Assembly (NCBI RefSeq): GCF_002377945.1
Contig: NZ_DFQV01000020.1
Coordinates: forward strand, 489,081 to 553,080
Source: Psychrobacter sp. UBA3480
GTDB lineage: Bacteria > Pseudomonadota > Gammaproteobacteria > Pseudomonadales > Moraxellaceae
DNA: 64,000 nucleotides
Direction: 5' to 3'
The notes under the pieces are model-generated. The model was not told where the DNA came from and did no database searches. It saw nothing but the letters and a program-made list of their open reading frames with translations. Positions 1-64,000 of this stretch are shown here, one piece after another. How positions within the stretch are numbered: the first letter of the stretch is position 1; each line of letters begins with the position of its first letter. The translations under genes and the position numbers were made by a program.

Positions 1-24
1 AGCGGCATTTATAGGAGAGAGCTG

Positions 25-666
25 ATGAATATTGATACTCAATCCGTAGACCAAGCTGTGACTGCGATGGCAGAAGTGCTTGCCGATTATCTACCTCCTG
101 AAGAGGTGAGACTGCTTAAATCACAGTGGCAGCGATACTCGACTGTCTCTGTGAAGATGATGCAACAGTGCGTCTTGGATGCGACAAGGCGCTATCCTGA
201 GCTGCAAGCTTATAAGTCTGATATTAGGAAAGGCTTTTGGGCTACGTTGCAAACGGACAGTCAGCAGACAGTCGAGGCTGACAGTCACAATGGTCACAAT
301 AGCCATAATAAAACAATCAAAGCGCCAATCCCTGTATCTGAGTTGGTTTTGGCATTTTATACCGTCATAGAAGCGCTGCGTAGTCAGCTATCAGAAACAG
401 AAAGTCGCAACCTATTTCTGACCATGCACCAAACTGTTTCGAAAGAGCGCACCTTCAAAGGGCATGGTCTTAACATTAGTCAATTTTTAGAAGGCAATCG
501 CCCGTCTGTACCTGATAATGAGCACCTGTTAAATAATTTGATGCAGTTGGCTTATGTATGCTTATGCGATGTTGCAGGACCTGTCGAAGCAGATGAGATG
601 ATGTTTCGAGCGGCAGAGAAGGCAAAACAAAATTACCCGAAAACACTGGTCGAAAAGTTATTCTAA
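25..666 (+). CDS. Hypothetical protein, soluble and mostly helical
   Basis: A 213-residue protein that I do not recognise. The start is well supported: AGGAGAG at 13-19 lies five bases before the ATG. It has no signal peptide or membrane segment and looks cytoplasmic and mainly helical. Residues about 75-98 form a polar stretch rich in Ser, His and Asn (DSHNGHNSHN), encoded by near-repeats of cacaatgg, which looks like a flexible linker between an N-terminal region (about 1-75) and a C-terminal helical region (about 100-213). The C-terminal part has a Cys pair (CLC) near residue 180 that is not an obvious metal site. The gene upstream lies outside the window, so operon context is unknown. No function is assigned. 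Confidence 0.75.
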   Translation: MNIDTQSVDQAVTAMAEVLADYLPPEEVRLLKSQWQRYSTVSVKMMQQCVLDATRRYPELQAYKSDIRKGFWATLQTDSQQTVEADSHNGHNSHNKTIKAPIPVSELVLAFYTVIEALRSQLSETESRNLFLTMHQTVSKERTFKGHGLNISQFLEGNRPSVPDNEHLLNNLMQLAYVCLCDVAGPVEADEMMFRAAEKAKQNYPKTLVEKLF

Positions 667-741
667 AATATTAAGCAGGCACGTTACGATTTAGTATGGA
701 ATACCTTTCGATAACGTACCTTATATAAAGGGGCTTTTATA

Positions 742-832
742 ACGTAGCTTTCAAGATGTAGCTTTCATGACGTAGCTTTCATGACGTAGCTTTCATGACG
801 TAGCTTTCATGACGTAGCTTTCATGACGTAGC
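742..832. repeat. 14-bp tandem repeat, about 6.5 copies
   Basis: The unit acgtagctttcatg is repeated head to tail from 742 to 825, followed by a half copy (acgtagc). The first two copies carry one or two substitutions and the next four are identical. Each junction contains the palindrome TCATGA. It lies between the convergent genes ending at 666 and 877 and is not protein-coding in any convincing way. Confidence 0.95.
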
Positions 833-876
833 CTGAAACTTGATACTAGACGATGAGCGGTATAATAGTTAACTAT

Positions 877-1635
877 CTAATCTAATAGCTGAAACGGGAA
901 AGTAACCACGTCAAAGGCGAGGGCAAAGGGTAGCAGTACCAGTTTTTGTGCGCCATTTGGACCGCTACGAGTGACGACATCTTGCTGAGTTTGTGTATAA
1001 AAACTCACCGTATATGGTTTGGTCAATGCGCGATAGTTTGACTGAATTAACCCCAAGTTACTAACTTGCGGATAGATAGCGCCTTTGACAGGAACGCTAA
1101 AACAAAAGCGCTGAGCATTGATACGTTGATCGCTCGCTGAGGTACACTCTTTACCGTTGTTTTGCAAAAAGAACTGATAGTCTGAGCGCCCAAACTCATC
1201 TTTTAATTTAGCATAAGACAGTTTCATCTCACCTTGGAAGTACCCATCGTTATTGGGTACATGAAAGCTCATGTCGTTATCCACTTGAATGTTTTTTTGC
1301 GTGAGGTTACTCAGTAAGTTCACCATTTCTATCCCACCTTGGGTGAGAACGTAGCTGTTCTTTTCTCCTACGATAACCATCGACGCGTTTGGCATTTTTG
1401 GTAACGCCTGCGCAGGGCGGCCAAAGGCAACAATTTGATCTTCAGACAGTATTTGCTTCGTCGTGTTCGTAGTGACATGTCCACTATTGTCTAATAGTGA
1501 GCTAGTCGCACAGCCTGAGCTGACGAGTACCGTAGCAAACAGAGCACCTGCTATTATCTTTTTTGAATTTAATGGGTTTAACGGTTTTAGTGACGCTTTC
1601 ATGTTCTTATTAGCAGCGTTTGTGTGGTCAATCAT
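877..1635 (-). CDS. Putative lipoprotein of unknown function
   Basis: A protein of about 252 residues with an N-terminal lipoprotein-type signal: a charged stretch, a hydrophobic run (IIAGALFATVLVSSGC) and Cys42. I chose the ATG at 1635 because AAGGA sits at a suitable distance before it; an upstream ATG at 1668 lacks this support. The -3 residue of the lipobox is Ser rather than Leu, so lipidation is likely but not certain. The C-terminus ends in a hydrophobic motif (LVLLPFALAFDVVTFPFQLLD, last about 21 residues) that resembles the ending of YceK/YidQ-type lipoproteins, but the rest is not convincingly that family. A Cys pair around residues 164 and 178 could form a disulfide. It is transcribed alone on the minus strand. 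Confidence 0.75.
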   Translation of the reverse strand: MIDHTNAANKNMKASLKPLNPLNSKKIIAGALFATVLVSSGCATSSLLDNSGHVTTNTTKQILSEDQIVAFGRPAQALPKMPNASMVIVGEKNSYVLTQGGIEMVNLLSNLTQKNIQVDNDMSFHVPNNDGYFQGEMKLSYAKLKDEFGRSDYQFFLQNNGKECTSASDQRINAQRFCFSVPVKGAIYPQVSNLGLIQSNYRALTKPYTVSFYTQTQQDVVTRSGPNGAQKLVLLPFALAFDVVTFPFQLLD

Positions 1636-1796
1636 GGTTAGGCTTCCTTGTCTAAAAAATAGGCTCATGAATCAGCTATTAGAATTTAATTTCCATAAGA
1701 TATTTGGTGATATCGTACAGGGTTCAGAGGCAACTTAGCTACTTATCATCCATTGTCATATGATAGGTAAGTGTAGCGGTGACTAACTAATTATAA

Positions 1797-2264
1797 TTAA
1801 TCTAGGGTGATTTTGGTTCCACTCTTAGTAAAGTTCATCACAAACTGGCTTTTAAAATTGCGCACATTATTTTCGTAAGTCAGTAAGCTGCGAGTGAACT
1901 GATGATAGTCGCTCATGTTTTTTGCATTCACCATCAACATAAAGTCAAAATCACCCGATACTTCATAGCAGCTCATGATTCGTGATTGCGCATCCATCAA
2001 GCGCTCAAACCGATGTTGCATTGAGGTATTAGAGCGCTCCATTTCTATCATTACTACTGCTGTCAGACCATAGCCTACTTTGTCAGGATTGACGATGGCT
2101 ACTTGTTTGGTAATCACGTCACTATCTATTAGCGCTTGTATACGCCGCTGCGCCGTCGCAATGGATACATGCACTCGCTCTGCGACAGTTTTAAGCGGTA
2201 ATGTCGCATCGTCTTGCAGCAAGTTCAAAATAGCTTTATCAATATTATCTAAAGTGTGGCTCAT
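1797..2264 (-). CDS. Lrp/AsnC-family transcriptional regulator
   Basis: A 155-residue protein, the normal length for the family. Residues about 5-60 form the winged helix-turn-helix (LDNIDKAILNLLQDD, then a recognition helix around VSIATAQRRIQAL). Residues about 70-150 form the RAM ligand-binding and oligomerisation domain with the typical CYEVSGDFDFMLMV segment. Members respond to amino acids and often control a divergent exporter. Here a DMT-family exporter starts about 240 bases away on the other strand, which makes it the obvious candidate target, by inference. The ATG at 2264 is preceded by GGATG. Confidence 0.92.
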   Translation of the reverse strand: MSHTLDNIDKAILNLLQDDATLPLKTVAERVHVSIATAQRRIQALIDSDVITKQVAIVNPDKVGYGLTAVVMIEMERSNTSMQHRFERLMDAQSRIMSCYEVSGDFDFMLMVNAKNMSDYHQFTRSLLTYENNVRNFKSQFVMNFTKSGTKITLD

Positions 2265-2505
2265 ATCAGGGCATCCTTAATAGGAGAGTTTTCTATCGAT
2301 TTTTATAAATATTATCACTAAAAATCCTAATATAAGAAAATAATCATTTATATGACACCTATTTGAGATATTTATTCATAAGTACATCTATATAGAGATA
2401 ATATATCAAAGCACCCTAGTAACATAGAGCATACCAATCAGAACTGCTTTAAAAAAGAGCTAGCAATTGGTTTTTTATCATCTATTAATAGCTACGGTGC
2501 TTATC

Positions 2506-3528
2506 ATGTCTATCTCAATGCTCTCCAATGTATTCGCTAATACGCTAGCAACGACTGCTGCACGTTTGCCACTACCTGCGATTTGGACGACAGGTAGCGT
2601 ACAACAACGCACTCTGATATTAGGGGTGTCTTTTGCCATATTGTCCAATGTGCTATTTGGCGTACTCTATGCATATAGCAGTTTTTTGTCGCCATTATCA
2701 GGGACGCAAGTTTTTATCTGGCGTATGCTCGCGATGTGGGCAGCGTTGGTCGGATACTTAATGGTAAGTGGGCGTCTGGGATTGCACATTGATAAGTTAA
2801 AATTGCTCAAAGGCGCTAAGCAGTGGGCTTGGTTGCTATTACCTACACCGATATTCCTTAGCCAGTTTTGGTTGTTTATGTGGGCGCCAGTGAATGGCCA
2901 AGGTGTGCAAACCGCGATGGGATACTTCTTATTCCCATTAATGATGGTGGTGTTTGGTTGTGTCCTCTTTGGCGAAAAACTAAGCCGTTTGCAATGGTTG
3001 GCAGTGGCCTTTGCTGCATTGGGTGTGGGTAGCGAAGTTATCCGTACGCAAAGTGTCTCTTGGGCGACGCTATGGGTATGCGGTACGTATCCTATTTACT
3101 ACATTTTACGCCGACTGCAGGGAATTGGCGCAGTAACTGGTTTATTGGTTGATTTAACGATATTTGCGCCCTTTGCGCTGGCTTACTTATTCTTCTTTGC
3201 CCCAAGCAGTTTGGCATTGGTTAGTGGCTCTGGTTTCTTTATCATGATGCTAGTAGGTTTGGGTGTGCTCAGTGTTTTGGCAATGAAGACCAATATTGAT
3301 GCCAGTCAAATGCTACCAGTCAATGTCTATGGCATGATGAGCTATTTGGAGCCAGCGTTGCTATTTATTTTGGCAGTGACCGTGCTAGGCAATCCATTTG
3401 AGTCAGCGATGATTTATAGCTACGGTTTGATTTGGTTAGGTATTGGGTGTTTGATTGCCCATGGTGTTAGGCAATTACGTCAGGCTAGTAGAAAGACAGC
3501 ATTATCTCTAGAAGAGCAGATGGCATAG
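2506..3528 (+). CDS. EamA/RarD-type DMT-family transporter
   Basis: An inner-membrane protein with about ten hydrophobic helices, of the drug/metabolite transporter superfamily. Segments such as GVLYAYSSFLSPLSGTQVF, MGYFLFPLMMVVFG and LGVGSEV match the RarD branch most closely. RarD-like proteins are presumed exporters of amino acids or small metabolites; the substrate is unknown here. The N-terminus runs about 40 residues beyond typical RarD. The frame can also begin at a TTG at 2467 behind AAAGAG; I prefer the ATG at 2506 but the start is uncertain. A divergent Lrp/AsnC gene suggests amino-acid-responsive control. A bidirectional terminator follows at 3612. Confidence 0.85.
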   Translation: MSISMLSNVFANTLATTAARLPLPAIWTTGSVQQRTLILGVSFAILSNVLFGVLYAYSSFLSPLSGTQVFIWRMLAMWAALVGYLMVSGRLGLHIDKLKLLKGAKQWAWLLLPTPIFLSQFWLFMWAPVNGQGVQTAMGYFLFPLMMVVFGCVLFGEKLSRLQWLAVAFAALGVGSEVIRTQSVSWATLWVCGTYPIYYILRRLQGIGAVTGLLVDLTIFAPFALAYLFFFAPSSLALVSGSGFFIMMLVGLGVLSVLAMKTNIDASQMLPVNVYGMMSYLEPALLFILAVTVLGNPFESAMIYSYGLIWLGIGCLIAHGVRQLRQASRKTALSLEEQMA

Positions 3529-3611
3529 TAGAATGGATTGCTAAATGCTTGTATGAGTTGTTATTGGTAGCTAAAGCTGGACGGTAATATTTATAGATAT
3601 CGTGGATAACA

Positions 3612-3649
3612 AAAAAGGACGGCTCAGTAAATATTGAGCCGTCCTTTTT
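3612..3649. terminator. Bidirectional intrinsic terminator
   Basis: Inverted repeat ggacggctca / tgagccgtcc with an 8-base loop, flanked by A and T runs on both sides. It can end both the plus-strand transporter transcript and the minus-strand smpB transcript. Confidence 0.9.
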
Positions 3650-3668
3650 GACATAGATTAAATAACGC

Positions 3669-4145
3669 TTAATCTAAATGCTGTTTGAAACCGCGTTGCT
3701 TATCACGTTCCCAGTCACGATCTTTTAGCGTTTTACGTTTGTCATGCTGCTTTTTACCCAAGGCTAGGCCAATTTGGCATTTCACCAATGAGTTTTTCCA
3801 GTAGCAAGACAGCGGTACACAAGCATAGCCTTTCTGATTGATTGCCCCAGATAGTTTTTCGATCTCACGACGGTTCAGCAGCAGTTTACGGGTACGAATA
3901 CTGTCTGGACTAACGTGCGTTGAGCTCGATAGTAATGGCTGAATGTGCGCACCAAACAAGAAAGCTTCGTTATTGCGGAATATGACGTACGCTTCAGTAA
4001 TCGTCATTTTTCCTGCGCGAATGGCTTTTACTTCCCAACCTTGTAATGCCAGTCCTGCCTCAAAGGTTTCTTCGATAAAATACTCATGACGCGCCTTTTT
4101 ATTGGCACAAATCTGATTATCTGGCTTTTTTGATTTTTTTGACAT
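3669..4145 (-). CDS. smpB: SsrA-binding protein SmpB
   Basis: A 158-residue protein matching SmpB over its full length: an N-terminal Lys-rich start, the beta-barrel core with [18 protein letters not shown] and the basic C-terminal tail ([20 protein letters not shown]). SmpB binds tmRNA and brings it to ribosomes stalled on messages without a stop codon, for trans-translation. The tmRNA gene itself is not in this window. GGAG lies before the ATG at 4145. It is divergent from coaD with about 250 bases between them. Confidence 0.97.
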
Positions 4146-4345
4146 AATTTCTCCATAAGGATGACCTAAAACGCAGGCTCCTTATTTAATCAGTCCCACT
4201 AATTCCTCATCCTAATCCAATAACTGGTCTTGTTTTTTATTTCGATTATGAGATGGATGAGTCGAACTGCCTATTGTATCAAAGCCTCTGATGAAAAGGT
4301 AAATCAGCTGTTAGGACAAATGTAGCAGATAAGTATTAAGTTTGA

Positions 4346-4915
<570 letters not shown>

Positions 4916-4983
4916 AAGGTACTGCATCAAAGATATGCTGCTAGCACTTGCTAAAATAGCAAAGAGCAGCCATATATGACTGA

Positions 4984-5259
<276 letters not shown>

Positions 5260-5314
5260 AGTATTTATAAGCGATTGATGACGTTTGGATTTACAACGTT
5301 TTAGGGACAATACG

Positions 5315-6655
5315 ATGACCATGGAAAAAGTAACCACGCAAACAACAACCACGCAATCCATCCAAGTCACAAACGACTTCGATCAGCAACATCTTTGGCA
5401 CCCATATGCCAGCCTGCCACCCACTTATTCTAATATCGTAATCGATCGCGCTGAAGGTATTTATATCATCACCGAAGATGGCACGCGCCTGATCGATGGT
5501 ATGTCGTCATGGTGGGCGAGCGTTCATGGTTATAACCATCCAAAACTGAATGAAGCACTAACTAAGCAATTGGGTAAAATGGCGCATGTCATGTTCGGTG
5601 GATTGACTCATCAGCCAGCGATAGATTTGGGCAAAAAGCTACTCGATATTGTACCTGCTGGACTTGATGCGATTTTTTATGCGGACAGTGGCAGTATCGC
5701 GGTAGAAGTGGCACTAAAAATGGCGCTGCAATATCAAGTAGCTGCTAAGCGTCCAAATAAGCAGCAGTTTGCCTCAACCCATTCAGGGTATTACGGAGAC
5801 ACGTGGCATGCCATGAGTGTCTGTGATCCTATTAATGGTATGCACAGCCTATATGGTAAACAGTTACCGATGCAGCATTTTGTTCCTGCGCCGCCACTTG
5901 GCTTTGATCGCGCATTGCCAGTAGATGAGCGTGAATCATTAACTCAGTTTTTTGTAGAGCATGGCGAGCAGCTGGCGGGGTTTATCATTGAGCCAATTAT
6001 TCAGGGCGCAGGCGGGATGCGTTTTTATAGTCCTGAATATCTGCAATTGCTGCGTCAACTGTGCGATGAGCATGATGTACTATTGATTGCGGATGAAATC
6101 GCCACTGGGTTTGGGCGCAGTGGTAAATTGTTTGCATGTGAACATGCTGGCATCAGCCCTGATATCATGACCATTGGCAAGGCGCTGACGGGTGGCTATA
6201 TGACTTTTGCCGCAACGTTATGTACCCGAAAAATTGCCGATACCATCCATAATAGTGACTATCCAGCGTTGATGCATGGCCCAACCTTTATGGGCAATCC
6301 ACTGGCTTGTGCGGTTGCGTGTGCATCGATTGATTTGATTATGTCTTATGACATTGAAGCGCGTACCGCAAATATGCAACGCATTATGGAGCAACAACTA
6401 GCGCTTGCTGAGTTATTAGAAGGCGTTGCTGAAGTGCGCTGTTTGGGTGCAGTCGCCGTCATTGAGTTGCATGAAGCGGTTGATATGCCTGTATTTCAAT
6501 CTTTGTTGATTGATAGTGGTATTTGGGTCAGACCATTTGGCAAGCTGGTGTATATCATGCCGCCTTACGTGATTACTGATGATGAACTGACTACTTTATG
6601 CCAATCACTACTGAAAGTAGTGCGTACGTATTTAGAAGACCGAGGTCAATCATGA
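5315..6655 (+). CDS. bioA: Adenosylmethionine-8-amino-7-oxononanoate aminotransferase BioA
   Basis: A class III PLP aminotransferase of about 446 residues that converts 8-amino-7-oxononanoate (KAPA) to 7,8-diaminopelargonate (DAPA) in biotin synthesis, with S-adenosylmethionine as amino donor. Diagnostic features are the BioA-type WHPYAS near the N-terminus, GMSSWWASVHGYNHP, the Asp of ADEIATGFGR and the PLP Lys289 in TIGKALTGGY. I placed the start at the ATG at 5315 because AGGGA lies seven bases before it; an upstream TTG frame (5285) lacks such a site. Its stop overlaps the bioD start (ATGA), so translation is probably coupled. Confidence 0.96.
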   Translation: MTMEKVTTQTTTTQSIQVTNDFDQQHLWHPYASLPPTYSNIVIDRAEGIYIITEDGTRLIDGMSSWWASVHGYNHPKLNEALTKQLGKMAHVMFGGLTHQPAIDLGKKLLDIVPAGLDAIFYADSGSIAVEVALKMALQYQVAAKRPNKQQFASTHSGYYGDTWHAMSVCDPINGMHSLYGKQLPMQHFVPAPPLGFDRALPVDERESLTQFFVEHGEQLAGFIIEPIIQGAGGMRFYSPEYLQLLRQLCDEHDVLLIADEIATGFGRSGKLFACEHAGISPDIMTIGKALTGGYMTFAATLCTRKIADTIHNSDYPALMHGPTFMGNPLACAVACASIDLIMSYDIEARTANMQRIMEQQLALAELLEGVAEVRCLGAVAVIELHEAVDMPVFQSLLIDSGIWVRPFGKLVYIMPPYVITDDELTTLCQSLLKVVRTYLEDRGQS

Positions 6656-7368
6656 GTGTTTTATTTGTCTCTGGTATCGATACCGATATCGGTAAAACCT
6701 ATGCTACTGGACTGCTTGCCAAAGCGCTTATGCAGCAAGGTGTGAGCGTCATCACTCAAAAGCTAGTACAGACGGGCGTATCGATAAATCCAGATAATGG
6801 TGAAATGAATATCGCTGATGACATTATTACGCATCGTCAATTAATGGACATTTCTTTACAGCCATGTGACCTCAATTTTACGACTTGTGCTCATCGTTAT
6901 AAGAAGCCTGCGTCTCCTCATCTGGCTACTAAGTTATCAGGAGAGACACTTGATCCTGATATGATTACTAACGCTACCAAGCGTTTGCAGGCACAATATG
7001 ATTCGGTACTACTAGAAGGTGCAGGTGGTTTACTTGTGCCGATTACAGAGAATCTACTGATATTAGATTATATTACCGAGCAAGGCTATCCAGTTATTTT
7101 GGTCACCTCTGGGCGATTGGGCAGCATCAATCATACGTTGCTGAGTTTAGAAGCCATAAAATCGCGCGGATTAATGGTACATAGTGTCATTTATAATCAT
7201 ATTCATGATGATGCTGAGCAAACGGATACTGAAATCGCAAATAGCACGATTGAATTTCTAAAAAACTATTTAGACAATCATTATCCCGAAGCGCATTGGC
7301 TACAAATACCATATCTAAAAGATAATCTGGTCGGTAATATTGAAGCACTGCCAGAAAATTTTGTTTAG
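6652..7368 (+). CDS. bioD: Dethiobiotin synthetase BioD
   Basis: A 238-residue ATP-dependent enzyme that closes the ureido ring of dethiobiotin from DAPA and CO2, the step after BioA. The P-loop variant GIDTDIGKT is at residues 8-16, and EGAGGLLVP marks the second conserved block. The start is the ATG at 6652, which shares bases with the bioA stop codon. bioB, bioF and bioC are not in this window, so the biotin pathway is split in the genome. Confidence 0.95.
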   Translation: MSVLFVSGIDTDIGKTYATGLLAKALMQQGVSVITQKLVQTGVSINPDNGEMNIADDIITHRQLMDISLQPCDLNFTTCAHRYKKPASPHLATKLSGETLDPDMITNATKRLQAQYDSVLLEGAGGLLVPITENLLILDYITEQGYPVILVTSGRLGSINHTLLSLEAIKSRGLMVHSVIYNHIHDDAEQTDTEIANSTIEFLKNYLDNHYPEAHWLQIPYLKDNLVGNIEALPENFV

Positions 7369-7406
7369 CCTATTTATGTTGTCTTTAAAAATAAATTCAA
7401 AAGACA

Positions 7407-7435
7407 TTCGCAGACTGTTATAAGTTTGCTATACT
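7407..7435 (+). promoter_or_regulatory. Putative rnpB promoter
   Basis: TTCGCA at 7407-7412 and TATACT at 7430-7435 with a 17-base spacer, plus an extended -10 TG at 7427-7428. Transcription would start near 7442, which matches the 5' end expected for the RNase P RNA. Confidence 0.7.
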
Positions 7436-7440
7436 AGCGC

Positions 7441-7810
<370 letters not shown>

Positions 7811-7887
7811 TTTTATTGTTTGTAGTAGTAATAGTTGCAATTAATCTGAATTAAATTCGTTTTTTTGCAAAAAATGCTTATTAGGGG

Positions 7888-7916
7888 TTGACGGCAGTCA
7901 ACAGCTTGGGCATAAT
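7888..7916 (+). promoter_or_regulatory. tRNA-Met promoter
   Basis: TTGACG at 7888-7893 and CATAAT at 7911-7916 with a 17-base spacer, a near-consensus sigma-70 promoter. The tRNA begins about 15 bases after the -10 box. Confidence 0.8.
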
Positions 7917-7930
7917 GTGCAGCCTAAAAC

Positions 7931-8007
7931 GGCGATGTAGCTCAGCTGGTTAGAGCGCATGACTCATAATCGTGAGGTCAAGAGTTCAAGTCTCTTCATC
8001 GCCACCA
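7931..8007 (+). tRNA. tRNA-Met (CAT), elongator type
   Basis: A 77-base tRNA with an encoded CCA end. The acceptor stem pairs GGCGATG with CATCGCC, the anticodon stem is CATGA/TCGTG and the anticodon CAT is at 7965-7967. The acceptor stem starts with a G-C pair, so it is not the initiator tRNA. The body resembles elongator tRNA-Met more than the lysidine-modified tRNA-Ile2, but the latter cannot be fully excluded by eye. Confidence 0.95.
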
Positions 8008-8021
8008 TATATAGCAGTACG

Positions 8022-8054
8022 AAAAAACCAATCTATCGAGATTGGTTTTTTTTT
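8022..8054 (+). terminator. Intrinsic terminator after tRNA-Met
   Basis: Inverted repeat aaaaaaccaatc / gattggtttttt with a 6-base loop and a long T run. Confidence 0.9.
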
Positions 8055-8144
8055 GCCCAAAATAAATGGTTTTATAAACTAGAAGCTGTTGATACATAGC
8101 ATTTTAGGTGTGATTTACTTACAGATTTCTTACTAAATCATAGG

Positions 8145-8168
8145 TTTATCTGTCTATATACAGATTAA
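8145..8168. promoter_or_regulatory. Operator-like palindrome upstream of kps
   Basis: A 24-base imperfect palindrome centred between 8156 and 8157 with arms ATCTGT and ACAGAT; 20 of 24 positions are symmetric. It ends four bases before the predicted -35 box of the kps promoter, a usual place for an activator site. An extra half-site ACAGATTT lies at 8121-8128. The binding protein is unknown. Confidence 0.45.
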
Positions 8169-8171
8169 TTC

Positions 8172-8200
8172 TTGTAACTTATGTCGCGCTTACTTATCAT
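8172..8200 (+). promoter_or_regulatory. Putative kps operon promoter
   Basis: TTGTAA at 8172-8177 and TATCAT at 8195-8200 with a 17-base spacer. The predicted start near 8207 leaves a leader of about 25 bases before kpsM. Confidence 0.6.
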
Positions 8201-8232
8201 AGGGGCTGTTTTCGGTAAAGTCCTGTAACGCC

Positions 8233-9045
8233 ATGTCTGTCCAACTACCTCCTTATCGTCCTATTAAGCATCGCAGTGGCCTTAAAGTCATGGGTGCAGC
8301 ATTTCATGCACTGATCATGCGCGAGCTACAGACTCGCTTTGGTGGATATCGTTTAGGCTACCTTTGGGCACCGCTTGAAGTGATGATACAAATAGTAATA
8401 CTTTTAGTGTTGTTTAGTGCCATACGCGAACGCTTAGTACCAGGTATGGATTTCTCCTTATTCCTAGTAGCAGGTATGGTGCCTTTTCGTATGTTTCAAC
8501 GAATAGCCATAAGATCACTTGGGGCGGTGAGCGCCAACCAAGGCTTATTGATGTATCGTTCGATAAAGCACATTGATGTCATCATCGCACGTTCCTTTCT
8601 TGAATTGATTATATATTTCGTTACCTTCTTAATATTGTTAGCAAGTCTGACCTTTTTTGGTATATATCCTAGTTTAGATAGTCTACAAATAGTTTTGTTT
8701 TGCTGGTTTACGATGTTTCTTTTTAGTTTTGGAGTGGCACTCATATCTATGGTCATCGGCTTCTATGGTGGAGAAATAAGTAAATTTATTTCGGTTATAT
8801 TTACGATAATTTATTTTACTTCAGGTATTCTGTATCCTATACATATAGTCCCTGAACCTTATTTTAGCTACCTGCTATATAACCCTTTTATTCACAACAT
8901 TGAGCTGATTAGACACGCCTTCGCGCCGAATTATCCAGCCGATCATATTGATATTTGGTACTTTTTAGAATGGATGTTCGTTGTGAACTTTTTGGGACTT
9001 TTACTCTATAAGTATGCTGAACGTGACATGATCCGTTCTCGTTAA
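8233..9045 (+). CDS. kpsM: Capsule export ABC transporter permease KpsM/CtrC/BexB-like
   Basis: A 270-residue inner-membrane protein with about six hydrophobic helices, of the ABC-2 polysaccharide exporter family. The N-terminal cytoplasmic part with ALIMRELQTRFGGYRLGYLW is the typical amphipathic start of KpsM/BexB/CtrC. It forms the translocation channel for a lipid-anchored capsule polymer together with the ATPase encoded next. First gene of a same-strand cluster kpsM-T-E-D-C-S, with an identifiable promoter upstream. Confidence 0.93.
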   Translation: MSVQLPPYRPIKHRSGLKVMGAAFHALIMRELQTRFGGYRLGYLWAPLEVMIQIVILLVLFSAIRERLVPGMDFSLFLVAGMVPFRMFQRIAIRSLGAVSANQGLLMYRSIKHIDVIIARSFLELIIYFVTFLILLASLTFFGIYPSLDSLQIVLFCWFTMFLFSFGVALISMVIGFYGGEISKFISVIFTIIYFTSGILYPIHIVPEPYFSYLLYNPFIHNIELIRHAFAPNYPADHIDIWYFLEWMFVVNFLGLLLYKYAERDMIRSR

Positions 9046-9091
9046 GGTAATATCAATAACTATGAGCGCTAATATTAAGAAAGGTAAGTAA

Positions 9092-9763
9092 ATGATTGAG
9101 ATAAAAAATATTTCTAAGTCATTTATGACAAAGAAAGGCCGTCATTACTTGTTCAAAGATTTAAATCTGACTATTGGTGATAAACAAAGTGTGGGCTTGC
9201 TCGGTCGTAATGGTGCTGGTAAATCAACATTACTACGTATTATCTGTGGACTTGATGAACCGGATCATGGAGAGATTATTACCGACTCGACCATCTCGTG
9301 GCCAGTTGGGGTGGCAGGTGGTTTCCAAGGTAGTCTAACAGGCCGTCAAAACGTCCGATTTGTTTGCCGCTTATATTCAAGCGGCCCTTATATTGATGAA
9401 AAAATTCGTTTTGTCGAAGAGTTTGCTGATATTGGCAGTTATTTTGATATGCCGGTAAAAAGCTACTCATCAGGAATGAAAGCTCGCTTAACATTTGGAC
9501 TTAGCTTGGCCTTTGATTTTGATTACTATATGCTCGATGAAGCAGGTGCCGTTGGTGATGCAGCATTCCGTAAGCGTAGTGAAGAGATTTTAGCGGCCCG
9601 CCGCGCACAAGCAGGATTTTTAATAGTGTCGCACAATATTGGTGACATCAAACGAAACTGCGATATTGGTATTGTACTAATGGATCAAACAGCACACGTG
9701 TTTGACGATACAACAGAAGCGATTGAGGTTTATGAAAAGCATATCCACAAAGCAAAAAAGTAA
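9092..9763 (+). CDS. kpsT: Capsule export ABC transporter ATPase KpsT/CtrD/BexA-like
   Basis: A 223-residue ABC ATPase that powers export of capsule polysaccharide through KpsM. Walker A is GRNGAGKST at residues 38-46, the signature is SSGMKARL near residue 128, and Walker B is YYMLDEAG with the switch His in VSHN. The size and the short signature are typical of KpsT/BexA. It starts 46 bases after kpsM behind AAGG, and its 3' end overlaps the next gene by about 30 bases, indicating an operon. Confidence 0.95.
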   Translation: MIEIKNISKSFMTKKGRHYLFKDLNLTIGDKQSVGLLGRNGAGKSTLLRIICGLDEPDHGEIITDSTISWPVGVAGGFQGSLTGRQNVRFVCRLYSSGPYIDEKIRFVEEFADIGSYFDMPVKSYSSGMKARLTFGLSLAFDFDYYMLDEAGAVGDAAFRKRSEEILAARRAQAGFLIVSHNIGDIKRNCDIGIVLMDQTAHVFDDTTEAIEVYEKHIHKAKK

Positions 9764-10847
9764 GATAATTAACTTCTCGCTGTTTATTGGCTTGGTCATC
9801 CTTCCTTGGTTGCTCGTTATATACTATGTAATGACATTGGCGCATCCGCGTTTCGTTTCGACTGCTGACGTGGTAGTGAAGCAAGTCAGTGATTCGAGCG
9901 TACCATCTGGTGGCGGACTATCAGCTCTATTGGGCGTTAATAGTACTAGTAAAGAAGACGCGACTTATTTGACAGAGTATATTTTGTCGAATGATATGGT
10001 GAAGCGACTCGATAGTAAGTTTAAGTTCCGAGACGCTTACTATGTTGATGGCTCTGATCCTATTTATGAAATCGATCCTGATGCGACTCAAGAAGATTTG
10101 CTTGAATACTTCAAAAAACGGGTTCACATTGATCTCGATGAGCAAAGCTATGTGCTTTCGGTATCAACAGAAGGCTTTGACTCAAAGTATGCTTTTGAGC
10201 TGAACAAAGCTATCTTAGGAGAATCTGAGCGTTTTGTGAACCGCATTTCACAGGAAGTGGCTCGTGATCAATTGGCGTTTGCAGAAACTCAGTTAGACGA
10301 ATCAGAAGAGCGTTTAAACGATGCCAAAGAGCAGCTATTAAACTATCAGAATGAAAACGAAATCTATGACCCACAAGCCAATGCGCAAATCGTCAATCAG
10401 TTAATTGGCAGCTTGCAAGCGCAACTAAGCTCGTTGCGTACCGAAGAGCGTCAGTTACTCAGTTATCTAAATCCAGATGCGCCGCAAGTGGTTTCACTAA
10501 GAAGCCAGATAAAGGCTGTTGAAGAACAAATTACTCAAGAACAAACCAAATTGACCTCGCCAAATACAACCAAATTAAACCGTCAAGCGGTACAGTTTGA
10601 GACCATCAAAGCAGATGTGGATTTTGCTACCGAGTTGTATAAATTGTCGTTGTCATCGCTTGAGAAATCAAGACTAGAAGCATTCAAGAAAATGAAAAAC
10701 TTGATTGTGATCTCAACGCCCTATGAAGCTGAAGATGCAACATATCCGCGCCAAGCGTATCTCATTTGGACATCGCTTGCGTTGCTCTTAATGCTATACG
10801 GATTTGTGCGTTTAGTAATGGCAGTTGTCCGTGATCACCGTAGCTAA
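9732..10847 (+). CDS. kpsE: Capsule export inner-membrane adaptor KpsE/CtrB/BexC-like
   Basis: A 371-residue protein of the polysaccharide co-polymerase (Wzz-like PCP-3) family that bridges the inner-membrane transporter to the outer-membrane export protein. There is a membrane helix at about 13-35, a periplasmic region with strongly coiled-coil character at about 170-300 (many Glu, Gln and Leu heptads) and a second membrane helix at about 340-365. I chose the ATG at 9732, preceded by GAGG; an earlier in-frame ATG at 9702 lies deep inside kpsT. The overlap with kpsT suggests coupled translation. Confidence 0.92.
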   Translation: MKSISTKQKSKIINFSLFIGLVILPWLLVIYYVMTLAHPRFVSTADVVVKQVSDSSVPSGGGLSALLGVNSTSKEDATYLTEYILSNDMVKRLDSKFKFRDAYYVDGSDPIYEIDPDATQEDLLEYFKKRVHIDLDEQSYVLSVSTEGFDSKYAFELNKAILGESERFVNRISQEVARDQLAFAETQLDESEERLNDAKEQLLNYQNENEIYDPQANAQIVNQLIGSLQAQLSSLRTEERQLLSYLNPDAPQVVSLRSQIKAVEEQITQEQTKLTSPNTTKLNRQAVQFETIKADVDFATELYKLSLSSLEKSRLEAFKKMKNLIVISTPYEAEDATYPRQAYLIWTSLALLLMLYGFVRLVMAVVRDHRS

Positions 10848-10902
10848 TCTTGAAAAACCAGATATCAGTAATGATCGATAGATCAGGAAAGGAATATAAC
10901 TC

Positions 10903-12675
10903 ATGAATATGAAACCACGTTCTATCGTGATAGCGACAAGCTTGGCAATGGCGGCGACTAGTATGTCTGCAATAGCTGCAAGCAGTTATGCAGATCAAAT
11001 ATCAGGTTCGGGCTTTGGCACAAGCAACAATAACATGAGTCAATCTCAGAACCAGAGCAATATTAACGTGTCTACCCAAGCATTTGCTGGGGCAGTTCCA
11101 GGGCAAGCAACGACTCAAGAAGCGGTTAACGCAGCAAGCTTACCAAGCCAGTCGGTTATCAATACTACGCGTCCTTATCAAGATATTAAAACTCAAGATA
11201 TGATGTTCGGTGAGCAATTGTTCCGTGGGGCATTTTCGACGACTTCAGGCTCTACTTTTAATGACAGTTATGTGATTAACCCTGGTGATAACGTCCAAGT
11301 AAGAATGTGGGGCGCTTACCAGTATGCGGCTACCATGACCGTCGATCCACAGGGTAATATTTTCTTACCGAACGTTGGGCCAGTACGTGTCTCTGGTGTG
11401 CAAAATGGTAGCTTACAAAACGTGGTCAAAAATGCTGTCAGTCGTATCTATCGCTCGAATGTAGGGGTTTATGCTTCATTAGAGCAGGCGCAGCCAGTTA
11501 AAGTATTCGTCACAGGTTTTGTTAAGCAGCCAGGCTATTACGGTGGTCTAGCAGCAGACTCGGTATTGTCTTATTTAGATAGAGCGGGCGGCGTTGACCC
11601 AACGCGTGGTAGTTATATCGATATTCAAATTAAGCGCAATGGTCAAATGCTACAGCAAGTTAATTTATATGACTTTTTGCTAGCAGGTAAATTACAGGCT
11701 TTTTCATTCCGTGATGGTGATGTCATTACCGTGGCACCACAGAAAAAGACATTTGTGGTAAGCGGTCAAGTTCAAAACGAATATACCTTTGAGTTTGACG
11801 TGAATGATCTGACTATTGGTGATGTGTTACAAGTGTCTAATCCGGCAGCCAATGCTACTAATGTCAGTATCACTCGTAGTGCAGGACGTGCACAAACGGC
11901 AGAGTACTACTCATTAAGTGAAGCCCAAAACGTTCCTGTCTATAACGGCGATCAAATGGTAGTAACGTCAGATCGTTACGCAGGTACCATCGCTGTGCAG
12001 GTAAAAGGTGCACATACTGGTAATGGCGCTATGGTTGTACCATATGGCGCGCGTCTAAAAGATATCGTGCCACAATTACAGCCAAGCCCACTGGCAAAAT
12101 TGACGCATCTAACCATCTATCGTGAATCTGTTGCTGAGCAACAAAAACGCATGATTAACGAGTCGCTCGATCGTCTAGAAGAGCTAACGCTTGCCACTCA
12201 GTCGACGACTCGTGAAGAAGCCGCATTACGTCAAGATGATGCAGCATTGGTTAAACAGTTCGTTGCCAAAGCGCGTAATGTTCAGACTGACGGTCAAATT
12301 GTCGTTGTGCCAAATTCGTGGCAGGATATCATTCTGCAACAAGGCGACATCATTGAGATACCAGCACAAACGTCAGTCATTACAGTCAACGGTCAAGTAC
12401 GAGCACAAGGCGCACTTACCTTTAATCCTGACTATACCGTTGGCGATTATGTGGCTAACTCTGGTGGTTTCTCTGATAACGCTGATACAAAAGATATCTT
12501 AATTATTCATCAAAATGGGGCGAGCCAAGTGGTCAATACTGCGTATCGTATCCAGCAGGGTGACGAGATTATGGTATTACCGAAAGTTAAAACTAAGCGT
12601 GTGGAGATTGCGCGCGGTCTATCACAGATTGTTTATCAGTTAGCAATTGCTGCCAAGGTTGTTTTAGATCTATAA
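10903..12675 (+). CDS. kpsD: Capsule polysaccharide export outer-membrane/periplasmic protein KpsD-like
   Basis: A 590-residue polysaccharide export protein of the Wza/KpsD group. Residues 1-25 form a cleavable Sec signal (cleavage near AIA-A) with no lipobox Cys, as in KpsD and unlike lipoprotein Wza. The Poly_export domain begins near residue 125 (NPGDNVQVRMWG, then DPQGNIFLPNVGPV), followed by SLBB-type beta-grasp repeats (KVFVTGFVKQPG, FVVSGQVQNEY and a later VITVNGQVRAQG). It would form the channel that carries the polymer to the surface. AGGAAAGGA precedes the ATG. Confidence 0.92.
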   Translation: MNMKPRSIVIATSLAMAATSMSAIAASSYADQISGSGFGTSNNNMSQSQNQSNINVSTQAFAGAVPGQATTQEAVNAASLPSQSVINTTRPYQDIKTQDMMFGEQLFRGAFSTTSGSTFNDSYVINPGDNVQVRMWGAYQYAATMTVDPQGNIFLPNVGPVRVSGVQNGSLQNVVKNAVSRIYRSNVGVYASLEQAQPVKVFVTGFVKQPGYYGGLAADSVLSYLDRAGGVDPTRGSYIDIQIKRNGQMLQQVNLYDFLLAGKLQAFSFRDGDVITVAPQKKTFVVSGQVQNEYTFEFDVNDLTIGDVLQVSNPAANATNVSITRSAGRAQTAEYYSLSEAQNVPVYNGDQMVVTSDRYAGTIAVQVKGAHTGNGAMVVPYGARLKDIVPQLQPSPLAKLTHLTIYRESVAEQQKRMINESLDRLEELTLATQSTTREEAALRQDDAALVKQFVAKARNVQTDGQIVVVPNSWQDIILQQGDIIEIPAQTSVITVNGQVRAQGALTFNPDYTVGDYVANSGGFSDNADTKDILIIHQNGASQVVNTAYRIQQGDEIMVLPKVKTKRVEIARGLSQIVYQLAIAAKVVLDL

Positions 12676-12750
12676 CGGTTAACTATTCATGATGTAACGA
12701 TGTCGGCTGAACAGATTTAACCAAAATTAACGAATAAAGGTATTAAAGAT

Positions 12751-15234
12751 ATGGCAAAAGAAGTAGCGAATGAAGTCAAGGTATCTACTATGTCTACCTC
12801 TGATCATGCGCTACTTTCGCCTTCGTCACAGTATCAATCGCCAAAGCAACTGGCAGTGATTGGTAAGGGTATGTGTCACAATAACTTGCTACTCTCGCAA
12901 GTGCTGCAAGCTGATATCCAGCGCTGGTATCCGTGGTCAGGCTTGCAACAAAGCCTGATAAATCGCAAGAAAAAACCACAACCTGAGGCATTTATTGGAT
13001 GGGGGCATAAGAAAAGCTTCCAACGAGCTGATAAAGCTGCCACCCGTCAGGACCTGAATACTTTAAGTATTGAAGATGGATTTTTGCGTTCATTGGATTC
13101 AGGTATTAGTAGTCGCCATGGCTTAAGCGTGGTTGTCGATGACATTGGCATCTACTTTGACATGACGCACCACTCACGCCTCGAGCAGTTGATTGTTGAG
13201 CGTACCAAGAGTGCTAGCAGTAATCGCGCAGCAGGCGAGGCACGTGCTCGTCATCTGATGGCGCGCATATGTGAGGAAAAACTTAGTAAATATAATTCCA
13301 TAATCGATTGTCTGTCGTTGGATAAATTGATTAATGAAGAAAATATTAACAAAACAGAAAGCGCTTCACAATCACATATCCTGTTGATTGACCAAGTAGC
13401 GGGTGATGCCTCTGTTAAAGGCGCTGGTGTGAATAAACGTCAATTTAAGAAAATGCTAAAATCTGCATGTCGCAACCATCCTAATGCCCATATTTGGATA
13501 AAGGCTCATCCTGCGTCAAAATCAGGCTACTTATCCAACTTAAAGCTGCCTAAAAACGTTAGGTTATTGACAGAGTCTCTCAATCCTATTGAGCTGCTTA
13601 AACAAGTAAGTGAGGTCTATACTGTCAGCTCACATATGGGCTTTGAAGCATTAATGCTAGGTAAAAAAGTGCATTGCTTCGGGGTCAGCTGGTACAGTGG
13701 GTGGGGGCTGACCGATGATGCTAACGCACCTAAAAACTTACTTAAATCAGTTCAAAAACGTCGTTTAGCATCAGCTGAGATACTCCTCAACAATAAAAGT
13801 TTTTCGAACTTAGCAATGTTTCCTGCGACGTCACATAAAACGCTTAAAACGACGTTAGAAACATTATTTTATAGTGCTTATATTGATTACAGTCGTTATG
13901 TAGATCCAGCAACGAAACAAGCTTGTGATATCGATACAGCCATTGAGTGGTTGGTGACCAATCGGCGATGGCAAGCGCGCCTTGAAGGCGATTTGACGAT
14001 ATATGAGTTTAGCCGTTGGAAACTGCCTTTTGTAAAAGCTTTCACAGACCTACCGCGTACGACATTATTTATCAAACCAAAACCACGTCTAAAAAACCTT
14101 CTACATCCAGACCATTTCCGTGTCAATTTCAGCCAGCCTTTACTGGTATGGGGTTTGGCCAAACGTCAGCAAGTACAGAAGAAGCTACAGAGTAAACTTG
14201 CTGAACAAAGCTCGGATATGCCAGTTATTTATTGTATGGAAGATGGTTTTATCCGATCAAATGGTTTAGGTGCTACTTTACTGGCGCCACTGTCTGTTGT
14301 CATAGATAAACAAGGTATTTATTACGATGCGACCCAGCCTTCAGACTTAGAAACATTGCTGCAAAATTGTCAGCCATTAAGTTCTGAACAGCGTCTTCGC
14401 GTAAACAAACTGCAAGACAAACTGCTGAATCAGCGGGTAAGTAAATACAATGTTGGGGTTGGTATAGATGTTTCTAGTATTCAAAATAACTCGTGGATGC
14501 AGGAGGCCAAAATATCTGGGAGACGACGCGTTCTTATTATCGGTCAGGTAGAGGACGATTTGTCAGTACAGTACTGCGGCTCTACAATAAAGACAAACAG
14601 TGGTTTGATCGAACGTGTACGACAAGATAACCCAGACGCTTATTTGATTTATAAGCCGCATCCTGATGTAGAAGCAGGACTGCGAGCAGGTAAAGTATCA
14701 GAAGCCCATCTACAACTGGTTCAAGCGGTTGCCTACGATACTGCGATGCCTGATTGCTTAGAATGGGTGGATGAGGTTCATACGATCAGCTCACTGACTG
14801 GTTTTGAAGCGTTGCTGCGTGGATTGGACGTCACTTGTTATGGATTGCCGTTTTATGCAGGTTGGGGATTAACCACAGATATGGACGGGCAGTCGCTACC
14901 GAAAGCGACTTACCTAAAAAGACGTCAACGAGATATATATTTGACTCTTGAGCAGCTAATATATGGCGCGCTTATATGCTACCCGCTTTACCGTTTGCCT
15001 GATGGCTACGGGCTAGCACAAGTAGAGCAGGTGATCGATTATTTGTATCCTCCTAAAGATTTACAGCTGCTTGAGAATAGTGAAAAATCGCAATCTGAAA
15101 TGGCTAGTACTTTAGATAGTTCATTTAAGACTGTGACCTCGTCTTTATCTACAAAGTTAAGACGTCACGCGACCACACGTTTTATGCAGCAGCGTCACCA
15201 GTGGCAACAGAAGTTGCGTAAAATGTCTCGTTAA
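12751..15234 (+). CDS. kpsC: Capsule Kdo-linker glycosyltransferase KpsC-like
   Basis: An 827-residue protein with two homologous halves (about 35-390 and about 430-750), as in KpsC, a retaining beta-Kdo transferase that extends the poly-Kdo linker on lysophosphatidylglycerol before capsule polymer is added. Each half carries EDGF(L/I)RS, a WIKAHP or YKPHP motif, and SSxxGFEAL followed by a (Y)xGWGL block. The last 75 residues are a polar, then basic tail not usual in E. coli KpsC, which is about 675 residues. The cytoplasmic face of the inner membrane is the expected location. Confidence 0.94.
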   Translation: MAKEVANEVKVSTMSTSDHALLSPSSQYQSPKQLAVIGKGMCHNNLLLSQVLQADIQRWYPWSGLQQSLINRKKKPQPEAFIGWGHKKSFQRADKAATRQDLNTLSIEDGFLRSLDSGISSRHGLSVVVDDIGIYFDMTHHSRLEQLIVERTKSASSNRAAGEARARHLMARICEEKLSKYNSIIDCLSLDKLINEENINKTESASQSHILLIDQVAGDASVKGAGVNKRQFKKMLKSACRNHPNAHIWIKAHPASKSGYLSNLKLPKNVRLLTESLNPIELLKQVSEVYTVSSHMGFEALMLGKKVHCFGVSWYSGWGLTDDANAPKNLLKSVQKRRLASAEILLNNKSFSNLAMFPATSHKTLKTTLETLFYSAYIDYSRYVDPATKQACDIDTAIEWLVTNRRWQARLEGDLTIYEFSRWKLPFVKAFTDLPRTTLFIKPKPRLKNLLHPDHFRVNFSQPLLVWGLAKRQQVQKKLQSKLAEQSSDMPVIYCMEDGFIRSNGLGATLLAPLSVVIDKQGIYYDATQPSDLETLLQNCQPLSSEQRLRVNKLQDKLLNQRVSKYNVGVGIDVSSIQNNSWMQEAKISGRRRVLIIGQVEDDLSVQYCGSTIKTNSGLIERVRQDNPDAYLIYKPHPDVEAGLRAGKVSEAHLQLVQAVAYDTAMPDCLEWVDEVHTISSLTGFEALLRGLDVTCYGLPFYAGWGLTTDMDGQSLPKATYLKRRQRDIYLTLEQLIYGALICYPLYRLPDGYGLAQVEQVIDYLYPPKDLQLLENSEKSQSEMASTLDSSFKTVTSSLSTKLRRHATTRFMQQRHQWQQKLRKMSR

Positions 15235-15264
15235 TTTATTAGAGTAGCACCGTATAATTGCATT

Positions 15265-15293
15265 GCGACAAATAGGTGCTTTTTCGGTATAAT
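15265..15293 (+). promoter_or_regulatory. Possible internal promoter before kpsS
   Basis: A perfect TATAAT at 15288-15293 with GCGACA 17 bases upstream (15265-15270). It lies in the 145-base gap between kpsC and kpsS and could give kpsS extra transcription. Confidence 0.5.
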
Positions 15294-15379
15294 CACTTTT
15301 ACGCTATGTGTTTTCACACGGTTGCACGACCTTTCTTGTTTTTATCTCTTATTTTCTCATTTAATGGTAGCCCTGTATT

Positions 15380-16621
15380 ATGGCAGCTTCGATGTCTCAC
15401 TTGCTTACTCATCGACACGTCTTGCTACTACAAGGGAAAATGGGTGGGTTTTTTAATCGCTTTTCGTCATTCTTGCAAACTCAAGACATTAAAGTAAGCA
15501 AAATCAATTTTAATGCAGGCGATGCCTTTTTTTACCATCACGACAATACCTATGAATATACCAATACATTAGCGAAATTTTCTTCTTGGTTGCAGGCGTT
15601 CATTAAAGAAAATGCCATTGATGCGATTGTATGTTTTGGCGATTGTCGACCGCATCATACTCAAGCAGCGTGTATCAGTGAAAAGTTAGGTATTTCATTC
15701 TTTGTCTTTGAAGAAGGGTACTTGCGTCCTGATTATATTACCTTGCAAGAACATGGGATTAACGGCTATTCACGCCTAAACACTGCTGAGATTAAAGCAC
15801 TTAAGAAAGCCAATGATCAGCCTTTATACACACATAATCGATTTTATCGCTTAAGTATCGCGGCCATCGTCTATTACATCATTGCTTGGCTTTATAAAAG
15901 TCGTTATCCACATTATTCGCATTATCGTGGTATGACTGCTTGGCAAGAGGCCATCGCTTGGTTAAAAGCACCGTGGCGGAAGCTACGAGGATATTTACCA
16001 GACAAACATCTGCAAAATAGACTGACCAAACAAGAAAGTAACAATTACTTTTTGATTAGTTTACAAGTACATAATGACTCACAGATTACCCATCATAGTG
16101 ATTATCGTGATGTGGTACAGTTCATTGACGAGTCTATCGCAAGCTTTGCAAATTTTGCTAAGCAAAAACAGTTACTCGTGTTTAAGCATCATCCATTAGA
16201 TCGTGGTCATAGAGACTATCGGGAGCTGGTAGCCAGCCTAGCAGAGCGCTATCAAGTATCTCATCGTGTTTTCTATGGCTGTGATATGCACCTGCCAACT
16301 TTGATGAAATATAGTATTGGCATGGTGACTATTAACAGTACGACAGGCTTGCAGTCGGTTTATCATAAGAAACCCACTAAGGTTATGGGTCGTGCAATTT
16401 ATGATATTCCTAAGCTAACAGATCAAAAGCCGCTTGATGATTTTTGGCAGCAGCCTAAGGGCCCAGATAATGAATTTTATTTGAGATTTCGTGAGTACCT
16501 GATAGAGCAAACTCAAATAAATGGTGCTTTTTATGGCAGATCGCCATGGATGTATAAGTATTTGTGCCAAACTGGCAGCGAAACGACAGACGTAGATATG
16601 TCTAAAACCAATTTACCCTAG
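15380..16621 (+). CDS. kpsS: Capsule Kdo-linker glycosyltransferase KpsS-like
   Basis: A 413-residue protein matching KpsS, the beta-Kdo transferase that adds the first Kdo to lysophosphatidylglycerol in capsule linker synthesis. Visible KpsS blocks are LLLQGKMGGFF near residue 15, CFGDCRPHH near residue 85, FEEGYLRPDYIT near residue 112, FKHHPLDRGH near residue 270 and TINSTTGLQS near residue 315. The start could also be the ATG at 15392; neither has a strong ribosome site. It is the last gene of the kps cluster and no clear terminator follows. Confidence 0.92.
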   Translation: MAASMSHLLTHRHVLLLQGKMGGFFNRFSSFLQTQDIKVSKINFNAGDAFFYHHDNTYEYTNTLAKFSSWLQAFIKENAIDAIVCFGDCRPHHTQAACISEKLGISFFVFEEGYLRPDYITLQEHGINGYSRLNTAEIKALKKANDQPLYTHNRFYRLSIAAIVYYIIAWLYKSRYPHYSHYRGMTAWQEAIAWLKAPWRKLRGYLPDKHLQNRLTKQESNNYFLISLQVHNDSQITHHSDYRDVVQFIDESIASFANFAKQKQLLVFKHHPLDRGHRDYRELVASLAERYQVSHRVFYGCDMHLPTLMKYSIGMVTINSTTGLQSVYHKKPTKVMGRAIYDIPKLTDQKPLDDFWQQPKGPDNEFYLRFREYLIEQTQINGAFYGRSPWMYKYLCQTGSETTDVDMSKTNLP

Positions 16622-16984
16622 TCATTTATTTGCTTTTCTTTCTAAGAAGTCATAGTAACTATAATGGTATCTATATAAAGAAACGAAGTTCAACAAGTGT
16701 AACGATTGTTGCGTTATCCTTGTTTAGCTTCTCATTTCATCTGCAAGTCACATCTCTTCTAACAAAATCGCCTTACTTTGCAGTGGAAAACTGCTAGAAT
16801 ACTCTTTTATGTCTGCGCATAAGAGTTAATGTGCTTGGCTATAGGTTTTAGACAGTGGTATTAGCCCAATCGGCTTGTTGTAACGGTTAACCTTCAAAGA
16901 AGTACACGCACCTTATCAATTGCATCTGACAGTATTTATTTTTTAGTTTTATTATTCTATCACCCTTAATTTAGTAGGCGCTTT
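16622..16984. other. Intergenic region kpsS-lepA
   Basis: 363 bases of AT-rich sequence. The only clear signal is a possible lepA promoter at 16772-16800. No gene or RNA structure was seen. Confidence 0.5.
16772..16800 (+). promoter_or_regulatory. Possible lepA promoter
   Basis: TAGAAT at 16795-16800 with an extended TG at 16792-16793 and a weak -35 (CTTACT) 17 bases upstream. The leader would be about 180 bases long. Confidence 0.35.
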
Positions 16985-18784
16985 GTGACTGCATTAGCCA
17001 ATATTCGTAACTTTTCAATCATTGCCCACATTGATCATGGTAAGTCGACCCTTGCCGATCGTTTTATTCAAATGTGCGGTGCCTTGCAAGATCGCGAGAT
17101 GCAGGCGCAGGTACTCGACTCAATGGATATTGAGCGTGAGCGCGGTATCACTATCAAAGCACAGTCAGTAACGCTGTTTTATGATCATCCAAATGGTGAG
17201 CGCTATCAGCTTAACTTTATTGATACCCCGGGCCACGTTGACTTCTCATATGAAGTGTCGCGTTCATTAGCAGCTTGTGAAGGTGCGCTATTGGTTGTTG
17301 ATGCCGCTCAAGGCGTAGAAGCACAGTCAGTAGCCAATTGCTACACAGCCGTTGATCAAGGCTTAGAAGTCATGGCGGTGTTAAATAAGATTGATTTGCC
17401 GCAAGTTGAGCCTGAGCGCGTCATTCAAGAAATTGAAGATATTATCGGTATCGATGCCGTTGATGCACCGCGAGTATCAGCCAAATCTGGTCTTGGTGTT
17501 GATAAGCTGCTAGAAGCGCTAGTAGAGTTTATTCCGGCACCAACTGGTGATCGTGAAGCGCCACTCCAAGCACTAATTATTGACTCTTGGTTCGATAATT
17601 ATTTGGGCGTAGTCTCATTGGTACGGGTACGTGAAGGTACTATACGTAAAGGTGACAAATTATATATCAAATCGACTCAAGAGGCACATCTGGTTGGCTC
17701 GATTGGTGTCTTTACCCCTAAGCCTGTAGATACGGGTGTTTTAGAAGCAGGGGAAGTCGGCTTTGTTATTGCGGGTATTAAGGATATTGCCGGAGCACCA
17801 GTAGGCGACACTATCACTCACGCTAAGACCCCTGATGTGGATCGTATCCCAGGCTTTAAACAAGTCACGCCACAAGTCTATTCTGGTATGTTCCCAGTGG
17901 ATTCGAGTGATTTTGAAAAATTCCGTGAAGCTTTGCAAAAACTGCAAATCAACGATGCGTCGCTGTTTTTTGAGCCAGATACGTCAGATGCGCTTGGCTT
18001 TGGTTTCCGCTGTGGCTTCTTGGGTATGCTGCATATGGAGATTATCCAAGAGCGTCTAGAGCGTGAATATGATCTGGATTTGATTACTACAGCGCCCTCA
18101 GTTATTTACGAAATTGAGAAAAAGAACGGTGATGTAATCTATGTAGATAATCCATCACATCTACCTGAACCAAACAACATTGAAGAGTTCCGTGAGCCAA
18201 TTGCCCGCTGTCAGATTTTAGTACCGCAAGAATTCTTAGGCAATGTAATGACGCTATGTATTGAGCGTCGCGGCGTTCAGGTTGATATGCGTTTTATGGG
18301 TCGACAAGTACAGCTGATATTTGATATCCCAATGGGCGAAGTGGTCATGGATTTCTTTGATCGCCTAAAGTCAGTCTCACGTGGTTTTGCATCGCTAGAC
18401 TATAACTTTGAACGTTATCAAGCCGATAAGTTGGTGAGAGTTGATGTACTAATCAATGGCGATAAAGTTGATGCCTTAGCGATGATCGTGCACGAAACCC
18501 AATCACGTTATCGTGGTAATGCACTGGTTACGAAGATGAAAGAGTTGATTCCACGTCAAATGTTTGATGTTGCCATTCAAGCCGCTATCGGTAGCCAAAT
18601 TATCGGTCGTAGTACGGTAAAAGCCATGCGTAAAGACGTATTAGCAAAATGTTATGGTGGCGATGTGTCACGTAAGAAAAAGCTACTGTCTAAACAGAAA
18701 GCAGGTAAAAAACGTATGAAGCAAGTAGGTAACGTGGAAATTCCACAAGAAGCCTTCTTAGCTGTGTTGCAAGTTGATAGCTAA
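16985..18784 (+). CDS. lepA: Elongation factor 4 (LepA)
   Basis: A 599-residue translational GTPase, normal length. G1 is AHIDHGKST at residues 14-22, G3 is DTPGHVDF and G4 is NKIDLP. The LepA-specific C-terminal domain ends with the basic [18 protein letters not shown] segment. LepA acts on ribosomes during initiation, stress and possible back-translocation. The start is a GTG at 16985, as also seen in the neighbouring lepB frame. It is followed by lepB as in many gammaproteobacteria. Confidence 0.98.
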
Positions 18785-18886
18785 TCGCTAAACGTAACCT
18801 AAGATAGTCATTGTAGATAACAGTCAAATGTAGTGAGTCTTATCGTAAAGGTGTTAGATAAGCCGCTCGTTAATAGGCAATTTGGT

Positions 18887-19789
18887 ATGGATTTTGATTT
18901 TAATTTAATTTTAGTGCCGTTAACTATAGTCCTAGGAATTGTTTGGCTGTTAGATAAGCTAGCGCTCAAACAGCGCAAAACTCGTGGTCGGGGTCAAGAA
19001 GGCTTACTAGTTCGCTGGGCTTATGACTTTTTTCCTGTGTTAGCAGTGGTATTGATAGTACGCTCATTTTTAATTGAGCCATTTAATATCCCATCATCGT
19101 CTATGGTGCCGACGCTATATACGGGTGACTTTATTGCTGTTAATAAGTATGCATATGGCGTGCGCCTGCCGTTAACCTACAATAAGGTGCTAGATACTGG
19201 TGAACCTGAGCATGGTGATGTGGCAGTGTTTCGCTATCCTGAAAACCCGAGCATTTATTATATTAAACGCGTTATCGGTTTGCCTGGTGACACCGTAAGC
19301 TATAGTCAAGGCACGTTATCTATCAATGATGTACCTGTTGAGACTAAGTCTGTAGGTTTCGCGGCAAATGCTGAATTGACTTCACAGCTATACTTACCAG
19401 GGCAAATCGGTCCAGGGCAAGTGTTGACTGAAAAGAGTGCTTCTGCAATGGGTCAACAAGAAGAAGACGCGGCACAATATTTTGAAGAAGTCCAAGGTGA
19501 CAATAAGCACCTCGTGCGCTATTTAGATGGCATGAACAGTTCACAATACGCGCCATTTTTGCAGCAACAATCACCAGAGGTGGTTAAGTCGGAAGGTACT
19601 GAGTGGCGCATTGACGTACCAGAAGATCAGTATTTTGTGATGGGTGATAACCGAGATCGCAGCGCAGACGGTAGATTTTGGGGCTTCGTTCCTGATGAAA
19701 ACCTAGCAGGTAAGGCAGTTTATATTTGGATGCATAAACCACCTGGTCTTAACCTACCAACCTTTGAACGTAATGGTACTATCAATTAA
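18887..19789 (+). CDS. lepB: Signal peptidase I
   Basis: A protein of about 300 residues that cleaves Sec and Tat signal peptides at the outer face of the inner membrane. It has a first membrane helix at about 5-22, a cytoplasmic basic loop, a second helix at about 48-62, catalytic Ser72 in IPSSSMVPTL, general-base Lys127 in YYIKRVIGLPGD, and the GDNRDRSADGRFWG box near the C-terminus. The frame is open upstream to a GTG at 18833; I chose the ATG at 18887 because MDFDFNLIL aligns with the usual first helix of LepB. Confidence 0.93.
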   Translation: MDFDFNLILVPLTIVLGIVWLLDKLALKQRKTRGRGQEGLLVRWAYDFFPVLAVVLIVRSFLIEPFNIPSSSMVPTLYTGDFIAVNKYAYGVRLPLTYNKVLDTGEPEHGDVAVFRYPENPSIYYIKRVIGLPGDTVSYSQGTLSINDVPVETKSVGFAANAELTSQLYLPGQIGPGQVLTEKSASAMGQQEEDAAQYFEEVQGDNKHLVRYLDGMNSSQYAPFLQQQSPEVVKSEGTEWRIDVPEDQYFVMGDNRDRSADGRFWGFVPDENLAGKAVYIWMHKPPGLNLPTFERNGTIN

Positions 19790-19814
19790 GATTATGAGAT
19801 TGTCTAGAGATTGA

Positions 19815-19842
19815 TTGGTTGATAATAGTTTTATGCTAATAT
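19815..19842 (+). promoter_or_regulatory. Possible promoter for the DUF4845-rnc-era block
   Basis: Extended -10 TGCTAATAT (hexamer 19837-19842) with TTGGTT 16 bases upstream. Moderate match only. Confidence 0.35.
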
Positions 19843-19920
19843 CGTTGATAAATAATCAATAGCTATTTATTATTTATACACTTATTCGAAATAGTCGTTT
19901 ATCTTTAGAAGGATATCATA

Positions 19921-20313
19921 ATGCAGCAATTATCTGGTTTGGCGATGCAGCGCGGCGCCAGTGTGACAAACATTGTTCTTATTATTATGCTTTTGGGTAT
20001 TGCGACTAAGTTGACAGTAGCTATTGTACCGGCTCAGATTGGTGATTATCAATTGACCAAGGTATTAAGTGCACAGCTAAAAGAAGCCAATAATAATAAC
20101 GAAACAGCCAAGCAATTTGTTGAACGTGTCAACAAACAGTTATCTATCAATGCTGACTATGATACCAAGGCGGAAGACGTATTTACCTTTACTGATAAAA
20201 AAACAGGTCAATTGGCTATCTATAAAGAATATGCAGTAACTAATAACTTTTTTAGCAATGTCGATATCATAAACCGTTTCGAAGGTAACATTGAAATGGC
20301 AACAGCAGAGTAA
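19921..20313 (+). CDS. DUF4845 membrane-anchored protein
   Basis: A 130-residue protein with one N-terminal membrane helix at about 16-36 and a small periplasmic domain. Its place between lepB and rnc and its form (GASVTNIVLIIML, then a short alpha/beta domain) match the DUF4845 family found at this locus in gammaproteobacteria. The function is not established. AAGGATAT precedes the ATG. Confidence 0.85.
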   Translation: MQQLSGLAMQRGASVTNIVLIIMLLGIATKLTVAIVPAQIGDYQLTKVLSAQLKEANNNNETAKQFVERVNKQLSINADYDTKAEDVFTFTDKKTGQLAIYKEYAVTNNFFSNVDIINRFEGNIEMATAE

Positions 20314-20415
20314 GTCGCAATAGTACGACATAGCACCTTCATTATTTCATAAAATATATCAAATAATATTATTAAACTAAATCTGTCAAGCAGAAGGGAT
20401 AACCACAAACCACGC

Positions 20416-21213
20416 ATGAAACCAACTTCGCACCATTCCCAAGCGGTTCCTACTTCCCAAAAAAATAGTACGTCTGTTGACACGCTTGTTGTTAGCTCAG
20501 AATTTATTCAGCGGTTAGCAGTATTAACGCGTAAGTTAGGCTACGAGTTCAATGACTTGAGCCTTCCTAAACTTGCATTAACGCATCGCTCATTTGATAG
20601 CAAAAAAAACTATGAGCGCCTAGAGTTTTTAGGTGATGCACTGTTAGGGATGATTGTGGGTGAAGCTTTATATCATCGTTATCCTAGTCAAAATGAAGGT
20701 CGCTTAACGCGTATGCGTGCAACACTGGTGCGCCAAGAGTCGTTGGTAATTATCGCCCAAAACCTAGAGTTGTCTAACCATCTTATATTAGGAGTAGGTG
20801 AGCGCAAAGGTGGCGGTCGCAATCGTGCTTCTATACTAGCCGATGCCGTAGAGTCTCTGATTGGTGCTATCTATTTAGACAGCCAGGATATGGATATTAC
20901 TCGTAAATGTGTTCTCTCTTGGTATGGTGATTTGATTGATAATGTCAATGACCAAAAAGCATTGAAGGATGCCAAGAGTCGATTGCAAGAGTGGTTACAA
21001 TCTAAACAGTTTGACTTGCCCAACTACGAGCTCATGGAAACGCGTGGTAATGCACCGCATCAAATTTTCGTTGTACGTTGCCATGTAAATATCAATAACT
21101 GTCCTGATATTACTGAATCTGGTGAGAGCCGCCGTATCGCTGAACAGAAAGCAGCAGAGCTTATGATTAACCAATTACATAAATTGCCAGGATCTGCCAA
21201 AAAACGGGTATAG
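20416..21213 (+). CDS. rnc: Ribonuclease III
   Basis: A 265-residue double-strand-specific endoribonuclease that processes rRNA precursors and structured mRNAs. The signature ERLEFLGDA is at residues 67-75 with catalytic acidic residues Glu70 and Asp74, and a second acid block DAVESLIGA follows near residue 145. The double-stranded RNA-binding domain covers about 185-255. An N-terminal Ser/Thr-rich leader of about 30 residues makes it longer than E. coli RNase III (226). It precedes era, the common rnc-era order. Confidence 0.97.
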   Translation: MKPTSHHSQAVPTSQKNSTSVDTLVVSSEFIQRLAVLTRKLGYEFNDLSLPKLALTHRSFDSKKNYERLEFLGDALLGMIVGEALYHRYPSQNEGRLTRMRATLVRQESLVIIAQNLELSNHLILGVGERKGGGRNRASILADAVESLIGAIYLDSQDMDITRKCVLSWYGDLIDNVNDQKALKDAKSRLQEWLQSKQFDLPNYELMETRGNAPHQIFVVRCHVNINNCPDITESGESRRIAEQKAAELMINQLHKLPGSAKKRV

Positions 21214-21409
21214 CCGATATCCATAAACGCATTTTTAGATGCATAGTATCGGTTTAGATTGGTTTATAACTTGGCAAACATACATTAAAACTACCTCACA
21301 TATTATTTATTTTAAAACTTTAAATGTCTCTAGCCCGTTTTTAATGGTGACTGAATAAATTTAGCATCAACGACTGTTCGGCTAGACACAAACCCTATAG
21401 GATTAACTT

Positions 21410-22525
21410 ATGAGCAATCATACTGATTTGCCATCAAACAATGAAGACAGCACCCAAAATTTGGGTGAGAATACAGATATTGATTCAAGCCAGAACAATA
21501 TCGAAGTTACCGAAGAGATTCATGGTATTGATGCAGAAGATATTGCATTAGACAATGATATGGCCATTGAAGAGTTTTTTGCACCGAGTGGCAATGCTCG
21601 TATGGCTGATGATTTTAGAGCAGGTTATGTGGCCATTGTTGGACGTCCAAATGTGGGCAAATCAACTTTGATGAACCACTTATTGGGTCAAAAGCTGTCT
21701 ATTACCTCACGCAAACCACAAACCACCCGTCATCGTATTCATGGCATTTTGTCAAACCATGAAATGCAAGCGGTGTTTGTTGATACACCAGGTATTCACC
21801 GTAACGAAGTACGTGCTATTAACGAACGTATGAATAAAGCGGCGGTATCGGCGTTAGTAGATGTAGATTTAGTACTGTTTGTTGTTGATTCAGATCAATG
21901 GCGTGACGATGATTTATTGACCTTGCAAAAGCTCGGTGAGACCAATCTAACAGTCGTATTGGTTATCAATAAGTCAGATACTCTAAAAGATAAAGGCAGC
22001 GTGCTACCACTTATCGAAACTTTCAACGATAGTTTTGATTTCGCTGATATCGTTCCTGTATCTGCACTAAAAAATCAAAACTTAGATCGTTTGCAAGAAG
22101 TGATTGCTTCGCATTTACCAGTTGCTGCGCCTATTTATGATACAGAGCAAATCACCGATCGCTCTGAGCGATTTTTAGCCAGTGAAATCATACGCGAAAA
22201 AATCATGCGTAGTGCGGGTGATGAAGTGCCATATGATTTAACGGTACAGATTGATGAGTTTAAAGACGAACCTGCACATACTGATCCAAAAACAGGACGT
22301 CCACGCAAAGCTTGTACTTTCATCGATGCGACTATCTATGTTGAACGTGGTGGTCAAAAAGCCATCGTTATCGGTGACAAAGGCCAGCGTATCAAACAAG
22401 TTGGTATGGATGCTCGTAAAGATATGGAGCAGTTGTTCGGTAAAAAAATCATGTTAACTTTGTGGGTCAAAGTGAAACGTGGTTGGTCTGATGACGAGCG
22501 TGCGTTGACCAGTTTGGGCTATTGA
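21410..22525 (+). CDS. era: GTPase Era with acidic N-terminal extension
   Basis: A 371-residue essential GTPase that binds the 3' end of 16S rRNA during 30S maturation. G1 is GRPNVGKST at residues 78-86, G3 is DTPGIH, G4 is NKSD, and the C-terminal KH domain carries IGDKGQRIKQVG. Residues 1-70 are an extra acidic, Asn/Asp/Glu-rich segment not present in E. coli Era (301). AGGA lies before the ATG. Era sits between rnc and recO, the usual order. Confidence 0.97.
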   Translation: MSNHTDLPSNNEDSTQNLGENTDIDSSQNNIEVTEEIHGIDAEDIALDNDMAIEEFFAPSGNARMADDFRAGYVAIVGRPNVGKSTLMNHLLGQKLSITSRKPQTTRHRIHGILSNHEMQAVFVDTPGIHRNEVRAINERMNKAAVSALVDVDLVLFVVDSDQWRDDDLLTLQKLGETNLTVVLVINKSDTLKDKGSVLPLIETFNDSFDFADIVPVSALKNQNLDRLQEVIASHLPVAAPIYDTEQITDRSERFLASEIIREKIMRSAGDEVPYDLTVQIDEFKDEPAHTDPKTGRPRKACTFIDATIYVERGGQKAIVIGDKGQRIKQVGMDARKDMEQLFGKKIMLTLWVKVKRGWSDDERALTSLGY

Positions 22526-22588
22526 TAGCGGTTAAAAACGAACGCTTCAAAAGCACTGTGTGCCTTTTAGCTATTTAGGTAATAAAAA

Positions 22589-23365
22589 ATGCGTAATGAA
22601 GCGCTCGTCGGGTATTTATTGCATCAGCGTCCTTATCAAGAAAAGCGCGCCTTGTATTATCTTTTTTCTCAACAACATGGTGTGATACATGGTGTTGGAA
22701 AAAAAGGCGCGCCACTATTTATGCCGTTACAGCTTTTTGCTACTGGCAAACGCGACCTAAAAACCTTTAGTCAAATTAATATTGCCTCGCAAGATATGAC
22801 TCAAGCTGACAGTGTTCAAAAAGATAGTACACCTGCTGTCTTAGAAGCTATACCTTACGCTAATATCAGCGGCCAACATCAGTATGCCGCACTATATATA
22901 AACGAGATTCTGTGGCGGTTGTTACCTACTGAAGACCCAATGCCAGTATTGTGGCAGCATTATCAAATCAGTCTACAACAACTCAAACAAACTCTAAGTA
23001 ATAGCGAGCTTCGTCTCTGTCTACGTCAGTTTGAGCAGTATCTATTTACCGAATTAGGATTCACTTTAACGTTAACGCATGACAACGTTGAAGACCCCAT
23101 TGAGCCTGATTGTACTTACCGCTTTTTGCCGGATGTAGGTTTGCTCCCTGTATTGGTACATAATGAAGAGTCTGAGCATTTAGCCAGTGAGTCTGGACAG
23201 ACTGTTTTTAAGGGTGCGGATATTATAGAAATGGCACGTTTAGGTATTACTGAACAGACGCTGAACCATTGGTCAAAGCTACATCGAAATCTTATTGATC
23301 ATTTGCTTGACTATCAGCCACTACAAAGCCGTCTGTTATGGCAGCAGCAGCAACGTTATCAATAA
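22589..23365 (+). CDS. recO: DNA repair protein RecO
   Basis: A 258-residue RecFOR-pathway protein that anneals single strands and loads RecA onto SSB-coated DNA. The N-terminal OB-fold region (about 1-80) begins with NEALVGYLLHQRPYQEKRAL, followed by a helical domain with LRQFEQYLFTELG. The Cys-type zinc site found in some RecO proteins is not evident. It lies directly downstream of era and upstream of pdxJ, as in many gammaproteobacteria. Confidence 0.93.
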   Translation: MRNEALVGYLLHQRPYQEKRALYYLFSQQHGVIHGVGKKGAPLFMPLQLFATGKRDLKTFSQINIASQDMTQADSVQKDSTPAVLEAIPYANISGQHQYAALYINEILWRLLPTEDPMPVLWQHYQISLQQLKQTLSNSELRLCLRQFEQYLFTELGFTLTLTHDNVEDPIEPDCTYRFLPDVGLLPVLVHNEESEHLASESGQTVFKGADIIEMARLGITEQTLNHWSKLHRNLIDHLLDYQPLQSRLLWQQQQRYQ

Positions 23366-23428
23366 AGTCTCAAATATCATCGTAGTATCAACTATATAAG
23401 TTAGGCTTAATTGTCCAAAGGATTTTTT

Positions 23429-24202
23429 ATGAGTATCTCTGTATCTACCTCATCTGAAAACAATACAAAAAAACCTTTGTTAGGCGTGAATATTGATCAT
23501 GTGGCAACACTTCGTCAAGCGCGCGGTGTGAGTTATCCAAGTCCTTTGGCTGCTGCATTATTGTGCGAAAAGGCAGGGGCAGATGGTATCACTATACATT
23601 TACGCGAAGATCGTCGTCATATACAAGATGCGGATGTTTATGAAATGGCAGGGCAGTTGTCGACGAGGATGAACCTAGAGATGGCCGCAACGGATGAGAT
23701 GTTTGCAATTGCCTGCGAAGTTAAACCTTTTTGGGTATGTCTAGTACCTGAAAAGCGTGCAGAGTTAACGACAGAGGGTGGTCTCGATGTTGCAGGGCAA
23801 ATTACGTCTCTAAAAGAGTATGTTTATAAGCTACAAGATTCTAATATTAAGGTCTCTTTGTTTATTGATCCTGATGACCAGCAGATTTCAGCTGCGATAG
23901 AGTGTGGTGCAGACGCAATAGAATTGCATACTGGTGCTTATGCCGAAGCAGGCTTAGCAAATGATACTGCCGCACAGTTGGCTGAGCTTCAAAGAATTGA
24001 ACAAGCAGTAGCTACAGCACAGAGCCTAGACGAGAAATTGCTTGTTAACGCGGGTCATGGCTTAACGTGTGACAATGTGAATGCCATTGCAAAGATTGAT
24101 GGTATATACGAATTGAATATTGGTCATGCACTTATTGCAGATGCGGTGTTTGTAGGGTTAGAAAGCGCTGTGACAATGATGAAAGAGGCAATGTATAAAT
24201 AG
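23429..24202 (+). CDS. pdxJ: Pyridoxine 5'-phosphate synthase PdxJ
   Basis: A 257-residue TIM-barrel enzyme that condenses 1-deoxyxylulose 5-phosphate with 3-amino-2-oxopropyl phosphate to pyridoxine 5'-phosphate, the last ring-forming step of DXP-dependent vitamin B6 synthesis. Diagnostic segments are [37 protein letters not shown] and [10 protein letters not shown]. The ATG at 23429 has AAAGGA before it; an upstream TTG at 23411 is in frame but would place this site inside the gene. It ends 20 bases from a convergent pseudopilin gene. Confidence 0.97.
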
Positions 24203-24222
24203 GTTTGCATATACGGCATCTA

Positions 24223-24951
24223 TTACCCATTACATTTTGTAGGGTGGTCTGCATTAAGTTTATGTTTGACGATACCGGATTGGTTAAAAGAAATTTGGTA
24301 CATTGACTTGTTATAAGAAGAGGTGGGGCAGTATTTTATATGGCCAAAGTGTCCTCGAGGTCTGCCGCTATCGCCCCAAAATTTAGTATAGTGTCGCCTA
24401 CCGCCAACTCTTAACTTCACTGTACTATATCTTAGGTTTAAGGATTGCTGAGTTAATAACGTGTCTACTTGAGAATCAAAATGCTTATTGTTATTTTTAT
24501 CTACGAATAGCAGAAGTGTCTTATCACTGTTCCTATGACATTGCTGTGCATCATTCGATAAACAAACCAAGACATCCTGCCGACTTATATAACTTTCGGC
24601 CTTTGCTAAGGACAAGGTGTTCTCTAATTGATGCTTGACACGTTGAGCTTCCATTCGTGCTAAGTGCGTTAAGATATTTGGCGCTGCAATAGCTGCGATA
24701 ATTCCCAATACCATTGTCGTCACAATTAGCTCAACGAGAGTAAAGCCGTTTGATTGCTTAGCACTGAGAATATTATTGTTCTGAAGGAATGATTTCCTAT
24801 AACTGACTAACTTCAATAGTTTATTGAATAACCTAGATACAATAGCTAAGAAATTATCAATTCCATACCTGCCTATTCTGCAAATAGGTAAACAAAAGGT
24901 AAAAATGACTATTGTCTTGTAATGGGCCAGTACCTTACTAAGTAAGTTCAT
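24223..24951 (-). CDS. GspH/FimT-type pseudopilin with long leader
   Basis: A 242-residue protein with a prepilin peptidase site NGFTLVELIVTTMVLG: Gly69, Phe70 and the conserved Glu74, followed by a hydrophobic helix. The mature part has four Cys that could form disulfides, as in FimT/GspH minor pilins that start type IV pilus or type II secretion fibres. The leader before the cleavage site is 68 residues, against the usual 5-30, and contains a hydrophobic stretch (TIVIFTFCLPICRI). No internal ATG lies between residue 1 and the cleavage site, so the true start may be a TTG inside or the leader may be genuine. No other pilus gene is nearby. Confidence 0.75.
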   Translation of the reverse strand: MNLLSKVLAHYKTIVIFTFCLPICRIGRYGIDNFLAIVSRLFNKLLKLVSYRKSFLQNNNILSAKQSNGFTLVELIVTTMVLGIIAAIAAPNILTHLARMEAQRVKHQLENTLSLAKAESYISRQDVLVCLSNDAQQCHRNSDKTLLLFVDKNNNKHFDSQVDTLLTQQSLNLRYSTVKLRVGGRRHYTKFWGDSGRPRGHFGHIKYCPTSSYNKSMYQISFNQSGIVKHKLNADHPTKCNG

Positions 24952-25535
24952 AATGCGCTACATCCTATAGCTATCTGTCATTCAAGTAGAAAACAACGTC
25001 TCACACATCCTTGTGTTGACTATTTTTTAAGCACACCAATTGTCCAAATTCTTTAAACTTTCTCTTATTCCACTGTATATAAAACACATACAACACCTAA
25101 TCACTTGATTTTCAGAAGAATATTGGTTTTTTACAATATATATGTAATATATAGCGACTGTCAAAAAATGTTTCAATTAGTGAAAGAAAGACATTAGCAA
25201 TAGAGAAAAAATTCTAATTGTAATAAAATGCTTCAAGAAAATAGCTATCAATAGACTATTCATCTATCGCAAACTGATGTGTAAAAGATAAGAAGCGTAA
25301 GGTGTGTTAGTTCTGGGTAACTTAGACTATTTATTGTGTTTTAGTTACAACATTATCGTGTAATAATGTGTAGCTCGTTAACGAAAAAAGTTGTAAACTG
25401 AATTAATAATCGCTAAGCTACTCCTTAATTGGTTTTGCTTTGTCACTTAAAATGCGTAAGAGATGTTTATCTTAGTACGTCTTGAGAATCGGTTTTGCTT
25501 AATGCATCACTAAAATTATCCTTTGGAGGAAGTCC
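24952..25535. other. Intergenic region, pseudopilin to ompA
   Basis: 584 bases of very AT-rich sequence. It must hold the ompA promoter, but no single good -35/-10 pair stands out. The 10-mer ggttttgctt occurs at 25431-25440 and again exactly 60 bases later at 25491-25500. A strong ribosome site GGAGGA lies at 25525-25530. Confidence 0.5.
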
Positions 25536-26831
25536 ATGAAATTGAACAAAATAGCTCTAGCCCTTGTTGCTGTAGCGGCTGCACCGATGGCAGCTAATGC
25601 TGGTGTTACTATTAGCCCATTGTTACTTGGTTATCACATGACTGAAGAATTCAGTGATACCTCTGACAAACAGCGTGAAGTTCTTACTACTGGTAAAAAC
25701 TTGTATGAAAACGCTAACGGCGATGTTATCGGTGATGGTAGCCGTGGTAACAGCAATGGTGGCGTAGCCAAAGAAAGCAGCCTGTATACTGGTGCAGCTT
25801 TAGGTATCGAACTTACTCCTTCTACTCAGTTCCAAGTAGAATATGGTGTATCTGACGCAAACGGCGAAGCTTCTGAAGATTCAGCTGATGCCGGCGTTAA
25901 CCGCTTTGATATTGAACAAGAAATGATTTCTGGTAACTTCTTGATCGGTACTGAAGAATTCACTGGCTACACTGATAGCGCACTTAAGCCATACGTACTA
26001 GTAGGTGCTGGTCAGTCTAAAATCAAAGTAGAGAACCAAGAACAGTATACTAATTCTAACGGTGAAGTAGTTGCTGCTGGTACTGAAGTATCAAACTCTA
26101 AAGACACTATCGGTAACCTAGGTCTAGGTGCTATGTATCGCATCAATGACGCGCTAAGCCTACGTGGTGAAGCTCGTGCGATTCATAACTTTGACAACAA
26201 CTGGTGGGAAGGCATGGCTTTGGCCGGTCTAGAAGTAGTATTAGGTGGCCATTTAGCACCTACAGTAGCAGTACCACCTATGCAAGAGCCAGTAGTTGAC
26301 AACACTCCAGTAGTCGTTGTTGAAGCTGATCTTGATTCTGACGGTGATGGCGTACCTGATAGCATCGATGCATGCCCAGGCACTCCAATGAACGTTGTAG
26401 TTGATGAGCGCGGTTGCCCAGTACCAGTAGACATTACTGACGAACTGAAAATGGAACTACGTGTATTCTTTGATAACGATAAGTCAGCTATCAAAAACCA
26501 GTACAAGCCAGAAATCGCTAAAGTAGCAGAGAAGATGCGTGAGTATCCTAACTCTACAGCTCGTGTAGAAGGTCATGCTTCTAAGACTGGTCCTTCAGCA
26601 CGTTATAACCAACGTCTGTCTGAAGCTCGTGCCGTTGCTGTTAAATCTATGCTAACTAATGAATTCGGTATCGCTCCAAACCGTCTATCAACTGTAGGCT
26701 ATGGTTACAACAACCCAATCGCTTCAAATGACACTGAAGAAGGTCGTGCTATGAACCGTCGTGTTTATGCCATCATCACTGGTGACAAAACAATGACTGT
26801 TGAACAAACTAAAGATATGGTTGTTCAGTAA
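25536..26831 (+). CDS. OmpA-family outer-membrane protein
   Basis: A 431-residue protein. Residues 1-22 are a Sec signal (cleavage after ANA), about 23-245 form a beta-barrel that opens with VTISPLLLGYHM, about 265-290 carry an Asp-rich thrombospondin type-3-like calcium loop (DLDSDGDGVPDSIDACPGTP), and about 305-420 form the OmpA C-terminal peptidoglycan-binding domain with GHASKTGPSARYNQRLSEAR. It would link the outer membrane to the cell wall. GGAGGA before the ATG and codon use typical of an abundant protein suggest high expression. It is monocistronic with a strong terminator. Confidence 0.95.
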   Translation: MKLNKIALALVAVAAAPMAANAGVTISPLLLGYHMTEEFSDTSDKQREVLTTGKNLYENANGDVIGDGSRGNSNGGVAKESSLYTGAALGIELTPSTQFQVEYGVSDANGEASEDSADAGVNRFDIEQEMISGNFLIGTEEFTGYTDSALKPYVLVGAGQSKIKVENQEQYTNSNGEVVAAGTEVSNSKDTIGNLGLGAMYRINDALSLRGEARAIHNFDNNWWEGMALAGLEVVLGGHLAPTVAVPPMQEPVVDNTPVVVVEADLDSDGDGVPDSIDACPGTPMNVVVDERGCPVPVDITDELKMELRVFFDNDKSAIKNQYKPEIAKVAEKMREYPNSTARVEGHASKTGPSARYNQRLSEARAVAVKSMLTNEFGIAPNRLSTVGYGYNNPIASNDTEEGRAMNRRVYAIITGDKTMTVEQTKDMVVQ

Positions 26832-26871
26832 GTATTAGCAAAATAATCGTATAGTAAAATATACAGTTACA

Positions 26872-26902
26872 AAAAAAGCCACCCAACGGGTGGCTTTTTT
26901 TT
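26872..26902 (+). terminator. Intrinsic terminator after ompA
   Basis: AGCCACCC / GGGTGGCT with a 3-base loop, flanked by an A run and eight T. Confidence 0.95.
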
Positions 26903-26952
26903 ATTTATGTATTGAGAAAAGTGAGTTATTACATAAATTTATGAATCAATAA

Positions 26953-26961
26953 TGTTATACT
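26953..26961 (+). promoter_or_regulatory. Possible typA promoter (extended -10)
   Basis: TGTTATACT: extended -10 TG and TATACT at 26956-26961. No good -35 box is present, as is common with extended -10 promoters. The leader would be about 215 bases. Confidence 0.4.
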
Positions 26962-27180
26962 AGCCACCCAAACATTCTGTAAATTAACAGCATGTACATT
27001 AGCATAGCAATCTGTATGATGAATTCGTCAGTATAGATATTTGATTGTATTGAAATTTTTTATTTGATAGCATTCTTTTCTGCGTCATCTTAGATTCAAT
27101 ATCTATCTGATTGATGATGAAAGTTTATTCAGCAGCGCTTACTGCTACTGCATTTTTTTAAGACGAAACGAGCATTTTAT

Positions 27181-29031
27181 ATGGCGAACGATATCAAACA
27201 CCTGCGTAACATTGCAATTATTGCCCACGTTGACCACGGTAAGACAACTTTGGTTGATAAGTTATTACATCAGTCTGGTACTTTTGGCGACCGTGCAAAC
27301 ATTGCTGAGCGTGCAATGGACTCAGGTGATATTGAGCAAGAACGTGGTATTACCATTTTGGCTAAAAACACAGCTATCCGCTGGACAGATAAAACTTCAG
27401 AAACTGAATACCGTATCAACATTGTGGATACCCCAGGTCACGCCGATTTCGGTGGTGAAGTTGAGCGTGTAATGTCTATGGTTGACTGCGTACTTTTGGT
27501 TGTTGACGCTGTTGATGGCCCAATGCCTCAGACTCGTTTTGTGACGCAAAAAGCATTCGAACAAGGTCTAAAGCCGATCGTTGTTATTAACAAAATCGAT
27601 CGTCCTGGCTCACGTCCTGATTGGGTAATGGATCAAATCTTTGATTTGTTTGACAACCTAGGTGCAAACGATGAGCAGCTTGATTTTCCAGTTGTTTATG
27701 CTTCAGCATTGAATGGTATTGCAGGTCTAGAAGCAGATGATTTAGCTGATGATATGACGCCATTGTTCAAAACTATCGTTGACGTTGTTCAGCCACCACA
27801 GGTTGATGCTGACGCTCCGTTCCGTATGCAAATCTCAAGCCTTGACTACAACAGCTTTGTTGGTGTAATCGGTATTGGTCGTATTCAACGTGGTAAAGTT
27901 AAACTTAACACGCCAGTGACTGTTATTGATAAGCATGGTAAGACGCGTAACGGCCGTATTCTAAAAATCATGGGTTACCATGGTCTTGATCGTATTGACG
28001 TTGAAGATGCACAAGCAGGTGATATCGTTTGTATCACAGGTATCGATGCACTAAACATTTCTGATACTATTTGTGATCCTAACAACGTTGAAGCATTACC
28101 AGCACTAACGGTAGATCAACCTACAGTATCTATGAACTTCCAAGTAAATAATTCACCATTTGCTGGTCGTGAAGGTAAGTTTGTGACTTCACGTAACATT
28201 CGTGAGCGTCTTGAGCGTGAATTGATTCATAACGTAGCATTGCGTGTAGAAGACACTGAGTCTCCTGATAAATTCAAAGTATCAGGCCGTGGCGAGCTTC
28301 ATTTATCAGTACTTATCGAAAACATGCGCCGTGAAGGTTTTGAGCTAGGTGTTTCTGGCCCAGAAGTTATCGTTAAAGAAGTTGATGGTAAGCTACAAGA
28401 GCCGTATGAAAACGTTGTCTTCGATATTGAAGAAGAGCATCAAGGTTCTATCATGGAGCAAGTTGGTCTACGCAAAGGCGAGATGACTAACATGGAGCTG
28501 GACGGTAAAGGCCGTATGCGTATCGAGGCAACCATACCAGCGCGTGGCTTGATCGGTTTCCGTTCTGAGTTCCTAACCCTGACTTCAGGTAGTGGTATCA
28601 TGACCTCGAGCTTCTCACATTACGGTCCACAGAAGATTGGTGATGTTGGTGGTCGTTCTAACGGCGTATTGGTTTCTATGGCAAATGGTACTTGCCTAGG
28701 TTTTGCTCTATTTAACCTACAGAAACGTGGTAAGTTGTTTGCTGAGCCACAGCTTGAAGTTTATGAAGGTATGATTGTTGGTCTTAACTCTCGTAACGAT
28801 GATATGACTGTTAACCCAACGACTGCTAAACAGCTAACCAACGTACGTGCTAGTGGTACTGACGAAGCATTGACGTTGACGCCAGCAGTGAAATTCACTC
28901 TTGAGCAAGCGCTTGAGTTTATTCAAGACGATGAGCTAGTCGAAGTAACGCCAAAAGCGGTACGTATTCGTAAACGCTACTTAACTGAAAGTGAGCGTAA
29001 GCGTCACGGCCGTGGTAAGAAAGGTGCTTAA
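27181..29031 (+). CDS. typA: Ribosome-associated GTPase TypA/BipA
   Basis: A 616-residue translational GTPase of normal length that assists 50S assembly, especially in the cold, and affects stress and surface traits. G1 is [10 protein letters not shown]2 lies in ERGITI, G3 is DTPGHADF and G4 is NKIDRP. The BipA C-terminal region includes [18 protein letters not shown] and [14 protein letters not shown]. Codon use is similar to the neighbouring ompA, suggesting strong expression. A terminator follows. Confidence 0.98.
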
Positions 29032-29128
29032 TATCAATAAGTGAGTTACTTAGTAATTCATAGTATTGATGTTTGACGCAAATGCTTAGTGTCAGTAGTT
29101 TCTACGGGCACTGAGTGATTCAAAAATG

Positions 29129-29177
29129 AGCAGTATAAGGTGAGCTATTAGTGGTTCACTTTATACTGCTTTTTTTT
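29129..29177 (+). terminator. Intrinsic terminator after typA
   Basis: A 15-base stem, AGCAGTATAAGGTGA / TCACTTTATACTGCT (one G-T pair), with a 12-base loop and eight T. Confidence 0.9.
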
Positions 29178-29311
29178 GGGTTGTAATCTTGGAAAAATAC
29201 AGACAGAATGAATAGTGACGTTAATGTATTCAATTATTAACATGAAAGCTAGATGTGACACTAATTATATAAATATCTATTGGTTTGTAGATAAATTTTG
29301 AGGAAAAAACA

Positions 29312-29767
29312 ATGAGTATGGTTTCAGAGTTTAAAGAGTTCGCTGTCAAGGGCAATGTGATGGATTTGGCAGTCGGTGTCATCATCGGCGGGGCTTTTGC
29401 TACCATCACAAAATCTTTAGTAGATGATATTATTATGCCGATTGTCGCTTTTATTTTTGGCGGCGAGATTAATTTTGAGAACATGTTCTTAGTTTTAGGC
29501 GATGCACCTGATGGTATTGTTATGACTTATGATGCGCTCAAAGAAGCAGGTGTACCTGTATTGGCTTACGGTAGTTTTATTACCGTACTTATTAACTTTC
29601 TAATCTTAGCTTTCATCATCTTTATGATGGTGAGAGGTGTCAATAAAATGCGCCGTGCTGAAGAGGTAGAGGAAGTTATAGAAGAAGCAGTAGAAGAGCC
29701 ATCAGAGGAAGTGAAGTTGCTGCGCGAAATCAGTGCCAAATTAAGTAATACTAGTATTACGAAATAA
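29312..29767 (+). CDS. mscL: Large-conductance mechanosensitive channel MscL
   Basis: A 151-residue inner-membrane channel that opens under hypo-osmotic stress. The N-terminal amphipathic helix [19 protein letters not shown] runs into the first membrane helix (about 15-45), the second is at about 82-108, and the C-terminal bundle is strongly acidic ([17 protein letters not shown]) before LLREI. It is single-gene with a terminator just after it. Confidence 0.97.
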
Positions 29768-29787
29768 ATTATCGACTTTTCGACAAT

Positions 29788-29817
29788 AAAAAGGCTAACT
29801 CCTCGTTAGCCTTTTTG
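29788..29817. terminator. Bidirectional intrinsic terminator
   Basis: aaaaaggctaac / gttagccttttt with a 5-base loop, between convergent mscL and the minus-strand gene ending at 29879. Confidence 0.9.
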
Positions 29818-29878
29818 CTATGAAATAGTCACAGTCATTTTTTGTGAACTATTTGATGTGCCTACTAAAAGCAAATTG

Positions 29879-30319
29879 TTACGGAGTGACCACTACATAG
29901 TCATTGGTATTAATTAGAATTTCTGATGGTTGATCGACAACGATACGTACCACGTTATTATCAACAACTTGAGACTTATAATAGTTGTCTTCAGCAACTG
30001 TACAGCCTAAACAACGTCCCATAGCATCCCAAGGTTCAACAAATAGCTTCTGCTGTGCTTGATCTGCATTACCACCAATAAGTGAAAAAGGTAAGCTAAC
30101 GATATAAGCTGCCGTACCAGCAACAGCATTCACGAGTTGCAGTGGCTTACCAACAATCGTATCGACTACCATCGTCTCGTATGAAGGACCGAAATCAGTT
30201 TCATCAATTTCTATAGCTGCAAAAGTAGGCTGAATGGTCGCAACTACCAATCCTAAAGTTGACAATACAGTAAAAAATCTCTGCTTAACTGTGCGTTGGG
30301 TTTTTGCTTTAACAGTCAT
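29879..30319 (-). CDS. Small exported protein of unknown function
   Basis: A 146-residue protein with an N-terminal Sec signal (about 1-34, cleavage near TFA). The mature part has a hydrophobic segment at about 62-82 (LVNAVAGTAAYIVSLPFSLIGG), a CLGC pair near residues 104-107 and a hydrophilic C-terminus. I do not recognise a family. The hydrophobic segment followed by PFSLIGG looks like a membrane-associated hairpin. AGGATATC precedes the ATG. It is transcribed alone. Confidence 0.75.
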   Translation of the reverse strand: MTVKAKTQRTVKQRFFTVLSTLGLVVATIQPTFAAIEIDETDFGPSYETMVVDTIVGKPLQLVNAVAGTAAYIVSLPFSLIGGNADQAQQKLFVEPWDAMGRCLGCTVAEDNYYKSQVVDNNVVRIVVDQPSEILINTNDYVVVTP

Positions 30320-30608
30320 AACGATATCCTGAAACTCATAGTAGTATGATTAATGGCTGCTGCTATCTTCACACAGGAATCTTGCGGCAACAATAGTTAG
30401 TCTAAATATTACAGAAAAATAAATAATACGCACTATTTATGTAAGCGCTAGCACTATTAAAGCAAGATGTGCGCTAATAAGCAACAAAAATGAGAATAAT
30501 CTAGTTATAGCTTTGACAATATTTGGTACTTTTAGAATGAATACTCTGTTCAAATATTGTCTTCATTTAATATAAACGTAGCACAAGTAAGCGGGTATCA
30601 GTTATTAG

Positions 30609-31550
30609 CTATTTTAACGGCTGACAATTTGGACAATAAACACTAGCTCTACCAGTAAGCTTGATGTTTTCTAGTGTCATACTGCAATGTAGACAGCTTT
30701 CTCCTTGTCTGCCATACACATTTAGAGTTTGTTGAAAGTAACCAGTCTGACCGCTTGCTACTGTGAAATCTCGTAGTGTCGAACCGCCCAATTTTATCGC
30801 TTTCTTTAAAATTTCTTTAATATGATTCACTAAAATGACAATCTGTTCGTGCGAAATTTGATTGGCTGGTGTAGCAGGGTGGATGCCGGACAAGTACAGA
30901 CTTTCAGTCGCATAGATATTGCCAACACCAACTACGACTTCTTGTTCCATGATGACAGATTTAATCGCTCGGGAGATGGGTTTCAGTCGCTTATTCGTTT
31001 TAGTATTATCTGACGATGACCCATTGCTATCTTGACTAGATAAATCAATACGCTGGATTAAGCTGTATAAATAGTCTGCGGTAAAATCTTTTGAAAGTGG
31101 TTCAGGACCTAGATGATCTAGTAGTTTATTGCCGTAATCTTTATGCCATAGTACTGAACCAAAACGTCTAGGATCATAGTAATGTAGCTGAGACTTTTTG
31201 TTAGCATTATCATTAAAAACGACGACCAGATGGTCATGTTTACGCTTATCAGTACCATAGCTATGTTGCTGTAAGCTGCCTGACATTCCTAAGTGAATAA
31301 GAAGCTGAAGTGGTTCAACTTTACTGGCTGACATTGAAGCGTTATTCTGTGCAACTGCTGGCAGAAAATTAAGAATCAGATACTTTGCTCGGCGCTCGAC
31401 ACTCTCCAATGTGTAATTAACCAGCTCGTCTAAGTTATCTGGCATCATCCATCGCAGCTTTGGTTGAAATACTTTAACATCAACTACCTGTTGCCCCCAC
31501 AATGGAGCAAGACTGGCTTTAGTGGTTTCTACTTCAGGTAATTCAGGCAT
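30609..31550 (-). CDS. mutM: Formamidopyrimidine-DNA glycosylase MutM/Fpg
   Basis: A 313-residue DNA glycosylase/AP lyase that removes 8-oxoguanine. The start is fixed at the ATG at 31550 because the enzyme needs an N-terminal Pro (after Met removal) followed by Glu: MPELPEVET. An upstream in-frame ATG at 31565 would spoil this. The helix-two-turn-helix block is GVGNIYATESLY and the C-terminal zinc finger is CLHC...CPNC. Two Ser/Asn-rich insertions, at about 65-80 and 171-189, explain why it is longer than E. coli Fpg (269). It ends 55 bases downstream of relA. Confidence 0.96.
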   Translation of the reverse strand: MPELPEVETTKASLAPLWGQQVVDVKVFQPKLRWMMPDNLDELVNYTLESVERRAKYLILNFLPAVAQNNASMSASKVEPLQLLIHLGMSGSLQQHSYGTDKRKHDHLVVVFNDNANKKSQLHYYDPRRFGSVLWHKDYGNKLLDHLGPEPLSKDFTADYLYSLIQRIDLSSQDSNGSSSDNTKTNKRLKPISRAIKSVIMEQEVVVGVGNIYATESLYLSGIHPATPANQISHEQIVILVNHIKEILKKAIKLGGSTLRDFTVASGQTGYFQQTLNVYGRQGESCLHCSMTLENIKLTGRASVYCPNCQPLK

Positions 31551-31605
31551 AGTATTTTTTGACAACTCTATTGTGGAATAAACAACGACTGACTTAAGGT
31601 TTTAT

Positions 31606-34143
31606 TTACACGACTGCACGGCGCGCGTGCAAAATACCATGTTGCTGCTCTAGTTTTGCGAGCAACTTAGATAGATGTGCTAAGCCTGAGACTTCAATAT
31701 GGAACTTTAAAAAAGCAATATTGTCGTCATTACTTAACGTTTGCACTTGGCGAATATTGACGTTTTCTTTATCAATTATCTGTGTCAAATCACGTAGCAA
31801 ACCGCGCCTGTCATATGCTTCGACATGAATATCAACGGGCTGATAACGCCCCGTCTGCACTTGCCAAGCGGCTTCTATCTTACGCTCAGGGTCACGCTCG
31901 ACCAGACGTAAGTACTCTGGGCAGCCTCGATTATGAACACTGACGCCACGCGATAAAGTGATGTAGCCAGCAATCGGTTCGCCATGGACAGGATGGCAAC
32001 AACCTGCCAAATTGATTTCGATATTATCCAAACCATCGATATGGATTTTATACGCATCGAGCTTACCTGTATCTCTGTTATCTACATGAGGTACAAAGCT
32101 CTCTGGTGGTATCTCAGGTTCAAGGTGTAGCTGACGAGAGATATGACTGGTTAACTGATTCAGGCCAATATCACCTGTCACCAGCCCTACAATAATATCG
32201 TCGGTCGTATTGACATGAAAATGCTGGATATAGTCGTTCAGATCAATACTATTAGGATGAACAGATAGGCGCTCAAGCTCTTTGCTAAGCATTTGGCGAC
32301 CTATTTCAATGTTCTTATCACGGTCTTGCTTATTAAACCACTGGCGCAGTTTTGAACGGGCGCGATTAGTATGAATATAACCTAAGGATGCTACTAACCA
32401 GTCACGATTGGGCTCACGCGAAGCCTTAGTGATAATCTCAACTTGCTCACCTGTTTTCAACTGATACGTCAGTGGCACATAGCGTTGATTGACGCGGGCC
32501 GCCTGCGCGCGGTTGCCAACTTGAGTATGCACATAGTAGGCAAAATCGAGAACGGTCGCGCCTTTTGGTAGTTCGGTAATATCACCATCGCGACTAAAGA
32601 TATAAATACGTTCTAGCTCATCAAAATCAACGAGTTGCTCTTCTTCGTCAAACTCGATATCGTCTATCTCTTCGCCCGCTACCACAGCTGAGCGTGGTTG
32701 ATTGCGTGTCTCATTATTAATAGATAATAATTGGCGCAATGAGCTGATTCTTTGATTCAGATAATTGTCTTTCTTGTTCTTTAGACCTTCTTTGTAATTA
32801 ACGTGCGCACACATGCCAAGTTCGGCCTCAAAGTGCATCTCATGAGTACGAATTTGGACTTCTAGTGATTTATTTTCTGCAATTACAGCAGTATGTAGCG
32901 AGCGATAACCATTAGACTTAGGGTTAGTAATATAGTCATCAAACTGTTCAGGAATGTAACGCCATAAACCGTGTACTAGGCCTAAAACGTGATAACAGTC
33001 AGAAGGGCTATTGACCAACACACGTAAGGCACGAATGTCATAAAGCTGATCGAAAGATAAGCCTTTGAGCTTCATTTTTCGATAGATAGAGTAGATATGT
33101 TTGACGCGCCCAGATACTTCGCCTTCAATACTGGCATCTGCTAATGATTCATTTAATTTGTCTTGTACGCGCTGAATATAGGACTCACGTTCGCTACGTT
33201 TTTCTGACAGCAGCTTAGCAATTTCTTTATAGCGATCAGGCGCGAGATAACGGAAAGCTAAATCTTCGAGCTCCCATTTCAACTGTGCAATACCTAAACG
33301 ATGGGCTAATGGCGCATAGATAGTCATGACTTCACGTGCGACACGAGTTTGACGCTCTGGCCTAGAAAACGTCAACTCACGCATGGCAAAGGTACGCTCT
33401 GCCAATTTGATGAGTACCACACGCACGTCGTTGGTGACAGATATGAGCATGCTATAAATATTTGATAGCTGATCACGTTGATTATTGACGAAATGGTCTT
33501 CTAAACGCTTGTTGCTCTCGATAATCTCCGACAGCTTACCCATTGCAAGGGTATCTTTAACAAGTGTCAAAATATCTGGACCAAAGTTTTTTTCAACTTC
33601 AGCGAGACTGATGATTGATTTGCGGGCACTGCGATACAGCATGGCCGCGACCAATGCGTCTTCATCTTGATAAAGATAGGTCAAAATATCGGTCATACCA
33701 ATACCGGTCACATAAGCGCCTGAACGCTCAGATTCACTGGTATTCATATGACTGCGAATAAACTCACAAGCTGCACTTAGGTTGGGTACTGACTCTTGTC
33801 CAATACGCTTGGCCACATTATCTAGCCAAGTAGGTACGTCGATGTTGGCTTGATCTAAGTCAACTGCCTCAAGCTCTTTGTTTGATAGCGTATTGGTATC
33901 ATCCAAATACTCGTCTTCAGTGTGAGGATCATGCAAATGATAAGTGTGTGCAGCTGAGCGATCAAAAGTAGTATGTAGCTTGTGGGTTGCCAACTGGTAT
34001 TTGATGTCGAGGGGAATTTGGGCATAGCTATTGGCTGACTGGTGAGAGCGTTGGCTCGCCACCAGTTGCGCCGCAAGTGTTGCACTATCGGCCTGCGTGG
34101 TCTGTCCATCCACCAGCGGTAATCCTTCACGAATTTTTACCAT
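31606..34143 (-). CDS. relA: GTP pyrophosphokinase RelA, (p)ppGpp synthetase
   Basis: An 845-residue long RSH protein. Residues about 1-110 are an extra N-terminal segment. At about 120-260 the hydrolase-like domain lacks the HD pair (YLYQDEDALVAAMLY in its place), which fits RelA rather than SpoT. At about 330-470 the synthetase domain carries GRVKHIYSIYRKM, YDIRALRV, NGYRSLHT and EVQIRT. A TGS domain (about 510-570), the Cys/His-containing zinc-finger region (NLAGCCHPVHGE) and a C-terminal ACT domain follow. It makes (p)ppGpp on ribosomes with uncharged tRNA. AAGAGGAG precedes the ATG. Confidence 0.95.
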   Translation of the reverse strand: MVKIREGLPLVDGQTTQADSATLAAQLVASQRSHQSANSYAQIPLDIKYQLATHKLHTTFDRSAAHTYHLHDPHTEDEYLDDTNTLSNKELEAVDLDQANIDVPTWLDNVAKRIGQESVPNLSAACEFIRSHMNTSESERSGAYVTGIGMTDILTYLYQDEDALVAAMLYRSARKSIISLAEVEKNFGPDILTLVKDTLAMGKLSEIIESNKRLEDHFVNNQRDQLSNIYSMLISVTNDVRVVLIKLAERTFAMRELTFSRPERQTRVAREVMTIYAPLAHRLGIAQLKWELEDLAFRYLAPDRYKEIAKLLSEKRSERESYIQRVQDKLNESLADASIEGEVSGRVKHIYSIYRKMKLKGLSFDQLYDIRALRVLVNSPSDCYHVLGLVHGLWRYIPEQFDDYITNPKSNGYRSLHTAVIAENKSLEVQIRTHEMHFEAELGMCAHVNYKEGLKNKKDNYLNQRISSLRQLLSINNETRNQPRSAVVAGEEIDDIEFDEEEQLVDFDELERIYIFSRDGDITELPKGATVLDFAYYVHTQVGNRAQAARVNQRYVPLTYQLKTGEQVEIITKASREPNRDWLVASLGYIHTNRARSKLRQWFNKQDRDKNIEIGRQMLSKELERLSVHPNSIDLNDYIQHFHVNTTDDIIVGLVTGDIGLNQLTSHISRQLHLEPEIPPESFVPHVDNRDTGKLDAYKIHIDGLDNIEINLAGCCHPVHGEPIAGYITLSRGVSVHNRGCPEYLRLVERDPERKIEAAWQVQTGRYQPVDIHVEAYDRRGLLRDLTQIIDKENVNIRQVQTLSNDDNIAFLKFHIEVSGLAHLSKLLAKLEQQHGILHARRAVV

Positions 34144-34565
34144 AGCCGACTCCTCTTAGCTATTTTGAATTGATTATAACCTCATCTACTATGCACACAC
34201 TCTGAATTAACGATCCATAAAGTGTCAGCTATAAACCAATACAACTGCTAAAAATGTTATTTTTAGCAGCTATAAAATGCGCGTAAAATATATAAAGCTA
34301 TGAGTGCAAATGCTTGCTATGTAGCGATTGGAAACATCACCAAAAACATAGGAAGATTGTTTACTATTATCTCATTTTAAAGTGACAAATCAAGCGAGCC
34401 TCTGTACGGCTGTGGTCAATTACGCTAAATAATGGCTATTTATTAGCACAAACTTATCAAAGCTTTGAGTTATTTTAGACAATTGTATTAACGCTTAATT
34501 ATCTCTTTAATCAGGTTTAACTATCAGTCATTTCTAGCTATTAATCATTTTTGAAAATTAATAAC
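34144..34565. other. Intergenic region rlmD-relA
   Basis: 422 AT-rich bases. It holds a perfect hairpin at 34245-34269 and the nine-base direct repeat agctataaa at 34228-34236 and 34269-34277. The relA promoter is presumably here but not clear. Confidence 0.45.
34245..34269 (-). terminator. Perfect hairpin between rlmD and relA
   Basis: CTGCTAAAAAT / ATTTTTAGCAG with a 3-base loop. The A and T runs lie inside the stem rather than after it, so it could be a weak terminator or an attenuator on transcripts running from rlmD into relA. Confidence 0.35.
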
Positions 34566-36137
34566 TTAAACCGCTACCTTCTCGAAGCGAGCGATAGATT
34601 CAACATGACCCGTATGGCAGAACATATCCATCACGCCAGCATGAGTCAGACGATAGCCTTGTTCTAATAATGCTTTTGTATCACGAGCAAGGGTGGCTGG
34701 ATTACAAGAGACATAAACAATGCGCTCAGCATTGAATTTTGGCAAATATTGCATAATCTCCCAAGCACCAGAGCGCGGTGGATCAATCAACAGTGCATCA
34801 AAACCTTGGTTGGCCCATGGCTTATCAGTACAGTCTTGAGTCAAGTCTTGACTGTAAAACTCAGTATTGTTGATACCGTTGCGACGAGCGTTGTCAGCAG
34901 CACGTTCGGTCATGGCCTCACTGCCTTCGACACCGACTACTGAGCCTGTCTCACCAACGAGGCGCGCTAATGGCAAGCTAAAGTTCCCCAGACCACTGAA
35001 TAAATCTAGTACGCGTTCGCCTGCTTTTAAGTCCAACAAGTCACAAGCAAGCTTAGTCATCTGACGGTTCACAGATAAATTTACTTGAGTAAAGTCAGTA
35101 GGGATAAATTCAAAAGTCAGATCATACTCTGGCAATTGATAATATAAACGCCCAAACTGCTCGCTCAAATCATCAGTGTCTGTCAACGCAATACGTTGGA
35201 TGCTATCAACGCCTTTCGACTGCAAATATAGCTGCCAATTACGCGCTGCAAAAAATACTTTTAGTTTGTCTATATCAGCGTCTGATAATGGTTCTAAATT
35301 ACGTACGATGAGCGCAACTGGCTGATTGCCATCAGGTAGTTCTGGCAGTTGCTCACCCATTGCAAGTTCAAGCTGAGCAATCTTGTCACGGCTCTCTAAA
35401 GTGCTAATAAGCGTTTTTAGGTTTTCAATCTCAAAACCAATACGTGGATCTAAGATATGACATTCATTTAGCTCTGCCAAGAAGTTGCTTGAACGCTCGC
35501 GGAAGCCGACAAGCGCGGTTTCTTTTTTGACAACATAGCGCACGCCCAAACGTGCTTTGGTACGATAGCCAAGACGATCACCGACCACAGGGGCGAGCCA
35601 ATTGTCAGGCTCTGCGTTGGCTTGGTGCATTAGCATTTCAGCCAGTACTGACTGCTTAAAGTTTATTTGTCCATCTGGCTGCCAGTGCTGCAAGTTACAA
35701 CCGCCGCAAGTACCGAAATGCGGGCAGGGTGGTACAGCACGTTCAGGGTTTGGGTTGGCAGTAATACTAATGGCATCGCCTTCTTCAAAGCTAGCACGGC
35801 TGTTGGTTATTTTCACTAAGGCGCTTTCACCTGGTAGAGCAAAGCTAACAAAGATTTTTTTGCCATGTTTGTCTTCAGCATGACCTTCCGCAACATCAAA
35901 ACCATTACCATAAACAGCAACACCGCGACCATCATGTGACAAGCCATCAATATTAAATGGAATTGGCTCTGCATCTTTTAGGCGACGACGTGTCTTTGAT
36001 GATGGCTTTGATTTTTTCTTACTAGGTGGAATGACAATCGTTTGGGTGTCGTTGGTTTGAGCTTCATTCGTTTGAGCGTTACTGTTTTGCGCTGCCATAT
36101 CAGATGCTGTAGATGTTTTTGAATCGGTGGGTTGCAT
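34566..36137 (-). CDS. rlmD: 23S rRNA (uracil-1939-C5)-methyltransferase RlmD
   Basis: A 523-residue SAM-dependent RNA methyltransferase. Residues about 1-45 are a polar leader, about 50-115 the TRAM RNA-binding domain, then an iron-sulfur motif [10 protein letters not shown] with a fourth Cys in LNECHIL. The SAM site is [15 protein letters not shown] near residue 380, and the catalytic Cys lies in [12 protein letters not shown] near residue 480. It methylates U1939 of 23S rRNA. The rlmD-relA order is shared with E. coli and Pseudomonas. Confidence 0.96.
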
Positions 36138-36198
36138 AAACCTGCCTTAATAATAAATAACTAGAAGAGGGGAATAAAAACTACTAATAATGCGAATT

Positions 36199-37023
36199 CT
36201 ATAATTCGGGTGCCGATGACCAGTCAGCGATAAACTCTTGATGTCGCGGACTACCGTCAGCTTGGGTATACTTTGCCAGATAGTCATAGCTCTGCTGCTG
36301 CCAAGCATCAAAATCTTGTGAAGACAACTGTCCTGTTAGACGTAACCAGCGTAAATAAATAAGCCAAGTATTCATAACATCAGACTCACAGTATATAGAT
36401 AGGGTCTGCCAGTCACCGCTACTAACAAGCGCGCCAACCATGCTGCCATCCACGTCAGTTTTACCGGGTAATCCGTATAGACTTGCGACGATATCCATGG
36501 CTTCGCGGCGACTAGCACCGTACTGGCTAAACCGATCCATCAAGTCTAGATGACGCGTATGAAAGCGATTAACATAGTTATCAAAGCGCATGTTTTTAAT
36601 ACGCCCGCCTTCTTCGAACAGCCATGGTGCTGACAAATCATATTGCATGGCACGATATATCAGTACAGGTATGTCAAAGCCTGAGCCATTCCAGCTAATA
36701 AGTTGCGGCAGTGTCTCAATGTCGTTAAATGCTCTAAAGAACTTGGCTAGGATTTCTTTTTCACTAAATTTATCGGCAGTCAAAGAAAATAGCGATAACT
36801 TACCATCTTTGATATACAGAGCTGAGATACAGACGATACGCTGTAGTGGCAAGCGCATAAAGTCGTGCCCTGCCTCTTGTGTACGTATCGCTGTCAGCGC
36901 ACTTAACGCATCCGCATCGTTGAGATCGGCCAATTGCGGATAGATACGGCGTGCTGCATCGACATCGGCGACAGTCTCGATATCAAAAACCAATATAGGG
37001 TCGGATGGTAGCGCTTGTGACAT
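36199..37023 (-). CDS. PolB-like 3'-5' exonuclease domain protein
   Basis: A 274-residue stand-alone exonuclease of the DnaQ/RNase H-like superfamily, in the group described as related to the exonuclease domain of DNA polymerase B. The acidic motifs are visible: ExoI in VFDIETVAD near residue 14, ExoII in SWNGSGFDIPVL near residue 115 and ExoIII in YCESDVMNTWLIYLR near residue 215. The biological substrate is not known. AGGA precedes the ATG. It sits 60 bases upstream of rlmD on the same strand. Confidence 0.88.
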   Translation of the reverse strand: MSQALPSDPILVFDIETVADVDAARRIYPQLADLNDADALSALTAIRTQEAGHDFMRLPLQRIVCISALYIKDGKLSLFSLTADKFSEKEILAKFFRAFNDIETLPQLISWNGSGFDIPVLIYRAMQYDLSAPWLFEEGGRIKNMRFDNYVNRFHTRHLDLMDRFSQYGASRREAMDIVASLYGLPGKTDVDGSMVGALVSSGDWQTLSIYCESDVMNTWLIYLRWLRLTGQLSSQDFDAWQQQSYDYLAKYTQADGSPRHQEFIADWSSAPEL

Positions 37024-37165
37024 AGATAATCCTGACTATTTATGAGCTTATAGTTAATTCATTATAAAAGAATGACAGCGCTAACCTGGTTTTAAGTATT
37101 GCATCTGCACTTGGCTGCTCTGCACTTCTTTTAAATTAACGATACTAAATGGTATTTCTTATGCA

Positions 37166-38137
37166 TTAATTAACTTCTGCGCTGCTGTTATCCGTATTGC
37201 TATCGTCAACGTTATATAAACCCGTTGATAAATAACGATCGCCACGATCGCAGACAATAAAGGCAATAACAGCATTAGGATTTGCTTTTGCCACTTGGGT
37301 CGCTGCCCATGCAGCTGCGCCCGAAGATACCCCAGCAAAGATACCTTCAGTCTTCGCCAATTTACGCATATAGACTTCGGCAATACGCTGATCGATATCC
37401 ATCACTTCATCAATCAAATCTGCATCAAATATACCTGGCATGTAAGCCGCTGGCCAACGGCGAATACCAGCAATCGAAGCTTCTTCATCAGGCTGTAGGC
37501 CGATGATTTTGACGTCTGGATTTTGCTCTTTTAGGTAGCGTGATACACCAGTAATCGTACCTGTCGTGCCCATCGAGCTAATAAAATGCGTAATTTTACC
37601 TTCTGTCTGTGCCCATAGCTCAGGGCCTGTAGTCAGGTAATGTGCTTGACTATTATCAGGATTGTTAAACTGATCCAATACAACCCCTTTGCCATCTGCT
37701 TGCATCTGTAATGCCAAATCACGCGCAGCTTCCATACCTTCGTCTACTTCAATCAGCGTTGCGCCATAGGCAATCATGGCATCTTTACGCTCTTGGGTAG
37801 AGTTGGTTGGCATCAGCAATGTTATCGGGTAGCCACGCATCGCGGCGACCATGGCCAATGCAATACCAGTATTGCCACTAGTGGCTTCAATCAACATATC
37901 ACCAGGCTTGATATCACCGCGCTGTTCTGCTTGATAGATCATATTAAAAGCAGGACGATCTTTTACTGAGCCCGCTGGATTATTGCCTTCAAGCTTAGCT
38001 AGTACTGTGGCACCATTGGCAATGTGCTCTTGCTCAGGCAGACGTTGAAGTTGTACCAATGGCGTTTGACCAACGCAATCAGCGAGGGTAGTGATTTGAG
38101 TAATAAAGTTAGCATTTGACATGGCTGTAGTGGACAT
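37166..38137 (-). CDS. cysM: Cysteine synthase B, CysM
   Basis: A 323-residue PLP enzyme that makes cysteine from O-acetylserine and sulfide or thiosulfate. The PLP Lys is in AGSVKDRPA, the phosphate loop in TSGNTGIA and the second glycine loop in SSMGTTGTITG. RRWPAAYMPGIFD is typical of CysM rather than CysK. The last 15-20 residues are an extra Asp/Asn/Ser tail. AAGGATAC precedes the ATG. It is divergent from gacS, as in Pseudomonas and Acinetobacter. Confidence 0.95.
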   Translation of the reverse strand: MSTTAMSNANFITQITTLADCVGQTPLVQLQRLPEQEHIANGATVLAKLEGNNPAGSVKDRPAFNMIYQAEQRGDIKPGDMLIEATSGNTGIALAMVAAMRGYPITLLMPTNSTQERKDAMIAYGATLIEVDEGMEAARDLALQMQADGKGVVLDQFNNPDNSQAHYLTTGPELWAQTEGKITHFISSMGTTGTITGVSRYLKEQNPDVKIIGLQPDEEASIAGIRRWPAAYMPGIFDADLIDEVMDIDQRIAEVYMRKLAKTEGIFAGVSSGAAAWAATQVAKANPNAVIAFIVCDRGDRYLSTGLYNVDDSNTDNSSAEVN

Positions 38138-38729
38138 AAAGTATCCTTTTTTATTTTTTAAATATGTTTTTAATGGCCTGTTTTTGATGGAAACACTGTT
38201 TTTATTGTTGGATCATAATTTTAGACAGTCGCTTGGGTTATAGGTTTACGGTGATAAGCGAGCTAAAAACGAAAGGCATTAGAGTGCGCTCTCATATGTT
38301 ATGACTATGAGCGATATATTGTGGTAAATAAAAAGTGGCTTTATTATATCATTTTGTTTTCAGCTGCGCTTATCGCATCAAAGATTAATAGTCACTGTAT
38401 CAGGTCAATGTCAATATTACGTTGAGGGTTGCAAAAGTAGAGTTGATAGCTTAAAGCCATATTCTCTTTAACACAGAGTGGTTGGCACTTTAATTATAAC
38501 GTTATTCATCACATGGAATGCCTAACCAGTACTTATAGAATCCTGTTAAGATAATCTTGAGCTGTATAGTAGTTGCCTCGTCAAAATCAGTTAATTTATT
38601 AACGATTAATAGCTTCATTAAAAATAGCGCCTTACCCAGATGCTCTGATATGACGCGCTGCAAGTAACACGAATACTGACATTATCACAAAAATTCACGG
38701 CAAGAACCTTAGTAGAGAGTAGACCTAGC
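38138..38729. other. Intergenic region cysM-gacS
   Basis: 592 bases between divergent genes. An imperfect inverted repeat CGCTCTCAT / ATGAGCG lies at 38287-38313. No gene was seen, and no promoter pair stands out on either strand. Confidence 0.45.
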
Positions 38730-41700
38730 ATGGCATATAAAAAACGTTTCGATACCAGTAGTGCTTATGGTCAGCTGATCATACTGGTGTTTTTGCCTAT
38801 CTGTGTGTTGGCAGCAGTAGGCGGCATCTTGGTATTTCACGAAACCATGCGTGCAAGCGACTCTGAGCAAGAAGTATTGGCCGAAGCGGTACTTATTCGC
38901 TATACACCAGTCATAGCTGAACTGATTCCTGAGCTGCTAGAACAAGAGCGCCAGCAAGTAGGGAGTAGTGCTGAGAGGACCCAACAAGCGGCGATGACGA
39001 CGCTAGAGGGTATCCAAGATAAGCTTGGACGTATGCAGTCTGAGCAGCATGTACAGCGCATTGCTATTATTAATGAAGGTAATCAAGTACTAGCAACAGT
39101 CGGTTATGGCCTCAATGAAGAGTGGCCGTTGATCAGTGATTCTGCCAGTTTTTTGTCACAACGCCCAACGCCTGTAGGCACAGCGTATGGCAGTGTATTG
39201 GGAGAATTTGAAGGGCAGACATTGTGGTTGCTCGTCGATATGGATAATGAGCCGCTCTACATTGCACGCTACCGTATTGCGATGGCGTTAGTGATTACTG
39301 GCTTGTTTACTATCTTGATTCTACTACTGAGCCTAAATATCTATTCGAAACGTTGGATTGCTCCCATTTATGAGCTGCGTTTGCAGTTGCAGCGTACCCA
39401 TGTCGATAATTTATACCAACCTGTACCAGTAGAGTCAGATGGCGAGCTGAATTTATTACAGCAAGATCTAGTCAGAACATTGCGCCGCTTGCATAGAAGC
39501 TTTCAAGAGCTCAAAGACCATGCCGAGCAAACGGAGGATGATTTACGTTTGGCATTTGATGAGATGGAAATGCAAAACATCTCTATTCGAAATGCACGTG
39601 ATGCGGCCATTTCAACTAGCCAAGCAAAATCTGCGTTTTTAGCCAATATCAGTCACGAACTGCGTACACCATTAAACAGTATCGATGGCTTTATTAATTT
39701 GCTGGCACGTCATGGCGAGCTTAATCCTGAACAGGACTTGTATGTACAGACCATACGTAAGTCCTCAGCCCATTTGCTTGCTTTGGTAAATGATGTCTTA
39801 GATTTTTCTAAAATTGAGGCAGGCAAGCTGGTATTGGATCGCCATGAGTTCGATCTCTATGACACCATTTATGATGTAGTCGATATGCTATCTCCTGTCT
39901 CTGCGGAGAAGGGTTTACGCATGGCAGTACTGTTTTACAATGATGTGCCGATGCGTATCAACGGCGATGCCCTACGTCTTAAGCAAGTATTAACCAATAT
40001 CGTTGGTAATGCCATTAAATTTACGGATAGTGGTGATGTGGTGGTGCGTGTGAGCTTAGATGACCACCGTGATAACTATCTGATGATTAGCGTGCAAGAT
40101 AGCGGAAAAGGTATTTCTCTGGCAGATCAAAAAATGCTGTTCCAAAGCTTTAGCCAAGGCGATCCATCAATCACACGTCAGTATGGTGGTACAGGGTTGG
40201 GTCTGGTCATCTCCAAACAGTTAACACGCTTGATGGGCGGTGATATTGGATTTCATGATAATGCTCAAGAAAATATTGCCAATCAAGGCGCGACATTTTG
40301 GTTTCGCATGCCAGCCCATGTCGACGTGCTAGAGGCAGCCACAGGGCAGACGATTGAATTGCCAGTATTGGCGCCACTAGCAAGCGAGACCGATGAATTT
40401 AATGTACTGGTTTGGATCAATCATACCGCTTCGATACAAGTACTCAAGGCTAGCTTGCAGTACTTACCAATTAAGCTGACTCAAGCCAACTCGTTGCCGG
40501 GTGTACTGGAGTCGTTGAAAGAGCACGGTAACTATTGGGATTGGGTCATCGTTGATGATGACACGCAAGACGATATGATGGCGCTCCTCAAGCAAATTCG
40601 TCTGCATTATCAAGGCAAGCTTGCTGTATTCGGCTACCAAGTAGCTGCCGATCAAGCGCTACTCAACCGCTATCATGCCAACATACTTTATGAACCATTA
40701 GACAAAAGACAGCTGTACGCGATGCTCGATACCCAAAGCCGTAGTACGCCGCAAAGCCTGCAGGAACCACGCTGGAAAGGGGTCACGGTGCTGGCAGTTG
40801 ATGACCATTTGCCCAATTTACTAGTGCTTGATGCTCTATTGAGTGAGTTAGGGATTCAGGTAGTTACTGCGAGCAGTGGGTTTGATGCTATCGAAATTAT
40901 CAGTAAACAACAAACCAAAAACATCAAAACTGCCAAGAGCGATAAGCAAAGCCTATCGAATAAAACGCAACTTTCTAAAGCAGAAACACGTGATGAGATA
41001 AACAAAAAAACAAATAGCGCGTTCTATCATGAAGACACGAGCGCTGACGATAAAGCAGCTACGCAAGACAAAGATAATATTGATTTAATATTTATGGATA
41101 TTCAAATGCCACGGATGTCGGGACATGAGGCAGCTAAGCAGATTCGAAATATTGAAAATGCGGATAGCCGTATCCCTATTATCGCTCTGACCGCGCATGG
41201 GTTGGCAGATGAACGTGACAAACTTATAGCCAGTGGTATCAACGACTATGTTGGCAAACCTATTAGCCAACCGCAGTTATTGCAAGTGCTACAGAAATGG
41301 CTTGGTCGCAAGAGTACCACACCACAATTGACCGCGCTGCCTGATACAGATTTACAGAGCTTTGGTTTACAGCATCCAGATTTACAGGGTAATAATTTCA
41401 AAGGTGCTAATGTACAGGATGCTAATGTACAGGATGCTAATGTACGGGGCACCGACTCATCAGAAGCTGAGCTAATTGCTATTGACTCGCTGCGCGGTTA
41501 CTCAATCAATGACAATGATTTATCGAACGACTTGCTCTCCAACAATGTAAATGGGCAAGAGACTCAAGCCAGTTCAGACAACTCAATCGCTACTTATCCA
41601 ATAATAAGAGGAGACGGGGTAGATCGTAATAGTGCTTCTGTCAGTAGCGAGCCGAAAATTACCCGTCCACTATCCCTGAAAAAAATCCGTGATGATTATT

Positions 41701-42362
41701 TGCGCGATAGCCAGCCTCGTGAAGGCTATAGACGAGATGCTGCGCGTGATATTCAGCCGCGCTATGAGAGCTTACGTCTACAAAAACAAGGTCAATCGCC
41801 ACTACTACAATCACCAACAAAGTCTATCGATAACTCTCAAGATAAAAGCCCTCAAGACCAAAGCTTTCAAGATAGAACAGCTCACGATAATACGACTTTA
41901 CACGAGCAAATTAATAATGACCTTAGCCACAACAATATAAGCAAAAGTGATACCTCAAACATTTTAGATTGGCAAGATGCGCTCACTCGTTCAGCGAACA
42001 AACCTGAATTGGCGGCCAAGCTTATTATCATGATGATTGATACTATCAATGATGAGGAACAGGCGCTTATTCAGGCATGGGAAGCGCATGACCGCAATAT
42101 GCTGGCACAAATTGCCCATCGTATACTGGGCGGTAGTCGATATACAGGTGTACCGCAACTGCGTCAGGCTAGCCAAGATTTGGAAGATAAGTGCTTGCTG
42201 AATGTACAGCATACGACACCTGTGCAGTTTGCAATGATTGAGCCTTATTATGAGGCATTGTTAACGGCGCTAGACAACTTGCAAAAGGTGGATTTATCTT
42301 CTTATCCTCAGCTTAACTATCATCGCTTGAGCGAAAATGATATGACGTGGAAAATGATATAA
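38730..42362 (+). CDS. gacS: Hybrid sensor histidine kinase GacS/BarA
   Basis: A 1210-residue tripartite inner-membrane kinase. It has a membrane helix near 15-35, a periplasmic domain, a second helix near 182-202, a HAMP region, a HisKA domain with His309 in SHELRTPLNS and a HATPase (NAIKF, DSGKG, GGTGLGL). A degenerate receiver covers about 555-670, a true receiver begins near 685 with Asp691/692 and phospho-acceptor Asp790, and the C-terminal HPt has His1130 in AHRILGGS. It would phosphorylate a GacA/UvrY-type regulator (not here) that controls small RNAs of the Rsm/Csr system. The receiver contains an insertion at about 726-783, and about 210 polar residues separate it from the HPt. E. 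coli BarA has 918 residues. Confidence 0.95.
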   Translation: MAYKKRFDTSSAYGQLIILVFLPICVLAAVGGILVFHETMRASDSEQEVLAEAVLIRYTPVIAELIPELLEQERQQVGSSAERTQQAAMTTLEGIQDKLGRMQSEQHVQRIAIINEGNQVLATVGYGLNEEWPLISDSASFLSQRPTPVGTAYGSVLGEFEGQTLWLLVDMDNEPLYIARYRIAMALVITGLFTILILLLSLNIYSKRWIAPIYELRLQLQRTHVDNLYQPVPVESDGELNLLQQDLVRTLRRLHRSFQELKDHAEQTEDDLRLAFDEMEMQNISIRNARDAAISTSQAKSAFLANISHELRTPLNSIDGFINLLARHGELNPEQDLYVQTIRKSSAHLLALVNDVLDFSKIEAGKLVLDRHEFDLYDTIYDVVDMLSPVSAEKGLRMAVLFYNDVPMRINGDALRLKQVLTNIVGNAIKFTDSGDVVVRVSLDDHRDNYLMISVQDSGKGISLADQKMLFQSFSQGDPSITRQYGGTGLGLVISKQLTRLMGGDIGFHDNAQENIANQGATFWFRMPAHVDVLEAATGQTIELPVLAPLASETDEFNVLVWINHTASIQVLKASLQYLPIKLTQANSLPGVLESLKEHGNYWDWVIVDDDTQDDMMALLKQIRLHYQGKLAVFGYQVAADQALLNRYHANILYEPLDKRQLYAMLDTQSRSTPQSLQEPRWKGVTVLAVDDHLPNLLVLDALLSELGIQVVTASSGFDAIEIISKQQTKNIKTAKSDKQSLSNKTQLSKAETRDEINKKTNSAFYHEDTSADDKAATQDKDNIDLIFMDIQMPRMSGHEAAKQIRNIENADSRIPIIALTAHGLADERDKLIASGINDYVGKPISQPQLLQVLQKWLGRKSTTPQLTALPDTDLQSFGLQHPDLQGNNFKGANVQDANVQDANVRGTDSSEAELIAIDSLRGYSINDNDLSNDLLSNNVNGQETQASSDNSIATYPIIRGDGVDRNSASVSSEPKITRPLSLKKIRDDYLRDSQPREGYRRDAARDIQPRYESLRLQKQGQSPLLQSPTKSIDNSQDKSPQDQSFQDRTAHDNTTLHEQINNDLSHNNISKSDTSNILDWQDALTRSANKPELAAKLIIMMIDTINDEEQALIQAWEAHDRNMLAQIAHRILGGSRYTGVPQLRQASQDLEDKCLLNVQHTTPVQFAMIEPYYEALLTALDNLQKVDLSSYPQLNYHRLSENDMTWKMI
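41403..41447 (+). repeat. 15-bp tandem repeat inside gacS
   Basis: Three in-frame copies of gatgctaatgtacag (first copy starts ggtg, last ends cgg) encode a repeated ANVQD pentapeptide in the linker between the receiver and HPt domains. The two preceding pentapeptides (DLQGN, NFKGA) have a similar pattern. Confidence 0.9.
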
Positions 42363-42585
42363 GTTGAGGGTAAGGTAAAGCAGATAAAATCATTCAGGTT
42401 CAGAAAGTGATAGGTAGTCTTGTTAGATTTGCTTATCGTTATCAACTAAACACTCTATATCTGCTGTATATGAAACTGACTATAGTATCGTGGCAGTCAG
42501 TTATTACTACGGTACAACAAAGACAAGCCTGCTAATATTGTGAATATCAGTACCAGATTTATTTTATTCATTAATAAGGATTGTT

Positions 42586-43398
42586 ATGAACGCGATTGCA
42601 AGTTACCAGTATGAGACCTTACAAGTTAGTATTACAGACAACATACTGACGGTTACCTTAAATCGTCCACATAAAAAAAATGCCATGAGTTTTCAGGTAA
42701 TCAATGAGCTGATTAAGCTGGCAGGTCGCATTAGCAAGGACAGAACCATGCGCGCGGTCATTCTAAAGGGGGCAGAGGGGACGTTTTGTGCAGGTATTGA
42801 TTTAGGAGACTTAAATCATCCAAAGAACACAGCATTTGCGCTTTGGGAATTGATTAAACCATGGCAAAGTGCGTTCCAACGAGTATGCTTGGTATGGCGT
42901 GATCTGCCAGTACCTGTCATAGCGGTATTGGAAGGGTATTGTATCGGCGCTGGACTACAGTTGGCATTGGCTTGTGACGTACGTGTCAGTCACCCTGACT
43001 GTCAACTATCTATTATGGAAGCTAAATGGGGGTTAGTGCCAGACATGGGACTGACCCAGTCAGCATTTGGGGTCCTACGAGAAGATACTCTAAAAGAGCT
43101 CGCCATGAGCGCCCGTATCATCGATGCTAATGAAGGCAAAGAGTTAGGCTTGATTAGCCATTGTAGTGAAGTGCCTCTTGAACAAGCACAAAAGCTTGCT
43201 GCCGAGTTTGCAGAGCGCTCTCCTGATGCGGTGCTAGCAAGTAAACGTGTGATAAATGCGATGTACGATCAGCCTGCTAAGACTTTATATAAAGAAAAAG
43301 CATGGCAGCTTAAAATGATGCTTGGTCGTAATCGTAAGCTTGCCCTCAGAAAAGCAAAGCAGGCCAGCACCTTATTTGGCAAACGTCAATTCCGCTAA
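42586..43398 (+). CDS. Crotonase/enoyl-CoA hydratase family protein
   Basis: A 270-residue crotonase-fold enzyme acting on an acyl-CoA thioester. The oxyanion-hole segments are GTFCAGIDL near residue 66 and GYCIGAGLQLALACDVRV near residue 112. In the active-site loop MEAKWGLVPDMG the Glu and the Asp eight residues later are spaced as in dienoyl-CoA isomerases rather than the Glu pair of true hydratases, so isomerase activity is possible. The exact substrate is unknown. It stands alone, not in a fatty-acid oxidation operon. AAGGA precedes the ATG. Confidence 0.88.
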   Translation: MNAIASYQYETLQVSITDNILTVTLNRPHKKNAMSFQVINELIKLAGRISKDRTMRAVILKGAEGTFCAGIDLGDLNHPKNTAFALWELIKPWQSAFQRVCLVWRDLPVPVIAVLEGYCIGAGLQLALACDVRVSHPDCQLSIMEAKWGLVPDMGLTQSAFGVLREDTLKELAMSARIIDANEGKELGLISHCSEVPLEQAQKLAAEFAERSPDAVLASKRVINAMYDQPAKTLYKEKAWQLKMMLGRNRKLALRKAKQASTLFGKRQFR

Positions 43399-43753
43399 AT
43401 TTTTGCTATCAGTAAATTTTCTAGTGTTATTTTCGTTTGATTCATTCTGATAAAAGAAATTGCTACCTAAGAAAACCAGACATATTTTGATTAATTATTT
43501 TGACGATTTTTAATTGTTAGCGGTCGTTTCGCCAATATCTTATAGCCATTGAAATGCAAGCAGATAGCACGATATAGCATTGTCTGCTTGCACCGATGTG
43601 GGTAAAGATGCACTATTGTTGTGAAAGGTATCTATTTTGATTACTGGATAAGCCAGTAAAATGATGAAAGCCTACCTAAGAACACGTACAAGCAATTAAA
43701 CGTCGAAAAATAAAATATTAAAAATAATAGCCACTATATAAAACGGTCTAAAT
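43399..43753. other. Intergenic region, crotonase to efflux pump
   Basis: 355 AT-rich bases. The main structure is a hairpin at 43555-43592. No coding region or clear promoter was seen. Confidence 0.45.
43555..43592. other. Inverted repeat without T run
   Basis: A perfect 10-base inverted repeat, TGCAAGCAGA at 43555-43564 and TCTGCTTGCA at 43583-43592, separated by 18 bases. It has no T tract, so it does not look like a terminator; it may be an RNA hairpin or a spaced operator about 160 bases before the efflux gene. Confidence 0.5.
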
Positions 43754-45013
43754 ATGTCTGCTTCAAAACCCTCCCTTCCAAACAAACCTATCGCTTCTGA
43801 GCGAGTGCGCTCTGCTGATTTGCCTGTTGCATGGATTATGATGCTTGGGCTGATGGTTGCGGTAGGGCCATTATCCATTGATATGTATCTGCCAGCGCTG
43901 CCATCGATGGCCGATGATTTCGGTGTTTCAACGGCCTTTATGGCCAACTCTGTCCCTGCATACTTTTTAGGTTTGGTATTTGGGCAGCTATTTTACGGAC
44001 CCTTCAGTGACCGTGTCGGCCGTGTCAAACCCTTATATATAGGTATGACGTTATACGTTATCGCTTCTATTCTTTGTGCGACCACTGATAATGAGTACGT
44101 ACTGTTTGCAGGCCGTACTTTACAAGCATTGGGCGCATGTGTCGGTGCAGTAGTTACTCGTGCCGCAATTCGAGATCGCCTCACTGCCAAACAAACGGCG
44201 AAAGCTTTTTCCATCATGATTTTAGTGATGGGCTTAGCACCCATATTGGCACCATCGCTTGGCGCGCTATTCTTACAGTTTTTTGATTGGCACTCTATCT
44301 TTTGGTTCTTAGCTGCATTTGGCGCTCTAAACTTGCTACTTACTAAGTTTTTCTTTTTTGAAACTTTGACTGAAGAAAATCGCAATGTACGCCCTGCAAG
44401 AGAAGTGCTCAGTCAATATTGGGATTTGTTAAAAGATCCGACTTTTAATTACCCAGCAATTGGTGGCGGATTGTTAATGGGAGCAATGTTTGTCTATATC
44501 AGCTCCGCTTCAGAGCTAATCATGGATACTTATGGCGTCTCAGCGACACATTTTGGTTGGTTATTTGGAATGAATGCGGCGGGTTTTGTCGGTTTAACTC
44601 AGTTGAACCAATGGCTTACCAATCGCTTTCGAATACTAAGTATTTTGCGATTTGGAGCAATTATGCAGGTTATCTCTGCGGGCGTGCTATTTGTGGTTGG
44701 CTTACTTTTAGGGACAGATGCTTGGTTGCCGCTGGTGTTGGCTTGTATTTTCTTTTGTATCGCAGGACTGGGTCTGACCCAGCCCAATGCTTCTGCAATT
44801 GCGCTCGCTTTTCAGAAACGCCGTGCTGGTATGGCAAGCGCACTACAAGGCTCGCTAATGTTTTCAGTCGGTATCTTTGGTGGTTTGTTATTGAACCTGT
44901 TTCCAGTCAATCCAGTCCTCAAGGTTGGTATTGCTCTGTTTTCACTAATGAGTCTCGGTTCCTTCCTGATTTGGAAAATTGATCGTAATCTCAATTTGGA
45001 TGATGCAGAGTAA
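43754..45013 (+). CDS. Bcr/CflA-type MFS multidrug efflux transporter
   Basis: A 419-residue protein with about 12 membrane helices. The motif GPFSDRVGRVKPLY near residue 80 is the MFS motif A, and SIDMYLPALPSMADDFGV after the first helix is characteristic of the Bcr/CflA drug/H+ antiporter group. It probably exports a drug or metabolite from the cytoplasm; the substrate cannot be told. A terminator lies 30 bases after the stop. Confidence 0.93.
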   Translation: MSASKPSLPNKPIASERVRSADLPVAWIMMLGLMVAVGPLSIDMYLPALPSMADDFGVSTAFMANSVPAYFLGLVFGQLFYGPFSDRVGRVKPLYIGMTLYVIASILCATTDNEYVLFAGRTLQALGACVGAVVTRAAIRDRLTAKQTAKAFSIMILVMGLAPILAPSLGALFLQFFDWHSIFWFLAAFGALNLLLTKFFFFETLTEENRNVRPAREVLSQYWDLLKDPTFNYPAIGGGLLMGAMFVYISSASELIMDTYGVSATHFGWLFGMNAAGFVGLTQLNQWLTNRFRILSILRFGAIMQVISAGVLFVVGLLLGTDAWLPLVLACIFFCIAGLGLTQPNASAIALAFQKRRAGMASALQGSLMFSVGIFGGLLLNLFPVNPVLKVGIALFSLMSLGSFLIWKIDRNLNLDDAE

Positions 45014-45369
45014 AAGCATCTCTATTGTAAGTTAGCGGTATTTTAAAAAGCACTCATACGTTCACAGCGTATGAGTGCTTTTTTGTGCAATCTATATATT
45101 TTTATTCAAAGCCAAATTAAATTTTATAGGCGTTTTATATGATGGAATTGATTGATTATAAACGAGTATATGTTGTTCAAAAGTATATGCATACTTTGCT
45201 ATATATAACTAATCGTAGATAATGACCAAACATAATTATTGCAATCATAAAATTAGACAAGTATTATCTAACGTAACTTTCTGTAAGCAAATATGTATAG
45301 ACATTACTTAACATTGCTAGATTGTCATTCACTAAGATGTAAAACAACGTTAGGTTTCAAGGATAGATT
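45014..45369. other. Intergenic region before the CheX signalling locus
   Basis: 356 bases with the efflux-gene terminator at its left end. A weak promoter candidate for the downstream genes is TTAACA at 45308-45313 with TAAGAT at 45333-45338 (19-base spacer). Otherwise AT-rich with nothing recognised. Confidence 0.4.
45045..45084 (+). terminator. Intrinsic terminator after the MFS gene
   Basis: aaaaagcactcatacg / cgtatgagtgctttttt with a 7-base loop. Confidence 0.95.
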
Positions 45370-46239
45370 ATGATGCAGTTATATCGAGCGTTACCAATTC
45401 TATTGAGTGTTGGCCTATTTGGCTGTGGCAACTCTTCTACTCAAGAAAATGCAAGCGCAACAGTAACGGAAAACACAGATAGCTTTGTGAGCAAGCTGCC
45501 TGCTTCGGCGCCAACCATAAAGGTGGCCACAACAGGTACGATGCCACCGTTCTCGTTTCAAGATGATTATGGGAATATGCAAGGTATTGATATTGATTCA
45601 ATCCGTGCTATCGGTGAAGAACAAGGCTTCAAAGTCGAGTTCTACAAGGAAACTTGGCAGAACATGTTTGACACAGTAGAGTCTGGTGGACGTGATCTAG
45701 CAATCTCAGGTATCTCTTACAAAGATGACCGCGCTGTAAAATATGGCCTTTCTACTCCTTATTTCTTTAATCCATCTGCAGTCATGTACAAAAATGCTGA
45801 CCTAAAAATAAATCGCTTAGATGATTTGCAAGGCATGCATGTTGCGGCAATGGAAGGCTCAAAGCAAGATGATCAGCTCAGAGCGATGGGTAAATATAGC
45901 CAAATGACGACTCGAAGCACAGCTTATCTATTATTTGAAGATTTGATGCAGGACAAGGTCGATGTCATTCTGCATGACTTACCTATTTTACAGTTTACGG
46001 CAAAAAACCATCCAGAGTATGACGTCACTATCGTCTCTTATGAGGGTGAAGACAATCCATCAGCCCAGCAGGTTATTCTGATGGCGAAAGGCAATAATGA
46101 CTTAATTCGTAAAGTGGATGAAGGTATTGCAAAGCTCAAACAAAAAGGAACGTTTAAAGAGATTGAGAATCGTTGGTTGGGCGCAGCAGAGACTGCTGAA
46201 GAAAGTGATTCTGATACTAATACTAAGCAAGTGAACTAA
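45370..46239 (+). CDS. Solute-binding lipoprotein (SBP_bac_3 type)
   Basis: A 289-residue periplasmic binding protein. Its lipoprotein signal ends at Cys19 (VGLFGC). Residues about 48-275 form the type II solute-binding fold of the family that binds polar amino acids: IKVATTGTMPPFSFQDDYGNMQGIDIDSI opens it (positions about 50-78) and FKEIENRWLG closes it. No ABC permease or ATPase is encoded nearby. The stop is only 12 bases before the membrane kinase gene, so the protein may serve as a ligand sensor for that kinase rather than for transport (inference). AAGGA precedes the ATG. Confidence 0.9.
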   Translation: MMQLYRALPILLSVGLFGCGNSSTQENASATVTENTDSFVSKLPASAPTIKVATTGTMPPFSFQDDYGNMQGIDIDSIRAIGEEQGFKVEFYKETWQNMFDTVESGGRDLAISGISYKDDRAVKYGLSTPYFFNPSAVMYKNADLKINRLDDLQGMHVAAMEGSKQDDQLRAMGKYSQMTTRSTAYLLFEDLMQDKVDVILHDLPILQFTAKNHPEYDVTIVSYEGEDNPSAQQVILMAKGNNDLIRKVDEGIAKLKQKGTFKEIENRWLGAAETAEESDSDTNTKQVN

Positions 46240-46251
46240 GGAATTCTGAAG

Positions 46252-48432
46252 ATGGCAACCGTACCTAATGTCGACAATAAGCGCTATCAAGGTCTGATTA
46301 TTTCAATTGCACTATTTTTATCTCTAATCGGTGCTTTGCTAGCGTTCACGTTTTATACCTCAAACTTATTAGAAAGAAACACCGCTTTAATTGACCAAAC
46401 CAACCAAGTGGCAAACAGTGCACAGGCGGTAATTAAAGATCTTTTCGACTTGGACAGCAGTTATGGTGAGGATACTAAGTCTCCACACATACAACGAGCA
46501 TTAAGTCGTTTAGAGCAAAACACAACGTTGATTACCAACTCTATTGCAGCGATTGAGCAAGGTGGCACGATCACAGATGAAGAAGGTAATAGTTACGATT
46601 TACCAAAAATTGATAGCAACGCACAAACCAACATCGCCGCTGCCAATGAGCAATGGAAAGCGCTAGAGCCCAAAATTCAAGCATACTTAAAAGATGCTGA
46701 TAACGTTATGGTGCCTTCTGCTGATGAATTGACGCAGGCCGTTGAGCAGGCTAAAACATCAAGTTTGTTTATTAACGATTCTTTAGATAGTCTGACAAAA
46801 GATGTATTTAATAGTGCAGAACGTCAAGCAACTACCATTCGTCTTATTCAGGTACTTGGTGTTGCCGCTATCTTTACCTACTTCCTAATCTTCGTATTCT
46901 TCTTTGTACGTCGTCTACGTGAGACGGATGCTGAAGCACTTGCCGCTCGCCAAGAAACGCAAGAAATTATGGAAACAGTAAACACGGGTCTTTTCCTACT
47001 TGATAAGGACTTGAATATTGGTCAACAGCATTCTCGAGCGTTGAACAATATCATCGGCTCTGATAGCTTAGCAGGGGAAAACTTTACCAATGTCTTGCGC
47101 GGTCGTATTTCTGATAAAGACCTCAAGACCACACAGCAATTCATTGAGCAGCTCTATAACCCTCGCGTTAAAGAAAAGCTGGTAGATTCACTTAATCCAT
47201 TAAATAAAGTCATGCTGCATAATTTGTCTGAAGACAAAAATCTTGATAACCGCTTCTTAGATTTTAAATTCTCACGTGTTTATGACAATAAAGACATTGC
47301 CCGTATCTTGGTCAACGTGAATGATGTATCAGATGCAGTCTACTTAGAACAGCGCCTAGAAAAAGAGCGTTCGCAAAACGATATGCAGATTGAGATGTTA
47401 ACGACTATCTTGAATGTAAATCCAAAGATTATTAATGAGTTTATTGGTAATACCCAAGCGCATATCGAGAAGATGAATAACATCTTGAAAAATCCTGGTA
47501 GCTCACAATATGAGCTTGAAGGTAAATTGAAAGCTATTTATCGTGAAATGCACAGCTTAAAAGGTGAAGCATCAGCACTAAAACTACACAGCTTTACGAA
47601 GATTGCTTCTGATGCTGAAGACAAGTTGCATGCATTGCAAAACCAAGGTCAGTTGTCTGGTAATGACTTCTTACCATTGGCAGTACATTTGGATGACTTA
47701 CTCAGCTTATCGAACACGATTGCGACGTTGGGTGAGCGTATCAACCGCTCAGCACCGACAGCAGCTAAGTCGTCAACCGTACAAGCACCAGTCGCTACTC
47801 AAAATCCAGTAGCAGACCATACAGCTGGCAATGCTGACTTCGATGGTGGGCTAGATATCGACTTAGACAATGAAGCAGATGACGATTTATTGTCTTTTTA
47901 TAATGAATTTACAAAAGAAATTGCTGCAAGACAGGGCAAGCAAGTACAGCTAAAAAGTACGACGCTAACCCAAACCAGCATTCCGGCAAATCTGGCAAAG
48001 CCAATCAAAGAAATCAGTATTCAGTTGCTGCGTAATGCGGTAGTCCATGGTATCGAGTCGCCAAGTGTGCGTCATGCTACTGGCAAAACTGACGTTGGGA
48101 CCATTGATTTGGAAGTGCAAGACAACGGTTCAAACTTTATGCTGGTTGTTCAAGACGACGGACAAGGTATCAACTACGACAGCATCCGTAATAAACTGAT
48201 TCAAGAAGGTCGTTTCAGTACGGAAGAGGCAACTCAGCTTAGCAAAGGTGACTTGCTCAAACAGCTGTTCTCTTCTGGATTCTCTACCAAAGAGCACTCA
48301 GATGAAGATGGTGGCCGCGGTGTTGGACTTGATATCATTAAAGCAAAAGTAAAAGAGTATGATGGCAAGCTTAACGTAAATAGCGATCTGGGTCAGATGA
48401 CACGGTTTGTCATTACTTTACCTAAAGCTTAA
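46252..48432 (+). CDS. Membrane-bound CheA-like histidine kinase (PAS-HPt-HATPase)
   Basis: A 726-residue inner-membrane kinase. Membrane helices lie at about 15-34 and 198-219, with a helical periplasmic domain of about 165 residues between them that resembles the four-helix sensor bundles of chemoreceptors. A PAS-like domain (about 237-365, ETVNTGLFLLDKDLNIG) follows, then a coiled coil, an HPt domain with His434 in MHSLKGEA, a linker, and a CheA-type HATPase: N box RNAVVHGIE (Asn595, His599), VQDDGQGI and GGRGVGLD near 687. It ends right after the HATPase, so the CheW-like domain of true CheA is missing. The likely phosphate acceptor is the CheY-like protein encoded next. Confidence 0.88.
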   Translation: MATVPNVDNKRYQGLIISIALFLSLIGALLAFTFYTSNLLERNTALIDQTNQVANSAQAVIKDLFDLDSSYGEDTKSPHIQRALSRLEQNTTLITNSIAAIEQGGTITDEEGNSYDLPKIDSNAQTNIAAANEQWKALEPKIQAYLKDADNVMVPSADELTQAVEQAKTSSLFINDSLDSLTKDVFNSAERQATTIRLIQVLGVAAIFTYFLIFVFFFVRRLRETDAEALAARQETQEIMETVNTGLFLLDKDLNIGQQHSRALNNIIGSDSLAGENFTNVLRGRISDKDLKTTQQFIEQLYNPRVKEKLVDSLNPLNKVMLHNLSEDKNLDNRFLDFKFSRVYDNKDIARILVNVNDVSDAVYLEQRLEKERSQNDMQIEMLTTILNVNPKIINEFIGNTQAHIEKMNNILKNPGSSQYELEGKLKAIYREMHSLKGEASALKLHSFTKIASDAEDKLHALQNQGQLSGNDFLPLAVHLDDLLSLSNTIATLGERINRSAPTAAKSSTVQAPVATQNPVADHTAGNADFDGGLDIDLDNEADDDLLSFYNEFTKEIAARQGKQVQLKSTTLTQTSIPANLAKPIKEISIQLLRNAVVHGIESPSVRHATGKTDVGTIDLEVQDNGSNFMLVVQDDGQGINYDSIRNKLIQEGRFSTEEATQLSKGDLLKQLFSSGFSTKEHSDEDGGRGVGLDIIKAKVKEYDGKLNVNSDLGQMTRFVITLPKA

Positions 48433-48493
48433 TCAAAATAGTAATTATATTGTCAGGGACGACAAGCACTTCATTAAAGGTAGTAGATAAGTT

Positions 48494-48856
48494 ATGCATA
48501 AGTTAATGATTGTTGATGATTCAAATATTATTAGAAACCGTATTCAGCGCGCATACGATTCAGGAAAGTTCATGTTGGTTGCGACAGCGACTAGCGGTGT
48601 TCAAGCCATCGAAAAGTTCAATGTCCATCGTCCTGATGTGATCACTATGGATCTAACCATGCCACAAATGGATGGGCTAGAATGTATTGAAAAAATCATC
48701 GCGATTGATCCTGAAGTACGCATTTTAGTGGTATCAGCGTTATCGGACAAAGCCACCGGTATCGAAGCACTGTCGCTAGGTGCTAGCGGATTTTTGTGCA
48801 AGCCTTTTTCAGAAGAGGAGCTTGTAGAGTCTTTGTATGAGCTGATGCAAGACTAA
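48494..48856 (+). CDS. CheY-like single-domain response regulator
   Basis: A 120-residue receiver domain with no output domain. The acidic pocket is Asp8/Asp9, the phospho-acceptor is Asp53 in TMDLTMPQMDG, the conserved Ser/Thr is in VVSAL and the Lys in FLCKPFS. It would accept phosphate from the HPt His of the kinase encoded 61 bases upstream and either bind a partner or be dephosphorylated by the CheX-like proteins encoded next. It lacks a DNA-binding or enzymatic domain, so the output partner is not visible here. Confidence 0.93.
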   Translation: MHKLMIVDDSNIIRNRIQRAYDSGKFMLVATATSGVQAIEKFNVHRPDVITMDLTMPQMDGLECIEKIIAIDPEVRILVVSALSDKATGIEALSLGASGFLCKPFSEEELVESLYELMQD

Positions 48857-48886
48857 TACCATTCATCGACCAAAGCAGATGTCATT

Positions 48887-49336
48887 ATGAAAGAGCAAAA
48901 GCTACAGATTTTTTTAAGTATTATTAGTAATTATTTTGACCAGTTTGGGGGAGAAGAGCTTATTGCCGATACTCCTTACTTACTAGAAAACAAACAGCCA
49001 AAAGTCCACGATTATACGGGCGTGATTGGTATATCTGGTGGCCAAAAAGGCGTGGTATATTTTTCGGCGACGCGTGAATTGCTGTCTTCAATATTAGACA
49101 GCATGGGCGAAACCGATAAAAGTGAAGAGAACTATGTAGATCTGGCTGGGGAAGTGGCTAATACCATCGCAGGCAATGCACGTAAAGAGTTTGGCTCAGA
49201 GTTTCATATCTCTGTACCATTTGTGTTCAAAGGTGCGCCACAAAGTATTGTGTTGCCGAACGATGAGCGTTCTTTTATCATCCCCATCACTTGGCATTCT
49301 CAAGTAGGCGAGATTGTGGTTTGTTTGCAAGATTAA
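48887..49336 (+). CDS. CheX-like phosphatase, first copy
   Basis: A 149-residue protein with the CheX/CheC-family fold. The phosphatase helix reads LAGEVANTIAGNAR, with the key Glu89 and Asn92 in the E-x2-N pattern used by CheX to dephosphorylate CheY-P. It has one such motif, as in CheX, not two as in CheC. The gene starts 30 bases after the receiver gene and is followed 35 bases later by a second copy, all in one direction. Confidence 0.88.
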   Translation: MKEQKLQIFLSIISNYFDQFGGEELIADTPYLLENKQPKVHDYTGVIGISGGQKGVVYFSATRELLSSILDSMGETDKSEENYVDLAGEVANTIAGNARKEFGSEFHISVPFVFKGAPQSIVLPNDERSFIIPITWHSQVGEIVVCLQD

Positions 49337-49371
49337 TGCTGCCACGTAATACAGATGGATATTAATATATT

Positions 49372-49821
49372 ATGGTTAAAGTAGAAAAATTGGGTGTATT
49401 TCTAAGCTCGATCAATGCGTTTTTTGCGCAAATCGATGGCTCGGAAGTGTCAATTGATACCCCTTACTTGAACAACAACAAAAGTGCGATTGGCTTTGAT
49501 TATAGCGGTGTCATTAAGATATCAGGGCCTTTAGAGGGCTGCGTCTATGTCAGTGCACCAAGCGTGATGTTGCGAGAAGTCATCAAAGTGATGGGCGAGC
49601 CTGACTCTTCAATCACCATGATGAAAGATTTGTTGGGTGAAATGGCCAATACAATCTCAGGTAACGCTCGGACAGAATTTGGTTCAGAGTTTATTATCTC
49701 TCCGCCGCACATTGTAGAGAGTGCGCCAAGCGTGTCTTATTTGCCTAAAGATCGTCAAAGTTACATCACACCATTTACGTGGCGTGGTTACAAGGCGGTC
49801 ATTGGTATTTGCATTGCATAA
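49372..49821 (+). CDS. CheX-like phosphatase, second copy
   Basis: Also 149 residues and clearly paralogous to the preceding gene. It shares DTPYL near residue 27, DYSGVI(K)ISG near residue 45 and the active helix LLGEMANTISGNARTEFGSEF, with Glu90 and Asn93. The rest has diverged strongly, which points to an old duplication with possible division of labour, for example one phosphatase and one scaffold or heterodimer partner. A terminator follows at 49915. Confidence 0.88.
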   Translation: MVKVEKLGVFLSSINAFFAQIDGSEVSIDTPYLNNNKSAIGFDYSGVIKISGPLEGCVYVSAPSVMLREVIKVMGEPDSSITMMKDLLGEMANTISGNARTEFGSEFIISPPHIVESAPSVSYLPKDRQSYITPFTWRGYKAVIGICIA

Positions 49822-49914
49822 GCTATAGTCAATCACTCTGTAAACGAGTGATAACTATAAAAGAGTGACGGCAGTAACCCTGCTTGAAAAATAGCGATTA
49901 AAAAGACAATCATG

Positions 49915-49946
49915 AAAAAAGCGATGCAAATGTGTCGCTTTTTTTT
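49915..49946 (+). terminator. Intrinsic terminator after the CheX genes
   Basis: aaaaaagcga / tcgctttttt with an inner part extendable by G-T pairs and a run of eight T. Confidence 0.85.
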
Positions 49947-50023
49947 GTTTTATTATCGCCATATTTTGTTTTTATCTTATTGATACGCTACACACAAACT
50001 GCTGGAGATTCCAAGACGTTATG

Positions 50024-50032
50024 TGATAAAAT
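50024..50032 (+). promoter_or_regulatory. Likely rpsB promoter (extended -10)
   Basis: TGATAAAAT: extended TG and TAAAAT at 50027-50032, with no good -35 box. It lies about 255 bases before rpsB. Confidence 0.45.
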
Positions 50033-50184
50033 ACAGCGCAGCTATTTTTTATAATTCACTTTATAGTTTAGATTTGAGCATTTGCTTCAATCTAGCGATA
50101 GCTTCTTTTTTTAAACCAACCAATGACACACACATCATGGCAAAAAATTGCTGGGTGTTTGGCGACTTGATTAATTTGTGATCT

Positions 50185-50211
50185 GTTAGTGCTTTACTAA
50201 TGAAAACTAAC
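50185..50211 (+). promoter_or_regulatory. Alternating hairpins in the rpsB leader
   Basis: GTTAGT at 50185-50190 can pair with ACTAAC at 50206-50211, or its TTAGT part with ACTAA at 50196-50200. The two pairings exclude each other. E. coli rpsB is autoregulated by S2 through its leader; whether this leader does the same is inference. Confidence 0.3.
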
Positions 50212-50287
50212 CGGTAGCAGATGCGTGTCGCTAAATAGGCTGTTTTTGTGATGTGGAGGCATAACCCAACCAATAGGATATATTCTC

Positions 50288-51079
50288 ATGGCTACAAAGA
50301 ATCCAACCAAAATCGAAATGCGCGACTTACTACAAGCAGGCGCTCACTTTGGTCACCAAACACGTTTTTGGAACCCAAAAATGGGTCCATACATCTTTGG
50401 CGCACGTAACAAAATCCATATCATCAACTTAGAGCACACCGTAAAAGCGTTCAACGAAGCGTTGACTTACGTAAACGGCCTAGCTGCTAAGAAAAACAAA
50501 GTATTATTTGTTGGTACTAAACGCGCTGCAAGCGGTATCGTACGTGAGCAAGCAGCTCGCGCTGGTATGCCATACGTTGACCATCGCTGGTTAGGTGGTA
50601 TGTTGACTAACTGGAAAACTCTACGCCAGTCAATAAACCGTCTAAAAGAGCTAGAAAAGCAAGCAGAAGACGGTACTTTCGCTAAGCTAACTAAGCGTGA
50701 AGCGCTAGAGCGTACTCGCGATATGGAAAAACTTGAGCGTTCACTAGGTGGTATCAAAGACATGGGCGGCCTACCTGACGCTATCTTCGTAGTAGACGTA
50801 GATCACGAAGCTATCGCTATCAAAGAAGCCAAAAACTTGGGTATCCCAGTTATCGGTATCGTTGATACTAACTCTAGCCCAGATAACGTTGATTACATCA
50901 TCCCAGCTAACGATGATGCTATCCGTGCTGTGACTTTGTACGTAACTTCTATGGCTGATGCTATCATCGCTGGTAAAGAATACGCACAAACTCAAGCTGG
51001 TGGTAAAGCTGAGCAAGCACCTGCTGCAACTGAAGAAGCGCCAGCTGCAGAAGAAGCTGCTGCAACTCCAGCAGAATAA
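50288..51079 (+). CDS. rpsB: 30S ribosomal protein S2
   Basis: A 263-residue ribosomal protein. Conserved S2 blocks are [57 protein letters not shown] and [22 protein letters not shown] [12 protein letters not shown]. The last 25 residues are an Ala/Glu-rich tail not essential in the family. AGGATAT precedes the ATG. Codon use is strongly biased, as expected for high expression. tsf follows 360 bases downstream. Confidence 0.98.
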
Positions 51080-51439
51080 GTAGCTGACTTAAAAAGTTTA
51101 ACTTTGTAAGGATGTCTTGATAGTGTATCTATCAGCATCCATATAATGTTTTGAACAGCGTATAAGCTCATAATAGGCATGATGTAGTTTTACTCGTCAT
51201 GCCTTGTTATTGAATAAAGCCTTATTAATAATGCTATGCGTATAAGCGAGCAGCTATTGGGCGAGTATTATCGCTCCTACTGGTCATATCGCTATATTGT
51301 ACAGATGTTATTTGTTTGACATCATTGATGGCTATATTAGTAATCGTTCAAAACGAGCTATCTGTTAGATTTTAAGTAATACCAAGATATCGAATAGAAA
51401 TACAGCACTCCTATACATAACTATACTAAGGTGACTCTT
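51080..51439. other. Intergenic region rpsB-tsf
   Basis: 360 bases. A hairpin with a modest T tract at 51176-51211 may reduce read-through from rpsB into tsf. No gene or other RNA was seen. Confidence 0.5.
51176..51211 (+). terminator. Possible attenuating terminator between rpsB and tsf
   Basis: GGCATGATG / CGTCATGCC (one G-T pair) with a 10-base loop, followed by TTGTTATT. The T tract is interrupted, so termination would be partial. Confidence 0.45.
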
Positions 51440-52321
51440 ATGACAGAAGTAAAAGTATCTGCCAAAATGGTAAAAGAATTGCGTGACCGTACTGGTCTTG
51501 GCATGATGGAATGTAAAAAAGCGTTAGAAGAATCAAACGGTGATGTTGAAGTTGCCATTGATAACCTACGTAAATCTGGTCAAGCTAAAGCAGCTAAAAA
51601 AGCGGGTAACATCGCAGCTGACGGCGCTATCATCATCGCTCAAGGCGAAAACAAAGCATTCTTGTTAGAAGTTAACTGCCAGACTGATTTCGTTGCAAAA
51701 GATGACAGCTTCACTGCATTTGCAGAAAAAGTTGCTAACCTTGCATTAGAAAACAACGTAACTGACGTTGCTGCTATCTCTGAATTGTCTTATGGCGAAG
51801 GTCAGACTGTTGAAGAAGCACGTGTATCACTAGTACAGAAAATCGGTGAAAACATCCAGATTCGCCGTGTTGAAACTCTTGAAGGCGCTAACATCGCTGC
51901 ATACCGTCATGGTCTGCGCATCGGTGTAGTTGTATCTTTTGAAGGTGGCGACGCTGACACTGGTAAAAACCTTGCTATGCATATCGCTGCATTCAACCCT
52001 GTTGCTGTAGATGATGAAGATGTTGCTGCTGACGTATTGGCACGCGAAAAAGACATCATCGAAGCGAAAGCTCGTGAGTCTGGCAAGCCTGATAATATCG
52101 TTGAAAAAATGATCGAAGGTGGCCTACGTAAGTACCTAGACGAAGTAACTTTACTACGTCAGCCATACGTTATGGACAACGACAAAAAAGTTGGTGAAGT
52201 CCTAAAAGCTGAAGGCGTAAAAGTACTTGGCTTCAAACGTCTAGAAGTTGGTGAAGGCATCGAGAAGAAGCAAGAAGACTTCGCTGCTGAAGTTGCTGCA
52301 ACTCAGGCCGCTAACAAGTAA
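51440..52321 (+). CDS. tsf: Translation elongation factor Ts
   Basis: A 293-residue guanine nucleotide exchange factor for EF-Tu. The N-terminal UBA-like domain includes [20 protein letters not shown], and the core starts [14 protein letters not shown] with a later [11 protein letters not shown]. The start is the ATG at 51440, six bases after AAGGTGA; a GTG at 51431 in the same frame overlaps that site. It is downstream of rpsB as usual and ends at a strong terminator. Confidence 0.98.
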
Positions 52322-52392
52322 GTATCAAATAGTGTTGGAATAGGCTGTGAGTACTTAATTGTGGCTCACAGTTTGGCTTTATCACTCTTAAT

Positions 52393-52422
52393 GCATCACG
52401 ATATAAAGCATCACGATATAAA
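52393..52422. repeat. 15-bp tandem duplication
   Basis: GCATCACGATATAAA occurs twice head to tail just after tsf and before its terminator. Confidence 0.9.
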
Positions 52423-52434
52423 GCGTCCAAACAT

Positions 52435-52468
52435 AAAAAAGCCCATTAATTCGTTAATGGGCTTTTTT
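52435..52468. terminator. Bidirectional terminator with TTCG loop
   Basis: GCCCATTAA / TTAATGGGC closed by a TTCG tetraloop, with A and T runs on the two sides. It serves tsf and the convergent transglycosylase gene. Confidence 0.95.
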
Positions 52469-52492
52469 ATGTCTGACTTTTAGATAACTGGC

Positions 52493-53299
52493 TTAGCGTA
52501 AAGCAGCATAGGCTGAGTTGGCATAGCTGGCACTATTCACATTGCTGCTAGTGCCATAACTGACATTTTGTAAGCCATTACTTGTACTGGTGCTACTGGT
52601 TTGATTGTTAGCACTGATACTCGCACCAAACAGTCCTGCATCGTTCTTATACAAGCTATGATAACGGCTCATCACTCTTTGAACATAGTTGCGTGTTTCT
52701 TTGAACGGAGGAATGCCACCGTATTTATCGACATTGCCTTCGCCCGCATTGTAGCCTGCGACAGCATGTTCGACATTATTATTGAAGCGACGCATGAGCC
52801 AAGCGATATACTTAGCTGATCCTTCGATATTATCTGCAGGGTTCCAAGGATTGCTGACATTGAAGCGGCGCGCAGTCGCTGGCATCAACTGCATAAGCCC
52901 TTGCGCCCCCACTGGTGAGCGTGCGTTTGGATTAAAAGCGGATTCAGTATGCATCATCGCTTTCATAAGGGCAGGGTCAACACCATTGCGCTCAGCGGAC
53001 GCACGAATGTAGCTGTCGTAAGAGTTGCGACTTCCGCTATTGCTAGCGGCACTGCTACCATAGCTATCGCTACTTCCGTCATACATCTTAGAGTCTTTAT
53101 AATAAGTTACTTTCACTTTCTTCGTAAACTTATCAAAATTTCCACTAGGATTGACGTTGGTCAACAGTACTTGTCCACCTTTGTCTTTGTAGATATACAT
53201 ATTGCCTGCATTGGCAGCGACAGAAAAGGTCGAAAGAGCAATGGCACTTAGTAAAAGGGGAGATAAGCAGCGAGTCATTAAAGTAGCCGTATTTATCAT
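52493..53299 (-). CDS. SLT-domain lytic transglycosylase with DUF4124 domain
   Basis: A 268-residue exported enzyme. Residues 1-32 form a signal peptide (cleavage near ANA-G), about 33-70 a DUF4124-like segment (MYIYKDKGGQVLLTNVNPSG), about 75-95 a Ser/Gly linker and about 100-215 the SLT domain. The catalytic Glu119 is in HTESAFNP, followed by SPVGAQGLMQLMPATA and AGYNAGEGNV. The C-terminus is Ser/Asn-rich. It would cut peptidoglycan glycan strands between MurNAc and GlcNAc to give 1,6-anhydro products. It lies downstream of lrgAB on the same strand. Confidence 0.94.
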   Translation of the reverse strand: MINTATLMTRCLSPLLLSAIALSTFSVAANAGNMYIYKDKGGQVLLTNVNPSGNFDKFTKKVKVTYYKDSKMYDGSSDSYGSSAASNSGSRNSYDSYIRASAERNGVDPALMKAMMHTESAFNPNARSPVGAQGLMQLMPATARRFNVSNPWNPADNIEGSAKYIAWLMRRFNNNVEHAVAGYNAGEGNVDKYGGIPPFKETRNYVQRVMSRYHSLYKNDAGLFGASISANNQTSSTSTSNGLQNVSYGTSSNVNSASYANSAYAALR

Positions 53300-53785
53300 A
53301 GTAAAATCACTTTTTATCGAATAACAGCAAATTGTTTTGCCTATATATGCATTGATTTAGGCGCTTAAGCGGTTACTGGTTTTGCAGAATTATTTAGCTC
53401 ACTGTGAGGACAGCAGCTTAGCAATTATCACTTTCAATAAGGAACCACTTGCAATAGATACAAAAAATAATAGTTGCTTACTATAACATATAATAACTTT
53501 TTGACGCATCAGATTGACAAACTAAGTTGTAAAATCAGATTTTCATTGTTAAATAATCTTAGATAAATCAATATACTAACTTTTCTAAGTTACTTAATGA
53601 GGCATTTGCAGTGGGCTTTTTGCCCTTATGAATTCATATAAATAAAGTGTCTCAATTTTTTAAGAAATAATAATGACATTTGAATAGTCGAGGTAATCTT
53701 TAATCTGAAATCAACAGTAAATAAGCCTATTAATGGTTAAATTTTTAAAAATATAAGAATAGTTTAGGTAGGGTTTTAATGATGA
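53300..53785. other. Intergenic region, transglycosylase to lrgB
   Basis: 486 very AT-rich bases between two minus-strand genes. I see no gene, RNA, repeat or clear promoter. Confidence 0.45.
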
Positions 53786-54475
53786 CTAGATACCAATAGC
53801 GCTGATAAAGATAGGCACCCAAACCGCGGTAACTAACCCGTTCACTGCCAAGCCAAATGCTGCATAACGTCCTGCTGTATGACTGATTTGCCATGCTTCT
53901 ACAGTACCAAACGCGTGAGCCGCTAGCCCCAGTGCTAGACCTTTAGCACGGTCATCATTGATACCGCGGAACAAAAATCGCGCGACCGTACCACCTATCA
54001 GACCTGAGACGATGATAATTAGGTTAGCCATTGCCAATGGTGCTTTGATTAAATCTGCGATACTCAGGCCAATCGGTGTAGTCACAGAACGGGTAGTGAA
54101 GGCCAATAGGGTCTCATGACTGAGCGAAAATAAATAGGCCAGTGACATAGGCAATAATGCGCCAACGACACTAGCAATAGCGACAATTAAAGTGAGCTTT
54201 TTGACTGGTAAGCCTTTAAAGTTCATCGCCGCCAATGGCACAGCTAAGAGTACTGTCACGTATCCCAATAAATGGTCAAATACAGGTTTTGCCGCGCTGT
54301 AATAGTTGTTGTAATCCCACTGCAGTACAAATAGGAAAACAAGCACTAGGACAAGTGCGGTAATGACCATCGGTAGCCATGATAATTTACGTGCCAATAC
54401 ACGTGCAATTACGTGTGCTGCTAATGTCAATAATATTGCGGCTAGGGTTGCCATAAATACGCTGTCAAAAGTCAT
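53786..54475 (-). CDS. LrgB/CidB-family membrane protein
   Basis: A 229-residue inner-membrane protein with about six helices. The family block FTTRSVTTPIGLSIADLIKAP is split here as TRSVTTPIGLSIAD near residue 129, and AAHAFGTVEAWQ near residue 187 is the second LrgB hallmark. The LrgA/LrgB pair is holin/antiholin-like in Staphylococcus and has been linked to murein hydrolase control and to export of metabolites such as pyruvate or glycolate in other organisms. GGAG precedes the ATG, and lrgA ends 16 bases upstream. Confidence 0.93.
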   Translation of the reverse strand: MTFDSVFMATLAAILLTLAAHVIARVLARKLSWLPMVITALVLVLVFLFVLQWDYNNYYSAAKPVFDHLLGYVTVLLAVPLAAMNFKGLPVKKLTLIVAIASVVGALLPMSLAYLFSLSHETLLAFTTRSVTTPIGLSIADLIKAPLAMANLIIIVSGLIGGTVARFLFRGINDDRAKGLALGLAAHAFGTVEAWQISHTAGRYAAFGLAVNGLVTAVWVPIFISAIGI

Positions 54476-54491
54476 AATATTTCTCCGCAGC

Positions 54492-54926
54492 TCACGGCTG
54501 TCCCTTTTGCTCAGTGGTAGTCGTACTATCAGTGTTTGCAGCGTGATTGAGCCAACGATTGGCCAATAATGCTAGTCCCCACAGCGGTATGAGCGTACTA
54601 ACGATCATCGTTATCATCACACCCAATAGCTCATCTCCTAGAGCAAATAGCAACAAGCCTGCACCAGCAGAAACTGGTAAGAAGGCAAAACCACTATCGA
54701 CTAGCAATGTATTACTGGCCTGTGTGAGCCAGCTCGGTAACCCCTTGAGCAGTCGCCACGCCATCAAAATGACAAACATCGCAACCAAACCGACAATATT
54801 GGCCGCTTTTTCGATGCCTGCCATTTGACAGAGAACAACCGCCGTTTCTCGAACAACGATGACCATGGTCAACGTTAGAATTAACGCAAGCCATAGTGGG
54901 AGATGGGGAGAGTGAGCAGGCTTCAT
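54492..54926 (-). CDS. LrgA/CidA-family membrane protein
   Basis: A protein of about 144 residues with four hydrophobic helices, the normal shape of the LrgA/CidA family; FLPVSAGAGLLLF is a typical block. The frame is open for another 20 residues to an ATG at 54986; I chose 54926 because the membrane domain follows soon after, but neither start has a strong ribosome site. It forms an operon with the LrgB gene. No LytSR-type regulator lies nearby. Confidence 0.88.
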   Translation of the reverse strand: MKPAHSPHLPLWLALILTLTMVIVVRETAVVLCQMAGIEKAANIVGLVAMFVILMAWRLLKGLPSWLTQASNTLLVDSGFAFLPVSAGAGLLLFALGDELLGVMITMIVSTLIPLWGLALLANRWLNHAANTDSTTTTEQKGQP

Positions 54927-55302
54927 AAGCAATTCTGGCCAAGTCAGATATAAATGGATGGTGTACCAAACAAAGTATGTGATCACACCAAGAACACAAC
55001 GTAGAAAATGATGCTATGCATACTGATGGTAGCAATGATTCACTTTCGAGAGATTAACGCTATCTATCAATATTTGTTGAATGTATAACAGGCGATTATA
55101 TAGAGAGTGGGGCAACTAATAAAGCCTATGCACCGTGACTGGTCATATCCAAAAAAAATAGACGATATCAATGGATATCGTCTATTCTATTTTAACGTAC
55201 TATATAAGGGTCTATGGTCTAACAGTATGAATCAAACGTTCATTTGATTACTGCCGCAAATGACTCACTTTAACAGTAGTTATTATTCTACAGAAACGAC
55301 TA
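54927..55302. other. Intergenic region lrgA-hflX
   Basis: About 376 bases, or about 316 if lrgA starts at 54986. It contains the hflX terminator at 55151-55186 and presumably the lrgAB promoter. Nothing else was seen. Confidence 0.45.
55151..55186 (-). terminator. Intrinsic terminator of hflX
   Basis: AATAGACGATATC / GATATCGTCTATT with a 4-base loop; read on the minus strand it is followed by eight T. Confidence 0.85.
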
Positions 55303-56730
55303 TTATTTTTCTGAATCAGCTGTTTCTGAGTGTAATGCATCAAACTCGTCAAACGCCTTTTCTTCAGCCTCTGTCATGGTTGGCTCTTCAACGTCATCAA
55401 CTTTTTCAAACTCTTCTAGTACCGGCATCAGTAGTGTTGCTTGTGCCAGCGGCAATACATCGATAGGTTTTAAGTTGGCTTGACCGAGTAGCTGTCTTAA
55501 GCGGTCACTTGGCAAACGAATCGTCAGACATTCACGACCTGTATCGTCATAGCTTTCTTCTTCAATAACACCCAATTCATATAGAGTGTTTTTGAACTGT
55601 CCAGCATCATACGGCAAGGTTAAATCAAACGTCGTCAGTTTACCTGTCAACAGTTGCTGTACGGCAAGCGTTAGCTCTTCCATGCCTAGGTTCTGTCTAG
55701 AAGAAACATAGACGCGGTTTGGCTGACCTTCGCTAGCATAGCCGATATGTGCAGGCTCATCAGTCAAATCAATCTTGTTATAGACATTGAGCACAGGTAC
55801 ATCGTTATCGATTTCTGCCAATACTTCTTTGACCGCCTGAATCTGCTCGTGCATATCTTCGCTAGAGGAGTCAATGACGTGCAATAACAAGTCTGCTTCT
55901 AGCGTTTCCTCTAGGGTTGCATGAAAAGACTCAACCAGCTCATGCGGCAGATGACGAACAAAACCAACCGTATCGACCAAGACGACACGACCAACTCCCT
56001 GCCAGTCTAAACGGCGTAGAGTAGGGTCTAGCGTCGCAAATAGCTTGTCAGCAGCATAGATGTTCTCATCGACCAAACGGTTGAACAAAGTAGATTTGCC
56101 CGCATTGGTGTAGCCGACCAGTGAGATGGTCGGCACATCAGATTTCTGTCTACGGGCGCGACCTTGCGCACGGGTCTGACGGACTTTTTCTAGTTTGCTC
56201 TTTAGCTGATTGACGCGAGTCTGTAGTAGACGGCGATCGGTCTCAAGCTGAGTCTCACCAGGTCCACGCAGACCAATACCACCTTTTTGACGTTCCAAAT
56301 GCGTCCAACCACGTACCAGACGTGTTGATAGATGATTAAGCTGAGCCAGCTCTACTTGCAGCTTACCTTCGTAGGTACGGGCACGCTGCGCAAAAATATC
56401 CAAAATCAAACCAGTACGATCCAACACGCGGCACTTCACTAGCGCTTCGATATTACGCTCTTGTGATGGCGACAGGCTGTGGTTAAACAGTACGATGTCT
56501 GCTTCGTGTTCACGCACTAGTTCTGCGATTTCTTCTGCTTTTCCGCTACCAACGAAGTATTTGGCGTCAGGGCGCGAGCGTGATCCAGTGACTAGCGCCA
56601 AACGATCGGCACCTGCTGAATCAGCCAACAGCTCAAATTCACTAAGATCGTCAGGATCTTGAATTTGGCGGATGTCTAAATGTACTAAAATGGCGCGTTC
56701 GCCACCTTCATGTCTTTCAAAATAATCCAA
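55303..56730 (-). CDS. hflX: Ribosome-associated GTPase HflX
   Basis: A 475-residue GTPase that splits stalled or heat-stressed ribosomes. It has the HflX N-terminal domain (about 1-190, with a GSGKAEEIAELV nucleotide-like motif and RTGLILDIFAQRA), then the Arg/Gln-rich helix, G1 GYTNAGKST near 205-213, G3 DTVGFVRHLP and G4 NKIDL. The C-terminal 100 residues are acidic. The start appears to be TTG at 56730: AGGTGA lies six bases before it and no better ATG is present. hfq, its usual neighbour, is absent. Confidence 0.94.
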   Translation of the reverse strand: MDYFERHEGGERAILVHLDIRQIQDPDDLSEFELLADSAGADRLALVTGSRSRPDAKYFVGSGKAEEIAELVREHEADIVLFNHSLSPSQERNIEALVKCRVLDRTGLILDIFAQRARTYEGKLQVELAQLNHLSTRLVRGWTHLERQKGGIGLRGPGETQLETDRRLLQTRVNQLKSKLEKVRQTRAQGRARRQKSDVPTISLVGYTNAGKSTLFNRLVDENIYAADKLFATLDPTLRRLDWQGVGRVVLVDTVGFVRHLPHELVESFHATLEETLEADLLLHVIDSSSEDMHEQIQAVKEVLAEIDNDVPVLNVYNKIDLTDEPAHIGYASEGQPNRVYVSSRQNLGMEELTLAVQQLLTGKLTTFDLTLPYDAGQFKNTLYELGVIEEESYDDTGRECLTIRLPSDRLRQLLGQANLKPIDVLPLAQATLLMPVLEEFEKVDDVEEPTMTEAEEKAFDEFDALHSETADSEK

Positions 56731-57036
56731 AGAGTATCACCTATTTAATAAAGTAAATGTCTCGCTATAATCAGCTCAAGAAGCTTTGACGTAGCGTTCA
56801 TATGATTATCTATATATGGTCTTATCACTTGATATTAAAGCGTATTAGCATAATTAGCGATGGTTTTATGTTACAGCGTTTGCTGCGGATAATTTTTTAT
56901 AAATCTGCTTTATTACCCGTTTGTATAAAAGTCGGCACTCACTGAGTGAACAAGCTATCACTGAGTGTGAGAACTTTGTTATACTGGGCTCGTTTTTTGA
57001 CTATTAAACACCCGTTATTTAATCATGAGGGCGAAG
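56731..57036. other. Intergenic region hflX-plsC-like gene
   Basis: 306 bases between divergent genes. It holds an extended -10 promoter and a pair of CACTGAGTG repeats near 56940-56985. No gene was seen. Confidence 0.5.
56940..56985 (+). promoter_or_regulatory. Possible regulated promoter of the PlsC-like gene
   Basis: TGTTATACT (TATACT at 56980-56985) is an extended -10 box. CACTGAGTG occurs at 56940-56948 and 56959-56967, 19 bases apart; the first copy is part of a 13-base palindrome CACTCACTGAGTG starting at 56936. The second copy overlaps the -35 to -10 spacer. Confidence 0.45.
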
Positions 57037-57837
57037 ATGAGCCAAGCTAAATCAAGCTTTTCACTCAGACGACAGTTGAGCCGAGGTAGACAGGTTGCTG
57101 GTATGACCACGACCATGGTCGGCGGCATACGCGCGGCAAAGCGTATCGGTGCATTTAAGCAACCACCACGCGAAACCCTACCACGTTATATCCAGACATT
57201 CTGCCGCAAGATGGCAGGCTCTTTTGGGGTTAAAGTAGTAGAAGTGGAACCTGTAGAGCAGTTCCATGGCTTATGGGTATCGAATCACGTGTCATGGATG
57301 GATATTCCTGTCGTTGGTACTGTGAGCCCAGCGTTCTTTTTATCCAAGGCTGAGATCGGTGAATGGCCTGTATTTGGCAAACTTGCTCATGCTGCAGGGA
57401 CGCTTTTCATTGAGCGCGGCTCCGGTGATGCAAGCTCAGTATCGGCGCAGATTGCTGACTTTTTAGCCAAAGGTTTTTCGATTATTTTCTTCCCTGAGGC
57501 GACGACCACTAGTGGTAAAAAAGTAAAACGCATTCATGGAACATTGCTGCAAGCAGCCATTGATGCTGATGTGCCTATCAGACCGATCATCATTGCTTAT
57601 GTCAATAAAGACGGCACACTAAGCGACGCATTGCCATACTATGGCAAGCTGACGATGAAAGAAAGTATGAAAAAAGTGCTCGATAGCAAAAACGTGACCG
57701 CTTATGTGTTGCCACTTGCGCCTATAGATCCAGAAGGTCGTAACAAGAGTGAACTGACCAATTTATTGCAAGCACGCATGAATGAAGGGCTAGCAGATCT
57801 ACATTCAAGAGTCCTTAGCGCACCAGTTGAAGACTGA
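57037..57837 (+). CDS. 1-acylglycerol-3-phosphate acyltransferase (PlsC-like)
   Basis: A membrane-associated acyltransferase of about 266 residues. The catalytic NHVSWMD (NHx4D) is near residue 80, IERGSGDASS carries the phosphate-binding segment and FFPEATTTSGK replaces the common FPEGTRS, so it belongs to the broader PlsC/lysophospholipid acyltransferase group. It would acylate lysophosphatidic acid or a related lysolipid. The start could be the ATG at 57025 or 57037; GAGG before the second favours 57037. A tandem repeat and terminator follow. Confidence 0.9.
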   Translation: MSQAKSSFSLRRQLSRGRQVAGMTTTMVGGIRAAKRIGAFKQPPRETLPRYIQTFCRKMAGSFGVKVVEVEPVEQFHGLWVSNHVSWMDIPVVGTVSPAFFLSKAEIGEWPVFGKLAHAAGTLFIERGSGDASSVSAQIADFLAKGFSIIFFPEATTTSGKKVKRIHGTLLQAAIDADVPIRPIIIAYVNKDGTLSDALPYYGKLTMKESMKKVLDSKNVTAYVLPLAPIDPEGRNKSELTNLLQARMNEGLADLHSRVLSAPVED

Positions 57838-57845
57838 TTATTTAC

Positions 57846-57884
57846 AGTTGAGCTAATTAGAGTTGAGCTAATTAGAGTTGAGCT
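57846..57884. repeat. 15-bp tandem repeat
   Basis: The unit agttgagctaattag occurs twice exactly, followed by a partial third copy (agttgagct), just after the acyltransferase stop and before its terminator. Confidence 0.9.
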
Positions 57885-57911
57885 AGTGTAGCTAATCTCA
57901 GCCAGTCAATA

Positions 57912-57947
57912 AAAGGGCGCAAATCGAAACGATTTGCGCCTTTTTTT
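57912..57947 (+). terminator. Intrinsic terminator after the PlsC-like gene
   Basis: GGCGCAAATCG / CGATTTGCGCC with a 3-base loop and seven T. Confidence 0.95.
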
Positions 57948-58025
57948 ATGGAATTTTTAATAGAGCGAACTTAGTATTATTTATTCAGTAGGCTCTATTA
58001 ACATCCAGTCTCTATAAAAGACCAA

Positions 58026-59066
58026 CTATGGCGATGGATTAGGCTGCTGTGTATGCACCGCTTCAATCGCTTCTAACACATCTGCTGTTAGCTCCACATT
58101 GACACTGTCGATGTTTGATTTGAGTTGCTCGGTCGTCGTTGCCCCAATGATGTTACTGGTGACAAAGTGACGAGAGTTTACAAAAGCTAATGACATCTGC
58201 GCCATGTCCAAACCTGCATCAGCAGCTATCTTGGCATATTGTTCAGTGGCTGATTTGGCTTGCTCATTCACATAACGACCGAAACGATCATACATAGTCA
58301 GACGTGCGCCAGTAGGACGTTTACCATCAAGATATTTACCAGACAACACACCAAAACCAAGCGGTGAATACGCAAGTAGACCCACGTTTTCACGATGAGC
58401 TATCTCAGCCATACCAACCTCATATAAGCGGTTCAATAAGCTATATGGGTTTTGCACGGTAAGTGGCGGAATTAGGCCATTCTTATCTGCTTCCCATAGA
58501 TAGCGCATCAGTCCCCACGCGGTATCATTCGATAAACCATAAGCACGAATACGACCTTTTTTGATTTCATCATTTAAGGCCTGAATAGTCTCTAAAAATG
58601 GCGTTAAATCATCTAATGACTGTGCTGCCATCTCTTCATCATAGCCGCGCTGACCAAAGAAGTTCGCTTGACGTTCAGGCCAATGCAGCTGATAGATATC
58701 GATATAGTCTGTTTGTAAACGTTCCAAATTCCCGTCAATAGCGCTGCTAATGTGCTCGGCGTTAAAGCGCGTTTGTCCATCACGCAAAAAGTTCATTGGC
58801 GATATTTTGCTAGCGAGAATGACTTTGTCACGCTGTTTGGTCTTGTTAAACCAAGTTCCCATAAAGCGCTCGGTATCACCCTGTTTGTCTTTATCTGGTG
58901 GTGACGGATACATCTCGGCGGTATCCCAAAAGTTCACACCTTCACTGAGTGCCATGTCCATTTGCTCATGTGCTTCGGACTCAGTATTTTGCTGTCCCCA
59001 TGTCATCGTGCCTAGACAGATTTTAGATACTTTTTCATCGAGTTGCGGTAACGTTTGATACTGCAT
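58026..59066 (-). CDS. Aldo/keto reductase (Tas-like)
   Basis: A 346-residue NADPH-dependent oxidoreductase of the aldo/keto reductase superfamily. The catalytic tetrad can be placed: Asp in FWDTAEMYP, Tyr in the same block, Lys in KVILASKIS and His in YQLHWPE. The cofactor-binding C-terminal part has NIIGATTTEQL. KICLGTMTWGQQNTE near the N-terminus resembles E. coli Tas and other KHG/Tas-type members. The physiological substrate is unknown. GGGAG precedes the ATG. Confidence 0.93.
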   Translation of the reverse strand: MQYQTLPQLDEKVSKICLGTMTWGQQNTESEAHEQMDMALSEGVNFWDTAEMYPSPPDKDKQGDTERFMGTWFNKTKQRDKVILASKISPMNFLRDGQTRFNAEHISSAIDGNLERLQTDYIDIYQLHWPERQANFFGQRGYDEEMAAQSLDDLTPFLETIQALNDEIKKGRIRAYGLSNDTAWGLMRYLWEADKNGLIPPLTVQNPYSLLNRLYEVGMAEIAHRENVGLLAYSPLGFGVLSGKYLDGKRPTGARLTMYDRFGRYVNEQAKSATEQYAKIAADAGLDMAQMSLAFVNSRHFVTSNIIGATTTEQLKSNIDSVNVELTADVLEAIEAVHTQQPNPSP

Positions 59067-59131
59067 ATAAGTCTCCCTTTGGACTGTTTTTTATCAATAT
59101 TTATTTTTAGATGGGTTGTATTTATTGATGT

Positions 59132-59629
59132 TTACATCAATTTGATACCTGTGACACCGGGTGGTGTGACTTTAAAGATTTTCACTTTGAATAATACGTC
59201 TTGTCCTGCGAGAGGGTGGTTAAAGTCGACTTCGACTTGGTCTTCATCGATGGCACTGATCGTACCGGGCAAGGTGTTTTTGCCTTTGTCTTCGAACTCA
59301 ACCATCATGCCAATCTCTGGATTGTCAGCGACTAGCGCAAACTGAGTACGGCTAAAATGTTGGATGTTTTCAGGATTCCACTCACCAAATGCTTGCTCTG
59401 GCTCAAGGTGTGCGGTACGAGTATCACCGGCGCGTAGATTCATCAGTACTTGCTCAAAACCAGGTAACAAGCTCTCATCACCAATGGTCAAAGACACAGG
59501 TGCATCACGATTAAAAGTTGAGTCGATGATGGTGCCGTTCTCTAGTGAAACTTCAAAGTGCAGCTTCACAAGGCTGCCGTGAGCGATACGAGTGTCTTCG
59601 TTTGGGTTAATAAATTGAGATTGAGTCAT
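59132..59629 (-). CDS. fkpB: FKBP-type peptidyl-prolyl isomerase SlpA/FkpB
   Basis: A 165-residue cytoplasmic PPIase/chaperone of the SlyD-like FKBP class. The FKBP core is split by an insert-in-flap domain (about 75-130, with the HLEPEQAFGEWNPENIQ block), and the C-terminal part has VDFNHPLAGQDVLFKVKI. It assists protein folding. In E. coli the gene follows lspA; here it is on the same strand but separated from lspA by a convergent gene. Confidence 0.93.
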   Translation of the reverse strand: MTQSQFINPNEDTRIAHGSLVKLHFEVSLENGTIIDSTFNRDAPVSLTIGDESLLPGFEQVLMNLRAGDTRTAHLEPEQAFGEWNPENIQHFSRTQFALVADNPEIGMMVEFEDKGKNTLPGTISAIDEDQVEVDFNHPLAGQDVLFKVKIFKVTPPGVTGIKLM

Positions 59630-59812
59630 AATAAAAAGCCATCGGTTGCTAGAATAAAAGAATAGAAAATAATGCGTTGGATTACAGTCTCTTTAATTGC
59701 AGTATTATAGTGTAAGAAATAATAAGCCATCTAAGACCAGATGTAAGCGTCAATAATGTAACGCAGATGGTGTACTATAATTGGCAATTCTAAAAGATAT
59801 GAGGTGTCGGTA

Positions 59813-60481
59813 GTGAATAAACAACAAGGCACTGTCAAAAAATGGCAGGACGATAAAGGGTTTGGCTTTATTGAAACTGAAGCGGGCGAGTCTGTTTTCT
59901 TTCATGTGAGTGAGTTTAAGGCTCAGCGCCGTCCTGAGATCGGTGAGGCAGTGGTCTTTAGCATTGGACAAGATGCCCCAGGACGCAAGCGAGCCAAGCA
60001 AGTACAAGAGCTTGGGTTTGTACAGCAAAAAATGGCACAAAAAAATCAGCAAATCCGTCAGCGCAATCAGAAACGTAGCCATCAGGCAGAGTTTGAAGCG
60101 GGTCAAAAGAAACGTTCGTTCCTTGGGCTGGCTTTTTATGGTGTTTTAGCTTTATTAGCAGCGACAGATAAACTGAGCTGGTTAGTGGTCGGTTGGTACG
60201 TCGTGCTAGGGATTATTACTTATGGCATGTATGCCAAAGACAAAGCTGCTGCGCAAAGTGGCGACTGGCGTACGCCTGAGTCTACACTGCATATACTAAG
60301 CGCGATAGGCGGTTGGGTAGGCGCGCTATTGGCTCAAACGTATCTGCGTCACAAATCACAAAAGCCTGAGTTTCGAGTGACTTATTATTTGACCGTCATT
60401 GTGAACATGGCAGGCTTGCTGTTTTTATTATCAGGTGGCGGCTTAGAGACTGTGACTGGTTTACTATCAGAGTTTCTATAA
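59813..60481 (+). CDS. Cold-shock domain fused to DUF1294 membrane domain
   Basis: A protein of about 222 residues. Residues about 1-65 are a cold-shock nucleic-acid-binding domain with GTVKKWQDDKGFGFIE (RNP1-like KGFGFI) and VFFHVSEF (RNP2-like). A basic linker (about 70-100) precedes a DUF1294 membrane domain with three or four helices. Such fusions occur in many gammaproteobacteria but the function is not known; an RNA- or DNA-binding membrane protein is the simplest reading. I chose GTG at 59813, eight bases after GAGG; a GTG at 59804 is also in frame. TATAAT at 59776-59781 may be its -10 box. Confidence 0.88.
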   Translation: MNKQQGTVKKWQDDKGFGFIETEAGESVFFHVSEFKAQRRPEIGEAVVFSIGQDAPGRKRAKQVQELGFVQQKMAQKNQQIRQRNQKRSHQAEFEAGQKKRSFLGLAFYGVLALLAATDKLSWLVVGWYVVLGIITYGMYAKDKAAAQSGDWRTPESTLHILSAIGGWVGALLAQTYLRHKSQKPEFRVTYYLTVIVNMAGLLFLLSGGGLETVTGLLSEFL

Positions 60482-60543
60482 ATAATAGCATTCACGATTA
60501 TCAGTATTGCTACGTATATGACGAAGGCACTAAAACGATCGAT

Positions 60544-60582
60544 AAAAAAAGGTGGGTTACGACTGCGTAACCCACCTTTTTT
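60544..60582. terminator. Bidirectional intrinsic terminator
   Basis: GGTGGGTTACG / CGTAACCCACC with a 4-base loop and A and T runs on the two sides, between convergent genes. Confidence 0.95.
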
Positions 60583-60619
60583 ATTTATAAATTGAATTAA
60601 TGTCTCTAGCTATAGACGG

Positions 60620-61282
60620 TTATGAACGTGGCATTTCACGCTTCTTCTCCAAAAATAGCATATCGATGACAATCAATAATACACCGATAGAAATACCAAT
60701 ATCCGCGATATTGAAAATCGGATAATGCCAAACATCAGCATAATGCACATGGATAAAGTCAATCACATGACCATGTAATAAGCGGTCGATTAAATTACCA
60801 ACTGCACCGCCCAATACTAAGGCTAGGCCAAAAGATAACAGCGTGGCTTTTCGCGGTGCTTTAATCAGATAAATGATTAGAAACAGCGACATGAGTAATG
60901 CCAGCCCTGAAAAGAACCACTTCTGCCAACCGCCAGCATCTGCCAAAAAGCTAAATGCTGCGCCGTAATTATAAGCGAGTGTCCAATTGAGAAATGGCTC
61001 GATCACTGGCACTGGATCATGAAAGGTCAGCTTGGTTTCTGCCAACCATTTAGTCCACTGATCGATAATGACAACAACCAATGCCAATATATACCATACA
61101 AAAGCACGACTACCATTGGCCACCAGCTTTGGTGTCCTATTGGTTGACTTGGTCAGGCGACTTCTAGGCGTAGTCGAGCTACCCGTGGTCGCATGAGCAG
61201 GCTTAGGCGAATGGTCAACCTTCACCTTCACCTGCGGCTGCTGGTCATGTTGGCTTTCAGATGAGTCTGTTGGGTTAGACAT
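60620..61282 (-). CDS. lspA: Lipoprotein signal peptidase LspA with N-terminal extension
   Basis: An inner-membrane aspartyl protease of about 220 residues that cleaves prolipoproteins after lipid attachment. Four membrane helices begin near residue 60. Conserved blocks are [40 protein letters not shown] and FNIADIGIS, which hold the catalytic Asp pair. Residues 1-58 are an extra polar, basic Ser/Thr/Gln/Pro segment; E. coli LspA has 164 residues. The ATG at 61282 overlaps the ileS stop by a few bases, so translation is probably coupled to ileS. Confidence 0.95.
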
Positions 61283-64000
61283 AGTGACGCACCTCGCCAT
61301 CGCCACTGACGTTGGTCACGCAGCGCGCGCATAGTTCAGGGTGTGCGCTATCTGTGCCGATGTCATCACGGATGTGCCAGCAGCGTACGCACTTAGTACC
61401 AGTAGCCGCGCTTACTTGTACCACTAAATCTACAGCCTCTTCGGTATTGGTGTCGGTCGCTTCATCTGTCTGTGTGATGCTATCAGCAGGCGCTTCGCTC
61501 ATTGGCTTGAGTGCAGCGTTACTAGTAATTAGTACAAAACGAAGCTCTTCATCAAGCTTGGCTAAGCTCTCATACATTGCACCGTCAGCGTATAGACTCA
61601 CGTCGGCAGACAAGTTGGCATTGATGATTTTTTCGCCACGTGCAGTTTCGATATGTTTGTTCACCATGTCTTTTGCGAACATGATGCGCTGCCAGTCGTC
61701 ATTGCTGATGGCACTTAGCTCAAATGCTGGGAACTCGTACCATTCTCGAGTAAATACATAGCCGCCTTTATCCGCATCACGTTGGTTCAGTACTTCCCAA
61801 GCCTCTTGCGCCGTGAATGACAAGATTGGGGTAATCCAGCGAATCAGCGCATGAGTGATATGGTAGATAGCCGTCTGCGCAGAGCGGCGAGGCTGTCCAT
61901 CTGCCTGCGTGGTGTACTGGCGATCCTTGATAATATCTAGATAGAAGCTACCCAAGTCTTGCGAGCAAAACGCCGTCACATGCTGAGTGACTTGGTGAAA
62001 GTCCATCGCATCGTAAGCGCTAATGATTTGCGCTTGGACGGTTTGTGCGCGCTCAATGATGAATTTATCAAGGCTAACCAATTCATTGATATCAATGCTA
62101 TCAGTCGCTGGATTGAAGTCATCGGTATTGGCAAGCAAGAAACGTAAGGTATTACGGATACGGCGATACATATCGATCGCACCTTTAAAGACCGTCTTAC
62201 CTGCGCTCATCTCATAACGATAGTCACTCGATGCAATCCACAGACGCAGCATGTCCGCGCCAGTTTTATTAATCTCTTCTTGCGGCGTGATGATATTGCC
62301 CAGTGACTTACTCATCTTACGACCGTTTTCGTCAACGACAAAGCCATGGGTCAATACTTGCTTAAACGGTGGGCGCTCATACATCGCTTCTGACGTCAGT
62401 AGTGACGTCTGGAACCAACCGCGATGCTGGTCAGAGCCTTCTAGATACATATCAGCTGGATTGGTCAGCTCATCACGTTGATCAAGTACCGCAAAATGCG
62501 TCGTGCCTGAGTCAAACCAAACGTCCAACGTGTCAGTTGCTTTGTCATAGTCAGCCGCTTCTGCGCCTAAGAAGTCTTCACAGCTAGCATCAAACCACGC
62601 TTCTACGCCGCCTTCATTGATTTTTTGTGCCGCGACTTCCATTAGCTCAAGCGTGTTTGGATGCAGCTCGCCTGTTTCTTTATGCGTAAAGAAAGTAATC
62701 GGCACGCCCCACGTACGTTGACGCGAGATACACCAATCAGGACGACCCGTCATCATTGATTCGATACGGTTTTGTCCCCACGCTGGCGTCCAGTTGACTG
62801 TAGGGATATCAGCAAGCGCGCGAGCACGTAAGCCTTTGGTTTCCATATTGATAAACCACTGAGGCGTAGCACGGAAAATGATTGGCGACTTATGACGCCA
62901 GCAATGCGGATAGCTATGCTCAATTTTGGTATGGCTGATTAAATGGCCATTGTCATGTAGGGCAGCAATGATTTTTGGATTGGCTTTATAGATGTGCTCG
63001 CCGGCAAATACAGCAGCGCTATCTAAATAAACGCCTGTACCGCTTACTGGGTTTTCTACTGGTAAGTTGTATTTTAGACCAACGATATAATCGTCTAGAC
63101 CGTGACCAGGTGCAGTATGTACCAGACCAGTACCACTATCGGTAGTCACATGATCGCCCAAGATGAGCGGTACTTGACGGTCTGCAATTAGTGGATGCTG
63201 GGCATGTAGGCCTTCAAGCTCGCTGCCTGATACAGTTGCTAGGATGCCGTTATTTTCTAGTTTAAGTTCGTTTAGCGCAGTTTCGACAAGATCCGCTGCG
63301 AGTAGTAGGTTGCCTTTTTCAGTGGCAACCACGCTATAGTTATGCTCAGGATGTACTGAGATAGCTTGGTTAGCAGGTAGTGTCCATGGCGTAGTTGTCC
63401 AAATAACAGCAGCGATGTTATCTGCGATATCTGCCAATGCGGCTACTTTATCTGTACCGAGTACATCAAAACTGACATAGATCGCGTCAGAGACTTTGTC
63501 TTGATATTCTACTTCTGCTTCTGCTAGGGCAGAGCTACAGTCCAAGCACCAGTTGACCGGCTTCATACCGCGAGTCACATGACCATTGTCATAAATCTTG
63601 GCAAGCGCACGCACGATGTTGGCTTCTTGATGGAAGTTCATGGTCAGATAAGGGTTGTCCCAATCACCAAACACACCTAAGCGCTTGAAGTCTGCTTTTT
63701 GCAATTCAATTTGAGTACTCGCATATTCGCGGCATAGACCACGGAATTCGGTCGCAGAAACTTTCTGACCAACTTTACCGACCTTGGCTTCGACCTTTTG
63801 TTCGATTGGTAGACCATGACAGTCCCAACCAGGGACGTAAGGCGCATCAAATCCTGATAAGGTTTTTGATTTTACAATAATGTCTTTTAGTACTTTATTG
63901 ACTGCGTGACCCAAGTGAATCTGACCGTTGGCGTATGGAGGGCCATCGTGCAAAATATACTTGGTTGCACCAGCACGCGCCTGACGAATTTTACCGTACA
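61275..64000 (-). CDS. ileS: Isoleucyl-tRNA synthetase IleS (5' end beyond the window)
   Basis: The C-terminal 908 or so residues of IleS; the frame stays open to the right edge, so the start is missing. The class I HIGH motif appears as HLGH in [14 protein letters not shown], and KMSKS lies in [15 protein letters not shown]. Editing-domain blocks such as [13 protein letters not shown] are present, and the C-terminal zinc finger is CVRCWH...CARC. It charges tRNA-Ile with isoleucine and edits valine. The usual ileS-lspA order is kept. Confidence 0.98.

Follow-up and report, generated by a model that had tools for sequence, protein, structure and literature searches.

Solute-binding proteins (SBPs) are coupled to histidine kinases in XylFII-LytS and, further, in TorT-TorS and LuxP-LuxQ; the agr locus combines a variable kinase input half and adjoining specificity genes with a conserved cytoplasmic half; and the motif ExxN is the signature of CheX proteins. 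In XylFII-LytS (PDB 5xsj), the SBP gene adjoins that of a kinase whose ectodomain is a helical bundle. The GlnH-GlnX-PknG system of Corynebacterium, as outlined in part of PMC9769921, includes an SBP_bac_3 lipoprotein for acidic amino acids, for which an action on a membrane protein has been put forward but not demonstrated. At the ComQXPA pherotype locus, passages of PMC4008528 describe a kinase input half that varies with the adjoining specificity genes and a cytoplasmic half that is conserved. CheA is presented in sections of PMC10782961 as a kinase devoid of a sensor domain that uses dedicated receptors, with a core of P1, P3, P4 and P5 in all CheA proteins.

The window analysed here, a 64,000-nucleotide stretch of Psychrobacter DNA, contains at positions 45370-49821 a module of five open reading frames on the forward strand, whose Pfam matches bear out the products named in an earlier sequence-only reading: an SBP_bac_3 solute-binding lipoprotein (45370-46239; 9.9e-34; lipobox Cys19, with Arg121 and Asp203 conserved in the alignment), a membrane kinase (46252-48432; Hpt 4e-07, HATPase_c 1.5e-15), a single-domain receiver (48494-48856; Response_reg 1.7e-28) and two CheX proteins, CheX1 (48887-49336; 6e-21) and CheX2 (49372-49821; 5.6e-19). 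The successive intergenic gaps are 12, 61, 30 and 35 bp. The terminator that had been claimed at the end of the module corresponds to a terminator-like hairpin 3' of the last gene (49914-49945, forward strand); since the scan returned 5 such sites against a mean of 3.8 in shuffled sequences, only the long stem and T-run argue in its favour. A perfect 16-bp inverted repeat followed by a T-run, read by eye in the interval between an MFS gene and the module (45045-45083), is also terminator-like and is absent from the list of that scan.

The kinase is predicted to consist of a first membrane helix, a periplasmic four-helix bundle (residues ~31-200), a second membrane helix and a cytoplasmic part with a PAS-like domain (243-358), an HPt domain (391-500, with His434), a disordered linker immediately N-terminal of P4 (502-543) and a CheA-P4-type ATPase (544-724), two residues past whose last strand the modelled chain ends. 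Both membrane helices were assigned by reading the sequence together with the structure model. Of the earlier description as PAS, HPt and CheA-type HATPase without CheW, the last three elements hold in Pfam, whereas Pfam gives no PAS match in the window kinase, and that assignment rests on an alpha/beta fold predicted for residues 243-358 and on a single PAS_8 match below threshold, from a relative (L053); the list from the full-length fold search was taken up by ATPase matches. The best NCBIfam matches are CheA models, with scores far under the curated cut-offs; among PDB sequences, CheA P4 chains match best. CheW, P2 and H-kinase_dim (P3) are all absent from the Pfam matches up to E 1, and P3 is likewise absent from ten kinase relatives up to E 0.1. 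Judged by its domain content, the kinase does not qualify as a CheA: P1, with a phosphorylatable histidine, and a CheA-type P4 are found, but P2, P3 and the CheW-like P5 are not.

The module thus shares with the CheA-CheY-CheX core a CheA-type P1 and P4, a CheY-like receiver and CheX proteins with ExxN, and differs from it in the membrane sensor of its kinase, in the domains not found there and in an operon with neither CheW nor a receptor. The closest solved sequences to the receiver are CheY proteins, with 1tmy at the top. Both CheX proteins match PF13690 above the cut-off and carry the motif (Glu89/Asn92 in CheX1, Glu90/Asn93 in CheX2), with 71 of 149 residues identical between them. His434, the receiver Asp53 and both ExxN motifs are invariant in all aligned Psychrobacter rows, the alignment excluding CheX rows of 130 aa or fewer.

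The Psychrobacter sample comprised 62 of 84 CheX-positive genomes, hand-chosen from listed coordinates (60 retrieved genomes, the window and G154, which carries locus L052). Removal of L203, where the kinase is absent at a contig end, and of L156 and L161, with short kinases, left 59 loci. The greedy ORF caller hid L074, L076 and the L072 receiver, and presumably accounts for the CheX genes uncalled in 6 of the 29 loci of one comparison. Within the genus, the five-gene order is the usual form. As a general form it is refuted, most complete loci outside Psychrobacter having one CheX and no SBP, with a second adjoining CheX in L046, from another family, and an SBP in L068, a Neisseriaceae MAG. 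What recurs in other genera, judging from gene content, is a kinase-receiver-CheX core, side by side and with other inputs (PilJ, dCache or a different SBP upstream). The kinase had no match in plasmids at E 1e-60, and no published description of the layout appeared among the matches listed from the open-licence literature. Seventeen neighbour proteins, scanned for a clue to the output, shared no theme; one of them, at L032, is a receiver-Ser/Thr kinase.

As in XylFII-LytS, the window has an SBP gene adjoining that of a kinase with a helical-bundle ectodomain, here a predicted model (mean pLDDT 78.5, pTM 0.61) among whose best structural matches a LytS domain ranks level with designed bundles; TorS had no entry among the fold matches listed. 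Unlike XylFII-LytS, the module combines an SBP_bac_3 lipoprotein with an HPt-P4 kinase, a single receiver and CheX. The SBP_bac_3 lipoprotein and four-helix-bundle membrane protein are shared with the Corynebacterium system, in which, by the account in PMC9769921, GlnX instead has two bundles and the signal is handed to the separate kinase PknG. Across the 59 loci the ectodomain falls into types A (44), B (5), C (8), D (1) and E (1). Types A, B and D are each paired with their own SBP class, type C has no SBP and type E has none adjoining; an SBP gene beside the kinase exceeds 250 aa in 49 of the 59 loci, is split in one and absent in nine. The SBP gene as a strict part of the system is refuted by type C (8/59), 5' of whose kinases no convincing SBP remnant was found (best E 0.003, at L157).

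The input half of the Psychrobacter locus is, on these alignments and trees, a mosaic, which was unexpected. In the clearest of 11 hand-picked locus pairs, L185 and L205, DNA identity falls from 95% to 54% between SBP codon ~42 and kinase codon ~191, a block that maps by codon number to 45493-46824 of the window (forward strand) and starts where the ligand-binding part of the SBP begins (~codon 42-48). Sharp segment ends occur in several of these pairs, and some exchanged segments end between the two genes. In trees of 57 rows (L186 and L192 being excluded for missing flanking genes), the SBP and the ectodomain reject a clade backed by the flank and output genes, and PAS-HPt does not. At the sequence level, the ligand-binding part of the SBP and the kinase ectodomain have been replaced jointly, and repeatedly, while PAS-HPt, receiver and CheX stayed, and SBP alleles have also been exchanged alone inside one ectodomain class. 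Since the SBP varies and is exchanged with the ectodomain, the two likely form the sensor together. The kinase had been read as carrying its own periplasmic sensor and anchor; the anchor stands, but its periplasmic domain is probably not a lone ligand sensor.

Taken globally, our preferred explanation, to which we assign a probability of about 0.64, is a self-contained phosphorylation switch whose sensor is made up of two proteins and can be exchanged, with the SBP feeding the switch as ligand-binding partner of the kinase ectodomain. Mechanistically, the lipoprotein would bind an amino-acid-like ligand and dock on the periplasmic four-helix bundle, altering the relay from membrane helix to PAS-like domain and hence the phosphorylation of His434 by the CheA-type ATPase. 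From conserved residues and family knowledge, the phosphate would pass to Asp53 and be removed by CheX1 and CheX2, and the phospho-receiver would act by binding another protein, because it has no output domain. The sequence-only reading had also proposed a self-contained receptor-kinase, regulator and phosphatase switch; anchored kinase, receiver and CheX do adjoin in other genera and are absent as a block from Psychrobacter genomes without the module, but the sensor likely comprises two proteins.

It is unlikely that the SBP has nothing to do with the kinase, with adjacency and joint exchange reflecting a recombination hot spot or hitch-hiking. An SBP gene next to a kinase gene does not always mean that the two interact, according to part of PMC11113362; within type A, SBP subtype (A1 or A2) is uncoupled from ectodomain identity (0.814 vs 0.810 in 16 vs 26 rows, L052 excluded), and L192 has no SBP gene beside the kinase. 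However, no SBP of class A, B or D is paired with a foreign ectodomain class at any of the 59 loci, nor type C with an SBP, despite segments ending between the genes, and there is no ABC-type transporter gene in the module or in the two scanned genes 5' of it. Far less probable is fast mutation or selection in place: the linker and ATPase domain are variable too (median identities 0.27 and 0.68, without L186 and L192), but the sharp segment ends and the tree conflict speak against it, as do 11 pairs of loci with SBPs 94-96% identical, yet PAS-HPt only 89-90% and ATPase 64-74%.

A further alternative casts the module as an accessory to the Pil-Chp-like chemosensory system of the type IV pilus, whose CheY-like proteins it would supply with phosphate or relieve of it. 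The claimed lack of array components holds for the operon, but two CheW-domain places and one MCP occur elsewhere in the genome, all on a single stretch of contig C15 that includes a 2290-aa ORF bearing a CheW domain, and the module receiver is CheY-like. Against this, the kinase has no P5 and hence no known route into an array. Moreover, an ORF of 1545-2509 aa that matches a CheA-type ATPase persists in 18 of 23 Psychrobacter genomes picked for missing or reduced CheX or kinase, and the remainder of the module kinase has no match in any of them; the long protein therefore does not need the module (among module-bearing genomes, this check covered the window's own). We consider this alternative improbable, and the self-contained switch remains our preferred explanation.

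More tentatively, the locus may be a natural plug-in platform, in which a fixed HPt-receiver-CheX circuit accepts recombining SBP and ectodomain cassettes kept diverse by selection on sensing, in a pherotype-like manner; we hold this possible rather than probable. The likeness to ComQXPA has its limit in the input, as ComP, in the passages of PMC4008528, reads a peptide from its own locus and the module uses an amino-acid-family SBP. The module places CheA parts inside a receptor kinase of its own, with likely CheX brakes, which would open P1-P4 chemistry and its reset to study free of an array. The swapped cassettes reveal the natural cutting and joining points of a sensor kinase, and provide natural matched and mismatched SBP-kinase pairs in which communication from SBP to kinase would be directly testable.

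The five open reading frames of the signalling module (window 45370-49821) lie on the same strand, as the sequence-only reading had described. They are separated by gaps of 12, 61, 30 and 35 bp and carry Pfam-type domains SBP_bac_3 (solute-binding protein, SBP), Hpt with HATPase_c (kinase), Response_reg (receiver), CheX (CheX1) and CheX (CheX2). The module is flanked by an MFS gene on one side and by genes read by eye as rpsB and tsf on the other. A 16-bp inverted repeat with a T-run was read from the sequence 5' of the genes (45045-45083), and a terminator-like hairpin lies 3' of them (49914-49945). The functional residues are invariant: His434, Lys437 and Gly438 of the kinase in 61/61 aligned rows, Asp53 of the receiver in 60/60, Glu89/Asn92 of CheX1 in 59/59, Glu90/Asn93 of CheX2 in 62/62, and Cys19, Arg121 and Asp203 of the SBP in 49/49. 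Arg121 and Asp203 lie at the positions where amino-acid SBPs hold the carboxylate and amino group of their ligand; the closest SBPs of solved structure include entries named glutamine permease/binding protein and amino-acid-binding protein. The solved structures closest to the receiver are CheY proteins, the best being 1tmy, from Thermotoga.

An AlphaFold2 model of the kinase (33 rows, mean pLDDT 80.4, pTM 0.47) shows a long first helix, a four-helix bundle to about residue 200 and a second membrane helix, followed by an alpha/beta domain (243-358) that we read from the model as PAS-like, the HPt domain (391-500), a disordered linker (502-543) and a P4 ATPase (544-724) whose nearest relative is the P4 of CheA. 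Domains P2, P3 and P5 were looked for in this kinase and none was found. Since a CheA survey gives P1, P3, P4 and P5 as common to all CheA (PMC10782961), the module kinase is built with CheA parts but is not a CheA. A kinase 98% identical to it is named as a Psychrobacter protein, in line with the origin of the window. The CheW domains of the genome, one of them within a 2290-aa ORF, occur with a receptor at G000:C15:70737-80214, which looks like a pilus-type chemosensory cluster.

The kinase, receiver and CheX also occur together outside the genus. In an order-level sample of 194 genomes, at least nine (two of them Psychrobacter) had, among the matches listed, kinase matches that reached past the ATPase, with E-values no higher than 1.6e-41; weaker listed matches in G058 and G021 started at about residue 226. 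The three genes are consecutive in six of eight non-genus kinase loci (L053, L054, L055, L057, L058 and L059, where the kinase ORF is split); L007 is cut by a contig edge and L056 holds kinase and receiver only. At two CheX loci from another genus of the family, L061 showed distant likeness only (51, 61 and 17 bits) and no CheX was called in L060. Among the named loci L067-L080, the three genes are consecutive in Marinagarivorans, Methylotenera, Caenimonas and a proteobacterial MAG (L071). In a Neisseriaceae MAG the order is SBP-kinase-receiver and CheX lies some 1.4 kb ahead of the SBP; Moraxella oblonga combines kinase and receiver with a binding protein upstream, no CheX being called; and a spirochaete has the order receiver-CheX-kinase. 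L072 (kinase, CheX), L074, L075, L076 and L079 are incomplete or ambiguous. Across 29 class-level CheX loci (L023-L051), the window's own excluded and CheX scored on a custom profile, all seven CheX of at least 130 bits were accompanied by a receiver and at least a portion of a kinase of this kind, 16 at 26-53 bits (some on short contigs) had neither, and no CheX ORF was called in six. The 16 lower-scoring proteins form a second gammaproteobacterial CheX group. At L032:1829-3073 a receiver-Ser/Thr protein kinase gene directly follows kinase-receiver-CheX and might serve there as an output partner. Two adjacent CheX genes follow receiver and kinase at L046:950-1902, in a genome of another family; the doubled CheX is therefore not restricted to Psychrobacter. 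The sensory input varies: among eight scanned non-Psychrobacter kinases, PilJ scored above the Pfam cut-off in five (L053, L054, L069, L072, L073) and dCache was found in one (L058), while in two the kinase is preceded by a gene for a binding protein, of the SBP_bac_3 family in L068 and Peripla_BP_4 in L070.

Within Psychrobacter, CheX is present in 84 of 105 genomes. The kinase query was run on 23 genomes, namely 20 listed without CheX plus G129 (kinase lacking in the order-level search), G469 (a single weak CheX match) and G535 (a single CheX at a contig edge); 19 gave a match at E 1e-20, each confined to the ATPase part. G535 has CheX without a kinase, perhaps owing to a broken draft. We located rpsB in 22 of the 23 and read 14 of these regions: in ten, MFS and rpsB were neighbours and all module genes were missing from the interval, the neighbourhood was different in three, and in G469 a lone 95-aa piece of CheX2 (L240:5359-5646) lies between MFS and rpsB. 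The module is therefore gained and lost as one block, and the CheX2 piece is the scar of its loss in G469. G538 and G539 hold a second, paralogous kinase-receiver pair (L258, L259) with no CheX called alongside, as well as SBP relatives outside the module (L253-L255); the SBP is split into two ORFs in L206 and L161, the latter also with a short kinase ORF.

Median identities in the genus are 0.95 for rpsB, 0.94 for the receiver, 0.92 for MFS and 0.83 for both CheX1 and CheX2, and 0.74 for the kinase ectodomain, 0.67 for the SBP and 0.27 for the linker; the ATPase of the kinase (gene at 46252-48432), at 0.68, is less conserved than the PAS-like (0.84) and HPt (0.88) domains. By phmmer scores, some loci have near-identical receiver, CheX and flanks yet a strongly divergent SBP and kinase N-terminus. 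With cut-offs picked with the data in view, the N-terminal 205 residues of 59 kinases without visible truncation fell at 55% identity into ectodomain types A (44) and B (5), the pair L186 and L192, and the SBP-less type C split into 6, 1 and 1. Lowering the cut-off to 45% joined the eight C rows in one cluster and all others in another. The ligand-binding parts of the SBPs grouped at 55% into a set of 43, each paired with a type A kinase, a set made up of the five B loci again, and L186, the split SBP of L206 (type A) being left out. The SBP subtypes A1 and A2 are told apart by 15 near-fixed residues (85% cut), of which 11 lie within 153-214 and four within 54-75; this suggests that they may bind different ligands.

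Eleven locus pairs were scanned for segments of divergent DNA. Between SBP codon 42 and kinase codon 191, L205 and L185 are 54% identical, against 95% outside; in window/L185, L052/L166 and L171/L167 most of the difference falls in the SBP, or in the SBP and upstream DNA; wider segments span SBP and ectodomain in L158/L160, L159/L160 and L196/L198, and extend far upstream of the SBP in L180/L206 and L166/L193. No such segment was seen in L183/L184 or L153/L200. There are also 11 pairs of loci in which the SBPs are 94-96% identical, against 89-90% for PAS-HPt and 64-74% for the ATPase. The window clade was rejected in AU tests by the SBP (p 0.00025) and ectodomain (p 5.5e-06) and not by PAS-HPt (p 0.336), and a control trio (L164, L177, L187) stays together in both the SBP and ectodomain trees. 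Among the open-licence papers listed by the literature searches, none describes the module or such sensor exchange; for VC0377, a CheX-family protein of V. cholerae, one paper records a secondary mutation arising in a motility suppressor (PMC8789113). On a 57-row tree built by a quick method from MFS, receiver, CheX1, CheX2 and rpsB DNA, sensor types require 11 changes against a mean of 12.4 for shuffled labels (as few in 25 of 200 shuffles), and its starred branches impose at least four changes for B and at least four for C. Sensor type in Psychrobacter is thus hardly tied to descent.
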